NCBI GenBank assembly: GCA_025356055.1
Contig: JANXUU010000140.1
Span: forward strand, 40,569 to 104,568
Reading direction: 5' to 3'
Source of the DNA: Sphingomonas sp.
GTDB lineage: Bacteria > Pseudomonadota > Alphaproteobacteria > Sphingomonadales > Sphingomonadaceae
DNA length: 64,000 nt
In this document: in pieces, positions 1 through 64,000 of the stretch
Numbering within the stretch: position 1 is the stretch's first letter
Layout of the letters: the number at the start of each line of letters is the position of its first letter
Notes under the pieces: model-generated
Seen by the model: the letters and a program-made list of their open reading frames with translations, nothing else
Told to the model about the DNA's origin: nothing
Databases searched by the model: none
Program-made: the position numbers and the translations under genes

Positions 1-1614
1 TGGGAATATCATTCGCGGTTCTGGGGCCTGTCGAACTCGGTTGCGAATGCGCGGCGCGACGCGGTCGTGCTCGGGATCCTGATCGGCGCGGTCATGTTGC
101 TCATATGGAACGGCAGCCTGTTTTTCCACGAACTGAGCTTTGCCGGCGTTTACGGGGACGGGGTCAAGATTATGACCACCGCGTTGACGCTCAACGTCGC
201 GCTGATCCTGTTCGGCTGGCGCCGCTATGCCGATGTCCAGCACGAGAGCGAGCGTCGAGCCGAGAGTGACGCGCGCGCCGCTGTGATGGCTACGACCGAC
301 GCGATGACGGGGCTGCTAAACCGCAAGGGCTTCGCTGATGAAAGCGCGCGCATCGCCAAAAGCGCCGTCTCGTCGGGTGAAAGTTTAACCATGCTCTCGG
401 TGCGGCTCGACCGTTTCAAGTCGGTCAACGATCGTCACGGCCATGACGTTGGCGACGAACTGTTGCGCCGTCTGGCCTCGGAGATCCTCCGACTGGTAAA
501 TCGCGAAACGGCCGTTGCGCGGCTCTCGGGCGATGAGTTTGCGTTGGCATTGGTCCTCCCGCTGAGCGATGCCCCTGCGATCGACACGCTTGCCGAACTG
601 CTGCTGCGGACCATCACTCAGCCCTTCGAACTCGAGGGCAGATATATTCAGCTGGGCGCCTATGTAGGCATCGCACGCTCCGATGGACGGCCGACGGGGG
701 TCGCCAACTTGCTGCGCCGCGCCGACATCGCCCTCGATCAAGCGCGCAGTAGCCGAAGCGCGCGCCCGCTGTGGTTCGATGCCGGGATGGAGAGCGCGCT
801 CATTGCCCAAAGCGAGATCGAGCAGGGCATTCGCTTCGCACTTGAGCATGAACAGTTCGAGCCCTATTTCGAGCCGCAAATCGACCTCGCCAGCGGCCGG
901 CTAATCGGGTTCGAGGCGCTTGCCCGCTGGAATCACTGCCTGTCAGGGCTCATCATGCCTGACCAGTTCATTCCGGTCGCCGAGGAAATTGGCCTCATCG
1001 GCCGCCTGTCCGAACAGGTTATGCGCGCCGCCTTTCGCGCCGCGGTCGGCTGGCATTCGTCGATCAATCTCTCGGTTAACGTCTCGCCCAAAATGCTCAG
1101 TGACGCGTGGCTTGCACAAAAGATTGTCCGCTTGCTGAGCGAGACCGGGCTTCCCGCCAACCGGCTGGTGGTCGAGATAACCGAAAGCTCGCTCTTCGCG
1201 GATATCGACCAGGCGCGGACGATCGTCGATAGCCTCAAGAATCAAGGAATCCGTATCGCACTCGATGATTTCGGCACCGGTTTTTCGTCGCTGTCCTATT
1301 TGCGCTCGCTGCCGTTCGACGTCATCAAGATCGACCGCAGCTTCATCGCCACGCTTCGGCGCGACCGCCAGAGCGCCGCGATCGTCCGCGCCGTGACAAC
1401 TCTTGCCACCGCGCTTGACGTGCCAGTCACGGTCGAGGGGATCGAGGATGCCGATACACTGGAAGCGGTTGTGGCGATGGGCTGTGCGGTCGGCCAGGGC
1501 TGGTATTTCGGCAAGCCGATGACCGCCGACCAGGCCGGCGCAATGGTTCGCGCCAGCGTTGCAGGTGACGTCGTTCTGGCTGCGGCGCCGACCCCGATCG
1601 CGCGCGCGGTCTAG
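1..1614 (+). CDS. GGDEF-EAL (putative diguanylate cyclase/phosphodiesterase), 5' end outside window
   Basis: Reading frame open from base 1 (WEYHSRFWGLSNSVANARRDAV...) into ORF 67..1614; GGDEF-like domain (ATTDAMTGLLNRKGF, RLSGDEFA) then EAL-type domain (FEALARWNH, LDDFGTGFSSLSYLRSLPFDVIKIDRSF). Confidence 0.9.
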   Translation, partial: WEYHSRFWGLSNSVANARRDAVVLGILIGAVMLLIWNGSLFFHELSFAGVYGDGVKIMTTALTLNVALILFGWRRYADVQHESERRAESDARAAVMATTDAMTGLLNRKGFADESARIAKSAVSSGESLTMLSVRLDRFKSVNDRHGHDVGDELLRRLASEILRLVNRETAVARLSGDEFALALVLPLSDAPAIDTLAELLLRTITQPFELEGRYIQLGAYVGIARSDGRPTGVANLLRRADIALDQARSSRSARPLWFDAGMESALIAQSEIEQGIRFALEHEQFEPYFEPQIDLASGRLIGFEALARWNHCLSGLIMPDQFIPVAEEIGLIGRLSEQVMRAAFRAAVGWHSSINLSVNVSPKMLSDAWLAQKIVRLLSETGLPANRLVVEITESSLFADIDQARTIVDSLKNQGIRIALDDFGTGFSSLSYLRSLPFDVIKIDRSFIATLRRDRQSAAIVRAVTTLATALDVPVTVEGIEDADTLEAVVAMGCAVGQGWYFGKPMTADQAGAMVRASVAGDVVLAAAPTPIARAV

Positions 1615-1873
1615 GGCGCCAGCGGGGCGGGACCAAGTTCGAAAGGTTGCGCAAAGTTTACGTTTGATCGATTCAATCGGCGTTCCCACTTCCCCGGCTG
1701 ATCTGGGGCGTTATAGTTCCTCGAGAAAACTGTAGCAAAGCAAGATTGCAGCGGCCGCGACGAGCACCCCCGGAGGCCGTTTTTCGGCGCCCCGCGTCCC
1801 CTATCGGGACGGCGAGAGCGATCAGGCGCGCCCCGGGATTGATGACGTGGTAAAAGCATCGTTAGGTATGCGG

Positions 1874-2050
1874 ATGAATCCGATTCGAGCCGTCATTGCC
1901 TTCGATCCGCGCCAATTCGGGCGGGGCCGACCCTTCCTGCCGGCGCTTGCCGAGCGCGGTAGGCAATCGAGCGCGATTCTCGATGACTTGAAGCTATTCG
2001 CGTCCACATTCTGTGGTGGCTTTCTGTTCGTCGCGCTCTACTTCGCGTGA
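1874..2050 (+). CDS. small protein with C-terminal hydrophobic segment
   Basis: Part of ORF 1847..2050; MNPIRAVIAFDPRQFGRG...LKLFASTFCGGFLFVALYFA, TM-like tail, in an otherwise empty intergenic gap. Confidence 0.5.
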   Translation: MNPIRAVIAFDPRQFGRGRPFLPALAERGRQSSAILDDLKLFASTFCGGFLFVALYFA

Positions 2051-2067
2051 GCAGGGCAGGGCGAGGT

Positions 2068-3369
2068 TTAGTCGCACGCCTTGTGCAACAGCCAGCCGAG
2101 CCAAGCTGCGATAATGCTGGCGACGGCGACGATCAGCAAAGTGTCCGCGACCGTTACGCCCAGTTGCACCGCCGCGGTCAAAACCAGCGTTGCCAGCACC
2201 ATTAGACCTGAATTTACGATGTTGTTCGCCGCGACCGTGCGCGCTGTCTCCGACTTGGCGACAGTGGTCGTCAGGAAAGCGTAGAGCGGAACCACGAACA
2301 TGCCCCCGGCGATTGCGACCCCGAGCAGGTCGAGCACTACCGCCCAACTGTTTGGCATCGCGAGGAACCCATGGAACCCGCGCAACGGTTCGCCCGCGGG
2401 AAGCGGCGGCCAGAACTTCACCCGGCGATAAAGATCTAGCACGAACAGCCCCATTCCAAGCGCCGACGCCGGTGAGTAGCGTGCGGATACACGCCCGCAC
2501 AGCAGCCGGTTGACCGCGACCGACCCCAGCGCCACGCCGATCGAGAAAACCGCCAGGAACAGCGTCGCGACATGCTGATCCGACCCCAGTCCGTTTTTGA
2601 CCAGCGGCGGGAATTGCGCGGCGAGCACCGCCCCCATCGCCCAGAAAAAGCTGATCGCCAGGATCGCGATGAACAGCCGGCGGATATGGAGCGTTGCACT
2701 GACCAGCGCGATCGAGGCGCGAACGATATGCCAGTCCATCGTAAAACTTGGAGCGTGCGGGTCAGGCGGGGCAGGAGGCACCATCCCCCCGACCCAGCGC
2801 CCGACCACCGCGACCATTACCACGGCCACCGCGGCGCGCACTGCGTGAAAGCCGTCGGCGGTCTGATATACCAGCACCCCACCAAGCAATGTCCCGCCAA
2901 GGATTGCGACATATGTCCCGGCCTCGACCAGCCCGGTCCCACCGAGCACTTCGCTGTCTTCGAGATGCTGCGGCAGCACGGCATATTTAATCGGCCCGAA
3001 GAAAGTCGAGTGAACCCCCATCGCGGTCAGCGCGATCAGCAGCAGAACGATATTCTGGAGAAGCAATCCCGCCGCTCCCAACAGCATGATGACGATTTCG
3101 GCCGACTTGACGATGCGGATGATGCGCGCCTTGTCGTTTGAATCCGCGAGCTGCCCGGCGAGCGCGGAGAGCAGGAAGAAGGGCAGGATGAACAGCCCAC
3201 CGGCAATCGCGCTGAACGTCGCTTCCTGCCGCGCATCGCCATAGATACCGTAGATGACAAGCAGGACCATCGATGTGCGGAACAGATTGTCGTTAAACGC
3301 ACCGAGGAACTGAGTCGCGAACAGCGGCAGGAATCTGCGTGACCGGAGCAGGTGGAGACTGTCCTGCAT
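2068..3369 (-). CDS. MFS transporter, LplT-like (lysophospholipid transporter family)
   Basis: MQDSLHLLRSRRFLPLFATQFLGAFNDNLFRTSMVLLVIYGIYG; multiple TM helices; start trimmed from ORF start 3516. Confidence 0.8.
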   Translation of the reverse strand: MQDSLHLLRSRRFLPLFATQFLGAFNDNLFRTSMVLLVIYGIYGDARQEATFSAIAGGLFILPFFLLSALAGQLADSNDKARIIRIVKSAEIVIMLLGAAGLLLQNIVLLLIALTAMGVHSTFFGPIKYAVLPQHLEDSEVLGGTGLVEAGTYVAILGGTLLGGVLVYQTADGFHAVRAAVAVVMVAVVGRWVGGMVPPAPPDPHAPSFTMDWHIVRASIALVSATLHIRRLFIAILAISFFWAMGAVLAAQFPPLVKNGLGSDQHVATLFLAVFSIGVALGSVAVNRLLCGRVSARYSPASALGMGLFVLDLYRRVKFWPPLPAGEPLRGFHGFLAMPNSWAVVLDLLGVAIAGGMFVVPLYAFLTTTVAKSETARTVAANNIVNSGLMVLATLVLTAAVQLGVTVADTLLIVAVASIIAAWLGWLLHKACD

Positions 3370-3499
3370 TTGGCGACCGTGGGAAACCCTCTCATGCAGC
3401 CCATAAAATCCGGGCCACGCCAGCGACATAGCGGCTTGCGCCAGCACCGCAACATCGCGGATTTGAACGCCGCGCCCGCCGCGCCTATCAGCACCGGGC

Positions 3500-4066
3500 A
3501 TGTTCACCCTCCCCAACCTCCTGACCTTGTCGCGGATCTTCGCGGTGCCGATCCTGGTGTTCCTTTTGTGGCGTCCCCTGCCGATCGACTATGCGATTAC
3601 CTTCGCGCTCTACTGCATTGTCGGCCTGACCGATTATTTCGATGGTTACGTTGCGCGCGCGAAGGGGCAGATAAGTCGACTAGGCCAATTTCTCGACCCG
3701 ATCGCCGACAAGATCATGATTGCGGCGGTGCTGATGATGCTGATCTCAAGCCGCAAGGCCAACCCCGATCCAGAGATTTATGGCCTTCACATTATCGCCG
3801 CCCTGATCATCCTGTTGCGCGAGATTATCGTTTCGGGCCTTCGCGAATATCTTGCCACGCTGCAGGTCTCGATGCCCGTCAGCCAACTCGCCAAGTGGAA
3901 AACCACTTTCCAGATCATCGCGTTGGGCGCGCTGATCCTGGGTGGCGCAGTGCCAAGGATGCCATGGGTTCACATTGTCGGCCTCGTCAGCCTTTGGGTT
4001 GCCGCAACGCTGACACTAATCACGGGCTGGGATTATTTGCGGACCGGGATGAAACATTTCGATTGA
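3500..4066 (+). CDS. pgsA: CDP-diacylglycerol--glycerol-3-phosphate 3-phosphatidyltransferase
   Basis: MFTLPNLLTLSRIFAVP; CDP-alcohol phosphatidyltransferase motif (GLTDYFDGYVARAKGQISRLGQFLDPIADK). Confidence 0.92.
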   Translation: MFTLPNLLTLSRIFAVPILVFLLWRPLPIDYAITFALYCIVGLTDYFDGYVARAKGQISRLGQFLDPIADKIMIAAVLMMLISSRKANPDPEIYGLHIIAALIILLREIIVSGLREYLATLQVSMPVSQLAKWKTTFQIIALGALILGGAVPRMPWVHIVGLVSLWVAATLTLITGWDYLRTGMKHFD

Positions 4067-4133
4067 TCGATTTTTACATTCGCGCTGACCAAGTTTAATC
4101 GCTTCCCTCGATACCTGGCCGCGTCTAGTTTAA

Positions 4134-6374
<2,241 letters not shown>

Positions 6375-6379
6375 AACTG

Positions 6380-6421
6380 GCGACCGCGGCGAGCTCGTCT
6401 TATCGAGCGCGCCGCGGTCAC
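6380..6421. terminator. bidirectional hairpin between convergent katG and oxyR
   Basis: gcgaccgcggcgagctcg-tcttat-cgagcgcgccgcggtcac, 18-nt arms with 2 mismatches, between two 3' ends. Confidence 0.7.
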
Positions 6422-6425
6422 TTGA

Positions 6426-7328
6426 TCAGGCGATATCTTGCGCCTCGATCAGCGCGTCTCCGAGCAAGCGGAACTCCGCCGCGCGCGGACTACCTTTGCG
6501 CCATGCCAGCGCGATTCGCCGCGACGACCGGTCGGCATCCAGCCGCCGCGTGACGATTCCGGTGCCATCGAGGATCCCCGCAGACACTGCCATTTGCGGC
6601 ACGAGCGTCAGCCCCAGCCCATTGTCAACCATCTGCACGAGCGTATGGAGCGAGGTGCCGAGCATCCGCGCCTCGGCGCGCAGCTGAGGCCGGTTGCACG
6701 CCGCCAGCGCATGGTCTTTGAGGCAATGTCCGTCCTCGAGTAGCAACAGCCGATGCTCGTCGATCGCGTGCGCCGCAATCGTCGCGGGCGGGTCCTCGCC
6801 AGGCGGAAAAGCGATCAGCAGCTCGTCCTCGAAAAGGTCCATCATCTCGACCTCGCCGCAGGCGTAGGGCGCGGCGAGGAGCACGCAATCAAGCAGCCCG
6901 CGATGAAGCGCATCGCACGCCGCCTGACTCGCCTCCTCGCGCAGGAACAGCTTCAGTTCGGGCCAGCGCGCTCGCAAACGAGGCAAGATCGCGGGCAGCA
7001 GGAACGGAGCGATTGTCGGGATCACGCCCATGCGCAACTCGCCGGTGAGCGGCAGCCCCTCGGCGCGCGCCATGTCGGCGAGTTCCTCGGCCTCGCGCAG
7101 CACGCGCCGCGCCTTCTCGGCAATGCGCTGGCCCAGCGGCGTGAAGCGGACCACCCGCCGCGTTCGCTCGACCAGCGTTACCCCGACCAGCGTCTCCAGT
7201 TCGCGCAAGCTCGCGGACAAGGTCGACTGAGTGATGAAGCAGCTTTCGGCCGCCTTGCCGAAATGGCCATAGTCGCGCAGCGCGACGAGATATTGAAGCT
7301 GCTTGATGGTGGGAAGGTAGACGGTCAT
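6426..7328 (-). CDS. oxyR: LysR-family transcriptional regulator, OxyR-like hydrogen peroxide sensor
   Basis: N-terminal LysR HTH (LPTIKQLQYLVALRDYGHFGKAAESCFITQSTLSASLRELE); LLLLEDGHCLKDHALAAC; convergent with katG. Confidence 0.88.
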   Translation of the reverse strand: MTVYLPTIKQLQYLVALRDYGHFGKAAESCFITQSTLSASLRELETLVGVTLVERTRRVVRFTPLGQRIAEKARRVLREAEELADMARAEGLPLTGELRMGVIPTIAPFLLPAILPRLRARWPELKLFLREEASQAACDALHRGLLDCVLLAAPYACGEVEMMDLFEDELLIAFPPGEDPPATIAAHAIDEHRLLLLEDGHCLKDHALAACNRPQLRAEARMLGTSLHTLVQMVDNGLGLTLVPQMAVSAGILDGTGIVTRRLDADRSSRRIALAWRKGSPRAAEFRLLGDALIEAQDIA

Positions 7329-7413
7329 GGAGGTTTCCGATCAATTTAGCCACTTTAAGCGTCGCAAGCGATAAAAACCAGCGCTTGAAGCCGGCCCGCG
7401 CTCTGACTTTGCA

Positions 7414-8160
7414 TTGGGCGAGGCGCGTCCTACATTGTCTATTCCACTCGAAAGGGACCTAACCTTGGCCTCGCCGTTGATCGACTATCTGGATTCGGTA
7501 AAGGCGCGCGATCCCGCCGCGCGTTCGCGGTGGGAAGTCATGCTCTATCCCGGCGTGTGGGCACTCGCGTTTCACCGCGTCGCCCACTGGCTTTATGGCG
7601 GCAAGCTGTTTTTCCTCGCGCGTCTCGTCAATCACATCGGCCGGGGGCTGACCGCGATCGACATTCACCCCGGCGCGACGATCGGGAAGAATTTCTTCAT
7701 CGACCATGGGTTCACCGTGATCGGCGAGACCGCGACGATTGGCGACAATGTCACCATTTACCAGAACGTCACATTGGGCGGCACCAACCCGTCGAACGGC
7801 GTCAACGGCAAGCGCCACCCGACCTTGCATGACGGAGTCGTGATCGGTTCGGGCGCGCAGGTGCTCGGGCCGATTGAGGTCGGCGCGGGCGCGCGCGTCG
7901 GCGCCAATGCTGTCGTCACCAGGGACGTCGCGCCCCAGACGACCGTCGTCGGCATCCCCGCGCGCCCGGTCGATGCCGACCTGATCCACTACAGCCCGGG
8001 ATTCATCGCCTACGGGACCCCGTGCGGCGAGGATTGCGATCCCCAGCCAGCGTGCTTCGCCGCGTTAGAGCAGGAAGTCTCGGCGATGCGGAAGGAGTTG
8101 GCGGCTCTCCGCGCCGAGATGGCTGCGCCGCTCCCCATCCCCAAGGTGAAAAGCGCTTGA
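7414..8160 (+). CDS. cysE: serine O-acetyltransferase (start uncertain)
   Basis: Left-handed beta-helix hexapeptides; DIHPGATIGKNFFIDHGFTVIGETATIGDNVTIYQNVTLGG. Confidence 0.92.
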   Translation: MGEARPTLSIPLERDLTLASPLIDYLDSVKARDPAARSRWEVMLYPGVWALAFHRVAHWLYGGKLFFLARLVNHIGRGLTAIDIHPGATIGKNFFIDHGFTVIGETATIGDNVTIYQNVTLGGTNPSNGVNGKRHPTLHDGVVIGSGAQVLGPIEVGAGARVGANAVVTRDVAPQTTVVGIPARPVDADLIHYSPGFIAYGTPCGEDCDPQPACFAALEQEVSAMRKELAALRAEMAAPLPIPKVKSA

Positions 8161-8501
8161 GCGTCATCGCGGCGTTCCCCAGTCCACGCGACCGGCAGGC
8201 GGTTACCGCCTTCGACAGGCTAGAACTCCAGCGGATTCTCGACCTCTACGGACGGATGGTCGCCGCTGGGCACTGGCGTGATTATGCAATGTCGTTCGGT
8301 CGCGATGTCGCCAGTTTTGCTGCTTTCCGCAGAGCCGCCGAGCGCCCCGAGATACGCATCGAAAAACGCCCCCAACTGCGCGTGAAACAAGGTGCCTTCG
8401 CCCTTGTCAGCGAACATGGCGCAGTGCTGAAACGCGGTCATGAACTCGCGAGCGTGTTGGCCCCGCTCGAGCGCCGGCTTATGCGGCTGGTTGAAGACTG
8501 A
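8157..8501 (+). CDS. DUF2794-type conserved alphaproteobacterial protein (TTG start)
   Basis: LQRILDLYGRMVAAGHWRDYAMSFGRDVASFAAFRRAAERPEIRIEKRPQLRVKQGAFALV; overlaps cysE stop. Confidence 0.75.
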   Translation: MSVIAAFPSPRDRQAVTAFDRLELQRILDLYGRMVAAGHWRDYAMSFGRDVASFAAFRRAAERPEIRIEKRPQLRVKQGAFALVSEHGAVLKRGHELASVLAPLERRLMRLVED

Positions 8502-8678
8502 CGCGATCCTTCGTCGCGGAAAGATAGCAGGGTCGAAGGCAATGCCATCCGCCATGCGATGAATAATTTCCCTTGGCTACGGCAGCGTATTGGTACGTCA
8601 GTACAGCGCCCTTCCAGCATGAAAACGGCCGACGCAAGCTTTTGCTGCGCCGGCCCTTATCAGGGAGATATCTCTCGA

Positions 8679-8975
8679 TTAGCGATAGTATCGGTGGCAC
8701 CTCGGGCCCAGATTATTCTTCTCGATCGCGCGGCCACCGAGCGCGCCGGCGCCAGCACCGATCAGCGTGCCCGCGGTTCCGCCGACGAGCGCGTGGCCAA
8801 GCAGCCCACCACCAACGGCTCCGACGATCGTGCCGGTGGTGCCACTACGACGGTGGCAATATTGATTGCTGTAGGCATAGCCGCGATAGCGATGACGAGC
8901 ATCAGCGGCGGTCGGCGCAACGAGTGCTGGAAGCGCGACGGCTGCAGCTGCGAGCGCTAGAATGGTCTTGCGCAT
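8679..8975 (-). CDS. exported glycine-zipper (2TM-like) protein
   Basis: Signal peptide MRKTILALAAAAVALPALVAPTAADA; GTIVGAVGGGLLGHALVGGTAGTLIGAGAGALGGRAIE. Confidence 0.8.
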   Translation of the reverse strand: MRKTILALAAAAVALPALVAPTAADARHRYRGYAYSNQYCHRRSGTTGTIVGAVGGGLLGHALVGGTAGTLIGAGAGALGGRAIEKNNLGPRCHRYYR

Positions 8976-9089
8976 GTTAAAATTCCTCTTTCGATAATGT
9001 TATGTACCCAACGCAACAGCCTTGCCATGGGTTGCGTGAACCTGAAACAACAAGCTGTTCAGCTTGACGCGGTCGGCACGGCTTTAAAG

Positions 9090-9114
9090 AACTAATCGGT
9101 AACGGGGACGTTCC
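9090..9114 (-). promoter_or_regulatory. candidate EcfG (general stress sigma) promoter for the 8679..8975 gene
   Basis: Minus strand GGAAC (9114-9110) - N17 - GTT (9092-9090). Confidence 0.4.
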
Positions 9115-9120
9115 GCCGGT

Positions 9121-9750
9121 ATGTGCAATCTCTATACGATGACCGCCACGGTTGACGAGCTTCGACGACTGTTCGGTGGCTTCGAAGGCGACACCGTCAA
9201 TCTTTCGCCTTTCGACGAAATTTACCCTGGCAGGACGGCGCCGATGCTTCGACGCGACCAAGGCGGGGCGCTGCGGCTTGACATGATGACCTGGGGCTTC
9301 CCAGGTCCCGTCGCCGCGAAAGGGCGACCGGTCACCAACGTCCGCAATCTCGACAGTCCATTCTGGCGCTCGGCGCTGGGCAATGTCGATCGGGGCTGCA
9401 TCGTACCCGTCACGCGCTTTTGCGAGTGGAGCGCCAAGGCCGACCCGGCGACGAAGCGCAAGGTCAAGCACTGGTTCGGGATGCACGAGGCGCACGACCC
9501 GTTGTTCGCCTTCGCCGGGCTGTGGCGGCCGGGCGCGAAGGACGGCAGCGACGAGGATGGAAGCAATGGCCCGTTCATGGCCTTCCTGACGTGCGACGCC
9601 AACGCCACCGTTGGCGCGATCCACCCCAAGGCGATGCCCGTCATGCTGCGCCCTGCCGATGCGCTCGGCTGGCTGACCCACGACCGCGACTCGGCTTGCG
9701 CTCTTGCCATTCCTTTTGCCGACGCCGACATGGTTCGCTTGGAACTATGA
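9121..9750 (+). CDS. SRAP/YedK (HMCES) family SOS-response-associated protein
   Basis: MCNLYTM start with Cys2, YPGRTAPMLR, MMTWGFPG, NVRNLDSPFWR, CIVPVTRFCEWS. Confidence 0.93.
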   Translation: MCNLYTMTATVDELRRLFGGFEGDTVNLSPFDEIYPGRTAPMLRRDQGGALRLDMMTWGFPGPVAAKGRPVTNVRNLDSPFWRSALGNVDRGCIVPVTRFCEWSAKADPATKRKVKHWFGMHEAHDPLFAFAGLWRPGAKDGSDEDGSNGPFMAFLTCDANATVGAIHPKAMPVMLRPADALGWLTHDRDSACALAIPFADADMVRLEL

Positions 9751-9761
9751 CAGGAGACGGC

Positions 9762-10091
9762 ATGGCAAAGGCGGATGGCAAGAAGGCCAAGAAGGCGAAA
9801 GGCCCAGACACCAAGCCAAAGGGCGAGAAAAAGGCACGCAAGCCCGGCAGTCGGAGCGGAATGGACGCGCTGGCGAAGCTTGCCGATCACCCGCTGGTGA
9901 CCGACCTCTTGGCAATTGGCGCGATGGCCGCCGTCGCCGCGATCGCCGAACATGGCGTCGCAAAGAAGAACGGGAGCAGCTCCGATGGTTCGCGCAAGGC
10001 GGTCAAGGCTGCCGGGAAAGCAGCGGCGGCGGCGATTGGCCAGCGGTTGATGAAGGAAGTCGGCGGATTTGGTGCAGCGGCGAAGAAATAG
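9762..10091 (+). CDS. small Lys/Ala-rich protein
   Basis: MAKADGKKAKKAKGPDTKPKGEKKARKPG...; within ORF 9420..10091; RBS-like aggagac upstream. Confidence 0.6.
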   Translation: MAKADGKKAKKAKGPDTKPKGEKKARKPGSRSGMDALAKLADHPLVTDLLAIGAMAAVAAIAEHGVAKKNGSSSDGSRKAVKAAGKAAAAAIGQRLMKEVGGFGAAAKK

Positions 10092-10097
10092 CCGACG

Positions 10098-10637
10098 CTA
10101 TTTGCGAAGTAACGTGATTCTGGCCGGGCCGGTATCGCGTTCGACGTCGATTGCCAGATCCTCTGGCGCGACTACGACCTGCTTGCGCTGAGTCTCGATT
10201 GCCAGCCACCCGCCCTCGCCGAGCCACCCCGCGCGACCGACCGAGGCGATCACCGCGACGGAGGCCTTCGGCGAATAAGGCGGGTCCGCAAACACTAGGT
10301 CGAACGCGGGCAGGGGCGGAAGTTTCAGAGCCGACGCCAGCCGCACATCGGCGCGCGCTCCTGCGCCAAGCCTGGCAACATTTGCCTGGATCGTTTTGAC
10401 CGCCGCATTGTCATTTTCGATGAAGGTCACATGCGCTGCGCCCCGTGAAAGCGCCTCGAGTCCGAGTGCCCCGCTCCCAGCGAACAGGTCGGCCACGCGC
10501 AGACCTTCGAGTGATCCCAGCCTGCTCACCAGCATCGAGAATAATGTCTCGCGCGTGCGGTCGGCGGTTGGCCGGGTTGCCTCTCCCGGCGGCGCAATGA
10601 TTGTCCGCCCGCGCCAATCGCCGGCGATGATCCTCAC
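10098..10637 (-). CDS. rsmD: 16S rRNA (guanine(966)-N(2))-methyltransferase (GTG start)
   Basis: VRIIAGDWRGRTIIAPPGEATRPTADRTRETLFSML; FADPPY. Confidence 0.93.
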   Translation of the reverse strand: MRIIAGDWRGRTIIAPPGEATRPTADRTRETLFSMLVSRLGSLEGLRVADLFAGSGALGLEALSRGAAHVTFIENDNAAVKTIQANVARLGAGARADVRLASALKLPPLPAFDLVFADPPYSPKASVAVIASVGRAGWLGEGGWLAIETQRKQVVVAPEDLAIDVERDTGPARITLLRK

Positions 10638-10647
10638 GAAAGGGTTT

Positions 10648-11565
10648 TCATGCCGGCTTGCGCCCGCCACGAAGGCTCTTGCGGAAAATGAACAATTCCT
10701 CGCGCTGCACCTCGGAAACCCCGCCGGCCTCGAGCCCGTCAAGATCGAGCGGGCCGTAGCTTGTCCGGATCAGCCGGCTGACTTGCAAGCCCAAGTGCGC
10801 CAGAACGTTGCGCACTTCGCGGTTCTTGCCCTCGGTCAGGCTCATCTCGATCCAGCAGTTGCGCCCGGTGCGCCGCTCGAGATTGGCATCGATCGAGCCA
10901 TAGCGGATGCCTTCGATTTCGATCCCGTCGGCCAGGTCCTCGAGTTGCTCCTGGGTCACATCGCCGAATGCCCGCGCCCGGTAACTCCGCACGACCCCAG
11001 TCGACGGAAGCTCGAGCTGCCGCTTCAATTCGCCGTCGTTGGTCAGCAGCAATAGCCCCTCAGTCATGAAGTCCAGTCGCCCGACCGGGATCAGGCGCGG
11101 CAGGCCGTCGGGCAATTTGTCATAGATTGTCGGCCGACCTTTGGGGTCGAACTCGGCGGTCAGGCACGACGGGGGTTTGTAGAAGCGGAACAGCCGCGCC
11201 GCCTCGGGCTTGGCGACGGGTTTGCCGTCAACCGTCACTCCAGCGAGATTCTCGATCACCGTCGCGGGGGTCGTCAGGACGTCGCCGTTGATTGCGATGC
11301 GCCCGTCCGCGATCATCCGCTCAATCTCGCGCCGCGACGCGATTCCGGCGCGCGCCAAAAGCTTGGCAATGCGTTGCGGTCCGTCGTCACGTGCTGCGCC
11401 CGGCTTTGGCCCGCGCGGCCCCTGTGGACCGCGCGGCTTTTGCGGCCCCGTTCCGCGCGGCTTTTGCGGCCCCCGCGGCGTTTCGGCTCCGCGCGGCTGG
11501 CCTTTTGCCGAAGTTCGCGGACCGCGTGGCACCGGAGGGCGCGTCGTTCGTTGCGGGCCTGTCAT
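10648..11565 (-). CDS. RluB/RsuA-family pseudouridine synthase with Pro-Arg-Gly-rich N-terminus
   Basis: S4 domain QRIAKLLARAGIASRREIERMIADGRIAING; PVGRLDFMTEGLLLLTNDGEL; ITL-type NREVRNVLAHLGLQVSRLIRTSYGP. Confidence 0.9.
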   Translation of the reverse strand: MTGPQRTTRPPVPRGPRTSAKGQPRGAETPRGPQKPRGTGPQKPRGPQGPRGPKPGAARDDGPQRIAKLLARAGIASRREIERMIADGRIAINGDVLTTPATVIENLAGVTVDGKPVAKPEAARLFRFYKPPSCLTAEFDPKGRPTIYDKLPDGLPRLIPVGRLDFMTEGLLLLTNDGELKRQLELPSTGVVRSYRARAFGDVTQEQLEDLADGIEIEGIRYGSIDANLERRTGRNCWIEMSLTEGKNREVRNVLAHLGLQVSRLIRTSYGPLDLDGLEAGGVSEVQREELFIFRKSLRGGRKPA

Positions 11566-11592
11566 CTTCTCTCCTGGGCGGGAAACTCGTGG

Positions 11593-12033
11593 ATGCTGTT
11601 CGGCAAGCGCAAACAGATCGTCAAGCGGATCCTCATTGTCGAGGACGAGCCGCTGGCCGCCTTCGACAATGAGACGATGATCGAAAGCGCGGGCTATGAA
11701 GTGGTCGCGACCCACGACAATGTTACCGACGCACTGGCCACGCTCGACACCGCTGCCAGCGGAGGCTCCGTCGACCTCATCATTGCCGACGTCAAGCTTA
11801 GCGGCAAGCGATCGGGCTTCGAACTGGCGCGCGAAGCCACCCCGCGCGGCATCCCCGTCCTTTTCGCCACCGGCAAATGCCCGCCCGAGGCTGCGGCCGT
11901 GTCGATCGGCTGCTTGATGAAGCCATACAGTTCCGGCATTCTCAGAGACGCTATCCGCGCGGTCGAGCAACACCTTCAAGGCAAAACCCCGAAGTTGCCG
12001 AAGGGGCTGGAGTTGTTCCCGATCAAGGGATGA
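11593..12033 (+). CDS. single-domain response regulator receiver protein
   Basis: KRILIVEDEPLAAFDNETMIESAGYEVV; DLIIADVKLSG; LMKPYSSGIL. Confidence 0.85.
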   Translation: MLFGKRKQIVKRILIVEDEPLAAFDNETMIESAGYEVVATHDNVTDALATLDTAASGGSVDLIIADVKLSGKRSGFELAREATPRGIPVLFATGKCPPEAAAVSIGCLMKPYSSGILRDAIRAVEQHLQGKTPKLPKGLELFPIKG

Positions 12034-12036
12034 CGC

Positions 12037-13176
12037 TTAAAGCGCCGCTTCGATCCTGGCGTGAAACCCCGCCACTCCATCCTCGAGCGTCCCCAGCAAT
12101 ATTTCGTCGATCAGCCCCGACTCTAGCCCGCTCTGCCCCAGCGCCGCGGCGCCGAAATCTTCCGTCCCGAACGTCCCTTCGTCGAGCAGATCCCAGCTGC
12201 GCCGCCAGTGCGCCTCGGCGTCATTCGTCTGGGGCGCCTCGGAGATCAGCATCAAGTCCTCCACCAGGGTCGTGCCCACCGCTTGCGGCATCGCGATCAG
12301 CAGGTTGATGTAATCGGGGCTGACGATAACCACCGAGTTGGGGAACAGCTGATAGGTGTAGGTCACCGCACGGCGAAGCGCGGGCCAATCGTCGCGATCG
12401 ATCTCGCTCAGATAATCCGCCCGCCCGACTGCTGCGCGCTGGTGGCGGCCGATCTGGTCGGCGACGGTAATTCCGTCGGCGAAGAACGGCGCGATCGTCG
12501 CGGCGTGGAGCCGCTGGACATGATAGTTTTCCAGGAAGGCGTCGATGACGAGCTTCCAGTTGGCCGCAACGGCGTGCGTCTTGCGCTTGTAGAGGTGGAG
12601 CGCCGCTAGGCCGAATGCATCGAGATCGGGGGCAAGTGCAGCCTCGTTGGCGAAATCCGCCCCAGGGTCGCGCGCGAACCAGATCAGTCCACCCGACTCG
12701 ATCGACGGAAAATGCGTCAATCCGTGCGCCGCCTTGTCCAGCCCCGGGAAACATTCTGCGCGGGGAAGCGACGCAAGCGCCCCGTCGGCACGATAGGCCC
12801 AGGCGTGATACGGACACACGATCCGCGTTGCCGGAACCGGTCCAGCCACGTCGAGCAGCCGCGTGCCGCGATGCCGGCACACGTTGGCCATGACATGAAC
12901 TTGTCCGTCGCCGTCGCGGCTGATGATCAGCGGAACGCCGTAATCGTCGTGGGTCACCGCCAGGTTGGGGCTGGGGAGCAGCGCCGAAGGACCCAGCAAC
13001 AGCGGTAAGCGGTCGAACAAAGACCCCTGTTCGCGCGCAAAGCGGTGAGAATCAGTGTAGTTTCGGGCAGGCAAGCGGGTGATGGCCGTGCCCATGGCCG
13101 CGTCGCCCCGGGCCAGCGCGTCGGCCAGCGCGCGCTGTCCTGGACTGGGCTTTGACGATCGGGGCATCATGTCCAT
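12037..13176 (-). CDS. Rieske aromatic ring-hydroxylating oxygenase, alpha subunit
   Basis: CRHRGTRL...CPYHAWAY Rieske motif; NWKLVIDAFLENYHVQRLH. Confidence 0.9.
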   Translation of the reverse strand: MDMMPRSSKPSPGQRALADALARGDAAMGTAITRLPARNYTDSHRFAREQGSLFDRLPLLLGPSALLPSPNLAVTHDDYGVPLIISRDGDGQVHVMANVCRHRGTRLLDVAGPVPATRIVCPYHAWAYRADGALASLPRAECFPGLDKAAHGLTHFPSIESGGLIWFARDPGADFANEAALAPDLDAFGLAALHLYKRKTHAVAANWKLVIDAFLENYHVQRLHAATIAPFFADGITVADQIGRHQRAAVGRADYLSEIDRDDWPALRRAVTYTYQLFPNSVVIVSPDYINLLIAMPQAVGTTLVEDLMLISEAPQTNDAEAHWRRSWDLLDEGTFGTEDFGAAALGQSGLESGLIDEILLGTLEDGVAGFHARIEAAL

Positions 13177-13257
13177 CGGTCGGTCCTGCTCTTCCCCGAG
13201 TGCTGATGCAAGTTAAGTTCTCCGAACTGGACTAGTCAGCACCCCCTCATCTGCGCA

Positions 13258-15009
13258 ATGTCGGTGAAGACAATCGAAAGCGGAGAGCAAATGGCGTCCC
13301 AACCCCGGCCCAAGGGCCTCAAATTGCTCCGCGTCGCGCTCGGCAACCGCAAGTCGGGAAGCATGCTCGGCTTCGGTTTTTCCTCGGGCCTGCCGTTCGC
13401 GCTTCTGATCGGCACGCTGAACGCCTGGCTCGGAGAGGCCAAGATCAACTTGGCGACAATTGGTGTGCTGTCGTGGATCGGGCTTACCTATTCGTTCAAA
13501 TTCCTGTGGTCGCCGTTGGTCGACCGGCTCGAGATTCCGCTCCTCAACCGCTTCGGCCGCCGCAAGAGCTGGATCATGCTGTGCCAGGCGGTGATGGTCG
13601 CCGCCTTTGTTGCACTCGCGCTGACCGACCCGGCGAAGAACATCGGCTGGTTTGCGATTTTTGCGGTTATTGCGAGCTTCGCGTCGGCGACGCAGGACGT
13701 CGCGGTCGATGCGTGGCGGATCGACGTCGCCGACGAGGATGCGCCGGTGGAATTGCTCTCGGCAATCTATCAGTTCGGCTATCGCACCGCCTCGATCGTG
13801 GGAGGTGCGTTCGCGCTGGTGCTTGCCGCGCGGATGAGCTGGAGCCTCGTCTATCTGCTGATGGCGGTGCTTATCGGCCTGATGATCGGAGTCGCGCTCG
13901 CCGCCCCCGACACCAGCCGCCCGCCCAAAGGCGCGATGAACGAAGCCCTGTCCCAAGCCGGCGAGATCGAGCCGCGCACGCGCCTGATCGCGCTCGCTAT
14001 CGTCACCACATGCTGGACGTGGGCGATCATCACCATCGCCCGCTTCATGAGCTCGATGCTGGTCCTTGCGCCCGGCACCAAGCCGCCATCTGTAGCCGAT
14101 TTCACCAAGCATGTCGGCCCATGGATCATCGTCGCTACCGTGTTCGTGCCGCTCGTCATCGCGGCGAGCGTGAACTGGCTGAAGGCCCACCACCGCAGTG
14201 TCCTGGCCCAGCCCGACACACACCCGGGATCCGGCCGCACTGCCGCCAATCACATGTACGGCGCGCTCGTCTCGCCGCTCGCCGAACTTTCGGAGAGGCT
14301 TGGCTGGGGGGTACTGATCGTGATCGGCTTCGTCCTGACCTACGCGCTATGCTATAATATCTGGTCGAGCTTCGCCTTCCCTTTCTACCTCGATTTCCTC
14401 CATTACTCGAAGGACGAAGTGGCGTTTGCGTCGAAGATATTCGGCATCTTCATGACGATGATCGGCATCAGCCTGGCGGGCTATTTGTTCACCCGCATTG
14501 GGCGGTTCCCGACGGTGCTGCTCGGCTCGATCCTGCCGCCGACGGGCAATCTGGTCTATGCCGACCTGGCAGAGGGCGGGCGGCATCTCGACATGGTCAG
14601 CCATGCATTGCACCTCAATGTGCTCGCGAGTTGGTTCGGGCAGGATGATCGGATGGTGCGCCTGCTGATGGCGATCAGTTACGAGAACATCTCGACTGGA
14701 ATCGCACTTACCGCGTTCGTCGCCTACCTTTCGTCGATCGTCTCGAAGAACTTTACCGCCGTGCAATATGCGCTGCTTTCCTCGCTCACCTTCCTTGTCG
14801 GATCGCTTGGCCGCGGAGTTGCAGGCGAGATGTTCGACACGCTCGGCTATGCGACGGTGTTCCGCTACACAGCAGCATTCGGGCTGTTGTCGGTATTGTT
14901 CGTGAGCCTCGAATGGATCCGGTCGAGCGCGATTGAGCGGCGCGTCAGTCGGGAAGCTCAAGATTTGCCGACAGCGCTTCCCCCGCAAGATACAGCGACC
15001 CCGCAATAA
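13258..15009 (+). CDS. MFS transporter, AmpG-like
   Basis: GNRKSGSMLGFGFSSGLPFALLIGTLNAWLGEAKINLATIG...YSFKFLWSPLVDRL. Confidence 0.85.
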   Translation: MSVKTIESGEQMASQPRPKGLKLLRVALGNRKSGSMLGFGFSSGLPFALLIGTLNAWLGEAKINLATIGVLSWIGLTYSFKFLWSPLVDRLEIPLLNRFGRRKSWIMLCQAVMVAAFVALALTDPAKNIGWFAIFAVIASFASATQDVAVDAWRIDVADEDAPVELLSAIYQFGYRTASIVGGAFALVLAARMSWSLVYLLMAVLIGLMIGVALAAPDTSRPPKGAMNEALSQAGEIEPRTRLIALAIVTTCWTWAIITIARFMSSMLVLAPGTKPPSVADFTKHVGPWIIVATVFVPLVIAASVNWLKAHHRSVLAQPDTHPGSGRTAANHMYGALVSPLAELSERLGWGVLIVIGFVLTYALCYNIWSSFAFPFYLDFLHYSKDEVAFASKIFGIFMTMIGISLAGYLFTRIGRFPTVLLGSILPPTGNLVYADLAEGGRHLDMVSHALHLNVLASWFGQDDRMVRLLMAISYENISTGIALTAFVAYLSSIVSKNFTAVQYALLSSLTFLVGSLGRGVAGEMFDTLGYATVFRYTAAFGLLSVLFVSLEWIRSSAIERRVSREAQDLPTALPPQDTATPQ

Positions 15010-16159
15010 GGATCGGCGAAGATAGAAGGGCGAGGGCCTCGATCAACGTTGCTGCGGCCCGCCCGCTGAACTTCGCGGCGAGTGTGGCGGGATCGTGACT
15101 CGCGTGATCGAGCACGGGGACGAAGGTCAGGCTGAGCGCATAAGGGCGGAGCAGGGCAACAATCTCGTCGGCGTCCTTGTTCGCGAGCATCCCCAGCACG
15201 AGGTGGCGCGGATCGGTCGCAAGATGCGCCGCCAGCGCTCGCGCTGCATCGCCATTGTGCGCCCCGTCGACCATCACGTCGCGTCCGGCGGCGAGCGGGC
15301 CGGGGGCGAGCCGTTGCAGCCGTGCGGGCCACTTGGCGCCCGCAAGGCCATTTCGAAACTGGTCGAGGGTGACCGGCAGTCCTGCGGCCTTGAGCATCTG
15401 CCAAGCCAAGTTCGCATTGCGCCGCTGGTGCGCACCGGGGAGCGCCGGGCGGAGGCTCACATCAGGCTTCCAGTCGCGGCCTTCGAGGAGTAACGGCGTG
15501 CCGCGTCCGGCAGCCATCGTCTGGGTGGCGGCGAGTGCTTCGGGCGGCTGGGCGAGCGCGATCAGCGGGACGCCGGACTTGGCGATCCCGGCCTTCTCGC
15601 GCGCGATCTCGGCGAGCGTGTGGCCGAGATAATGCTGGTGATCGATCCCGATGCTGGCGATCCCGCATGCCGCCGGTCGCTCGACGACGTTGGTCGCGTC
15701 GAGCCGACCGCCGAGGCCGACCTCGAGGACGCAGACATCGGCGGGGATGCGCGCGTACACGAGCAGGGCAGCGGCGGTCGTGACCTCGAAGAAGCTTCCG
15801 CCAATGCCTTCGTTCACATCGAGCACTTCGGCGAGCAGTACCGCAAGCGCTTCGTCATCGATTAGCCGCCCCGCGATGCGGATCCGTTCATTGAAGCGCA
15901 CGAGGTGCGGGCTGGTGAAGACGTGTGCGCGGAGGCCCGCTGCCTCGATCCCGGCGCGCAAAAACGCGCAGGTCGAGCCCTTGCCGTTGGTGCCCGCGAC
16001 GTGGAGCACGGGTGGCAACCGGTCCTGCGGACGGTCAAGCCGATGGAGCAGTTCCAGCACGCGGTCGAGACCGAGGATATCGTCGGCGTAAATCGATGTC
16101 CCCAGCCGGTCGAGCTGGGCCTGCACTGCTGGCGAACCCGAACGGGCGAAATCAGCCAT
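14945..16159 (-). CDS. folC: bifunctional folylpolyglutamate synthase/dihydrofolate synthase
   Basis: LHVAGTNGKGSTCAFLRAGIEAAG; VFTSPHLVRFNERIRI; EVGLGGRLDATN. Confidence 0.93.
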   Translation of the reverse strand: MADFARSGSPAVQAQLDRLGTSIYADDILGLDRVLELLHRLDRPQDRLPPVLHVAGTNGKGSTCAFLRAGIEAAGLRAHVFTSPHLVRFNERIRIAGRLIDDEALAVLLAEVLDVNEGIGGSFFEVTTAAALLVYARIPADVCVLEVGLGGRLDATNVVERPAACGIASIGIDHQHYLGHTLAEIAREKAGIAKSGVPLIALAQPPEALAATQTMAAGRGTPLLLEGRDWKPDVSLRPALPGAHQRRNANLAWQMLKAAGLPVTLDQFRNGLAGAKWPARLQRLAPGPLAAGRDVMVDGAHNGDAARALAAHLATDPRHLVLGMLANKDADEIVALLRPYALSLTFVPVLDHASHDPATLAAKFSGRAAATLIEALALLSSPILIAGSLYLAGEALSANLELPD

Positions 16160-17013
16160 CAGGCGGCCGCCTTCTCCGGCGTGAGATAGGCGATCAGCGT
16201 GGCCAGCTTCGCCGTCAGCTCAGCCCGGTGGACGACCATGTCGATTATGCCATGCGCGAGCAGATATTCCGCGCGCTGAAAGCCCTCGGGCAATTTCTCG
16301 CGAATGGTCTGTTCGATCACCCGCTGTCCGGCAAACCCGATCAGCGCGCCCGGCTCGGCCAGCTGGATGTCGCCGAGCATCGCGTACGATGCAGTTACCC
16401 CGCCGGTCGTCGGGTCGGTCAGAACGACGATGTAGGGCAGCCCCGCTTCGCGCAATTCCGCCAGCGCGACGGTCGTTCGCGGCATCTGCATCAGCGAGAG
16501 AATCCCCTCTTGCATTCGCGCGCCCCCGGCTGCGGTAAACAGCACGTAGGGCAACTCTGCCTCGATCGCCGCCTTGATTCCGGCGAGGATCGCGGCACCA
16601 ACGGCGATGCCCATGGAACCGCCCATGAAGGCAAAATCCTGAACTCCGACGATCGCGCCGTGCCCGCCGATGGTGCCCTTGGCGGTCATCAGCGCATCGC
16701 GTTCACCAGTTGCGGTTCGCGCTGCTTTCAGCCGGTCGGGATAGCGCTTGGTATCCTTAAACTTGAGCGGGTCCTCACGGACTTCGGGGGTCGGGAGGAC
16801 GCGGTACTTCTCGCCGTCGAAGATCATGTCGAACCGCGCCTTGGGCCCGATGCGGTCATGGTGGTCGCAGCGCGGGCAGACGAAGAGGTTATCCTCCCAC
16901 TCCTTGGTAAAGACCATCGTCTGGCACTTGCCACAACGGTGCCACAGCGTGTCGCCGGTCTGGCGCTTTGGCAGGAAGGGGATGCCGTTTCGCACCCGGG
17001 TGAGCCAGCTCAT
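16159..17013 (-). CDS. accD: acetyl-CoA carboxylase carboxyltransferase subunit beta
   Basis: [29 protein letters not shown] zinc ribbon; [15 protein letters not shown]. Confidence 0.95.
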
Positions 17014-17070
17014 GCGGTTCTCGTCTGTGTCATGGCTTGGCGACTATGCCGCCGGGCGAATTATGTCCAC

Positions 17071-17745
17071 TTACAGCGAGCCCTCTATCGCGCGCAGCGC
17101 TGCGACTGGGTCTTCAGCGCCGGTCACCGGGCGACCGATGACAAGGATTGAGGCGCCGGCGTCGAGCGCCGCGCGGGGGGTCATAACGCGCTTCTGGTCG
17201 GCGGTGGCGGTGTCTGCGGGGCGGATGCCGGGGACAACGAAAAAGCCCGTCGGCCATGCCTTGCGCACCGGGCCAACTTCCTGACCCGAGCAGACAATTC
17301 CGTCGAGGCCGGCCTCTCGCGCCAACGCGGCGAGGCGTTCGACCTGGGCTTGCGGCTGACCACCGACGCCGATCGAACGAAGGTCTTCGTCATCCAGGCT
17401 GGTCAGGACGGTCACCGCGACGACCTTCGTTCCCGCCGGCGCGGCGGCCTTGGCGTCTTCCATCATCGCGCGGCCCCCGGCCGCGTGGACGGTCAGGATC
17501 GCGGGTTCGAACGGACGCAGCGCCATGATCGCCTTGGCGACGGTGTTGGGGATGTCGTGGAGCTTGAGGTCGAGGAATATCGGAAGCCCGAGTTGGGCGA
17601 TGTCCATCACCCCGGCGCGGCCATTGCGGAGGAAGAATTCGAGCCCGAGCTTGATCCCCCCGACGTGTCGCTGGACCGTCTTCGCAAGCCGCTGCGCATC
17701 CTCAAGATCGGGGGTATCGATCGCGATGAATACCGGGCGGCTCAT
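17071..17745 (-). CDS. pyrF: orotidine 5'-phosphate decarboxylase
   Basis: MSRPVFIAIDTPDLEDAQRLAK; FLDLKLHDIPNTVAKA; VVPGIRP. Confidence 0.95.
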   Translation of the reverse strand: MSRPVFIAIDTPDLEDAQRLAKTVQRHVGGIKLGLEFFLRNGRAGVMDIAQLGLPIFLDLKLHDIPNTVAKAIMALRPFEPAILTVHAAGGRAMMEDAKAAAPAGTKVVAVTVLTSLDDEDLRSIGVGGQPQAQVERLAALAREAGLDGIVCSGQEVGPVRKAWPTGFFVVPGIRPADTATADQKRVMTPRAALDAGASILVIGRPVTGAEDPVAALRAIEGSL

Positions 17746-18017
17746 GGCTGCGTCTCGCCGGCGACCGGCGGAATAGGAGGCATCACTGGCGCCGCCGTCG
17801 TCCTGGCCGACTTGCGCAGCTGCCAGCAACGAAGCCGCCAGCGGATTGTCGTCGGCACATAACCAAACAGGAACGCGATCAGCACGAGCAGCGGAAGCTT
17901 GATATCGGCTTGGACATTGCCCCACAAATCGACCGTTACGTCGTTCCAGTTGCGCCCCATGAACAGCGCAGCCAGCAGCGCCAGGAAGAGCCAGAAGAGG
18001 AGGCGCAGGAACCGCAT
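17742..18017 (-). CDS. LapA-domain-like small membrane protein
   Basis: MRFLRLLFWLFLALLAALFMGRNWNDVTVDLWGNVQADIKLPLLVLIAFLFGYVP; 4-bp overlap with pyrF. Confidence 0.7.
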   Translation of the reverse strand: MRFLRLLFWLFLALLAALFMGRNWNDVTVDLWGNVQADIKLPLLVLIAFLFGYVPTTIRWRLRCWQLRKSARTTAAPVMPPIPPVAGETQP

Positions 18018-18163
18018 TGAGCTCTCGCTTAAGCGAGCCGCGCGGCGAACGCCAGTTTTCGACTCCTGTCGTCGCTCAAGGTGCTCGCTTGACCGCAGGC
18101 AGCAAGGCGCGGCGTTGAGCATGAGCGGCCGCCGACGCAGAGGGGTGACACGGGGAGTAGGGT

Positions 18164-19456
18164 TTGGAACGACAGCATATCATCGGGCTTGGCGCCTTTG
18201 CCGTGCTCGCCGGCGCGATCGCATTGGCCGCGCCGCACGGAAGCCCGGAAAAGCGTGCGCAAAATGCCGTGGCCGCCGCGCATCTCAAGCTCGCCAGCCT
18301 GTCGATTTCGGCGCGGCACGATGTCGATTACGCCGTGCTCGACCAACGATTGAAGGCGATGGCGGCGCGGCCGTCGATGGTCGGGCTGGCCGTCGGGGTG
18401 ATCGAGAACGGCCGCATCACCTTCCTGTCGGGCTATGGCGAGACAGCGCACGGATCGGGCGAGGCCGTCACGCCAGAGACGGTCTTCCGCTGGGCGAGCT
18501 GCTCGAAGGGTGTCGCGTCGACGATGGTCGCCAAGCTCGCCGAGACCGGCCTGGTCGATCTTAACGCGCCGGTGGCGAACTATGTCCCGGCGCTCAAGCT
18601 GCCCAACGCCGGCGAGTATAAGGCGACGGTCACCGACCTGCTCAGCCACCGCCTCGGTCTTTATCGCAACGCCTATGACAACAAGTTGGAGGAAGGACAG
18701 AGCCCGTTCGTGCTGCGCTCTCAGCTCGGCCAGCTCAACGCAGTTTGCGCGCCGGGCACCTGCTGGGACTATCAGAACGTCGCTTACGATGCGTCGAGTG
18801 AGATCGTCGCAAGGTTGACTGGCGTGTCCTATCCGCAAGCGGTCCGGCAAACCCTGTTCGACCCGATCGGGATGCGATCGGCGAGCGTCACGCGCGCGGG
18901 TCTGGAGGGGTCGCCAAGCTGGGCGCGCCCGCACAGCGTCGGCCGCCGCGTGCTTCCGGGCAGCGATGCCTATTACAAGGTTCCCGCAGCGGGTGGGATC
19001 AACAGCAACATCAAGGATTTCGCGCTGTGGATGATCGCGCAGACGGGGGGTATGCCCGACGTGTTGTCGCCGAGGCTACTCGAAACGATCCACGCCCCAT
19101 TGGTCAAGACCCCGAGCGAAGTCGGCCGGATGCGCAAGTTCGCCGAGCGGGTTCATTCGCCCTATTACGGGCTCGGCTGGCGCAGCTATGATTATGCCGG
19201 GCACCGGGTGATCGGGCATCGCGGAGGGGTCAACGGCTATCGCTCGCTGATCCTGTTCGACCCGGCGCTCAAGAGCGGGGTGGTGGCGCTGTGGAACAGC
19301 AATACCAGCCAGCCGGGCGGACTCGAGTTTGAAGTAATGGACATGCTCTACCACCTGCCGTTCCGCGACTGGATGGAACTGAGCAAGTCAGGTGCGCCTA
19401 AACGCGCTGACGAGGGCGACGACCTTCCGGCCGCCGCCCAAGGATCCGCCAGCTAG
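18164..19456 (+). CDS. serine hydrolase, beta-lactamase class C family
   Basis: VFRWASCSKGVASTMV (SxxK), YDASSEIVARLTG, HRGGVNGYRS. Confidence 0.88.
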   Translation: MERQHIIGLGAFAVLAGAIALAAPHGSPEKRAQNAVAAAHLKLASLSISARHDVDYAVLDQRLKAMAARPSMVGLAVGVIENGRITFLSGYGETAHGSGEAVTPETVFRWASCSKGVASTMVAKLAETGLVDLNAPVANYVPALKLPNAGEYKATVTDLLSHRLGLYRNAYDNKLEEGQSPFVLRSQLGQLNAVCAPGTCWDYQNVAYDASSEIVARLTGVSYPQAVRQTLFDPIGMRSASVTRAGLEGSPSWARPHSVGRRVLPGSDAYYKVPAAGGINSNIKDFALWMIAQTGGMPDVLSPRLLETIHAPLVKTPSEVGRMRKFAERVHSPYYGLGWRSYDYAGHRVIGHRGGVNGYRSLILFDPALKSGVVALWNSNTSQPGGLEFEVMDMLYHLPFRDWMELSKSGAPKRADEGDDLPAAAQGSAS

Positions 19457-20331
19457 GCCTGAGTCATCGGGATTGCGCTTCGCTGGTCCGCGGCCTGCTC
19501 GGTCGTGTTCCCGGTCAAAAACGACACAAGGTCGCTGATCAGCCGTTCCTTCTCGATTGCGAACAGACCGTGTGCCGAGCCGTCATATTCGATCAGCTGC
19601 GCGCCGGGAACGTCGCGAGCGACTATACGACCAGTGGCATCGATCGGAACGGTCACGTCCGCCGTTCCGTGAATGACGAGGGTCGGCACGGTAAAGCTCT
19701 TGAGATCGGGGCGGAAGTCGGTTGTCCCGAATGACTTCGCCGCAGCGAGAGTCGGGCGCAGGCCAGCCATCAGTGCTTGCCGCTGAGCATCGTCGAGCAC
19801 TTCGTCGCTGACCGGTGAGCTCATCACGCCAACCCCGAAGAAATCCTTGAAGAAGCCCTTCATGAAGTGCGCGCGGTCTTTTTTCATTCCGGCCGTCATC
19901 TCGTCGAACGTCGCCTGGGGAACACCGTCTGGATTATCGTCGGTCTGAAGCATGTAGGGTACCACCGACGAGATCAGCACGGCCTTCGAGACGCGCTGGG
20001 CGCCTTGGCGCGAAAGAAAGCGCGCAACCTCGCCGCCGCCCATTGAGAATCCGACCAATGCAACCTGCTCGCTGATACCGGCATGGTTGAGGATCGCCGC
20101 GACATCGTCGCTCAATGTATCATAATCATAGCCGTCCCACGGCTGGTCCGAACGTCCGAACCCGCGGCGGTCAGGGATGATTGTGCGGCAACCGCTCTCG
20201 ACCAGCGCCAGCGCAGCATCGTCGAACGTGTCGCCTGTCAATGGCCAGCCGTGAAGCAGAACGACCGGAGCGCCCTTTCCCCAATCCTTGTAATAAAGAT
20301 GGGTATTATCGCGAGCTTTGGCAAAGGGCAT
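19453..20331 (-). CDS. alpha/beta hydrolase, haloperoxidase-like
   Basis: VVLLHGWPLTGDTF; GFSMGGGEVARFL; ADVTVPIDATGR; GSAHGLF. Confidence 0.88.
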   Translation of the reverse strand: MPFAKARDNTHLYYKDWGKGAPVVLLHGWPLTGDTFDDAALALVESGCRTIIPDRRGFGRSDQPWDGYDYDTLSDDVAAILNHAGISEQVALVGFSMGGGEVARFLSRQGAQRVSKAVLISSVVPYMLQTDDNPDGVPQATFDEMTAGMKKDRAHFMKGFFKDFFGVGVMSSPVSDEVLDDAQRQALMAGLRPTLAAAKSFGTTDFRPDLKSFTVPTLVIHGTADVTVPIDATGRIVARDVPGAQLIEYDGSAHGLFAIEKERLISDLVSFLTGNTTEQAADQRSAIPMTQA

Positions 20332-20522
20332 CGAAACTCTCCTGATGGGCGCCTGGGGGGACGGGGCGTCTCAATAGGTTGAACTCGCGACAGCCTTAGG
20401 TGTTGCTCAGCTCGTCGTGCCGTTTGCGGAGGTTACCCCGACGAAATGGCGCGAGCGCATTCGATGCAAGGTAAGACCTTAGGCGACATCGGCCGCGGAA
20501 GCATTTTTAGATGGGAAATTCA

Positions 20523-21836
20523 CTAGCGCGAGGCAACTCGGTCGTCACTGGTATCGCGGTGATAAACGTCGTCGCTGAAGGCGATCTGGCCATTGTCGGC
20601 ACGGGCGGTAATGTAACTGATAAACACCGGCGTTCCCTGCGGTAGGCGGACATTAAGCTCGGGATCAGCGGCTGGCGCGATCATGTTGCCACCAAGCCAG
20701 CGACCAAGGCGCTTAGCGTCTTCGAGGCGGACACAGCCGTTCGACAGCGTGCGCTGGTTCTGGTCAAAAAGGGCGCGATTATTGGTGTCGTGGAGGTAAA
20801 TGCCCTGTGGGTTGTTGAAGTTGAATTTGACGACGCCCATTGAATTGGCGGCGCCGGGGAGCTCGCGCAGCTTGACTTCGGAAGTGCCGGCCATCACGCC
20901 TTTCCAATTGACTGAGGAAGCAGGCAGCACAGCGGGAGCTTCCCAGTCGGCGATGACCTCATAGCCATTCTTCTTGAGCCACGAGATCCCCGTCTTGACG
21001 ACGTGCGGCGCGATCAACTTGCGGCCCAAGTCGCTTGGAATGTTCCAATAGGGATTGAAGGTCGCGTACCAGATCGTGCTGGCGACCATCGGGGTCTGCG
21101 CGTCGGGGCGGCCGACGACAACCTTCATCGTGTCGACGACGCGGCCGTCCTGGACCATCGAAAGCCGCTGTGTTGCCGCGTTAACGAGGATGAAGCGGCC
21201 GGTCGCGGGAAGGGCACGGAGGCGGTCGAGGTTGGCAACTATCCGCGCGTCAGGATGTGCGTAGCCCGACAATTGCGCCTGTGCCCAGGCGACATCGCGC
21301 AGCTCGGCATACATCGGGCTGACCGCCGACACAGCGGCGAGGTGATCGGGTAGCGACGAGGCGCGTGCCGCCTGCTCGAGAACATAGCCTGGCGCGGGCG
21401 CGTGCGGGGAAAGACGCGGGTCATTGTAAGTCATGCCCCGGGCGGGTGCGTAAAGCGTGGCGACATAGCGAAGCCACGCGGCGGACATCAGCCGCTCAGC
21501 GCGCGCAGCCGAAGGGCGATCGTTGGTTAAGGCGAGCGCGGCCTGTATTTCGTCGGCAAGTTGAGGGCCGATGGAGAGCCCATCGTAAGGAGCACGGCGC
21601 AGCGTCCGCAACAGCGCGACCGCGACCGGGGAAGCGGGGCCGTTCTTCAGCCACAGCGGCGCATTGGCGTGCTGGGCATAAAAGCGTTCTACTGCTGCGT
21701 CGATCGCCGTATCGCCGGTGGTGGAGAGGGCGGACACGGGAATCGTTGCCATTTCCGTGTTTGACGCGGCCACTGCCGGCAGCGGAGCGAAGGCGATCGT
21801 CGCCGCGAGGAGGGTCTTGACCAGCGTCGGCTTCAC
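20523..21836 (-). CDS. L,D-transpeptidase (YkuD/YcbB-like), exported
   Basis: Signal peptide; GIYLHDTNNRALFDQNQRTLSNGCVRLEDAKRL (HxxxxxxxxxxxSxGCxR). Confidence 0.92.
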   Translation of the reverse strand: MKPTLVKTLLAATIAFAPLPAVAASNTEMATIPVSALSTTGDTAIDAAVERFYAQHANAPLWLKNGPASPVAVALLRTLRRAPYDGLSIGPQLADEIQAALALTNDRPSAARAERLMSAAWLRYVATLYAPARGMTYNDPRLSPHAPAPGYVLEQAARASSLPDHLAAVSAVSPMYAELRDVAWAQAQLSGYAHPDARIVANLDRLRALPATGRFILVNAATQRLSMVQDGRVVDTMKVVVGRPDAQTPMVASTIWYATFNPYWNIPSDLGRKLIAPHVVKTGISWLKKNGYEVIADWEAPAVLPASSVNWKGVMAGTSEVKLRELPGAANSMGVVKFNFNNPQGIYLHDTNNRALFDQNQRTLSNGCVRLEDAKRLGRWLGGNMIAPAADPELNVRLPQGTPVFISYITARADNGQIAFSDDVYHRDTSDDRVASR

Positions 21837-22282
21837 AGCCGCTTCCTTTCAATTCGAATGACTTGAAGGACCAAACGACGCAACGGCTCGCTTTGTTGCG
21901 CGTTGTCGCTCGCAGGTTTCCACACCGCACGCGCAGATGATGCGCTTATATCACACCCATTCGTCGTGATTGAAGTAGAATGGCGAAAATGAGCCAAAAA
22001 AGCCTGAACGATTAAGCAAGGATAAGGCTTATTTCGCTTTTTGTGACGCGACAGGTTGGTTAAAGTCAGGCTAATCGATCGTTCGTGACACGATACCACA
22101 GGCGGTAGTCTTCTCGCTCGCTCGAGGAATCCGACGATCAAGTCATCCCATCCGTTAGCAGAAACAGGCCCAGAAAGTACGGCTACCCTGAGTCCCGGGG
22201 TGTTCGATCTGGCGGAACCGGACGATCAGTGGCGCTCATCAATCCCTTGGGGCATGAATTCTATCGGAGCCGCGTTCCGGTC

Positions 22283-24732
22283 CTACCCCAAGCTCACAAA
22301 ACTATCGAGTACGCGCTTTCGCCCAGCGTGCTCGAAGTCGATTTCCAGCTTGTTGCCTTCGATCGCGGCGATCTGACCGTAGCCGAATTTGGCATGGAAG
22401 ACGCGTTGGTCGAGGGAGAGGTCAGTGCGGCCCTTGTTGCCGAGGGAGACGGCGGGGGAGCGGGATTCGGAAGGGGGGGGGCTTGCCTTCACCTTTTCGC
22501 TGCCACCGCGGCTTTTTCCATCATCAATTGAAGACCGCCCCCAGCGGTCTTCAGTTCGTCCGGGGGACGATCGACCTGATGATTCCCAAGCGGGGGATGG
22601 GTTCAGGGCGCGCATTACGCCAGGGCCTCGGCGTTCGACGCGGGAGACGTGGGCGAAGGGGTCGCTGTGCTCGCTCCACTGGGCGCGCCAGAGCGACTCG
22701 CCGCCGGTCATGGTGGTTTCTTGCTCGATATGGTCCTGCGGCAGTTCGGCGACAAAGCGGCTGGGGATCGAGCTGGTCCACTGGCCGTAGATGCGGCGGT
22801 TGGCGGCGTGGAGGATGGTGGCGCGGGTGCGGGCGCGGGTGAGCGCGACGTAGGCGAGGCGGCGTTCTTCCTCAAGGCTTGCCAGCCCGCCTTCGTCGAG
22901 CGCGCGTTGCGAGGGGAACACGCCTTCCTCCCAGCCAGCGAGGAACAGGATCGGGAATTCGAGGCCCTTGGCGGCGTGGATGGTCATGATCGTGACCTTG
23001 GGCTCGCCGCGTTTGGCGTCATTGTCCATGACGAGGGAGACGTGTTCGAGGAACGCGCCGAGGGTGTCATACTCCTCCATCGCGCGGGTGAGCTCGGTGA
23101 GATTCTCGAGGCGGCCGGAGGATTCGGCGGAGCGCTCAGCGGTCAGCGCGGCGGTGTAGCCGGATTCGTCGAGGATCAGACGGGCGAGCTCGGGATGGGG
23201 GACGTCCATCGAGCGCCATTTGCCGATGTCGCCGACAAAGCGGCCGAGGCTGCGGCAGGCCTGGGGAGTGAGTTCGTCGCTGTCGAGCATCTGCGCGGCG
23301 GCGAAGAGGAGAGGTTGGCTGGTAGCGCGGGCAAAGCTGTGGATCCGCTCGACCGCCTTGTCGCCGAGGCCGCGCTTGGGGACGTTGACGATGCGCTCGA
23401 AGGCAAGGTCGTCGGCGGGTTGAGCGACGAGGCGAAGGTAGGCCAATGCGTCGCGGATCTCGGCTCGCTCGTAGAAGCGAAAACCCCCCACGATCTGATA
23501 GGCGAGGCCGATGGCGATGAAGCGCTCCTCCAGCTCGCGCGTCTGGAATTGCGCGCGCACTAGGATGGCGGTGTCGTCAAGTGTCCCGCCGCCGCGCTGA
23601 TGGCTTTCGATCTCTTCGCCGATGCGGCGGGCTTCCTCGGGGCCGTCCCACACGCCGATGACGCGGACCTTGTCGCCGCCGTCCGCCGCAGTCCACAGCG
23701 TCTTGCCGAGGCGGCCCGAGTTGTGCGCGATGAGGCCGGTGGCGGCGGCGAGGATGTGCGGGGTCGAGCGGTAATTCTGCTCGAGCCGGATGACGGCGGC
23801 CCCGGGAAACTCCTGTTCAAAGCGCAGGATATTGGCAACCTCGGCCCCCCGCCACGAGTAGATCGACTGGTCATCGTCGCCGACGCAGCACAGGTTGCGG
23901 CGCGGCTCGGCGAGGAGTTTGAGCCAGTCGTACTGGGAAGCGTTGGTGTCCTGATATTCGTCGACGAGGATATATTTGAAGCGGTCGCGGTAGGTTTCGA
24001 GCACGTCGGGGTGCGCGCGGAAGATGGTCAGCATATGCAGCAGGAGGTCGCCGAAGTCGCACGCATTGAGGGTGCGCAGGCGAGCCTGGTAGGCGGCGTA
24101 AAGCTCTGCTCCCTTGCCGTTGGCGAAGGCTTCGGCTTCGGCGGCGTCGATGTGCGCGGGGGTCCAGCCGCGGTTCTTCCAGCGGTCGATCACCCCGGCG
24201 AGCTGGCGCGCGGGCCAGCGTTTTTCGTCGAGAGTGGCGGCGAGGATAAGCTGTTTTAGGAGGCGCAGCTGGTCGTCGGTGTCGAGGATGGTGAAGTTTG
24301 ACTGGAGGCCAACCAGTTCGGCATGAGCGCGGAGCATTAGCGCGGCGACCGAGTGGAAGGTGCCGAGCCACGGCATCCCCTCGATCGCGCCGCCCGAAAT
24401 GCGCGCAATGCGCTCCTTCATCTCGCGCGCGGCCTTGTTGGTGAAGGTGACCGCGAGGATCTCGGCCACGCGCGGCGCGAGGCGATGAGGTGGGCGAGGC
24501 GGGCGGTCAGCGCGCTGGTCTTGCCCGTGCCCGCCCCGGCGAGGACCAGGACGGGCCCTTCGGTAGTCAGCACGGCCTCACGCTGGGGAGCGTTGAGGCC
24601 GGTCAGATAGGCAGTTTCATCGTTGGTCAGGGAGGGGGACTCGGGCACGTCCGGGAGGTAGGGGAGCGGGAACGAAACGGCAACCGTTAGCCACGCGAAG
24701 TTATCCGCGATATCCCCGTTATCCACAGGCAT
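22283..24732 (-). pseudogene. UvrD/PcrA-type ATP-dependent DNA helicase interrupted by an apparent one-base frameshift near 24466
   Basis: N-part in ORF 24418..24837 ([44 protein letters not shown]), remainder in ORF 22283..24469 ([20 protein letters not shown]..., DEYQDTN, DDQSIYSWRGA); one added G restores [20 protein letters not shown]. Confidence 0.85.
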
Positions 24733-25167
24733 GGTGCGCAGGATTCCGCTTTGCGCGACTCGTGGCGAGGCCCATAAAAAGAAGGTGATCGGGGCAGTGG
24801 CCTTGGCCACTTCGGCAACGAAGCGACCAGGAACCAATGCACCGATCTCCGCCGGCAGGCGATGGTGATGCGAACGAAACGTTGAAATCCCTCGGGATGT
24901 AGGCAGATCGGAAGTTCACCGGACCGGTTGGCAAGAGGCGCCGGAAGAGTCGGTCTTTCTGTCGCAGCTACCCGAACTCGCAAGAGGGAAGGAAAGCGCG
25001 AAAAGAGGGTCGATCCAAGAAGGGCCGCGACAAGGACGCTGAATACGGTCTTCGGATCGGGATCATCATCCGGACGCGACGCCTGAGCTGGTTAGCTAGG
25101 ATCGAACGACAGGGGAGCGCAAGCCGACCAGGTCACGAACACCGGCAGATCCTTCGCTCGGCGCAGT

Positions 25168-25230
25168 GGGGGCTGGCAGCAATGCCGGCCCCCATTTCTG
25201 TATGCGGGCTGGCAGCAATGCTGTCCTCCC
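25168..25230. repeat. two tandem copies (36-bp period) of a GCAA-loop hairpin
   Basis: gggctggcagcaatg at 25170-25184 and 25206-25220; first copy folds gggggctggca-gcaa-tgccggccccc. Confidence 0.6.
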
Positions 25231-25302
25231 ATTTACCCTTCGCGAGTTGGGCCTTTTCGGGCTTGCCTTCCGCCCCTGCTCCATCCCGGCTAGGGCGCGG
25301 CG

Positions 25303-25647
25303 ATGGCCAAAGCCGATCGCCTTGAACGAATGGACATCCGCCGGGTCCAGCTCGAAGCTGACTATCGTGAGGCACTCCTCGCCGCGTTGCGCATCGCGGC
25401 AGAAGGGACATGGGGTCTGTTCGATCACAAGCCTGACCGCGCCGCGCGTGCCCGCACCGCCCCGGTCATTGCCGAACTCACCGGCCTCGCCGAAGAAACC
25501 GACGAGTTGCGCGCGACCCTTGAACTCGAACCCTTCGCTCTTCACCGCGACTTTATCGCCGCCCGCGGTCCGGTCTCGCCAAGCGAAGTCGGCGAGCGGA
25601 AACAGGCGCAGGCGTGGCTCGACCGACTGGACGTCAATCGACGATGA
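25303..25647 (+). CDS. hypothetical protein
   Basis: 114 aa ORF MAKADRLERMDIRRVQLEADYREALLAALRIAAEGTWGLFDH; plausible codon bias. Confidence 0.6.
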   Translation: MAKADRLERMDIRRVQLEADYREALLAALRIAAEGTWGLFDHKPDRAARARTAPVIAELTGLAEETDELRATLELEPFALHRDFIAARGPVSPSEVGERKQAQAWLDRLDVNRR

Positions 25648-26011
25648 TGGTCGCGCTCATGCCCATCATCTTGTGCCCGAAGTGGGTGCACTTCGCCTTG
25701 TAGGTTCCGCGCGCCGGGGTCAGCGTCACGCTTGCGCTGGTGTGACCGGCAAGCTCCACTTCGCCATGCTCTACCGGGCCGGTAACGACAGTGGCGTGAG
25801 CAAAGAATTCGGGCGCGGTGAAGTTGTGGCTCGAGCCCGAGGCGTTGGTGAAGACGAGCCGCACCGGTCGGCCGGCGGCGAGGCGGATCGTGGCGGGCGC
25901 GATGTGGAAATTCGACAGGGCGACGGTCACTGGTGCCGGCCCCTGCGCGGCGGTGGGCACCGCGAAGGCGATTGCGGGTGCCAGCATCATCGAGAGCAGG
26001 GAGCGTGTCAT
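25634..26011 (-). CDS. exported cupredoxin-like copper protein
   Basis: Signal peptide MTRSLLSMMLAPAIAFAVPTAAQG; SSHNFTAPEFF, YKAKCTHFGHKMMGMSATIIV (His...Cys-x2-His-x2-Met ligands). Confidence 0.8.
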   Translation of the reverse strand: MTRSLLSMMLAPAIAFAVPTAAQGPAPVTVALSNFHIAPATIRLAAGRPVRLVFTNASGSSHNFTAPEFFAHATVVTGPVEHGEVELAGHTSASVTLTPARGTYKAKCTHFGHKMMGMSATIIVD

Positions 26012-26254
26012 GCCAGCTTCCTTCAGCCTTGGGTCCGGCAGGTTTATACCTGTTCGAACGGTATGGCGAGGTTCCTGGGGTTTTCTTTGCCAAAGACGCA
26101 CTGGCCGGATCGGACGGCCGCGCCAGGTTGGCTCGTGTCCCTTTGCCGACCCCGATTCCGCATCGCGGATGCGAAAGAGGCGGCGGGCCTGTTCGGTCCG
26201 CCGCCTCGATGGCCCGACCTGGGGAAGGTCGGGGCTGGTGCTCGCCGGGGAGTA

Positions 26255-26653
26255 TCAGGCGAGCATGTTCGCAGGAACGCGGCCGCCGTTGTCGGCCAAT
26301 TGCTGCATCGTCGCGCGGTGGAGCCACATGTTCATCTCGGTACTGCCGTCCTTTTCGCCGGTGTAACCAAGCTCAGTCGCCAGCGCTTCGCGGTTCGACA
26401 GGCTCGAATCGATCCCGAGCAATTTCATCAGGTCGACGATCGAGCTCTTCCAGTTGAGATCGGGATTGCCCTTGTCGCTCGAGATCTGGTTGAGCACGGC
26501 CTCGACATCGACCGGGGCCTGGGTTGCGACGGGGGCGGTGTCTACCGCCGCCGAGCCGACGGAGCCATCATTGGCCTGGCCCTGCGGGTCGGCGGATTGC
26601 GCCGCCGCAGGATGGCCGAAGATGGCGTTCTTGATCGCGCTGAAAATGCTCAT
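26255..26653 (-). CDS. DUF3597-type protein
   Basis: MSIFSAIKNAIFG...VDVEAVLNQISSDKGNPDLNWKSSIVDLMKLLGIDSSLSNREALATELGY. Confidence 0.8.
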   Translation of the reverse strand: MSIFSAIKNAIFGHPAAAQSADPQGQANDGSVGSAAVDTAPVATQAPVDVEAVLNQISSDKGNPDLNWKSSIVDLMKLLGIDSSLSNREALATELGYTGEKDGSTEMNMWLHRATMQQLADNGGRVPANMLA

Positions 26654-26657
26654 GATG

Positions 26658-27110
26658 TTAAGCCTCCATGCTGTGCTTTAGGTTGCTCATCCGGTCGTGA
26701 CCCTGGCGGACCGAGGTAAACGCCTGTTCGACTGCGTTACGCGAAGATGCAGACAGGTTGACGTCCTTCAGGGCAGTTTCGAACTTCTCCTTCAGATAAT
26801 CCTCGCCACGCTCGACCTCGTTGATGATCGCCTTGTCGTCGCGTCCGGTGATCGCGGCCTTGAGGTCGAGGTAGCGTTGGTGAGTCTTGCCGAGGAAGCT
26901 GCCGTCACCCTCGGCCTCGCCGCCGAGCGCACTGACCTGCTGGCGGAGGGTGTTGACGCACTGGCTGCGGTCGTCGGCGAATTTGCCGAAGAGGTCCTTG
27001 AACTGCGACGACTCAACATGCTCGGCGGCGTCGCGGTAGCCGGTGACGCTGTCGATCAGCGTAGCGGTAAGCGTGTTGAGCGCGGTGATCTCGGTACTGG
27101 TTACGGCCAT
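26658..27110 (-). CDS. PA2169/DUF2383-type four-helix-bundle protein
   Basis: EITALNTLTATLIDSVTGYRDAAEHVESSQFKDLFGKFADDRSQCVNTLRQQVSALGGEAEGDGSFLGKTHQRYLDLKAAITGRDDKAIINEVERGEDYLKEKFE. Confidence 0.82.
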   Translation of the reverse strand: MAVTSTEITALNTLTATLIDSVTGYRDAAEHVESSQFKDLFGKFADDRSQCVNTLRQQVSALGGEAEGDGSFLGKTHQRYLDLKAAITGRDDKAIINEVERGEDYLKEKFETALKDVNLSASSRNAVEQAFTSVRQGHDRMSNLKHSMEA

Positions 27111-27291
27111 GACAAAACTCCTGTCGGTGGTGGGATATTGCCGGCTCAACGCATCAGGCGGCGGCTGGATGCCCACGAGGAAAGATTTTCGGACGCGAGT
27201 GGCGCACGGCTTGCCTCACCCGGTGCAACGGGCTGGCGCGGGTGGCGCGCGCTCGATAGTCTGGTAGCTCGACATCGACGGGAGAAGAAGC

Positions 27292-28068
27292 ATGCGGAAC
27301 AGGTGGATGATCGCGGTCGCCGGCGCGGTGGCGGTGGCGCTGGCGGGTAGCGGGGCCGAGGCGGGGTTCAGCGTCGCGCGCAACGGGGGGATCGAGGCGG
27401 CGGTCGCGGCGCCGGGCCGGAGCGCGGACAATGTGAAGCTCGACGCGTCGCGCAAGCCGGCGCAATTGCTGGGCTTCCTCGGGCTGAGGCCGGGGATGCG
27501 GGTCGCCGATATGTTCGGAGCCAATCATTATTGGGCCGAGATTTTCGCTACCGCAGTCGGTCCCAAGGGGCGGGTCGTGGTGTGGGAGCCGGCGCAATTC
27601 TATGGCGACAAGGCAAAGACTGACTTCACCTCGTTCGCGGCGAGCAGGCCCAACGTGACGCTGATCTCGAGCCCGTTCGCCGCGCCGAACCTGGCACCGC
27701 GCAGCTTCGACTTCATGCTGATCAACCTCGACTATCACGACGTCTATTGGGAGAGCGCGAAGTACAAGATCGGGCGAATGGAGCCCGATGCGTGGCTCAG
27801 GACGATGTTCGCGGCGATAAAGCCGGGCGGGATCGTCGGGGTAGTCGACCATGTCGGGCCGGCCGGCGACACGCGCGCGATCGTCGAGAAGGAACATCGC
27901 ATCGACCCGGCGGTGGTGAGGGCCGATTTCGAGCGTGCGGGCTTCGTGCTTGACGGTGAGAGCCAGCTGCTGCGCAACCCGGCTGATGACCACAGTCTGC
28001 TGGTGTTCGACCAGGCGATCCGCGGCAAGACAGACCGCTTCGTCTATCGCTTCAAGCGCCCACGTTGA
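27292..28068 (+). CDS. predicted class I SAM methyltransferase with signal peptide (COG4798-like)
   Basis: MRNRWMIAVAGAVAVALAGSGAEA signal; LGLRPGMRVADMFGANHYWAEIFATAVGPKGRVVVWEP. Confidence 0.75.
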   Translation: MRNRWMIAVAGAVAVALAGSGAEAGFSVARNGGIEAAVAAPGRSADNVKLDASRKPAQLLGFLGLRPGMRVADMFGANHYWAEIFATAVGPKGRVVVWEPAQFYGDKAKTDFTSFAASRPNVTLISSPFAAPNLAPRSFDFMLINLDYHDVYWESAKYKIGRMEPDAWLRTMFAAIKPGGIVGVVDHVGPAGDTRAIVEKEHRIDPAVVRADFERAGFVLDGESQLLRNPADDHSLLVFDQAIRGKTDRFVYRFKRPR

Positions 28069-29318
28069 GGATCGGGCCGACCTGGCGGGTACTTGGCGCG
28101 CTGTTCATCGGGTTGCTGGTGGGCGCGATCGCTGCTGGGCAGGGCGACGGCTGGCGTGACCCGGCGGTGCAAGTGGCGGGAGCGATCGGTGGGCTGTGGC
28201 TCGATGCGCTCAAGATGACGGTCATCCCGCTGATCGTGGCGCTGCTGGTGACGGGAATCGTCGGCGGGGCCGAAGCGGCGCGGCAAGGCGGGGTCGCGGG
28301 ACGGTCGATGGCATGGTTCGCGGTGCTGCTGACCGCGTCGGCGATCTTTGGCGCGCTGGTGATGCCGGTGCTGATCGGACTGTTCCCGCTGCCGCAAGCG
28401 GCGGCGGTGGCGTTGCGTGCGGGACTTGCGGCGGTCGATCCGCAAGCGACCGCCGCGTCGGTGCCGGGGTTGGCCGACTTCGTCCGGTCGATTGTCCCGC
28501 CCAATGTGTTCAAGGCTGCGGCGGACGGGTCGATCCTCCAGATCGTGGTGTTCACCGCGCTGTTTGCCTTCGCGATCACGCGCCTGCCTGAGATCAAGCG
28601 GCGGCCGCTGGCGGCGTTCTTCGATGCGCTGGGCGAGGCGATGCTGGTGATCATCGGATGGATCTTGTGGCTTGCACCCGTCGGCGTGCTGGCGCTGGCG
28701 TTTGCGGTCGGGGCAGGGGCAGGCAGCACGGCGTTCGGGGCGGTGCTTCATTATGTGCTGCTGGTATCGAGCCTGGGGATCGCAGTCCTGCTCGCCGCCT
28801 ATGGCGTGGCAGCGGTGGCGGCGCGGTGGCCGATCGGGCGGTTCGCGCGGGCAATGATCGCCCCGCAGGCGGTGGCGATCTCGACCCAGTCGAGCCTGGC
28901 GTCGCTGCCCGCGATGCTGGGCGCGGCGCGCGAACTTGGCGTGCCGACGGCGAATGCCGACGTGACGCTGCCCCTTGCCGTGGCGCTGTTCCGCGCGACC
29001 GGGCCGGCGATGAACATGGGGGTCGCGATTTACGTCGCGCACTGGCTCGGGATATCGCTCAGCCCGCTGGCGCTGACGACGGGAGTCGCAGTGGCGGCGA
29101 TCACGACCTATTCGGCGGTGAGCCTGCCGGGGCAGCTGAGCTTTGTCAGCAACATCGCTCCGATCGCGCTGGCGATGGGGGTGCCGATCGAGCCGCTGGC
29201 GATCCTGATCGCGGTCGAGACGGTGCCCGATATCTTCCGCACGCTGGGCAATGTGACGATGGATGTGGCGGTGATGGGCGCGGTCGCGCGGCGACCGGGG
29301 ATTGCCGTCAGTCCTTGA
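28065..29318 (+). CDS. dicarboxylate/amino acid:cation symporter (DAACS)
   Basis: LDALKMTVIPLIVALLVTGIVGGAEA; ISTQSSLASLPAML; RATGPAMNMGVAIYVA. Confidence 0.88.
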   Translation: MRIGPTWRVLGALFIGLLVGAIAAGQGDGWRDPAVQVAGAIGGLWLDALKMTVIPLIVALLVTGIVGGAEAARQGGVAGRSMAWFAVLLTASAIFGALVMPVLIGLFPLPQAAAVALRAGLAAVDPQATAASVPGLADFVRSIVPPNVFKAAADGSILQIVVFTALFAFAITRLPEIKRRPLAAFFDALGEAMLVIIGWILWLAPVGVLALAFAVGAGAGSTAFGAVLHYVLLVSSLGIAVLLAAYGVAAVAARWPIGRFARAMIAPQAVAISTQSSLASLPAMLGAARELGVPTANADVTLPLAVALFRATGPAMNMGVAIYVAHWLGISLSPLALTTGVAVAAITTYSAVSLPGQLSFVSNIAPIALAMGVPIEPLAILIAVETVPDIFRTLGNVTMDVAVMGAVARRPGIAVSP

Positions 29319-29364
29319 GTATCGGCCGTTCGTCGGCTGCGGGCTCCGTTCGTCGAAGCTCTTA

Positions 29365-29386
29365 GTGTATTAGTCTATCAATACAC
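29365..29386. promoter_or_regulatory. AT-rich inverted repeat, candidate operator
   Basis: gtgtatt-agtctatc-aatacac, perfect 7-bp arms, about 80 bp upstream of the UrcA gene. Confidence 0.4.
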
Positions 29387-29464
29387 CAAGACGGCGTGTC
29401 GTTGGCGTAACGACTTGTCTGCGGCCCAGCGGCAATATCGTCGCGGCCCGCGGAAGAAGTCGAA

Positions 29465-29773
29465 ATGATGATGCTCATCGTCCTCGCCGCTGCGGCGGCC
29501 CAACCCTCGCTCCAGCCCGTGGATGCGCTGCGCACCAGCGTCACCGTGCGCTACGGCGACCTTGTTCTCGCAACCGCGGAGGGGCAGCGCGAGCTTGACC
29601 GCCGGATCGCCAGTGCGGCGTTGCGGATCTGCACGCCCGACGTGCCGACGATCGAGCAAGCCCTTTACGATATCGACGGTTGCGTGGCGAAGGTCGTTGC
29701 GGATTCCGCGCAAGACCGTCGGCGCGCGATCGCCGCGGCGGGGCGCGAGACTCGCACCGCCACGATCGGCTGA
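29465..29773 (+). CDS. UrcA-family protein
   Basis: MMMLIVLAAAAAQPSLQ...RTSVTVRYGDLVLATAEGQRELDRRIASAALRICTP. Confidence 0.78.
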   Translation: MMMLIVLAAAAAQPSLQPVDALRTSVTVRYGDLVLATAEGQRELDRRIASAALRICTPDVPTIEQALYDIDGCVAKVVADSAQDRRRAIAAAGRETRTATIG

Positions 29774-29780
29774 CCGTCGA

Positions 29781-30527
29781 TCATCGGCCGGCCATTTCGC
29801 GTACTGCGTCGGAATAGAGCCGGCCGACCGGCTGTTCGGAGGCGTCGGCGAGGCGTGCGATCCAGCGGCCTGAGGCGTTGCGCGCAAAGCCGGCGATGAT
29901 GTCGCGGCGAACGATCGCCGAGCGGTGGAGGCGGATGAAGCGGGCGGGATCGAGCCCGTCCTCCATTGCGTTCATCGAGTGGTGGATGAGCCAGCTGCGC
30001 GGGCCGACGTGAAGCCGCATGTAATCGCGCTCGGCCGAGACGCGGTCGATGTCGCGCGTGGCGATGCGGACCAGGCCCGACATGTCCGACGCCCAGAATT
30101 CCTCGAGATATCGCGACGTCGGCAGCGGCGGTGCGTCGGCGGTACGGGCGGCGAGATAGGTGCGGGCTCGAGCGAGCGCGCGTTCGAGGCGAGCGGGCTC
30201 GACCGGCTTCATGACATAATCGACCGCGGCGACTTCGAATGCGGCAACGGCGAACTGGTCGAAGGCGGTGACGAAGATGACTGCGGGCGAGGGGCGCCGG
30301 CTGGAAAGGGCGCGCGCGACCTCGATCCCGTCGAGCCCGGGCATGGCGATGTCGAGCAGGACCAGATCGGGGTCGAGCGCCTCGGCCATGCGCACCGCGC
30401 TTTCGCCGTCGCTGGCAGTGCCGACAAGATCGACCCCGTCACACCGCGCGAGGAGCAGCTGAAGGCGCTCGGTCGCGAGCGGTTCGTCGTCGGCGATGAG
30501 CAGGCGGAGAGGGGCGAGTTCGGTCAT
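29781..30527 (-). CDS. LytTR-family response regulator
   Basis: LRLLIADDEPLATERLQLLLARC; DLVLLDIAMPGLDGIEVA; C-terminal LytTR-like HVGPRSWLIHHSMNAMEDGLDPARFIRLHRSAIVRRDII. Confidence 0.9.
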   Translation of the reverse strand: MTELAPLRLLIADDEPLATERLQLLLARCDGVDLVGTASDGESAVRMAEALDPDLVLLDIAMPGLDGIEVARALSSRRPSPAVIFVTAFDQFAVAAFEVAAVDYVMKPVEPARLERALARARTYLAARTADAPPLPTSRYLEEFWASDMSGLVRIATRDIDRVSAERDYMRLHVGPRSWLIHHSMNAMEDGLDPARFIRLHRSAIVRRDIIAGFARNASGRWIARLADASEQPVGRLYSDAVREMAGR

Positions 30528-31789
30528 GCGTGGCCTTCGGCGGTTTCGAGCGGCATCGTCATGCGCACTTCGAACCCGCCGGTATCGAGCGCACCGAAGG
30601 TGCAACTCGCGGCGTCGCCAAAGCGGGCCTTGAGGCGGGCACAGACGTTGACCAGGCCGACGCCCGTGCCGTGCTCGGCGGGGGCGGGCCGGGCGAGCCG
30701 AACTGTACCCTCCCCGCGGTTGGTAACGACGATCGTCAGCGCCTTGCCGCCGGCGGGGCGCGCGGTGATCGTCAACACGACCTTTTCGCGAGTCGCCGAG
30801 ACGCCGTACTTGATCGCATTCTCGACGATCGGCTGGAGCAGCAGGGCAGGCAGCCGCGCCTGTTCAAGGCCAGGGGCGACGTCGATCTCGACTCGCAATC
30901 GTTTGGGGAAGCGGACGGTCTCGATGTCGAGATAATGTTGCTGAAGCGCGATTTCGTCGGCCAGCGTGACGTCGGCGGTCGGATCGATCGTCAGCGACGA
31001 GCGAAAGAAGGCCGAGAGCTTGAGGATCATCGCCTCGGCCTCGGCGTTGCGGCTGGCGAGAACCAGTGACGACAGGCTGTTGAGGGTGTTGAACAGGAAG
31101 TGCGGATTGACCTGATAGCGGAGCGCGCGGACTTGCGCGGTGCGCGCCGCGGTCTCGGCCTCGGCGACGCGCTCTCGGGCGCGTGAGGCTTCGCTCTGGG
31201 CCTGCGCGGCGAGGTAGAAGGCACTCCACGCGGCGAAAAAGAATAGCCACACGACGCTGGCGTCGGCGGCGACGCGAATGATTTCGCGGCGGGGAAGCTG
31301 CGCGATCTTGGGAAGGGTGAAGACAAGCGGTTCGGCGGCGTGTCGTTCGATGCGGACCTGCGAGCCCTTCGCGATGATGACCATGCCTTCGCGCGCCTGA
31401 ATGCGGACCTCGTCCTGCGGCTCGTGGAGGCGCGAGTCGGACAGCAACAGCACCGCCGCCTGGGCAAGCGCGGCGAGGACCGAGGCGCCGATGGCGATGG
31501 CGACCCGGCCGCGCAGGCTGGTGCGGCGGCCGACCAGCGCAATGGCGAAATAGATGGCAAAGGTCAGGACGACCCCGCTGAGGATGGTGACGGCGCGGTT
31601 CTGAATCACGCCGAGCGCATCGCCGCCGAGCAGCGCGCGGGCGACGACGGTCAAGCCGTAGACAAGCCAGAAGGCGAAGATCGACTTGGCGGCGAGTCCC
31701 CAGTCGGCGAGCGCGGATTTGCGTGGCGAGTTCCGCGCGGCGGTGGGCTCGGCGACATTGAGGGCGGTTTGGGAAGTGATCGCATCCAT
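30524..31789 (-). CDS. LytS-like sensor histidine kinase
   Basis: ALRYQVNPHFLFNTLNSLSSLVLASRNAEAEAMILKLSAFFRSSL; LLLQPIVENAIKYGVS; 4-bp overlap with LytTR regulator. Confidence 0.92.
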   Translation of the reverse strand: MDAITSQTALNVAEPTAARNSPRKSALADWGLAAKSIFAFWLVYGLTVVARALLGGDALGVIQNRAVTILSGVVLTFAIYFAIALVGRRTSLRGRVAIAIGASVLAALAQAAVLLLSDSRLHEPQDEVRIQAREGMVIIAKGSQVRIERHAAEPLVFTLPKIAQLPRREIIRVAADASVVWLFFFAAWSAFYLAAQAQSEASRARERVAEAETAARTAQVRALRYQVNPHFLFNTLNSLSSLVLASRNAEAEAMILKLSAFFRSSLTIDPTADVTLADEIALQQHYLDIETVRFPKRLRVEIDVAPGLEQARLPALLLQPIVENAIKYGVSATREKVVLTITARPAGGKALTIVVTNRGEGTVRLARPAPAEHGTGVGLVNVCARLKARFGDAASCTFGALDTGGFEVRMTMPLETAEGHA

Positions 31790-31890
31790 GGCGGCGCAAT
31801 CTGATCGCTTGACGACGGCGTGTCGAGCGGTCCCCCTGCACTTGGCCGAACGAGCGGGCGCGCCGGTCGAACAAACTTGGTCTGCGTGAC

Positions 31891-31916
31891 GGAACGGCGG
31901 CGGGCAACGGCTCGTT
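31891..31916 (+). promoter_or_regulatory. candidate EcfG promoter for the 31941..32171 gene
   Basis: GGAAC (31891-31895) - N17 - CGTT (31913-31916), exact EcfG-type consensus. Confidence 0.6.
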
Positions 31917-31940
31917 TCGTTGGCAAAAGGAGATGGGCAG

Positions 31941-32171
31941 ATGACTGAAGACATCAAGCATGCGGACCAGGCCGGCCAAGCCGCGCCTCCCGCGCCGACC
32001 CTGTCCGGGGATCCCGAACGCGAGCTCGAATTGAAGCTCAAGAAGGATCCGGGAGACAAGCAGGCACAAGTTGACGTCGGATCGGACCAATCGATGGACG
32101 CCTCGGACCCGTCATCGGCGACCCAGCCGGGCGGCAATGAGCCGGTGCCGTCGTCCGGCTTCCCCGAGTAA
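31941..32171 (+). CDS. small acidic hydrophilic protein
   Basis: MTEDIKHADQAGQAAPPAPTLSGDPERELELKLKKDPGDKQAQVDVGSDQ...; aaaggaga-type RBS. Confidence 0.65.
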   Translation: MTEDIKHADQAGQAAPPAPTLSGDPERELELKLKKDPGDKQAQVDVGSDQSMDASDPSSATQPGGNEPVPSSGFPE

Positions 32172-32193
32172 TCGATGCGTAATCCTGCTCTTT

Positions 32194-32219
32194 GCGGCGT
32201 GGCGCAAATACCACGCCGC
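32194..32219. terminator. perfect 9-bp hairpin downstream of the 31941..32171 gene
   Basis: gcggcgtgg-cgcaaata-ccacgccgc; no T-run. Confidence 0.45.
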
Positions 32220-32360
32220 GAAGCGAAGTCTCACGATCGAGAAATTCAAGTTGCGGCAAGTCCTCGCCTCTGATTCATTGTGAACGGGGGGTGGACCTGT
32301 GGTTAAGCAATTGGAAACTGTGCTGGCCGCATGCTTCACCGGTAGGCAAGGAGCCGGGTG

Positions 32361-32912
32361 ATGAGCACGAGGACCAGTCAGCCAAGCGGGGGCGTGTTGC
32401 TCCTTTCGGAGATGAAGGAGTTCGCCGGCTTTCCGAAGGCAACCCAGCGCTACATCCGCCGGTCGCTTGATGTCGCCTACGGCCGCTCGAACCCGATCGA
32501 GACGTGGTCGCGTGACGAGGGCGAGACCGCCTCGATCCGTGCCCAGGCGCGGTTTTACAAGCAGCTCGACCATCTGCGCCACAATGTTCCCGACGATAGC
32601 GGTCTCGACATGATCGAGCCGTTCCTCGGCTTGCTCGTTACGCTCGTCGCCTTCGACCTTGGCCAAGATCGACTCCCCAGCTTCGCCGCTTATCGCTTTC
32701 TCTACGAGCGGCTGCTTGGTGCGGGCGCACGACCGTGGTTGCCGGCCGCCTTCTGCGCAGCGTCGGCGCTGCCGCACCTGCATCCCGACCGCCGCCGCCT
32801 GTTGCTCCAGTCGATCAGCGAAAGCGCGGCGACCGCGCCGGGCTGGTCTAACCGCGAGCCGATATTCTGGCCCGAATGGGTCGAAAAGGTCGATCTCGCC
32901 GCCGCAGCCTGA
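32361..32912 (+). CDS. hypothetical protein
   Basis: MSTRTSQPSGGVLLLSEMKEFAGFPKATQRYIRRSLDVAYGRSNPIETWSRDEGETASIRAQARFYKQLDHL; RBS aaggag. Confidence 0.65.
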   Translation: MSTRTSQPSGGVLLLSEMKEFAGFPKATQRYIRRSLDVAYGRSNPIETWSRDEGETASIRAQARFYKQLDHLRHNVPDDSGLDMIEPFLGLLVTLVAFDLGQDRLPSFAAYRFLYERLLGAGARPWLPAAFCAASALPHLHPDRRRLLLQSISESAATAPGWSNREPIFWPEWVEKVDLAAAA

Positions 32913-33002
32913 GCTTCTTGCGCAGTAGGTAGCGACAAGCGCGCGTCGCACTGCTAGCGGATATGGGATCCCGTTTACGGGCGTTCCAATACCGAGAGTG
33001 AC

Positions 33003-34076
33003 ATGCCGCCGAAAATCGATGACGCCCGAATCGCGGGGATCAAGGAATTGTCTCCGCCGTCGCACTTGCTTCGCGAATGTGCGCTGAGCGGAGCGGCGAG
33101 CGACACTGTCGTTGCGGCACGGCGCGCGATCCACGAGATACTGACGGGGCGCGACGACCGGCTGCTGCTGGTGATCGGGCCGTGCTCGATCCACGATCCG
33201 GCGGCCGCGCGGGAGTATGCGACGCGGCTCGCCGCCGAGCGCAAGCGGCTGTCGGGCACGCTAGAGATCGTCATGCGGGTCTATTTCGAGAAGCCACGGA
33301 CGACGGTGGGGTGGAAGGGGCTGATCAACGACCCTGGGCTCGACGGGACATTCGACATCAACCGCGGTCTTCGTACCGCGCGCGAACTGCTGCTCGGCAT
33401 CAACGAGATGGGGCTTCCGGCGGGGACCGAGTATCTCGACATGATCACGCCGCAATATCTGGCGGACCTGGTGTCGTGGGGGGCGATCGGGGCGCGGACG
33501 ACCGAGTCGCAAGTGCACCGCGAGCTGGCCTCGGGACTGTCGTGCGCGGTCGGGTTCAAGAATGGCACCGACGGCAATTTGAAGATCGCACTGGACGCGG
33601 TCGCGGCGGCGTCGCAGCCGCACCACTTCCTGTCGGTGACCAAGGGCGGTCATTCGGCGATCGTGTCGACCACCGGCAACGAGGATTGCCACGTCATCCT
33701 GCGCGGCGGGAAGACGCCCAATTACAACGTCGACAGCATCGCAGCGGCAAGCGCCGAGGCCGACAAGGCGGGCGCCGCATGCCGGATCATGGTAGATGCG
33801 AGCCACGGCAACAGCAGCAAGGACCCGGCCAACCAGCGGCTGGTGATCGACGATGTCGCGGCGCAGATCGCGGGCGGCGAGCGACGAGTGTTCGGGCTGA
33901 TGATCGAAAGCAATCTGGTCGCGGGCAAGCAGGCGCTCGTCGCCGGGCAAGCGCTGACTTACGGGCAGAGCATTACCGACGGGTGCATCGGCTGGGATGA
34001 CAGTGTTGCGCTGATGAACCGCCTTGCCGCCGCAGTGGAGCAGCGCCGTGCCCTAAACGAAAGCGCCGCCGCTTAA
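33003..34076 (+). CDS. DAHP synthase, AroF/AroG/AroH-type (class I)
   Basis: [81 protein letters not shown]. Confidence 0.93.
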
Positions 34077-34390
34077 TCTTCCGGCGCGATCGTTGCGCGC
34101 AGGCCGTCGAGACCGGGGCTGACCGAGATCTGGCACGACAGGCGGCTGTTGGGCTTGCGAGCGTCGCTGCTGTCGAGAAGGTCGTTCTCGTCCTCACTCA
34201 TCGGCAACAGCCGGTCGACGAAGGCGTCGTCGACAAATACGTGGCACGTCGCGCAGCTCATGCAGCCGCCGCACAGCGCGAGCAGTTCGTCGAAGCCCGC
34301 GTCGCGGATATTCTCCATCAGGCTGACGCCGTCCTTGGCCGAAATGCTGCGTTCGCCGCCCGAGCGGTCGATGATCGTGATACTGGTCAT
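34073..34390 (-). CDS. 2Fe-2S ferredoxin (adrenodoxin-like)
   Basis: [49 protein letters not shown]. Confidence 0.9.
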
Positions 34391-34451
34391 GGCCGCGCTC
34401 CTTGCCGGATCGGGCGCGAGGCTGCAATGCCCGCGTGAGGGTATCGCGGGG

Positions 34452-35624
34452 GTGAAATTTCGAGTGCGGATCGGGTTCCTGTTCAATCATGACCAGCTCC
34501 ACCAGGTCGCGCACAGCCTGCCGATTGCGCTCGCGCTGGCGAAAATGGGGACAGGGGCCGAGATCGTGCTGGCGACGACCAGCGCTCGGATCCGGGGCGA
34601 GGTCGAGCGGGTGGCGAGGGCCGCGGTCGGGGACGGGGTCGAACTGGTCCAGCTCGAACTTCGCGGGCGGGGGACGCGGTTGCTCGAGCGGTTTGCGGGG
34701 CGGTTGCTGCCGGTGCGCAAGCTGGGCGTGCTGGCCGATAATGTCGATTTCTTCCGCTCGCTCGACGTGCTGGTGGTGGCAGAAAAGACTTCGCTGGCGT
34801 TGAAGCGGCGTTTCGGGCTCGCCGGGCTGAAGATCGTCCACACGCGGCATGGCGCGGGCGATCGGGCGATCGGGTTCGACAAGGCGAGTGCGGGGTTCGA
34901 CGCGGTGCTGATTTCAGGCCCCAAGATCGGCGAACGGCTGGTGCGCGAGGCGGGGGTCGCGCCAGAAAAGCTTCACCAGGTCGGTTATCCCAAGTTCGAC
35001 CTCCATCGCGACACGCGCGTCGAGCTGCCGCTGGCAAGGGATGGACGGCCGGTGGTGGTCTACAACCCGCACCCGTCGCCACACTTGTCGTCATGGTACA
35101 AAATGGGTCCGGCGATCCTCGACTGGTTCGTGGCGCACCCGGACTATCAGCTGATCTTCGCGCCGCACGTCATGCTGTTCGAGCGGCCGGTAGCGATCTC
35201 GGTCGACAAGCTGCGCGTGGCCCTGCCGGGGCGGATCGAGGAACGCTGGCGGCAGGCGGATAATATCGCAATCGACACGGGCAGCCGGGCATCGACGACG
35301 ATGGCTTATACCAATGCCGCCGACATCTATCTCGGCGACGCGAGCAGCCAGGTTTACGAGTTTCTGCTGAGGCCGCGGCCGTGTGTGTTCGTCGACGCGC
35401 ATCATAGTGCGTGGCGCGGAAATCCCGATTTCGCGCATTGGCAGGCGGGGCCGGTGATCGACGACGTTGCCATGCTCGGCGAGGGACTGGCCGAGGCGCG
35501 GCGCGATTTCGAGACCCTCTATCGCCCGGTGCAGGAGCGATTGTTCGCGCATAGTTTCGACCTAACTGATGAGCCGTCGGCGGTGCGCGCCGCTCGCGCC
35601 ATTGCGCAGGTCGCGGGACTGTGA
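34452..35624 (+). CDS. CDP-glycerol glycerophosphotransferase-like/GT-B-like transferase (GTG start, approximate)
   Basis: [83 protein letters not shown]. Confidence 0.6.
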
Positions 35625-36940
35625 CGACCGTCCCACCCGCGGGGATCGTGCGGCGGATCTATGCCAACCTCGCGCGGCTGATCGGGGGCAAGGCGGGAGC
35701 GGGGGTGATCAGCCTTGGCTACATGATCATTGCGGCGCGTGAACTGGGGCCGACCGATTACGGCGTGTTGATGCTGGTTCATACGTTCGCGATGACCGTC
35801 GGCGGGATCGTCGAGTTTCCCGGCTGGCACGCGATCGTCCGTTATGGCGCGGAGGCGCTCGAGGCGGATGATCGCGGTCGCCTGGGACGGTTGCTTCGGT
35901 TCGCGGGGGCGGTCGAATTGACTGGCGGGGCGGCGGCGGTGGCGACGGCGGCGATGCTTGGGCCGCTATTTGGGGCTCGGCTAGGCTGGTCGCCGGTCGC
36001 GGTGGGGTTCGCGCTGCCTTACAGTTTCGCGGTGCTGGCTTCGATCCGGGCGACCCCGGCGGGGTATCTGCAATTGGCCGGACGGTTCGATCTGCTCGGG
36101 CTGCACACGCTCTTGGCACCGATGGTGCGGCTGGCGGGGGCGGGGATTGCGGCGGCGATTGGGGCGGGGCTGCACGGGTTCCTACTCGCGTGGCTGATCG
36201 CGGCATTGATCGAATGGGCGTCATTGTGGGTGATCGGGCTGTGGGTGGCGCGGCGCGAACTCGGGTCGGTGCCGATGGCGGGTTCGATGCGCGGGGTGAC
36301 GACCGAAAATGACGGCATCTGGCGGTTCATGATCGGGGCCAACGCTGACGTGACCTTCGGAGAGCTCGCCGGACGCATTCCGCCGCTGCTGATCGGGGCG
36401 ACGCTCGGATCGGTCGCGGTCGGACTTTATTCGCTGGCGCAGCGCGTGACGAGTGTGCTGGCGGTACCGGCGCAGGTGCTGGGGCAGGCGGCCTATGCCG
36501 AGTTTGCCCGCGTGGTTGCGGCGGGGGGGCATGGCGCGCCGCTTAGGGCCGCTCTCAATCAAAGTTTGCGGATCGCACTGATTGCGGCGACACCGGTGGT
36601 CGTTGTGCTGCTGTTGTTCGGGCGTCAGGTGGCGGTGCTGATCGGCGGACCGGCCTATGCCGGAGCGGCGGGATTGCTGGTGTGGCTCACGCTGGCCCGC
36701 GCGATCCTGCTGGCGGGACCGCCGACGAGCGCGGCGCTGGTCGCGCTGGGGCGGCCGTCGCTGTCGGTCACGGCCAATCTGGGAAGTGCGTTCGCGACGC
36801 TGCCCTTGCTGTTCGTTCTGCTGGAGGAAGCGGGGATCGAAGGGGCGGGGTGGCAGGCGGTGGTGCAGGCGGCGCTGGCGGTGGGGCTGCTGCTGTTTTT
36901 TGTGCGGCGCGAGAGCCAGCGACGCGAGGCGACTGCGTGA
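35621..36940 (+). CDS. polysaccharide flippase/oligosaccharide translocase (MATE/Wzx-like)
   Basis: Multi-TM; LARLIGGKAGAGVISLGYMIIAARELGPTDYGVLML. Confidence 0.82.
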   Translation: MTTVPPAGIVRRIYANLARLIGGKAGAGVISLGYMIIAARELGPTDYGVLMLVHTFAMTVGGIVEFPGWHAIVRYGAEALEADDRGRLGRLLRFAGAVELTGGAAAVATAAMLGPLFGARLGWSPVAVGFALPYSFAVLASIRATPAGYLQLAGRFDLLGLHTLLAPMVRLAGAGIAAAIGAGLHGFLLAWLIAALIEWASLWVIGLWVARRELGSVPMAGSMRGVTTENDGIWRFMIGANADVTFGELAGRIPPLLIGATLGSVAVGLYSLAQRVTSVLAVPAQVLGQAAYAEFARVVAAGGHGAPLRAALNQSLRIALIAATPVVVVLLLFGRQVAVLIGGPAYAGAAGLLVWLTLARAILLAGPPTSAALVALGRPSLSVTANLGSAFATLPLLFVLLEEAGIEGAGWQAVVQAALAVGLLLFFVRRESQRREATA

Positions 36941-37992
36941 CGCGGATCGCCTATGTCATCAATTCGGTCGAGGGCGGCGGGGCAGCGCTGCCAGCGCCGC
37001 GGGTGATTTCATTGTTGCAGCGCGAGCGGTTTGAAGTCGTAGTGCTGGCACTGACGCGACGTGACGGGCGCGCGTTGCCGGCCTTTGCCGAGGCTGGAAT
37101 CGAGGTACGCGTGCGTACCGGCGGTGAGCGCGATCATGTCGCGGCGCTGGGGTGGCTGCGCGGGCAATTGCGCGAGATTTCGCCTGATCTTGTATGGTCG
37201 TCGCTGTCGCGGGCAACTGTGCTGTGCCAGCTTGGCGCCGGGCGGGTGCCGCTGGTGAGCTGGCAGCACGCGGCCTTCCTTCGCCCGGCCAATCGCTGGC
37301 TGATGCGCGCGCTTCGGTGGCGGACAGCGATGTGGGTGGCAGACTCGGAGCAGGTTGCGGCGCTCACGGCGGCGCGATTGCGGGTGCCCCGCGATCGGGT
37401 GATGGTGTGGCCATTGTTCGCGGCCGATCTCGAGGCGAAGCAGGCGGCGCCATGGCAACCGGGAGAGGCCGTGCGGGTCGGGAGCTTGGGGCGGCTCCAT
37501 CCGGTCAAGGGCTATGACGTGCTGGTTGAGGCGCTGGCGAGGGTCGGCGGGCGGTATGAGGCGAGCATTGCTGGTGAGGGTTCAGAGCGGGATGCCTTAG
37601 CGGCGAAGGCTCGCGCGGCGGGGGTAACGCTTTCGCTCCCCGGGTTCGTCGGGCCTGCCGCCTATCTCGCCTCGCTGCATTTTTATGTGCAGCCGTCGCG
37701 CTCGGAGGGGCTGTGCGTCGCGGCGCATGAGGCGATGGCGGCGGGCCTGCCGGTGGTCGCATCGGCAGTGGGGGAGCTGCCAAGCAGCATTGTCGAGGGG
37801 ACGGGGCTGCTCGTGCCGCCGGGAGATGCGGCGGCGCTGGCCGAGGCGATCGGGCGGCTGGTTGCGGCGCCCGAGCACCTCGCGGCGATGGGTGCGGCGG
37901 CTCGATCGCGGGTAATCGAGCGGTTCGGGCCCGAGCGGTTCGAAGCGGCAGGGTTGGCGGTCGTGAAGCGCCTGCGCACGCTTATCGGGTGA
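36937..37992 (+). CDS. glycosyltransferase, GT4-like (GTG start)
   Basis: VTRIAYVINSVEGGGA; VGSLGRLHPVKGYDVLVEAL; QPSRSEGLCVAAHEAMAAGLPVVASAVGELPSSI. Confidence 0.88.
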   Translation: MTRIAYVINSVEGGGAALPAPRVISLLQRERFEVVVLALTRRDGRALPAFAEAGIEVRVRTGGERDHVAALGWLRGQLREISPDLVWSSLSRATVLCQLGAGRVPLVSWQHAAFLRPANRWLMRALRWRTAMWVADSEQVAALTAARLRVPRDRVMVWPLFAADLEAKQAAPWQPGEAVRVGSLGRLHPVKGYDVLVEALARVGGRYEASIAGEGSERDALAAKARAAGVTLSLPGFVGPAAYLASLHFYVQPSRSEGLCVAAHEAMAAGLPVVASAVGELPSSIVEGTGLLVPPGDAAALAEAIGRLVAAPEHLAAMGAAARSRVIERFGPERFEAAGLAVVKRLRTLIG

Positions 37993-38860
37993 GCCAGCGC
38001 TTCGCGTCGATCAGCCAGCCGCGACCGGTGCGGTCGATCCGCTTCACGTCGATGAGAGTCACCTGCCCGCAGGCGGTGAGGGTGTGGAGGCCTTCACGGT
38101 AGCGGCCCGCGCTCGGCGGGGGCCTGAGGCGAGCGATCTGTTCGCATTCGAAGCGCTTGCAAGTCAGCGTGTCGACCGCCAGAAGGAGGATCGCCGCGCC
38201 GTAGGTGCCAGTGCAATCCTGCACCGGCAAGACGAGGCGCCCATCGAGCAGAAACGGGGTGCCCCCGGGCCGAGCGCCGGCGCGGTCGAGGCGGACGGGG
38301 TTGCCGGGGTGAGGCGTCCACGGACCGGCGAGCTGGTCGGCGAAAGCGAGGTAGAGCGAGGCCTTGGCGTTCGCCGCCGAAGCATAGGCGAGCCACCAGT
38401 GGCCGTCATGGCGGAAAGGGGTCGCATCGATCGGGCGCGTGTCGAGGGTAATGTCGGCGATTCGCTCCCAGCGATCGGGGAATGCGGCGGCGCGGTAAAT
38501 CGTCAGCCGACCGCCTTTCGCGGCTTCGGGGAGCATGTAAGTCTCGCCGTCGTCCTCGACCAGCGCGGGGTAGGACAAGTGCCACGGCTCCTCGAGCACG
38601 ACGCGCGGCAGCAAGACTGCGCCGTCGCTGGCGATGGTTCGGTGGACGATACGACCGTGGCGTTCGCGATAGTCGAAGGCTTCGGTGAACAGGTGGATCG
38701 TGTCGCCGCGTCGAATGGCGAACGGGTCGGCTTCGAAGGCGAAGTAGGCGGGTTCGTCGAGCCAGTCGATTTTGAACGCGTCGAGCGAACCGGCACGCGC
38801 GATCTCGGCGATCGGCGCGGCGACGACGCCGATCCGCCACAGGTCGCAGCGGCGCGGCAT
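37982..38860 (-). CDS. beta-propeller protein resembling the N-terminal domain of glucosamine inositolphosphorylceramide transferase (GINT1-like)
   Basis: FAFEADPFAIRRGDTIHLFTEAFDYRERHGRIVHRTIASDG...LSYPALVEDDGETYMLPEAAKGGRLTIYRAAAFPDRWERIADI...FRHDGHWWLAYA. Confidence 0.6.
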   Translation of the reverse strand: MPRRCDLWRIGVVAAPIAEIARAGSLDAFKIDWLDEPAYFAFEADPFAIRRGDTIHLFTEAFDYRERHGRIVHRTIASDGAVLLPRVVLEEPWHLSYPALVEDDGETYMLPEAAKGGRLTIYRAAAFPDRWERIADITLDTRPIDATPFRHDGHWWLAYASAANAKASLYLAFADQLAGPWTPHPGNPVRLDRAGARPGGTPFLLDGRLVLPVQDCTGTYGAAILLLAVDTLTCKRFECEQIARLRPPPSAGRYREGLHTLTACGQVTLIDVKRIDRTGRGWLIDAKRWLTR

Positions 38861-38975
38861 CAGCGCTGCGCTGCCACGGTGCCGGTTTTATCGTCCGATT
38901 TCATGTGCGCGCGATCCCGAGCCTCGACGCGCCTCTCTGGCCGACCTAGGGCGCGTCGCCAAGGGACGCGTGGGG

Positions 38976-40385
38976 ATGATGTCGGCTAATAAGTGGATAG
39001 ACTTGCCCGTCAGGTGGTCAATGATCGCCTTTGCGGTCATCGTCGCGCTGTCGGCGAGCCGGCTGTGGCTGCTGCCGATGCACTTCAGCCCCGACCCCAA
39101 CGAGGGATGGAACGCGTTTCAGGCGTTGCGCGCGACGGGCGCGGGGCTGCTTTATCCGCCTGCCGACGCGCTGACCGGGAATAATTATCCGCCGCTGTCG
39201 TTCCTCCTGATCGGGGCGATCGGACGGCTTATGGGTGACCAGATCATCGCCGGGCGACTGGTGGCGCTGGGCTCCGTGGTCGGGATCGCGGGGTTAATCG
39301 CAAGGGTCGTGCGGCGGTTCGGCGGCGGGCGGGGACAGGCGACGGGCGGGGCATTGTTGTTCCTGCTGCTTAACGCGACGCTGCTTCGCCAATATCTCGC
39401 GCTCGACGATCCGCAGTGGCTGGGGCAATTGCTGATGACGGCGGCGCTGCCGTTGCTGATCCCCGCGCGGGCGGGCGAGGCGCCGAGCGCGCGGCGGGTC
39501 GCGGGAGCGGCGCTGCTGATGATCGCGGGCGGGCTGGTCAAACAGAACCTCGTCGCGTGGCCGGTCGCGGTGACGCTGTGGCTGGCGCTTCATCATCGCC
39601 GCGCGCTGGGCGTATGGCTGGCGAGCGCGGCGGTTGCGGGGGGAGCGGCGCTCATCGCCTGCCGGATGGCTTACGGGCCGACGTTCGTCCTCGATACGCT
39701 CGGCATGGCGCGCGATTATTCGGTGGCGCGGATGGTGTGGCGGTCGGTTGGCGCGGTGGCGGTGATGGTGCCGCTGACCTGGTGGGCGTGGCCGCTCGCC
39801 AGACTGCGCAAGAACGACGAGCGGATCGACCTGATCCTGATCGCAGTCCTGGTCGCGGTGCCGCTCGGCATTGTCCAGCGGAGCGGGGCGGGGGTTGATA
39901 TCAATGCGCATTTCGAGGCGTTTATCGCGCTGTCGATCGCAGCGCCGCTAGTGGTTGTGCGACCACGGCGCGAGCGTAGGATCGGGGCCGTCTTTCTCGT
40001 CGCGCTGGCGATCGCGGGCGCGTTGCTCGAGGCGAAGGAGGTGAGCCAGTTGCCTGGCCGCCGAGCAGCGTGGGACGCAATGGGGCAGCGTATCGCCGCG
40101 ATCCCGGGGCCGGTGGCGTGCGAGGTGCAGGCGCTATGCTATTGGGCGGGCAAGGAGTTCGAACTCGATTTCTTCCTCTACAGCCAGCGGGCGCTGAAAG
40201 CGGGGCAGGCGCCGTTGCTCGACCGGGTGCTCGAAAAGCGGCGCTGGGCCGGGGTGATGATCGGCCCCGATAGCGCGCGCAACGCCGCCGAGCGGGGGCG
40301 TGACCCGGTGGTGTCTCGAGTGGCGCGCGCCATGCGGCCGATCTTCATTGACAGCGACGGCCGACGTCTCATGGTGCCGCGCTGA
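38976..40385 (+). CDS. integral membrane protein, GT39/ArnT-like
   Basis: LHFSPDPNEGWNAFQALRA-like first loop, LTGNNYPPLSFLLIGAIGRLMGDQIIAGRL; many TM helices. Confidence 0.65.
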   Translation: MMSANKWIDLPVRWSMIAFAVIVALSASRLWLLPMHFSPDPNEGWNAFQALRATGAGLLYPPADALTGNNYPPLSFLLIGAIGRLMGDQIIAGRLVALGSVVGIAGLIARVVRRFGGGRGQATGGALLFLLLNATLLRQYLALDDPQWLGQLLMTAALPLLIPARAGEAPSARRVAGAALLMIAGGLVKQNLVAWPVAVTLWLALHHRRALGVWLASAAVAGGAALIACRMAYGPTFVLDTLGMARDYSVARMVWRSVGAVAVMVPLTWWAWPLARLRKNDERIDLILIAVLVAVPLGIVQRSGAGVDINAHFEAFIALSIAAPLVVVRPRRERRIGAVFLVALAIAGALLEAKEVSQLPGRRAAWDAMGQRIAAIPGPVACEVQALCYWAGKEFELDFFLYSQRALKAGQAPLLDRVLEKRRWAGVMIGPDSARNAAERGRDPVVSRVARAMRPIFIDSDGRRLMVPR

Positions 40386-41497
40386 TGACCCGACTTATCC
40401 CCAGTCCGCAAAATCTGCTCGAACTCGCGGTGATCATTCCCGTGCTCAACGAGGCTGCAAACATCGCGCCGCTGCTGGCGAAACTGGAGGTCGCGCTCGC
40501 CGGGATAATGTGGGAAGCGCTGATCGTTGACGACAATTCGCCCGACGGCACCGCGGAGGTTACGCGCCGACTGGCGCGGGAGGACCCGCGGGTCCGGATC
40601 GTCCAACGGATCGGGCGGCGTGGGCTGTCGTCGGCGGTGATCGAGGGGATGCTGGCGAGCGCCGCGCCGGTGCTCGCGGTGATTGACGGCGACATGCAGC
40701 ATGACGAGGCCGCGCTTCCCAAAATGGTCAAGGCGATCGTCGAGGACGGCAATGATCTCGCGGTCGGCACGCGCTATATTGAGGGCGGGTCGACCGGCGA
40801 CTGGGACGCCTCCCGCGAGAAGATGAGCCGGTTCGCGACGGCGCTATCGCGGCGGCTGCTCAAATGCGAGATCAGCGACCCGATGAGCGGCTTCTTCGTC
40901 ATCCAGCGCGAGGCGATGGTCGCCGCTCTGCCGCATCTGTCGTCGATCGGATTCAAGATCCTGATGGACCTCATCGCCTCGTCGCCGCGACCGCTCAAGA
41001 TTGCGGAAGTGCCCTACACTTTCCGCAATCGGCTCCACGGCGAAAGCAAGTTCGACGCGCGGGTGGCGCAGGAGTTCGCAATCCTGTTGCTCGAGAAGGT
41101 GTTCGGCCGGTATCTGCCGGTGCGCTTCCTGATGTTCGCGATGGTCGGGTCATTGGGGCTGGTGGTGCATCTGGCCGTGCTGGGCGGCGGGATCGGCGCG
41201 GGGCTTGGCTTCCGCTTGGCGCAGACGCTCGCGGTGGTCATCGCGATGACCGGGAATTTCTTCCTCAACAATGTCCTGACCTTCCGCGACATGCGGTTGC
41301 GCGGGCCGAAATTGTGGCGCGGATTGCTGAGCTTCTACGCGGTCGGCGGCATCGGCGCGGTCGGCAATGTCGGGGTCGGCAATGTTGTCTATCGGATCGA
41401 GGGGGTGTGGTGGCTCGCGGGACTGGCCGGGGTCGCGGTCGGGGTGGTGTGGAATTACGCCGCCTCGTCGCTCGTCACCTGGCGCGTCAGGAAGTAG
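40385..41497 (+). CDS. GT2 family (dolichol-phosphate-mannosyltransferase-like) glycosyltransferase with C-terminal GtrA-like domain
   Basis: ELAVIIPVLNEAANIAPLLAKLE; LIVDDNSPDGTAEV; VIDGDMQHDEAALPKMV; GtrA-like TM tail NFFLNNVLTFRDMR. Confidence 0.92.
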   Translation: MTRLIPSPQNLLELAVIIPVLNEAANIAPLLAKLEVALAGIMWEALIVDDNSPDGTAEVTRRLAREDPRVRIVQRIGRRGLSSAVIEGMLASAAPVLAVIDGDMQHDEAALPKMVKAIVEDGNDLAVGTRYIEGGSTGDWDASREKMSRFATALSRRLLKCEISDPMSGFFVIQREAMVAALPHLSSIGFKILMDLIASSPRPLKIAEVPYTFRNRLHGESKFDARVAQEFAILLLEKVFGRYLPVRFLMFAMVGSLGLVVHLAVLGGGIGAGLGFRLAQTLAVVIAMTGNFFLNNVLTFRDMRLRGPKLWRGLLSFYAVGGIGAVGNVGVGNVVYRIEGVWWLAGLAGVAVGVVWNYAASSLVTWRVRK

Positions 41498-42272
41498 CCC
41501 AGGCGAGGACGAACGCGCCAGTGGAGCGAAGGACAGCCGGGTCGTCGATCAGGGCGCATTGACCGGTGTGGACATCGCCGACCGGCGCGTCGATCGGGAG
41601 CAACTGAATTTCGCGCGCATTGGCGGGAAGCTGGGGGGCTTGCCCGAAGCACCACGCCGCGCCGAACCAGGGGCCGTCGCACAGGAGACGCGACTGGTGC
41701 TGGTCGATGTCGTGGTCGGCGGAGTGGCGGTGCGGGACCGGGTCGACGACGTTGCGGCTTTCGGCAAGGTGGAGGTCGCGGTGGCGGCCATAGTCGAACA
41801 GGCGGTAGGTGACGTCGAACGGCTGCTGGACTTCGAGGATGGTGAGCCCCGCACCGAGCGCGTGGACGGTTCCGGCGGGATTGTAGAGGAACTGGCCGCG
41901 ACGCGCGGGCCGCCAGTCGATCAGCGCTTCGATCGAGCCGTCACGCGCGGCCTCGAGGAGGGTGTCGGGCGAGACCGGCTCGCGCGTGCCGATGCCGAGA
42001 ACCGCGCCGGGCTCGGCGTCGAGCACGATCCAGCATTCGTCCTTGCCGTGGGGCAGGCCGCGGGCGTTGGCGGTGGCCTCGTCGGGATGGACCTGGATCG
42101 ACAGCCGCTCGGTGGTAAAAAGATATTTGGCCAGGACGTCGAGCGGGGCGCCGGTGGGGCGTTCGAACCAGATCTCGCCGACCTGGCGCGCCGGGTCTGC
42201 GCCGAAGCGGGGGTTAAGGCCGCGCCGGCCCCACGGCTTGTCGAGCAAGCGCGGCTTCAGATGCTCGATCAC
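41487..42272 (-). CDS. manA: class I mannose-6-phosphate isomerase
   Basis: KPWGRRGLNPRFG; LSIQVHPDE; GKDECWIVLDAEPGA; NPAGTVHALGAGLTILEVQQPFDVTYRLFDYGR. Confidence 0.9.
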   Translation of the reverse strand: MIEHLKPRLLDKPWGRRGLNPRFGADPARQVGEIWFERPTGAPLDVLAKYLFTTERLSIQVHPDEATANARGLPHGKDECWIVLDAEPGAVLGIGTREPVSPDTLLEAARDGSIEALIDWRPARRGQFLYNPAGTVHALGAGLTILEVQQPFDVTYRLFDYGRHRDLHLAESRNVVDPVPHRHSADHDIDQHQSRLLCDGPWFGAAWCFGQAPQLPANAREIQLLPIDAPVGDVHTGQCALIDDPAVLRSTGAFVLAWATS

Positions 42273-43318
42273 TTGGGGGTGGTGAACCAGGCGTGGGCCT
42301 CGCGCACCCGCTGGGCATCGGCGAGCGGGGCAACGAGGATGACCTCGTCGGTGGCGAGCAGCATCAGGCCATTGACCCCCAGCGCGACGATCCGCGGGCC
42401 GGTCGAGCGAACGAGGTTGCCGTGGCCGTCGATGACGACCGATCCGGGATCGACTGCATTGTCAGCTTCGTCGCGCGGGGCGTGCTCAAAGGCGGCAAGC
42501 CAGCTGCCCACGTCGGACCAGCCAAAGTCGGACGGGATGACCCCGACGCGGTCGCTTTTCTCCATCACCGCATGGTCGAAGGCGAGCGCCGGGACGGTGG
42601 CGAAGGCTGCCGGGTCGGGGGTGTCGCTGGCCTTCAGCGAGGTGCGCACGGCGGCGATGACGGCGGGGGCGTGGGCTTCGAATGCGGCGATCAGCGTTGC
42701 CGCGCTGGCAAAGAAGATGCCGCCGTTCCACAAATAGTTGCCGCTTGCGGTCATTTCGGCTGCACGGGCTGCGTCGGGCTTTTCGACGAAGCGGATCGCG
42801 CGCCGGACGGCGCCGGTGAGCGGCTCGCCCGCCTCGATATAGCCGAAGCCTGTTTCGATCCGCGTCGGCTTCATTCCGAAGGTGACGATGAGGCCAGCTT
42901 CGGCGCCGGCCCGCGCGGCGTCGACCGTCGCGCGGAAGCGGTCGGGGGCGGCGATGTGATGGTCGCTCGGCAGGACGAGCAGGAGTTCGTCGGGTGCTTC
43001 GGCGGTAAGCGCGGCAAGTGCGATCGCGGCGGCGGTGTTGCGCGCGGCGGGCTCGACGATCAGGCGAGCAACGGTTCCGGCAGTCGCGGCGATTTCTTCG
43101 ACGGCCTCGACATGGCCCGGACCGCAGATCACGGTCGGGGCGGAGAAGAGCACGGGATCGGCCATCCGCTCGAAGGTCTGCCGAAGCAGCGAGCCGTCGC
43201 CGACGAGGTCGAGGAACTGCTTGGGCCGCGCTGCGGTCGACAATGGCCACAGCCGCGTCCCCGCGCCCCCCGACAGGATCACGGGGCGAATCTTGGCCGT
43301 CGGTTGGGCTTGGGTCAT
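42269..43318 (-). CDS. manC: mannose-1-phosphate guanylyltransferase
   Basis: IRPVILSGGAGTRLWPLSTAARPKQFLDL; LLVLPSDHHI; FVEKPDAARAAEM; NGGIFFA. Confidence 0.93.
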   Translation of the reverse strand: MTQAQPTAKIRPVILSGGAGTRLWPLSTAARPKQFLDLVGDGSLLRQTFERMADPVLFSAPTVICGPGHVEAVEEIAATAGTVARLIVEPAARNTAAAIALAALTAEAPDELLLVLPSDHHIAAPDRFRATVDAARAGAEAGLIVTFGMKPTRIETGFGYIEAGEPLTGAVRRAIRFVEKPDAARAAEMTASGNYLWNGGIFFASAATLIAAFEAHAPAVIAAVRTSLKASDTPDPAAFATVPALAFDHAVMEKSDRVGVIPSDFGWSDVGSWLAAFEHAPRDEADNAVDPGSVVIDGHGNLVRSTGPRIVALGVNGLMLLATDEVILVAPLADAQRVREAHAWFTTPK

Positions 43319-43467
43319 CGCTGCCCTCTTTAAGCGAAAGCGATGTCGGGGGAAGCAGTTAGCGAGATGTCGGTCGCAGCCCGGCGACCGCTTGGAACGT
43401 CGCGTGCCCCTTTCGACAGATGAAAAGAACCATTGCGATTGAGCGAGTTACCGGGAGTCAAAGGGAC

Positions 43468-43513
43468 CGCGTCAACATTTCACCCGCCAAATCACGCCGA
43501 TCTTGTTGACGCG
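43468..43513. promoter_or_regulatory. perfect 10-bp inverted repeat with 26-nt spacer upstream of amtB
   Basis: cgcgtcaaca (43468-43477) ... tgttgacgcg (43504-43513). Confidence 0.45.
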
Positions 43514-43562
43514 AACCCGCGCTGCCCGTCTGCTGCATTGCACAATTTTCCAGGGGGAATCG

Positions 43563-44996
43563 ATGACGCCCATTCGACAGACTGTCGTGAAATCGGGGCT
43601 TGCCGCCCTGCTGGCGGGGCTGGCGGCGCACCCGCTTTATGCGCAGGCGGCGATGGTCAAGGCGCCCGACGCGCTTCACCAGGCGGCGATGTCGAACAAG
43701 GGGGATACGGCCTGGATGCTCGTCTCGTCGGCACTGGTGCTGATGATGTCGGTGCCCGCGCTGGCGCTGTTCTATGGCGGGCTTGTGCGGACCAAAAACA
43801 TGCTCAGTGTGCTGATGCAAGTGTTCATGATCGTCAGCGTCGCGGCGCTGCTGTGGGTGTGCTGGGGCTACACGATGGCATTCACTTCGGCCGGCAGCGT
43901 TGCGCCGCTGTTCGTCGGCGGGTTCAGCAAGGCGATGCTGATAGGAGTGTCGGCCTCCACCTATGCCGCAACCTTCTCGAACAACGTCTACATCCCGGAA
44001 TATGCGTTCGTAATCTTCCAGATGACGTTCGCCTGCATCACCCCGGCGCTGATTGTCGGGGCGTTTGCCGAGCGCATGAAATTCTCGGCGATCATGGTGT
44101 TTGTGGTCGCGTGGAGCACGCTCGTCTATTACCCGATCGCGCACATGGTCTGGTACTGGGCAGGCCCGGACTTCCTACCCGACGCACCGACCGATTACGG
44201 CTATCTGTGGGGCAAGGGCGCGCTCGATTTCGCCGGCGGGACCGTGGTTCACATCAATGCCGGAATCGCGGGGCTGGTCGGCTGCATCATGGTCGGCAAG
44301 CGCGTCGGCTATGGCCGCGACGCCACCCCGCCGCACTCGCTGACCATGACCATGATCGGCGCGTCGCTGCTGTGGGTCGGCTGGTTCGGGTTCAACGCGG
44401 GGTCGAATCTCGAGGCCAACGGCGTGACCGCGGTCGCGTTCATCAACACCTTCGTCGCGACGGCGGCGGCGGCGGTCAGCTGGGCGCTGGTCGAGCGCTT
44501 CACCCATGGCAAGCCGTCGATGCTGGGTGCAGCCTCGGGCGCGGTCGCGGGGCTGGTCGCAATCACCCCGGCGAGCGGCTATGCCGCGCCGATGACCTCG
44601 ATCCTGCTCGGCTTCATTGTCTCGCCGATCTGCTGGTTCTTCGTCACGACGGTGAAGAACAGGTTCAAATATGACGACACGCTCGACGTGTTCGGGGTGC
44701 ACTGCGTCGGCGGGATCGTCGGCGCACTGGGCACCGCGATCGTCGCCGCCCCGGCGTTGGGCGGGCAGGGGGTCATTAATTATGCCGTGTTTCCGGCAGT
44801 GGCTGACACCTATGACATCGGTGCGCACCTCATTGTCCAGGCCGAAGCGGTGCTGCTCACACTCCTGTGGTCGGGCATCGGTTCGGCGCTGCTGTACTTC
44901 ATCATCGACAAGACCATCGGGCTTCGCTTGAGCGAGGATGAAGAGCGCGAGGGGTTGGACCTGTCCGATCACGGAGAACGCGCCTACAACTACTGA
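43563..44996 (+). CDS. amtB: ammonium transporter
   Basis: NKGDTAWMLVSSALVLMMSVPALALFYGGLVRTKNMLSVLMQVF; DFAGGTVVHINAGIAGLVG; DVFGVHCVGGIVGA. Confidence 0.95.
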   Translation: MTPIRQTVVKSGLAALLAGLAAHPLYAQAAMVKAPDALHQAAMSNKGDTAWMLVSSALVLMMSVPALALFYGGLVRTKNMLSVLMQVFMIVSVAALLWVCWGYTMAFTSAGSVAPLFVGGFSKAMLIGVSASTYAATFSNNVYIPEYAFVIFQMTFACITPALIVGAFAERMKFSAIMVFVVAWSTLVYYPIAHMVWYWAGPDFLPDAPTDYGYLWGKGALDFAGGTVVHINAGIAGLVGCIMVGKRVGYGRDATPPHSLTMTMIGASLLWVGWFGFNAGSNLEANGVTAVAFINTFVATAAAAVSWALVERFTHGKPSMLGAASGAVAGLVAITPASGYAAPMTSILLGFIVSPICWFFVTTVKNRFKYDDTLDVFGVHCVGGIVGALGTAIVAAPALGGQGVINYAVFPAVADTYDIGAHLIVQAEAVLLTLLWSGIGSALLYFIIDKTIGLRLSEDEEREGLDLSDHGERAYNY

Positions 44997-44998
44997 CC

Positions 44999-45784
44999 AT
45001 GACGACCCTGTTCGATTTCTTCGCCCGGCTTTCGGCCACCGCCAGATGCACCATCGACGAAGCGATCGGACAGGGACTCGATACTCAGAACAAAGGCGGT
45101 TTGGACGAAAAAGGGGGCTCGCTCTACGACCCGGTCACCGCGGTGGACCGGGGGGTGGAACGGGCCCTTCGCGCGATGATCGAGGCGGAGTTCCCTGCGG
45201 ACGGCATTATCGGCGAGGAATATGGCGCGGTCCGCGAAGGCGCGCGACGGATTTGGAGCCTCGATCCGATCGACGGCACGCGGCAATTGGTGTGCGGCTT
45301 GCCGACGTGGACGGTGCTGGTCGGGCTGGTGGAGGACGGGGTGCCGGTCGCGGGGATGATCGACACGCCACGGCTCGATGAACTGGTGATCGGGGATGCC
45401 AGCGGGACGGTGTTGCACGGGACTTCGCAACGGCTGCGAACGAGTGGCTGCACCGATCTCGCCGAGGCGCGATTGTCGACGACTGACCCATATCTGTTCC
45501 ACGCCGACGCCGCGCCGAGGTTCGAGCGACTGCGTCAGGGCGCCATGCTGACCCGCTTTGGGCTGGACGGTCACGCCTATGCGCGGATTGCCCACGGCAC
45601 GATCGATCTCGTTGCCGAAACCGGCCTCATGCCGCACGACTGGCAAGCGCTGGTCCCGGTGGTGCGCGGTGCGGGCGGGGTGATCGGCAACTGGCGCGGC
45701 GGCGAGGACATGAGCGGAGGCGATGTGCTGGCGGCGGCCACGCGCGAATTGTTCGACGAGGCGGTGAGGGTGCTCGCCGGCTAG
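44999..45784 (+). CDS. inositol-monophosphatase-family phosphatase, candidate histidinol-phosphatase (HisN-type)
   Basis: YDPVTAVDRGVERALRAMIEAEFPADGIIGEEYG; WSLDPIDGTRQLVCGLPTWTVLVGL; HDWQALVPVVRGAGG; abuts hisIE tail-to-tail. Confidence 0.85.
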   Translation: MTTLFDFFARLSATARCTIDEAIGQGLDTQNKGGLDEKGGSLYDPVTAVDRGVERALRAMIEAEFPADGIIGEEYGAVREGARRIWSLDPIDGTRQLVCGLPTWTVLVGLVEDGVPVAGMIDTPRLDELVIGDASGTVLHGTSQRLRTSGCTDLAEARLSTTDPYLFHADAAPRFERLRQGAMLTRFGLDGHAYARIAHGTIDLVAETGLMPHDWQALVPVVRGAGGVIGNWRGGEDMSGGDVLAAATRELFDEAVRVLAG

Positions 45785-46386
45785 GAGTGGCGTTTCTTCA
45801 ATTCGGCAACAATGTCGGCCCAGACAAGGCCGCGGGCTTTCAGTAATACGGTGAGGTGATAAACCAGGTCGGCCGCTTCCGACGTCAGCTCCGCATCGTC
45901 CCCGCAGCGCCCGGCCAGCGCCGTTTCGACGCCTTCTTCGCCGACCTTTTGCGCGGCTCGTGCCGGCCCTTCGGCCAATAGTTTGGCGGTGTAGCTGGTG
46001 GCGGGGTCGGCGCTCGCTCGCGAGGCGATCACGCGTTCGAGCGTGCCGATGAACCCGACGCCCGGCGCGCCGTCGTCGCCGAAGCAGCTGTCGCTGCCGG
46101 TATGGCAGGTCGGGCCGCGCGGGGTCGCGAGGATCAGCAATGCGTCGCGGTCGCAGTCCTTGCGGATATCGACCACATCGAGCAGATTGCCCGAGGTTTC
46201 GCCCTTGCGCCACGGGCCGCCACGCGAGCGGCTGTGGAAGGTGACCAGCTTGTCCGCGATGGTGGCCTCAAGCGCGGCGCGATCCATATAGCCCAGCATT
46301 CGCACTTCGCCCGAGGCGGCATCCTGGACGATCGCGGGGATCAGCCCCTCCATCTTGTCCCAATCGAGCGTTCCGACGTCGATCAT
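45781..46386 (-). CDS. hisIE: bifunctional phosphoribosyl-AMP cyclohydrolase/phosphoribosyl-ATP diphosphatase
   Basis: [44 protein letters not shown]-terminal PRA-PH ([38 protein letters not shown]). Confidence 0.95.
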
Positions 46387-47147
46387 GGCCTGGTCTCCAC
46401 GCCGAGGGCGGCAAGGTCGCGCTTGAGGTCGGGGATAGCGATCCGGCGATCATGGAACACGCTCGCCGCTAGCGCGCCGCTCGCGCCGATGCCGAACGCG
46501 TCGGCGAAATGTTGGACCGATCCGGCGCCGCCCGAGGCGATGACGGGAACGCCCAGCGGGACGAGTGCGGCGGTCTGGACCAAGTCATAGCCGCGGCGCA
46601 CGCCGTCGCGGTCGATGCAGTTGAGCACGATTTCGCCCGCGCCCAGCGCCACCGCCTCGCGCGCCCACGCCACCGTGTCGCGGCCAGCGTCCCGAGTGGC
46701 TTCAACCTTGCCGGTATATTGCTTGACGATCCAGCGGCCGTCACCAGCGATCAGGCTGTCGATCCCGACGACGACGCACTGCCGCCCGAAGGCCTGCGCC
46801 AACTCGCCGATCAACTCGGGGCGTTCAAGCGCGGGGGAGTTGACCGAGATTTTATCCGCGCCTTGCTCGAGAACCCGCGCGGCTTCGTCACGGCTGCGAA
46901 TCCCGCCCGCAACGCAAAACGGAATGTCGATCACCGCGGCAATGCGGTGGACCCACGCGACGTCGACCCCGCGTCCTTCGGCGCTGGCGGTGATGTCGTA
47001 GAACACCAGCTCGTCGGCGCCCTCGTCGCGATAGCGCAGCGCGAGATCGACGATATCACCGACATCGCGGTGGTCGCGAAACTTGACGCCCTTGACGACG
47101 CGGCCATCGGCGACGTCGAGGCAGGGGATGATCCTAGCGACTGGCAT
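46383..47147 (-). CDS. hisF: imidazole glycerol phosphate synthase cyclase subunit
   Basis: [57 protein letters not shown]. Confidence 0.96.
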
Positions 47148-47892
47148 CGATCGCCCCTGCCGCCTGAAGCGCCTGTTCGACGGTGAAGCGGCCTTCCCAC
47201 AATGCCTTGCCGACGATCGCGCCCGACGCGCCCGATTGAGCGAGGATGGCAAGGTCGTCGAGCGTGGCGACTCCGCCCGAGGCCTGCAGCGCGACCGCGG
47301 GATACCAGTCGACGATCGCCTCGATCAGCGGCACATTGGGTCCGGTCAGCATGCCGTCGCGGCCGATGTCGGTGACGAGCAGATGGCGAACGGTCGGGAA
47401 CTGGTCGAGGACTTGATCGAGGCTTTGCCCCGACCCTTCGGCCCAGCCGTGCGTGGCGACCATCGCCGCGCCGCGTTCGATGATTTCGTGCTCGATACGA
47501 ACGTCGAGCGCAAGGGTCAGGCGCTCGGGGCCGAACTTGTCGAGCAGCGCCGCGAACGCGGGGGGGTTGTTGACGGCCAGGCTGCCGACGACGACGCGCG
47601 ACACGCCGGCGTCGAGGAGGGTCGCGACATGCTTGGGAGAGCGGACGCCGCCAGCGACCTGAAGCTTGAGGCGGGCTGAGTGGGCGAGGTTGGTGAGGAG
47701 CGCGTGCTGGCGCGGCTCCCTCGCTTTCGCGCCGTCGAGGTCGACGATGTGTGCCCATGTCGCCCCTTCGTCGGCGAACCGATCGAGCGCCGCGGCAGGT
47801 TCCTCGTCGTACTGCGTCTCGCGCGCGAAATCGCCTTGGGCGAGGCGCACGCAGCGACCGGCGATGAGGTCGATGGCGGGATAAAGGATCAT
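47134..47892 (-). CDS. hisA: phosphoribosylformimino-5-aminoimidazole carboxamide ribotide isomerase
   Basis: [53 protein letters not shown]. Confidence 0.95.
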
Positions 47893-48482
47893 GCCGACAG
47901 GAAAGCCTTCAGGAAGCGCGCGCCGGGCTCGGCGGAGCGTTCGGGATGGAACTGCGCGCCCCACAGATGGCCGTGGCGCAGGGCGGCAGGGAGGGGCGTG
48001 CCATAGGTGACGCGCGCGGCGGTGGCGGGACCGTCGTCGCAGGCGAAGCTGTGCGCGAAATAGACATGGTCGCCGTTGACGAGGCCGATGTCTTTGTCGG
48101 ATTTTGGCGCGGCGTCCTCGATCGCGGTCCAGCCCATGTGCGGCACGGGGCGTCCGGGTACGGCGGTCATCTCGCGCACGCGGCCGGGGACGAGCGCGAG
48201 GCAAAGCGTGTCGGCTTCGTCCGAGCTTTCGAACATGAGCTGCATGCCAAGGCAGATGCCGAGCAGCGGCCTGGTGCGGGCCTTCAGCGCATCGATCAGC
48301 CCGAGCGACCGGAGCCGCTCCATCGCATAGCCTGCCGCGCCGACGCCGGGGAGGACAAGGCGCTCGACCTCGCCGACTGAGGCGGCGTCCTTCACGAGGC
48401 TGGGCTCCGCGCCAAGGCGGGCGAAGCCGAGGCGGATCGATTCAACGTTGCCGTAGCCGAGGTCGAGAATCGCGATGCTCAC
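47889..48482 (-). CDS. hisH: imidazole glycerol phosphate synthase glutaminase subunit (GTG start)
   Basis: [55 protein letters not shown]. Confidence 0.95.
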
Positions 48483-50128
48483 AGCACGCCCTTGGTGCTC
48501 GGGAGCGCGGTCGCGTTGCCGTCGATCGCGAGACTCATGCGGAGGGCTCGGCCGAACGCCTTGAAGCAGCCTTCGACCTTGTGGTGGTCGTTGTCGCCCT
48601 CGACCTTGACGTGGATCGCGCACGCCATCGAGTCGGCAAGACTGCGGAAGATGTGCGGGACCATTTGCGTCGGAAGGCCGCCGACCTCGGGGGTGTCGAA
48701 GTGGCCGTCGAACTTGCTGAAGGGCCGCCCGGACAGGTCGATGAGCACTTCGGCCCGAACCTCGTCCATCGGCAAGGCGAAGCCGAACCGACCAATGCCG
48801 CGCTTGTCGCCCAGGGCCTGGCGGAGCGCGGCGCCGAGGGCCAACGCGATGTCTTCGACGCTGTGGTGGGGGTCGATCTCGAGATCGCCCGAGCAAGCGA
48901 GGGTCAGGCTGAATCCGCCGTGCGCGGCGACCTGGTCGAGCATGTGGTCATAGAAGCCGATGCCGGTCGAGATGCAGCGCGGCTCGGGCCGGTCGAGGTC
49001 GATCGCGACAGCAATGCGGGTTTCCTTGGTATCGCGGACAAGCTCGGCTCGACGGCTGGCGCGAGCCGGTTCAAAGAGGCCGAAGACGGCGAGCATTGCC
49101 GCGTTTTCGGCTTCGGTGCCGACGGTGACGCGCACGCCTCCGGGTGCGGCGTTGGGGCGGAAGCGGAGACGGATTCCGGCGGCGGCGAGACGCTGGGCGA
49201 GCGCGGCGGGGTCATCGACTTCGAGAAACAGGAAGTTGCCGCCGGTGCGGATAGTGCGGATTTCCGTGACCGTGCGCAATCGCTCGGCCAGCAGATTGCG
49301 GTCGGCGAGCAGGCGGGCGATGCGCTGGTCGTGGATCGGCATTCGCTCGGCGGCGAGGGCATCCAGCGCCAAGGCGATCGACAGCGAGGGAAGCGGGTAG
49401 GGCGGTGAGACTCGTGAGACGAGCTCGATGATTTCAGGGTCGGCGATGAGGCAGCCGACGCGAGCACCCGCCAGGCCGTACGCCTTCGACAGGGTGCGCA
49501 GGACGAGCAGGTTGCCGCCGACCTGACCCGCGAAACTTGGGCTGTCCGAGAACTCGATATAGGCTTCGTCGGCCACGACCAGCGTGTCGGGCAAGGCGGC
49601 GGCTATGCGGCGCACATCGGCGGGGTCGACGGGGGTGCCGGTCGGGTTGTTGGGAGTGCAGAGGAACAGCAGTTTCGGCTTGGCGCCGAGGCAGGTCGCG
49701 ATGACGGCTTCGGCGTCGAATGTGAGGTCATCGGTCAGCCGCGCGGGGACGACCTTCGCGCCCTGAACTCGCGCAAACTGGGCGTAGGCGGAAAAGGTCG
49801 GCTCGACGATGACGATGCTGTCCTCGCCGGGGCGGCAGAAGGTGCGGATGAGCAGGTCGATCGCGTCGTCGCTGCCGCGCGTCGCCCATAGCTGGGCAGT
49901 GCTGCAGCCGTAGAGGTCGGCCAAGCGCTGGCGAAGCGCGGCGGGTTGCGGTTCGGGGTAGCGGTTGACCGACGCCGCGAGGCCGCCGCCGACAAGCGGG
50001 ACGAACGGATTCTCGTTGGCGTCGAGCTTGATCGAGCCGCCGATCGGCGCGCCGCCCGCTGCCGCAGCGGTGTCGGTCGGGGGGAGGGCGAGGATCTCCG
50101 GGCGGGCGAGGCGTTGGGCGAGCGTCAC
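48479..50128 (-). CDS. fused histidinol-phosphate aminotransferase (HisC) - imidazoleglycerol-phosphate dehydratase (HisB), 549 aa
   Basis: N-terminal PLP aminotransferase ([46 protein letters not shown]) continuous in frame with IGPD ([55 protein letters not shown]). Confidence 0.93.
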
Positions 50129-51375
50129 GCGCGCATCTCCGCTGCTCTGGCGTGGGCTTCCAGCCCTTCGAGGCGAGCGAGCGCGGCGGCCGGTCCGGCG
50201 ACGGCGCGCGAGGCGGCGGAAGTGGCGCGGAGCACGCTGACTTCCTTCATGAAGCTGAGCACGGTGACCCCGCCATAGGCGCGCGCGGCGCCGCCCGTGG
50301 GAAGGACGTGGCTCGACCCGGCAAGATAGTCGCCGAAGCTTTCCGCCACCCCGTGCCCGACGAAAATCGCGCCGGCGTTGCGGATGCGGGGGACCAAGGC
50401 GTCCGGATCGGCAACAGCGAGGCTGAGGTGCTCGGAGGCCCAGGCGTTAGCGAGCGCGACGGCCGCGTCGAGGGTCGCGACGACGGCTTTCGCGGCGGCC
50501 ATCGCGGGCACGGCGGCGGGGATATCCGCGAGTTGGCGGTCGACTTCGCGCAATACCGCCTCGGCGAGGGCAGCGTCGGTGGCGATCAATACGACTTCGG
50601 CATCGGGGTCATGTTCGGCCTGGCTGAGCAGGTCGGCGGCAACGGTCGCGGGGTCGGCGCTGGCGTCGGCGATGACGAGCAGTTCGCTTGGGCCGGCCGG
50701 AAGGTCGATCGCCGGGCCACCGGGGGTGGCGGCGACGAGGGCCTTTGCCGCAGCGACCCACTTGTTGCCGGGGCCGGCGATCTTGGCGACGGGTGCAATC
50801 TCGCCCGCGCCGAAGGCCAGCGCAGCGATCGCCTGCGCCCCGCCGACGGTCCAGATGGCGGGGATCCCGCACAGCTCGGCGGCAAGCGCGATGGCCGGGT
50901 CGAGCCCGCCGTCGGGGCGTGGCGGGGTGACGACGATGATCTCGCTTACGCCTGCCACAAGCGCCGGAATGGCGAGCATCAACAGGGTCGAGAACAGCGG
51001 GGCATTGCTGCCGGGAACGTACAGGCCGACCCGGTCGATCGCGCGCCATTCCTTCGCGACGGTCAGGCCGGGCATGGTTTCGACCGCGGCATCGCGCGGG
51101 CGGGTCCCAGTGTGGAAGCTGGTGACATTGCAGTGCGCCAGTTCGACGGCCGCGAGGGTTGCGGCGGGGTAGGAGGCGCGGGCTTGGGCGGCGAACGGGG
51201 CAACCTCGACAAGGCGTGGCGGCGCGTGGTCGATGCGTTCGGACTCGGCGACGAGCGCGCCCCAGCCGCCGGCCCGGACTCGCGCGACGATTGCGGCGAC
51301 GGCCTCGCGGAAAGCGGGGTCCTCCGCTCTCGTCCGTCGGTCGAGCGCTCCGGGGATGTTGTCGACGATTCGCAT
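50125..51375 (-). CDS. hisD: histidinol dehydrogenase
   Basis: [86 protein letters not shown]. Confidence 0.96.
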
Positions 51376-52259
51376 CAGAGCATCATCTTTTCGATTGGCA
51401 TGACGAGGATCGCCGATGCACCGGCGGCCTTCAGTTTCTCGAGCGTCTCCCAGAACACCGATTCCTGGCACACCGCTTGGACCGCATAATGGCCTGGGCG
51501 TCCGGCGAGCGGGATGACGGTCGGGGCCTCGGCGCCGGGCAAGATGCGGGCGATTTCGGCGAGCGATTCCTCGGTCGCGTTGAGCACGATATATTTGGAC
51601 TCCGCCGTCGCGATGACACCGTTGATGCGGGTCATGAGAGCGGTGGCGCGTTCCGCCAGCGCTGGGGCGACGGTCTTCAAGGTGCGCACCAGCACCGCCT
51701 CGCTGTCGAACACGGTTTCGACCGCCGCCAGCCCATTGGCCCCCAGCGTCGCGCCGGTCGAGACGAGGTCGCACACGAACCTGGCGATGCCGAGGCGCGG
51801 GGCGAGCTCGACTGCGCCTTTCATCGTGACGATCTCGGCCTCGACGCCGCGTTCCGCCAGAAAGCGTGCGGTCAGGCGCGGGTAGCTCGTGGCGATGCGT
51901 TGGCCCGCGAGCATGGATGTCTCGTAGACCATGCCCTCCGGCGCGGCGATCTTGAGGCTGCAGCGGCCAAAGCCGAGCGCGGCGACGGTCTCGAACCGGG
52001 GTGCGGCAAAGCCCAGCGCATATTCCTCGAGTACGTTCTGCCCGCAGATGCCGAGCTCGCACACCCCGTCGGCGACGAAGGTCGGGATGTCGTCGTCGCG
52101 GACGAACATCAGGTCGAGCGGGAAATTTTCGGCACGTGCGGTCAGCGCATTCTTGCCGCCCTGGATCTTGAGCCCGGCGCCCTTGAGCAAATCCTTGCTC
52201 TGATCGGACAGGCGGCCCGATTTCTGGATTGCGATGTGGAGGCGGCTGCGGTCGGTCAC
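51375..52259 (-). CDS. hisG: ATP phosphoribosyltransferase, long (HisG-L) form (GTG start)
   Basis: LHIAIQKSGRLSDQSKDLL; VRDDDIPTFVADGVCELGI; CDLVSTGATLGANGL; C-terminal regulatory domain to FWETLEKLKAAGASAILVMPIEKMML. Confidence 0.95.
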   Translation of the reverse strand: MTDRSRLHIAIQKSGRLSDQSKDLLKGAGLKIQGGKNALTARAENFPLDLMFVRDDDIPTFVADGVCELGICGQNVLEEYALGFAAPRFETVAALGFGRCSLKIAAPEGMVYETSMLAGQRIATSYPRLTARFLAERGVEAEIVTMKGAVELAPRLGIARFVCDLVSTGATLGANGLAAVETVFDSEAVLVRTLKTVAPALAERATALMTRINGVIATAESKYIVLNATEESLAEIARILPGAEAPTVIPLAGRPGHYAVQAVCQESVFWETLEKLKAAGASAILVMPIEKMML

Positions 52260-52555
52260 TTCGGTTCTTTCATGCGGTCGAGAAGGAGGCGATAACCGCC
52301 GTTCTGCTCCTCTTTCAGGAAGCGGGCGACGCGCACGATCGTGGTCGTGCTGACCCCGGTCGCGTCGTGGATCTCGCGGTAGGTCATGGCGCCGGCGTCG
52401 AGCAATTTGGCGACCTGCCACCGTTCGGCGAGCGTGCGCACTTCGGCGGGAGTGCACAAGTCGCGGAGCACGGCGCGCGCCTCCTCGTCCGAGCGGAGCG
52501 CGGCGAGCACGGCGGCAAGGTCCTCGGCGGGACGGGGGGAAGCGACTGCGGTCAT
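52256..52555 (-). CDS. YerC/YecD-like TrpR-superfamily DNA-binding protein
   Basis: LRDLCTPAEVRTLAERWQVAKLLDAGAMTYREIHDATGVSTTTIVRVARFLKEEQNGGYRLLLDRM; GTGA overlap with hisG. Confidence 0.88.
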   Translation of the reverse strand: MTAVASPRPAEDLAAVLAALRSDEEARAVLRDLCTPAEVRTLAERWQVAKLLDAGAMTYREIHDATGVSTTTIVRVARFLKEEQNGGYRLLLDRMKEPK

Positions 52556-52687
52556 CGGCGTTACAGCGTGATAGAACAATGATACGAGGAGTGCAACAGT
52601 CAATGTTTCAGCAGACGGCCCGCCAGCCGCTCGACGAAGAAATTTCTTTGGTTGACAAACAGGATCCTGGCCCGGCATTGGGGCGCC

Positions 52688-52756
52688 ATGTCGATCAACC
52701 TCTCCAGCACCGTTACCTGGTGGCGCCCCTCACCCCGATGGCGGTCGCGCGGTTGA
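52688..52756 (+). CDS. trpL: trp operon leader peptide (MSINLSSTVTWWRPSPRWRSRG)
   Basis: 22 codons with 3 Trp including tandem TGG TGG at 52718-52723; followed by terminator hairpin and trp operon. Confidence 0.8.
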   Translation: MSINLSSTVTWWRPSPRWRSRG

Positions 52757-52781
52757 TTCTCGTCTTTTGACGATGTCCCCG

Positions 52782-52809
52782 AGGTCCGCGTTTCGCGGGC
52801 CTTTTTTTT
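52782..52809 (+). terminator. Rho-independent attenuator of the trp operon
   Basis: aggtccgcg-ttt-cgcgggcct followed by eight T. Confidence 0.85.
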
Positions 52810-52835
52810 CGCCTTTTGCTGCCAGGAATTTTCAA

Positions 52836-53849
52836 ATGATCATCGTGATGAAGCCCAATGTCCCCGACGACGCCGTGACCGAGCTGCTCGAGCGGATCGA
52901 GGCAAAAGGCCTCAAGCCGCTCCACATGCCGGGGAGCGAGCGGGTCGTGCTGGGCGCGCTCGGCGACGAACGGGTGCTTGCCGACCTCGGGCTCGAGCAT
53001 CATCCCTATGTCGAATCGGTCAAGCCGATCCTGGCACCCTACAAGCTGGTCAGTCGCGAGCTCCACCCGCATGACACGATCGTCAATATCGGCGGCGTGT
53101 CGCTCGGCGGTAGCCGGTTCGCGCTGATCGCCGGGCCGTGCGCGGTCGAGAATGAGACCCAGCTGCTCGCCTCGGCCAAGGCGGCCAAGGCGGGAGGTGC
53201 GCGGATCCTTCGCGGCGGGGCATTCAAGCCGCGCACCTCGCCCTACTCGTTTCAGGGGCATGGCGGCGATGGGCTGATGCTGCTCGCCGAGGTCGGGCGC
53301 GAGGTCGGCATGCCGGTGGTCACCGAGGTGGTCGAGAGCGCCGACGTCGAGCTGGTCGCGACGCACGCCGACGCGCTTCAGGTTGGCGCTCGCAACATGC
53401 AGAACTTTGCGTTGTTGAAGGCCGTCGGTCAGGTGAGGAAGCCGGTGATCCTCAAGCGCGGAATGGCGGCGAAGGTCGAGGATTTGCTGCTCGCGGCGGA
53501 GTATATCTTGGCCGAGGGCAACGATCAGGTAGTGCTGTGCGAGCGCGGGATTCGGACTTTCGAAACGGCGACGCGCAACACGCTCGATCTGGCGGCGGTG
53601 CCGTTGCTCAAGATGCTGAGCCATCTGCCCGTCGTTGTCGACCCAAGCCACGGGACGGGGGTGCGCAGCCTGGTCACCCCGATGGCGCTGGCAGGGGCGG
53701 CTGCCGGTGCCGACGGGCTGATGGTCGAGGTGCATTATGACCCCTCGGTCGCGCTGTCGGACGGGGCGCAGTCGCTCTATCCGGCGCAGTTCGAGGCGCT
53801 CGGCAAGCAGTTGGCGCAATTGCTGCCGGTGGTCGGGCGCAGTTTGTGA
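52836..53849 (+). CDS. DAHP synthase, type I-beta with N-terminal ferredoxin-like/ACT-like domain
   Basis: [95 protein letters not shown]. Confidence 0.93.
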
Positions 53850-55402
53850 GCTTGCGCGGCGGCGAAGCGGCGACGCTGGTTCGGCGGCTCGCCGGGCCGG
53901 TGGTCGCGCGCGACCTGCACGCCGCGCTGGTTGCTGACGCGAAGGGCGTGCCACCGCTGTTCATCCAGCGGACGGGCGGGCCCGCGCTGATCGTCGAGGC
54001 GGCGGCGGTGAAGGCGGTGTGCCGGGGGCAAGAAGTTATGCTGACCGCGCTGACCGAGGGTGGGCGCGTGGCGCTGGCCGGGTTGGCAGGGGTGCTGGGC
54101 GAACACGTCGTCGAGCGGTCGGAGGTGCGGCTGGTGGCGCGCTTCTCCCGCTGCAATGCGCCCGAGGAGTTTGACCGCGCGCATTCGAAAACCCCGTTCG
54201 ACGTGCTTCGCGCCCTGGCGTTCGGGCACGAGCCAACCGACCGTGACGAGCCGTTCGCGCTCGTCGCTGCGGGCGTGATCGGGTTTGATCATGTCGATCT
54301 GTTCGAGGAACTGCCGCCGGCGCCAAAGGGGGATTTTCCGGACTTCGTGTTCTGGCTTGCGGAGAGCCTGGTCGTAGTCGAAGCGACGGGGGCGGGGCGG
54401 CTGATCTGCACCGCCTTCGGTAGCGAGGACGAGAGTATCGCGCACCGCCAACGCAGCCTGGCGCAGGAGCGGCTGTCGCTGTTGTCGGCGCGGGTCGAGT
54501 TCGCGCGCGTGATGGGGGCGCCGCAAATGTCGTCCGGAGGGTCGGGGGAGGCGGCGGTGACGACCGATCTCGATGACTCGGAGTATGCGGCCGTCGTCGC
54601 GCGGCTGAAGGAGAATATCGCTGCGGGTGACGTGTTCCAAGTCGTGCCGAGTCGGGCGTTCCGCACGCCCTGCGCCGATCCGACGGCGGCGTTTTCCCGG
54701 CTGGGGGCAGCGGACCCGTCGCGCTATCTGTTCTACACGCACGGCGAGTTCGGCACGTTGTTCGGGGCGTCGCCCGAAACCGCGGTAGCGGTGCGGCGCG
54801 AGGGCGACGAGCGGATTGTCGTCGTCACCCCAATCGCCGGAACCCGGCCGCGCGGGGGCACGATTGACGAGGACGACCGGATGGAGGCGGACCTGCGGCT
54901 CGATGTGAAGGAGGTTGCCGAGCATATGATGCTGGTCGACCTGGCGCGGAACGATGTCGCGCGGGTGGCCGAGCCGGGGACGCGGCGAGTGGCGAGCCTG
55001 CTGTCGGTCGAGCGGTTTGCGCGCGTTATGCACCTCGTCTCGCGGGTCGAGGGGCGGCTCGAGGCCGACCGCGATGCGATCGATGCGCTGGTCGCGTGCG
55101 TGACATGCGGGACGCTTAGCGGGGCGCCGAAATTGCGCGCGCTTGAGCTGATCCGTGAAGCCGAGCGGAGCGCGAGGGGTCCGTATGGCGGGGCGGTCGG
55201 GTGGATCGCGAGCGATGGCTCGATGGACACGGCGATCGTCATCAGGTCGGCATTGGTGCGCGAAGGGGTGGCCGAGGTGCGCGCCGGGGCGGGGGTGGTG
55301 CATGACAGCGACCCGGCATCGGAAGCGGCGGAAACGCGGCAAAAGGCGAGCGCGGTCCTTGCGGCAATCCGGGGTTCGAGCGTGACAAGGGTTGCGATAT
55401 GA
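53846..55402 (+). CDS. trpE: anthranilate synthase component I
   Basis: NIAAGDVFQVVPSRAF; FGASPETAVAV; PIAGTRPRGG; TLSGAPKLRALELIREAE; YGGAVGW. Confidence 0.95.
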   Translation: MSLRGGEAATLVRRLAGPVVARDLHAALVADAKGVPPLFIQRTGGPALIVEAAAVKAVCRGQEVMLTALTEGGRVALAGLAGVLGEHVVERSEVRLVARFSRCNAPEEFDRAHSKTPFDVLRALAFGHEPTDRDEPFALVAAGVIGFDHVDLFEELPPAPKGDFPDFVFWLAESLVVVEATGAGRLICTAFGSEDESIAHRQRSLAQERLSLLSARVEFARVMGAPQMSSGGSGEAAVTTDLDDSEYAAVVARLKENIAAGDVFQVVPSRAFRTPCADPTAAFSRLGAADPSRYLFYTHGEFGTLFGASPETAVAVRREGDERIVVVTPIAGTRPRGGTIDEDDRMEADLRLDVKEVAEHMMLVDLARNDVARVAEPGTRRVASLLSVERFARVMHLVSRVEGRLEADRDAIDALVACVTCGTLSGAPKLRALELIREAERSARGPYGGAVGWIASDGSMDTAIVIRSALVREGVAEVRAGAGVVHDSDPASEAAETRQKASAVLAAIRGSSVTRVAI

Positions 55403-56004
55403 AAATCTTGCTGATCGACAATCGGGACAGTTTCACTTTCAACTTGGCCGACAGCTGCGCGCGGTTGGGGGCCTATGTGAAGGTCGTTCGCAACTCGATT
55501 TCCGCCGAGGCCGCGCTGGCGCGGGCGGAGCGCGAGGGGATGATGATCGTCCTTTCGCCCGGCCCCGGCCACCCGCGCGACGCGGGCTGCTGCATGGAAT
55601 TGATTGCCTTGGCGAAAGGCCGCATCCCCCTGATCGGGATCTGCCTCGGCCACCAGGCGATGGTGCTCGAGGCGGGGGGCGAGGTCGTGCGGGCGCCTGA
55701 GATCGTCCACGGCAAGACCAGCATGATGCGGCATGATTCGACCGGGCCTTTCGACGGACTGCCCAATCCGCTGGCAATCGGGCGCTATCATTCGCTGTGC
55801 ACGCCGACGCCGCCCGCAAATTTCACCGTTCATGGCGAGATCGGCGGGATGGCGATGGCGATCAGCGACGGCGGCACCAAGCAGGTCGGCTTGCAATTCC
55901 ACCCCGAGTCGATCCTGACCCCGATGGGCGATCGACTGCTCGCCAACATCCTTGCCTGGGCCGGTGAGCGCCGCGACGCGCCTGCGATGGAGGGAGCGAT
56001 ATGA
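55399..56004 (+). CDS. trpG: anthranilate synthase component II (unfused)
   Basis: ILLIDNRDSFTFNLADSCARLG; VLSPGPGHPRDAG; GICLGHQAMVLEAGG; GRYHSLCTP; LQFHPESILT. Confidence 0.95.
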   Translation: MKILLIDNRDSFTFNLADSCARLGAYVKVVRNSISAEAALARAEREGMMIVLSPGPGHPRDAGCCMELIALAKGRIPLIGICLGHQAMVLEAGGEVVRAPEIVHGKTSMMRHDSTGPFDGLPNPLAIGRYHSLCTPTPPANFTVHGEIGGMAMAISDGGTKQVGLQFHPESILTPMGDRLLANILAWAGERRDAPAMEGAI

Positions 56005-57032
56005 CCGTCGTCGACCTGGGGCCGGTGGCCAACCCGCTGCCCAAATTGCTGTCGGGCGAAGACCTCCCGATCGAGGATTCGCGGGACTTGTTCGAACGGC
56101 TGGTGCTCGGCAAGCTTGAGCCGGCGGAGATCGCCGCTACCCTCGTGGCGCTCAGGATGAAGGGCGAGACGGTGGAGGAGATGATCGGCGCGGCGCGCGC
56201 GCTGAGCGAGGCGGCGCTGCCGTTCGCGCGGCCCGATTATCTTTATGCCGACTGCTGTGGGACGGGCGGTGACGGGTCGGGGATCATCAACGTCTCGACT
56301 GCGGCCGGGTTCGTCGCTGCGGCGTGCGGGCTGCCGGTAGCGAAGCACGGCAATCGCTCGGTCAGTTCGAAGTGCGGCTCGGCCGACGTGCTCGAAGCGC
56401 TTGGCGCGACGATCGAGGTTTCGCCCGAACTTGCCCGCGCCAACCTCGACGAGACGGGCTTTTGCTTCCTCTACGCGCCGATGTATCATCCGGGAATGAA
56501 GCACGCTGCGCTCGTTCGCCGCCAGTTGCAGGTGCGCACGGTGATGAATCTGCTCGGGCCATGCGTGAACCCGGCGCGGCCGCCCGTCCAGCTGCTCGGG
56601 GTCGCCGATCCGCGACTGCTGCGGCGCATCGCGCAGACGCTCGATGCGATGGGAGTGCGCGAGGCGCTGGTGGTGCATGGCGCAGGGCTCGACGAGGTCG
56701 CGCTTCACGCCGAGACTCGCGCGATTCGTCTGTCGAAGGGTGAGCTGACCGAAATCGAAATTACGCCGGAACAGGCCGGGTTGACCCGCGCGCCGCTCAA
56801 CACGGTCACGGGCGGCGATGCGACGGTCAACGCGGCGCGCCTGCGCGTGCTTCTGGGCGGGCGGGGCGAGCGGGCTGAGACGGATATCGTTGCGCTCAAC
56901 GCCGGGGCGCTGCTGATGACTGCCGGCAAGGCGGGTGACGTGCGCGACGGGACGGGGCAGGCACTCGAGGCGCTGCGTTCGGGCGCGGCAGGCCGAGTGC
57001 TTGACGCTTATGTGGAGGCCAGCCGTGGTTGA
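56001..57032 (+). CDS. trpD: anthranilate phosphoribosyltransferase
   Basis: CCGTGGDGSGIINVSTAAGFVAAACGLPVAKHGNRSVSSKCGSADVLEALG. Confidence 0.96.
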   Translation: MTVVDLGPVANPLPKLLSGEDLPIEDSRDLFERLVLGKLEPAEIAATLVALRMKGETVEEMIGAARALSEAALPFARPDYLYADCCGTGGDGSGIINVSTAAGFVAAACGLPVAKHGNRSVSSKCGSADVLEALGATIEVSPELARANLDETGFCFLYAPMYHPGMKHAALVRRQLQVRTVMNLLGPCVNPARPPVQLLGVADPRLLRRIAQTLDAMGVREALVVHGAGLDEVALHAETRAIRLSKGELTEIEITPEQAGLTRAPLNTVTGGDATVNAARLRVLLGGRGERAETDIVALNAGALLMTAGKAGDVRDGTGQALEALRSGAAGRVLDAYVEASRG

Positions 57033-58386
57033 TGTGTTGTCGCAAATTGTCGCCGCAAAGCGGATCGACGTTGCCGCGCGGTTCGGCGATGTGAGCGCAG
57101 AGGCGATGCGGGAAGGGGTCGCGCCGACGACGCTCAGCCTCAAGACAGCGCTGACCCAGCCCGACGCGCGGTTCGTCATGGAGGTCAAGCGCGCCTCGCC
57201 TTCGGGCCACCGCAGCACGGTCGAACCAGCCGACGCGGCGCGCGCCTATGCCGGGGTCGCCGACGCGATCAGCGTGCTGACCGACGGGCCTTATTTCCAT
57301 GGCTCGCTGGATGATTTGCGCACCGTGCGCGCACTTTTCGACGGGCCGATCCTGGCGAAGGATTTCGTGGTTGATCCGCGCCAGTTGATCGAGGCGCGCG
57401 AGGCAGGGGCCGATGCCGCACTGGCGATGCTGTCGGTGCTGACCGACCAGGAAGTCGCAGCGGTCTATGCCGAGGCGCGGCTGCTTGGGATGGACGTCAT
57501 CACCGAGGTGCATGACGAAGCCGAGATGGCGCGCGCGGTGGCGCTCGGGGCCGAGGTCATCGGCATCAACAATCGCGACTTGAAAAGCCTGACGACCGAT
57601 CTTGCCGTGACCGAGCGGCTTGCCCCGCTGGCACCGGCTGGAACGCTACTGATCTCCGAATCGGGGATCGCAACGCGCGCCGATGTCGAGCGGCTGGGCC
57701 TCCTTGTCGACGCTTTCCTCGTCGGCTCGTCGCTGATGGCCGCGCCCGATGTGCGCGAGGCGGCGCGTGCGCTGGTGTTTGGACGGGTCAAGATCTGCGG
57801 GCTGGCCCGGGATGAGGATGTGACGCTCGCCGCGCGTCTCGGCGCGACCCACGCGGGGTTCATTTTTGTGCCCGGCACCTCGCGCGCGGTGACCCCGGCC
57901 GATGCGCGCCCGCTGGTCGCCCAAGCAATCGCCGCCGGGCTGTTCCCGGTGGGGGTGTTCCGCAACGCCGATCCCGAGGACGTTGCCGAGATCGCCGCCT
58001 CGCTCGGGCTGGCGGCGGTGCAGCTTCATGGCAATGCCAATTATGCGACAATTGCAGCGGTCAGGCGCGGCTTCGACGGCGAGGTGTGGGCGGTCAGCCG
58101 CGATGGCGCCGAGCCAGTGTGCGATGCCGCCGACCGGACGGTGTTCGACAGTGGTGATGGCGGGACGGGCACGACGTTCGACTGGACCCTGCTCGACGGT
58201 CGCCGCGACCTCGCAACCGGATTCCTCGCCGGTGGAATCACGCCCGCCAATGCCGCCGCCGCCGCCCGGGTCGGCGCTTACGGCATCGACGTCTCCTCGG
58301 GCGTGGAAGCCCAGCCTCGTTACAAGGACGCAACCAAAATGAATGCCCTGTTCACCGCCCTCCGCCCCGCCAGCAGGAACCGATAA
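57025..58386 (+). CDS. trpCF: bifunctional indole-3-glycerol-phosphate synthase/phosphoribosylanthranilate isomerase
   Basis: Trp[65 protein letters not shown]; Trp[62 protein letters not shown]. Confidence 0.94.
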
Positions 58387-58387
58387 G

Positions 58388-59551
58388 ATGCGCCAGTCGG
58401 GTCGTTTCGGTAAATTCGGCGGCGCCTTCGTGCCCGAGATATTGGTCCCCGCGCTCGAGCAGCTCGAGGCCGCGTTTCTCGATGCGCAGGGTGATGCCGG
58501 GTTCAATGCGGAGCTTCAAAACCTCCTCACCACCTATGCCGGGCGGCCGACGCCGCTGACCAAATGCCGCAACCTTGGGTCGCAACGCACGCGCATTTAC
58601 CTCAAGCGCGAGGATCTGCTCCACGGCGGGGCGCACAAGACCAACCAGGTGCTGGCGCAGGGACTGCTTGCGAAACGCATGGGCAAGACCCGGCTGATCG
58701 CCGAAACCGGGGCCGGGCAACACGGCGTCGCGACCGCGCTGGCGGGGGCGCTGTTCGGGATGGAGACCAAAATCTACATGGGCGCGCACGATGTCGCGCG
58801 GCAGTCGCTCAACGTGTTCCGGATGGAGCTGATGGGGGCCGAGGTGATCCCGGTGACGTCGGGCAGCCAGACATTGAAGGACGCGGTCAACGAGGCACTG
58901 CGCGATTGGACCGCTAGCTTTGCCGACACCCATTACATCCTCGGCACGGTAGCGGGGCCGCACCCCTTCCCGCTGATGGTGCGCGAGTTTCAGCGCGTCA
59001 TGGGCAAGGAAGCGCGCGAGCAGATCCTCGAGGTCGAGGGCCGACTGCCGGATGCGGTGATCGCCTGCGTCGGTGGCGGGTCGAACGCGATCGGCATCTT
59101 CACCGATTTCGTCGGCGACGAAGGGGTCGAGCTGATCGGGGTCGAACCCGCTGGCCGTGGGCTCGATGGCAGCGAGCATGGCGCGACGATTTTGCGCGGG
59201 TCGCCGGGGATTTTGCACGGCGCCTCGACGCTGCTGCTTCAGGATAGCGACGGGCAGGTGACCGAGAGCTGGTCGATTTCGGCGGGACTGGACTACCCGG
59301 GTGTCGGGCCCGAACATGCGCATCTGAAGGACATTGGCCGGGCGCGCTATGTCGGGTGCGAGGATCAGGATGCGCTCGACGCGTTCGTGCTGCTCGCGCG
59401 AAAGGAGGGGATCGTGTGTGCGTTCGAGAGTGCGCATGCGCTGAGCTACGCGCTGAAACTGGCTGAAGCGGATGAGGACAAGATCCTGCTGATCAACCTG
59501 TCGGGGCGGGGCGACAAGGACATGCTCCAGGCGCGGGAGTTGCTGAAGTGA
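58388..59551 (+). CDS. trpB: tryptophan synthase beta chain
   Basis: [82 protein letters not shown]. Confidence 0.97.
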
Positions 59552-60351
59552 GCCGCCCAATGACCCGCTACTCCGAAATGTTTCAGCGGCTGGCGCAGCG
59601 CAATGAGGCCGCGTTCGGGGCGTTCCTGATGCTCGGCGATCCCGACGCGCAAACGAGCGCCGATCACCTCGACGCCTGCGCGCGCGGCGGGGCGGACATG
59701 ATCGAGGTCGGCATCCCGTTCAGCGACCCGATTGCCGATGGGCCGGTGATCCAGGCGGCGTCGGTGCGAGCCTTGGCGAATGGCGCGAAGGTCAATGATG
59801 CGTTCGCTCGGATCGCCGAGTTGCGGGCGAAGCATCCGGCGATTCCGATCGGGATTCTGACCTATGCGAACTTGCTGATGGCGCGCGGCGAGGCCCGGTT
59901 CATGGCCGATGCGAAGGCGGCGGGGACGGACTCGATCCTCATCGCCGACGTGCCGAGCCTCGAGGCGGAGCCTTATGCCAAGTGGGCGAAAGAGGCCGGT
60001 CTCGACATCGTGATGATCGCCGCGACCAACACCGCGCCCGACAAGCTGGCGATGATCGCGCGGCTGTCGTCGGGCTACACCTACTGCGTCGCGCGCGCCG
60101 GGGTGACGGGGGTGCGGGACGCCCTCGAACTCGACCATGGCGCGTTGTTCGCCGGGCTGGCTGCGGCGGGTGCGCCGCCGCCAGTGCTCGGTTTCGGTAT
60201 CTCGACCCCCGATCATGTGCGGGCGGCGGTGGCGTCGGGGGCGGGCGGGGTGATCAGCGGCTCGGCGATCGTCAAGCTTGTGACCGAGGAGAACTCGACC
60301 GCGAAGATCGAGGCGTTCGTCCGCGAAATGAAGGCGGCCACGCCAAGGTAG
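59548..60351 (+). CDS. trpA: tryptophan synthase alpha chain
   Basis: [69 protein letters not shown]. Confidence 0.95.
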
Positions 60352-60458
60352 CGTCGTCCCGGCGCAGGCCGGGACCCCTGTCAGCATGGGAGTTAATTCG
60401 CCGCGTTGCGAACTGCGCTCTCTAATCGACCGGGATCCCGGAATGCGCCGGGACGACG
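60352..60458. repeat. palindromic intergenic element (REP/BIME-like)
   Basis: Terminal arms cgtcgtcccggcgca-ggccgggacccc (60352-60378) and gggatcccgga-atgcgccgggacgacg (60432-60458), immediately after the trpA stop. Confidence 0.65.
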
Positions 60459-60505
60459 ATCTTGTCGTTGCGCAACTGAACTCATGCCGTCCGCGTTGGC
60501 GCGGC

Positions 60506-61252
60506 GTGTATAGTGGAGACCTCTCGCGCGCTGATCGCACCGGTCCGATCATTGCGGTGGTCGCGGTGCATGCCGCGCTGTTGTTCATGCTGCTTGGCAT
60601 GGCGGGGCATCTGACCCCGGCGACGGTGCAAGAAACGCTTAAGCTGTTCGACGTGCGCGAGGTGCCGCCTCCGCCGGTGATCCCGCCGCCACCCCCGCCC
60701 AAGCCAAAGGAGCGCACCGCGCAATCCACCGCCAAGCCCAAGGCCGCGGCTCCCCCGGCGAAAAAGGCCGAAACGACGCCGATCGTGCTACCTAGGCCGA
60801 GGGTCGTGATCCCCGTCTCCGCAACAGTCGCGGTGGCCCCCAAGGCCGGGACGGGAACTGCTCCTTCGCAAGGGGCTTCGACCGCAGGGACCGGCTCCGG
60901 CGCGGGCGGGGTCGGTAACAGCACCGGTGGCGGGGGACACGGCAGCGGCAATGGCGGCAATGGCGACGACGGCAGCGGCACCCACCCCCGCCCGATGTTC
61001 CGCCCGCTTAATCCGAATGGTTTCCCGCGCGCGCTGACCGAGCCGCTCCCGCCCGGCGCGCGCGTACTGATCATCTTTACCGTCCGGGTCGACGGCAGCA
61101 TCTCCGACTGTTCGGTGCGTCAGCCGAGCGGCAACCCGGCGCTGGACGTCCTCGTCTGCCAGGTGGCGACTCAGCGCTTCCGCTACGACCCCGCGCGCCA
61201 CGCCGACGGCACGCCCTATGTCGCCAAGTCGGCCTATATGCAGGTATTCTAG
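60506..61252 (+). CDS. TonB-family energy transducer-like protein (start uncertain)
   Basis: N-terminal TM IIAVVAVHAALLFMLLGMAG; PPPPVIPPPPPPKPKE; C-terminal VLIIFTVRVDGSISDCSVRQPSGNPALDVLVCQVATQRFRYDPARHADG. Confidence 0.85.
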   Translation: MYSGDLSRADRTGPIIAVVAVHAALLFMLLGMAGHLTPATVQETLKLFDVREVPPPPVIPPPPPPKPKERTAQSTAKPKAAAPPAKKAETTPIVLPRPRVVIPVSATVAVAPKAGTGTAPSQGASTAGTGSGAGGVGNSTGGGGHGSGNGGNGDDGSGTHPRPMFRPLNPNGFPRALTEPLPPGARVLIIFTVRVDGSISDCSVRQPSGNPALDVLVCQVATQRFRYDPARHADGTPYVAKSAYMQVF

Positions 61253-61308
61253 CGTCCCGTTAGAATTCGGTATATGTGAGTCGGCCATCCAACAGGGAGG
61301 ATGGACTC

Positions 61309-61836
61309 ATGTTCAAATTTATCTCGTTGACCGGCGTGGTGGCCTTGGGGCTCGCTGCCGGACCCATTACGGCTGCTCCCGCAACACCCGCGCTGATCGC
61401 CGATGCCCTTGGTGCCGCTCCGGCCGCAGTGGCGCGGGGCGCAACGGTCATGGCTGGGGACAAAGTGCTGCGCAAGGGCAGCAATGGCTGGACCTGCATG
61501 CCCGATAATCCGGCCACTCCCGGGCGCGACCCGATGTGCCTCGACAAGAACGGGCTGGGTTGGGCGATGGCGATGATGGGACACAAGACTCCGCCAGCGG
61601 GCGCGGTCGGCATGGCCTATATGCTCAAGGGCGGGAGCGACGCGAACAATGTCGATCCCTATGCCAAGCATGCCGCCGGCAAGCCATGGATCGTCACCGG
61701 TCCGCATGTCATGATCCTGAGCGGCGACATGGCGCGCAGTTCGGGCTATCCGGCCGGGACCAGCCCCGACACGTCGAAGCCCTATGTGATGTTCGCCGGC
61801 ACGCCCTACGAACATATCATGTTGCCGGTGCGGTAA
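61309..61836 (+). CDS. exported hypothetical protein
   Basis: Signal peptide MFKFISLTGVVALGLAAGPITAAPA; LRKGSNGWTCMPDNPATPGRDPMCLDKNGLGWAMAMMGHKTPPAGAVGMAYML. Confidence 0.75.
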   Translation: MFKFISLTGVVALGLAAGPITAAPATPALIADALGAAPAAVARGATVMAGDKVLRKGSNGWTCMPDNPATPGRDPMCLDKNGLGWAMAMMGHKTPPAGAVGMAYMLKGGSDANNVDPYAKHAAGKPWIVTGPHVMILSGDMARSSGYPAGTSPDTSKPYVMFAGTPYEHIMLPVR

Positions 61837-61876
61837 CGCCCGCGACCCTTCCCGCTCCGGCGGGAGGGGAAGGCCT

Positions 61877-62095
61877 TCATTTGACGTCGACGAACGGCAT
61901 CGGTCCCCCACCGGTGTAGGTCGGCAGGCGGCCGACCCACTTTTCGACGGCGCATCTTGACGATCTCGGGGTTGGTGCGGATCGCCTCGGCTTCGACCTG
62001 AAACAAATTCGGCGTCGCCCTTCGCCATGGCCATGCGTGCGTCGGCGTTGGCCTTTGCGGTGGCGACATTGGCCTGCGCCGCGAGCGTCCCGCTT
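61877..62095 (-). pseudogene. C-terminal remnant of an SPFH/prohibitin-like protein with two frameshifts
   Basis: Across three frames: AQANVATAKANADARMAMAKGDAEF / QVEAEAIRTNPEIVKMR / AVEKWVGRLPTYTGGGPMPFVDVK-stop. Confidence 0.65.
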
Positions 62096-62098
62096 TAC

Positions 62099-62134
62099 AA
62101 AAAAAGGGGCCAGAGCGCGTTGCTCCGGCCCCCC
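62099..62134 (-). terminator. Rho-independent terminator of the DUF3761-type gene
   Basis: Minus strand ggggccggagc-aacgc-gctctggcccc followed by TTTTTTT. Confidence 0.8.
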
Positions 62135-62150
62135 TGTAGTCAAGACCGCG

Positions 62151-62735
62151 TCAGGCCCATTTGGCCACGCCGCCGTGGCGCGAGCAGGCGCCTTCGCGCT
62201 GCTTGGAGTGGCTGTAGAAACCGTCCTTGCAGCGGCCGATGGCGCCGGCCGGGTTCTTGTCGTCGGAAGACGCGGCAGGCTTCGGCGCGGGCTTGGCGAC
62301 CGGCTTGGCTACCGCGACGGTCTTGGCGACGGCAGCGGCCTTGCACACGGTCTTGTTGGAGTTGCCTGCCTTGGCGCAGTCATAGTTGCGCGTGGTGGTC
62401 GCGGTGGTGACCTGCTTGACGACCGGCTTGGCCGGGGTTGCCGCAGTGTGGCACGCGGTCTTGTTCTTGTTGCCGGCGAGGCGGCAGTCATAGTTGCGCT
62501 CGGTCTTGGTGACGGTCTTGGTCGCGACCTTGGCCGGAGCAGCGGGCTTGGCTGCGGCCTTGGCGGCCACCATCGGCTTGGCGGCGACCTTGGGTGCCGC
62601 TTTCGCAGCGGCCTTGCATTCGGTCTTGGTGGCATTGCCCGCCTTGGCGCAGTCATAGTTACGGGCGCTGGCCGGCGCCGCGGCGAGGCCGGCGGCGCCC
62701 AATGTCATCATGGCGACAAGAAACAAGCGGTTCAT
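62151..62735 (-). CDS. secreted triple-repeat protein with C-terminal DUF3761-like domain
   Basis: Signal peptide; three RNYDCxxAGNxxKTxC repeats separated by Ala/Lys/Pro linkers; GRCKDGFYSHSKQREGACSRHGGVAKW. Confidence 0.75.
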   Translation of the reverse strand: MNRLFLVAMMTLGAAGLAAAPASARNYDCAKAGNATKTECKAAAKAAPKVAAKPMVAAKAAAKPAAPAKVATKTVTKTERNYDCRLAGNKNKTACHTAATPAKPVVKQVTTATTTRNYDCAKAGNSNKTVCKAAAVAKTVAVAKPVAKPAPKPAASSDDKNPAGAIGRCKDGFYSHSKQREGACSRHGGVAKWA

Positions 62736-62861
62736 TGACACTCTCCCTCGAACGCGAGGCGCAGTTGATTCGGCACAGCGCGTCATCCCCCCATCCAAAG
62801 CGACGGGTCAACCGACTATCTCGCGGATCGCGACCCGGAGCAATGGCGCTTTTGGGGAATG

Positions 62862-62902
62862 AAAAAGGGGCAGGAGAATTGCTTCCCCGGCCCCGATTTT
62901 TC
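62862..62902 (-). terminator. Rho-independent terminator downstream of rplA
   Basis: Minus strand ggggccggggaagcaattctcctgcccc followed by TTTTT. Confidence 0.7.
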
Positions 62903-62924
62903 CGTTCGCGTGAAGGTGGGCTAC

Positions 62925-63623
62925 TTACGCGCCCATCATCTCGGATACGTCGACCTTGACGCCCGGCCCCATGGTCGAGCTCAATGCGACCTTCTGAAGG
63001 TACTTGCCCTTGGCACCGGTCGGCTTGGCCTTGACGATCGCATCGACGAAGGCGTCGAAGTTCGCCTTGAGATCGGCCGCCGGGAAGCTCGCCTTGCCGA
63101 TGCCGGCGTGGATGATCCCGGCCTTTTCGACGCGGAATTCAACCTGGCCCGACTTGGCGTCGGTGACCGCCTTCTTGACGTCCATCGTGACCGTGCCGAG
63201 CTTGGGGTTCGGCATCAGCCCCTTGGGGCCGAGAACCTTGCCGAGACGCCCGACGACACCCATCATGTCGGGGGTCGCGATAACGCGGTCGAAATCGATC
63301 TTGCCGCCCTGGATTGCTTCCATCAGATCTTCGGCGCCGACCACTTCGGCGCCCGCGGCGGTGGCTTCGTCGGCCTTGGCGCCGCGCGCGAACACCGCGA
63401 CGCGAACGTCCTTGCCGGTGCCCTTGGGCAGGTTGACGACGCCGCGCACCATCTGGTCGGCGTGGCGCGGGTCGACGCCCAGGTTGATCGCGACTTCGAG
63501 CGTCTCGTCGAACTTGGTCGAGGCCATGCTCTTGAGCAGGCCGATGGCTTCATCGACCTGATAGAGCTTCATCGGCTCGACCTTGCCCGACTGGGCCTTC
63601 TGCTTCTTGCTGATCCTGGTCAT
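62925..63623 (-). CDS. rplA: 50S ribosomal protein L1
   Basis: [70 protein letters not shown]. Confidence 0.97.
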
Positions 63624-63627
63624 GCGC

Positions 63628-64000
63628 TTAACCCTCCACGACCTGGAGGCCCATCGCGCGAGCGGAGCCTTCGATGATCTTCGTTGCGGCCTCGATGTCG
63701 TTGGCGTTGAGGTCCTTCATTTTCTGTTCGGCGATTTCGGCGCACTGGCTGCGCTTGATCGAGCCGGCCGAAATCTTGCCCGGCTCCTTCGAGCCCGACT
63801 TGAGCTTGGCCGCCTTCTTGAGAAGATAGCTGGCCGGCGGGGTCTTGGTCGCGAACGAAAAGCTGCGATCGGCGAACACGGTGATGACCGTGGGGATCGG
63901 CATGCCCTTTTCCATTTCCTGCGTGGCGGCGTTGAACGCCTTGCAGAATTCCATGATGTTGACGCCGCGCTGGCCAAGCGCCGGGCCGATCGGCGGCGAC
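63628..64000 (-). CDS. rplK: 50S ribosomal protein L11, 5' end outside window
   Basis: [76 protein letters not shown]; frame open to window edge. Confidence 0.96.

Follow-up and report, generated by a model that had tools for sequence, protein, structure and literature searches.

In the E. coli-type trp leader, represented in Rfam by Trp_leader (RF00513), the trp genes are preceded by a terminator and by a leader peptide whose codons include tandem Trp, and 1:2, 2:3, and 3:4 pairings compete in the RNA. The trpL locus of Sinorhizobium meliloti (rnTrpL/peTrpL) is an alphaproteobacterial Trp attenuator; only trpE(G) of the three trp operons is attenuated there, and the leader small RNA is reported to begin with the ATG that opens the leader ORF (PMC7298713). 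Leaders with a Trp-rich ORF, and with a terminator whose 3' arm is repeated in region 2, also head the aroF-trpEGD(CF)B operons of Kangiella and Ferrimonas. A published description of the attenuator treated below was not found for sphingomonads in the open-access literature that we searched.

Here we describe a locus of this type in a 64,000-nucleotide stretch of Sphingomonas sp. DNA (the window, meaning the whole stretch that was analyzed). We conclude, with a probability of roughly 0.93, that a ribosome-mediated transcription attenuator controls its aroF-trpEGD(CF)BA operon, as the initial annotation had proposed. The mechanism is the ordinary, long-known textbook trp attenuator. The locus shares with the E. 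coli-type leader the tandem-Trp peptide, the competing pairings, and the terminator before trp genes, but it scores below the Rfam cut-off, has a predicted leaderless start, and carries an extra hairpin in the antiterminator loop; moreover, aroF comes first, which puts the first shikimate step under this switch as well. In contrast to S. meliloti, the full operon is attenuated here. Gene order, Trp-rich ORF, and terminator resemble those of Kangiella and Ferrimonas, although the leader sequences are unrelated and a leaderless start is not evident in those two. The features are as follows:

52652 to 52680, plus strand: predicted promoter, with a TTGACA -35 box at 52652-52657 and a weak -10 box at about 52675-52680
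52688 to 52756, plus strand: trpL-like leader peptide ORF of 22 amino acids (MSINLSSTVTWWRPSPRWRSRG), predicted to be leaderless
52693 to 52758, plus strand: protector (1:2) fold of the untranslated leader, the minimum free energy fold
52718 to 52723, plus strand: tandem Trp codons TGG TGG, regulatory
52741 to 52750, plus strand: region 2 (GCGGTCGCGC), which can pair with the terminator 5' arm to form the antiterminator
52760 to 52773, plus strand: small TCGTC-TTTT-GACGA hairpin, downstream of the leader stop codon and upstream of the terminator
52781 to 52809, plus strand: intrinsic terminator (regions 3:4), stem 52781-52803 and T8 tract 52802-52809
52836 to 53849, plus strand: aroF, 3-deoxy-7-phosphoheptulonate synthase, the first structural gene (NCBIfam NF006421, 471 bits against a cut-off of 335)
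53846 to 60351, plus strand: the remaining operon genes, trpE to trpA (NCBIfam models, each above its cut-off)

Within this last interval, the plus-strand genes begin at 53846 (trpE), 55399 (trpG), 56001 (trpD), about 57013 (a trpC-trpF fusion, trpCF), 58343 (trpB), and 59548 (trpA); the NCBIfam models listed for the operon are NF010079, TIGR00566, TIGR01245, NF006945, TIGR00263, and TIGR00262. The order aroF-trpE-trpG-trpD-trpCF-trpB-trpA thus places DAHP synthase and all the trp enzymes behind the attenuator.

The leader ORF starts with the ATG at 52688 and ends with the TGA at 52754-52756, giving 22 codons. Its coordinates bear out the initial annotation, which had placed a short ORF here with TGG TGG at 52718-52723 and a further Trp at 52739; this third in-frame TGG occupies 52739-52741 (the other two begin at 52718 and 52721). 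An in-frame TTG upstream was considered as the start and rejected: it sits in the -35 box, and the position of the ATG is nearly fixed relative to the promoter. The terminator stem begins 24 nt after the leader stop codon, and its T tract ends 26 nt before the aroF ATG (52836), in agreement with the spacings of about 25 bp and 26 bp first given. What had been described as a 9-bp GC hairpin with T8 is indeed a terminator, with a stem of 8-10 bp depending on how terminal A-T and G-T pairs are counted (10 pairs and a TTT loop over 52781-52803). Its fold lies 4.5 s.d. below shuffled sequence, and the whole leader folds with z = -2.9 relative to chance. The left neighbor is a divergent gene (52256-52555), so the terminator serves no gene upstream on the plus strand.

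Taken alone, the window is modest evidence, and it is the comparison across leaders that decides. The set of 35 that we analyzed comprised 32 leaders from within the genus, those of G055 and G046 from other genera of the family, and that of Sphingomonas parva. All 35 stand before an orthologous aroF and contain a WW or WWW ORF in the same place, ending 76-122 nt before aroF, and tandem TGG is present in every aligned leader. In every case a GC-rich terminator with a T run follows, 21-44 nt past the ORF stop codon (placed by hand in L037). The leaders also share a GGCGnGC-like region 2 and, usually, a hairpin of variable sequence. In a 36th leader (L139), which was excluded from the counts, the arrangement is the same and the ORF begins with GTG, 35 nt past TTGAC. 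The leader peptides are mostly unrelated except for the Trp codons and a short Arg/Trp tail; such divergence is as expected for a leader selected for its codons and RNA folding.

The best Rfam match of the window leader is Trp_leader (RF00513), which aligns over its full model at 52712-52808 with 25.3 bits and, for a search of 301 bases, an E value of 0.0037, below the gathering cut-off of 41 bits. The leader of a close relative (L129) passes with 41.8 bits, and a Kangiella leader scores 41.0. On these sequence scores, the window leader is most likely a diverged member of the Trp_leader family.

The initial annotation had suggested folding the RNA for mutually exclusive 1:2, 2:3, and 3:4 pairings, and across the leader set these are found. 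When untranslated, the window leader folds as 1:2 plus 3:4. The 1:2 fold pairs 52693-52700 with 52751-52758, 52707-52716 with approximately 52737-52745, and the Trp codons (52719-52723) with 52730-52734; region 2 is likewise paired upstream in most homologous leaders. With the ribosome held at Trp and the terminator 3' arm not yet made, the GGCGnGC-like stretch pairs with the terminator 5' arm. Region 2 begins 12-24 nt past the last Trp codon, and 5-10 bases of the 5' arm are paired with it; with the ribosome at the stop codon it is covered while 70-100% of the terminator pairs are kept (these ranges exclude L037, whose terminator was miscalled by the script). Relative to shuffles, the pairing of region 2 with the 5' arm has a mean z of -1.5 over the 35 leaders, with 14 of 35 individually below 0.05; the leaders are related, and these are not 35 independent tests. 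In the window alone, the high GC content keeps the pairing from exceeding that of shuffled sequence (p 0.33). When the leader is folded statically with the ribosome at Trp, the terminator remains the energetically favored structure in the window and in most homologs, so the switch must depend on the order of synthesis.

The initial annotation had also located the TCGTC/GACGA hairpin correctly at 52760-52773 but gave it a possible part in the competing folds. It is most likely not an arm, since it lies inside the predicted antiterminator loop and fits both states. Its position is conserved (mean z -1.9, with 23 of 35 leaders below -1.65) and its stem sequences are unrelated; we suggest that it would draw the two antiterminator arms together.

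The nonsignificant pairing in the window would suit a plain intrinsic terminator that follows a chance Trp-containing ORF and serves, for example, to insulate the operon from upstream transcription. We regard this as extremely improbable: despite mostly unrelated peptides, all 35 leaders keep the WW or WWW ORF, its near-fixed spacing to the promoter, region 2, and the terminator, and Trp_leader is the best Rfam match.

For the attenuator, we read the parts, their order, their spacing, and their conservation directly from the sequence and infer the transcription start, the stalling, the switch, and its dependence on Trp. RNA polymerase would start at the AUG of the 22-amino-acid leader or immediately beside it, making an mRNA that is leaderless or nearly so. 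When charged Trp-tRNA is scarce, the ribosome would stall at TGG TGG and leave region 2 free to pair with the terminator 5' arm; this antiterminator, with the small hairpin in its loop, would let transcription run on into aroF. With ample Trp, the ribosome would reach the stop codon and cover region 2, and the 3:4 terminator would end a transcript of about 120 nt. With no translation, the 1:2 fold would hide region 2, and the terminator would form too.

The start predicted in this scheme comes from the spacing of the promoter. In 34 of the 35 leaders, TTGA[C/T] precedes the leader ATG by 35-41 nt (by 35-37 nt in 32 leaders), compared with a background, in the same sequences, of 2.7% of positions with TTGA[C/T] 33-38 nt upstream. 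This spacing puts the predicted transcription start at or next to the leader AUG and suggests leaderless translation of the leader mRNA in Sphingomonadaceae. A consensus promoter scan did not call the TTGACA promoter because its -10 box is weak.

The start predicted here at the AUG resembles that reported for the S. meliloti small RNA (PMC7298713), and many relatives have trpC away from aroF, where coordination in trans would make sense. By analogy with rnTrpL/peTrpL, the attenuator might release a terminated RNA or a peptide that also works in trans. We consider this unlikely for the window. In this genome the attenuator precedes all the trp genes, whereas the Sinorhizobium small RNA acts on the trpDC mRNA of a separate operon, which has no counterpart here. 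The peptides have little in common beyond tandem Trp, and resistance in S. meliloti was not increased by the peptides of two further alphaproteobacteria (PMC7298713). That the terminated leader RNA or leaderless peptide might act in trans in this lineage, above all where trpC is far from aroF-trpE, seems to us quite doubtful. If it did, alphaproteobacteria would have evolved trans-acting trp leaders more than once, in this case on an operon acquired horizontally.

The divergent neighbor of the trp operon is a YerC/YecD TrpR-related gene, itself backed by his genes, and a motif like GTTACAnnGTGATAnAACAATGnnACG near its start (within 52256-52600), common to some relatives, may be an operator. 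Such an arrangement would suit control by this TrpR-like protein or by another Trp-binding protein. However, such control would leave the conserved Trp codons and the leader ORF unexplained and could at most add promoter control, and the gene product scores 30.7 bits with the TrpR equivalog model, well below the cut-off of 67.25; protein-mediated control in place of the attenuator is thus very unlikely.

Of the 71 genomes of the genus, 35 encode an AroF of this kind, and few other members of the family have it; among named relatives, Sphingomicrobium astaxanthinifaciens and S. parva are two with a similar AroF. An attenuator general to sphingomonad trpE was rejected: among 26 loci with the other TrpE type, scanned over the 1.5 kb before the match, only three have a WW ORF, and only at L202 does a T run follow it. 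The aroF-linked trp unit is found in only about half of the genus, and many of these genomes have trpC elsewhere; this partial occurrence, together with the frequent separation of trpC, indicates that the acquired unit varies in extent. Trp auxotrophy of the genus members without this aroF/trpE is unsupported, as 64 of 71 genomes have a TrpC homolog.

In a midpoint-rooted tree, the TrpE of these operons clusters with the enzymes of Kangiella, Ferrimonas, and two MAG contigs, a grouping separated with 100/100 branch support from the remaining sphingomonad and alphaproteobacterial TrpE; it thus lies with gammaproteobacterial TrpE, in another clade than that of the S. meliloti trpL operon. The Kangiella and Ferrimonas loci have an identical gene order as far as their DNA was examined, and both have Trp-rich leaders and terminators. 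Given this grouping and these leaders, the operon and its attenuator were probably transferred together, from outside the alphaproteobacteria; joint transfer is the simplest reading of a tree that gives neither direction nor donor.

A Kangiella aroF-trp operon apparently has two tandem trp leaders (L053, about 4670-4910); a WW ORF and a terminator are present in both, and the first of them is the part that reaches the Rfam Trp_leader cut-off. Two MAG contigs, one from Chthoniobacterales (L048) and one deltaproteobacterial (L049), have aroF-trpE-trpG genes similar to the sphingomonad ones, with 64% identity in AroF, and the 330 nt upstream contain no WW leader ORF.

A leader peptide not annotated before and a probable small RNA are additions to these sphingomonad genomes. 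Together, they belong to a textbook trp attenuator that heads a whole-pathway aroF-trp operon in Sphingomonadaceae, an operon probably gained with its switch.
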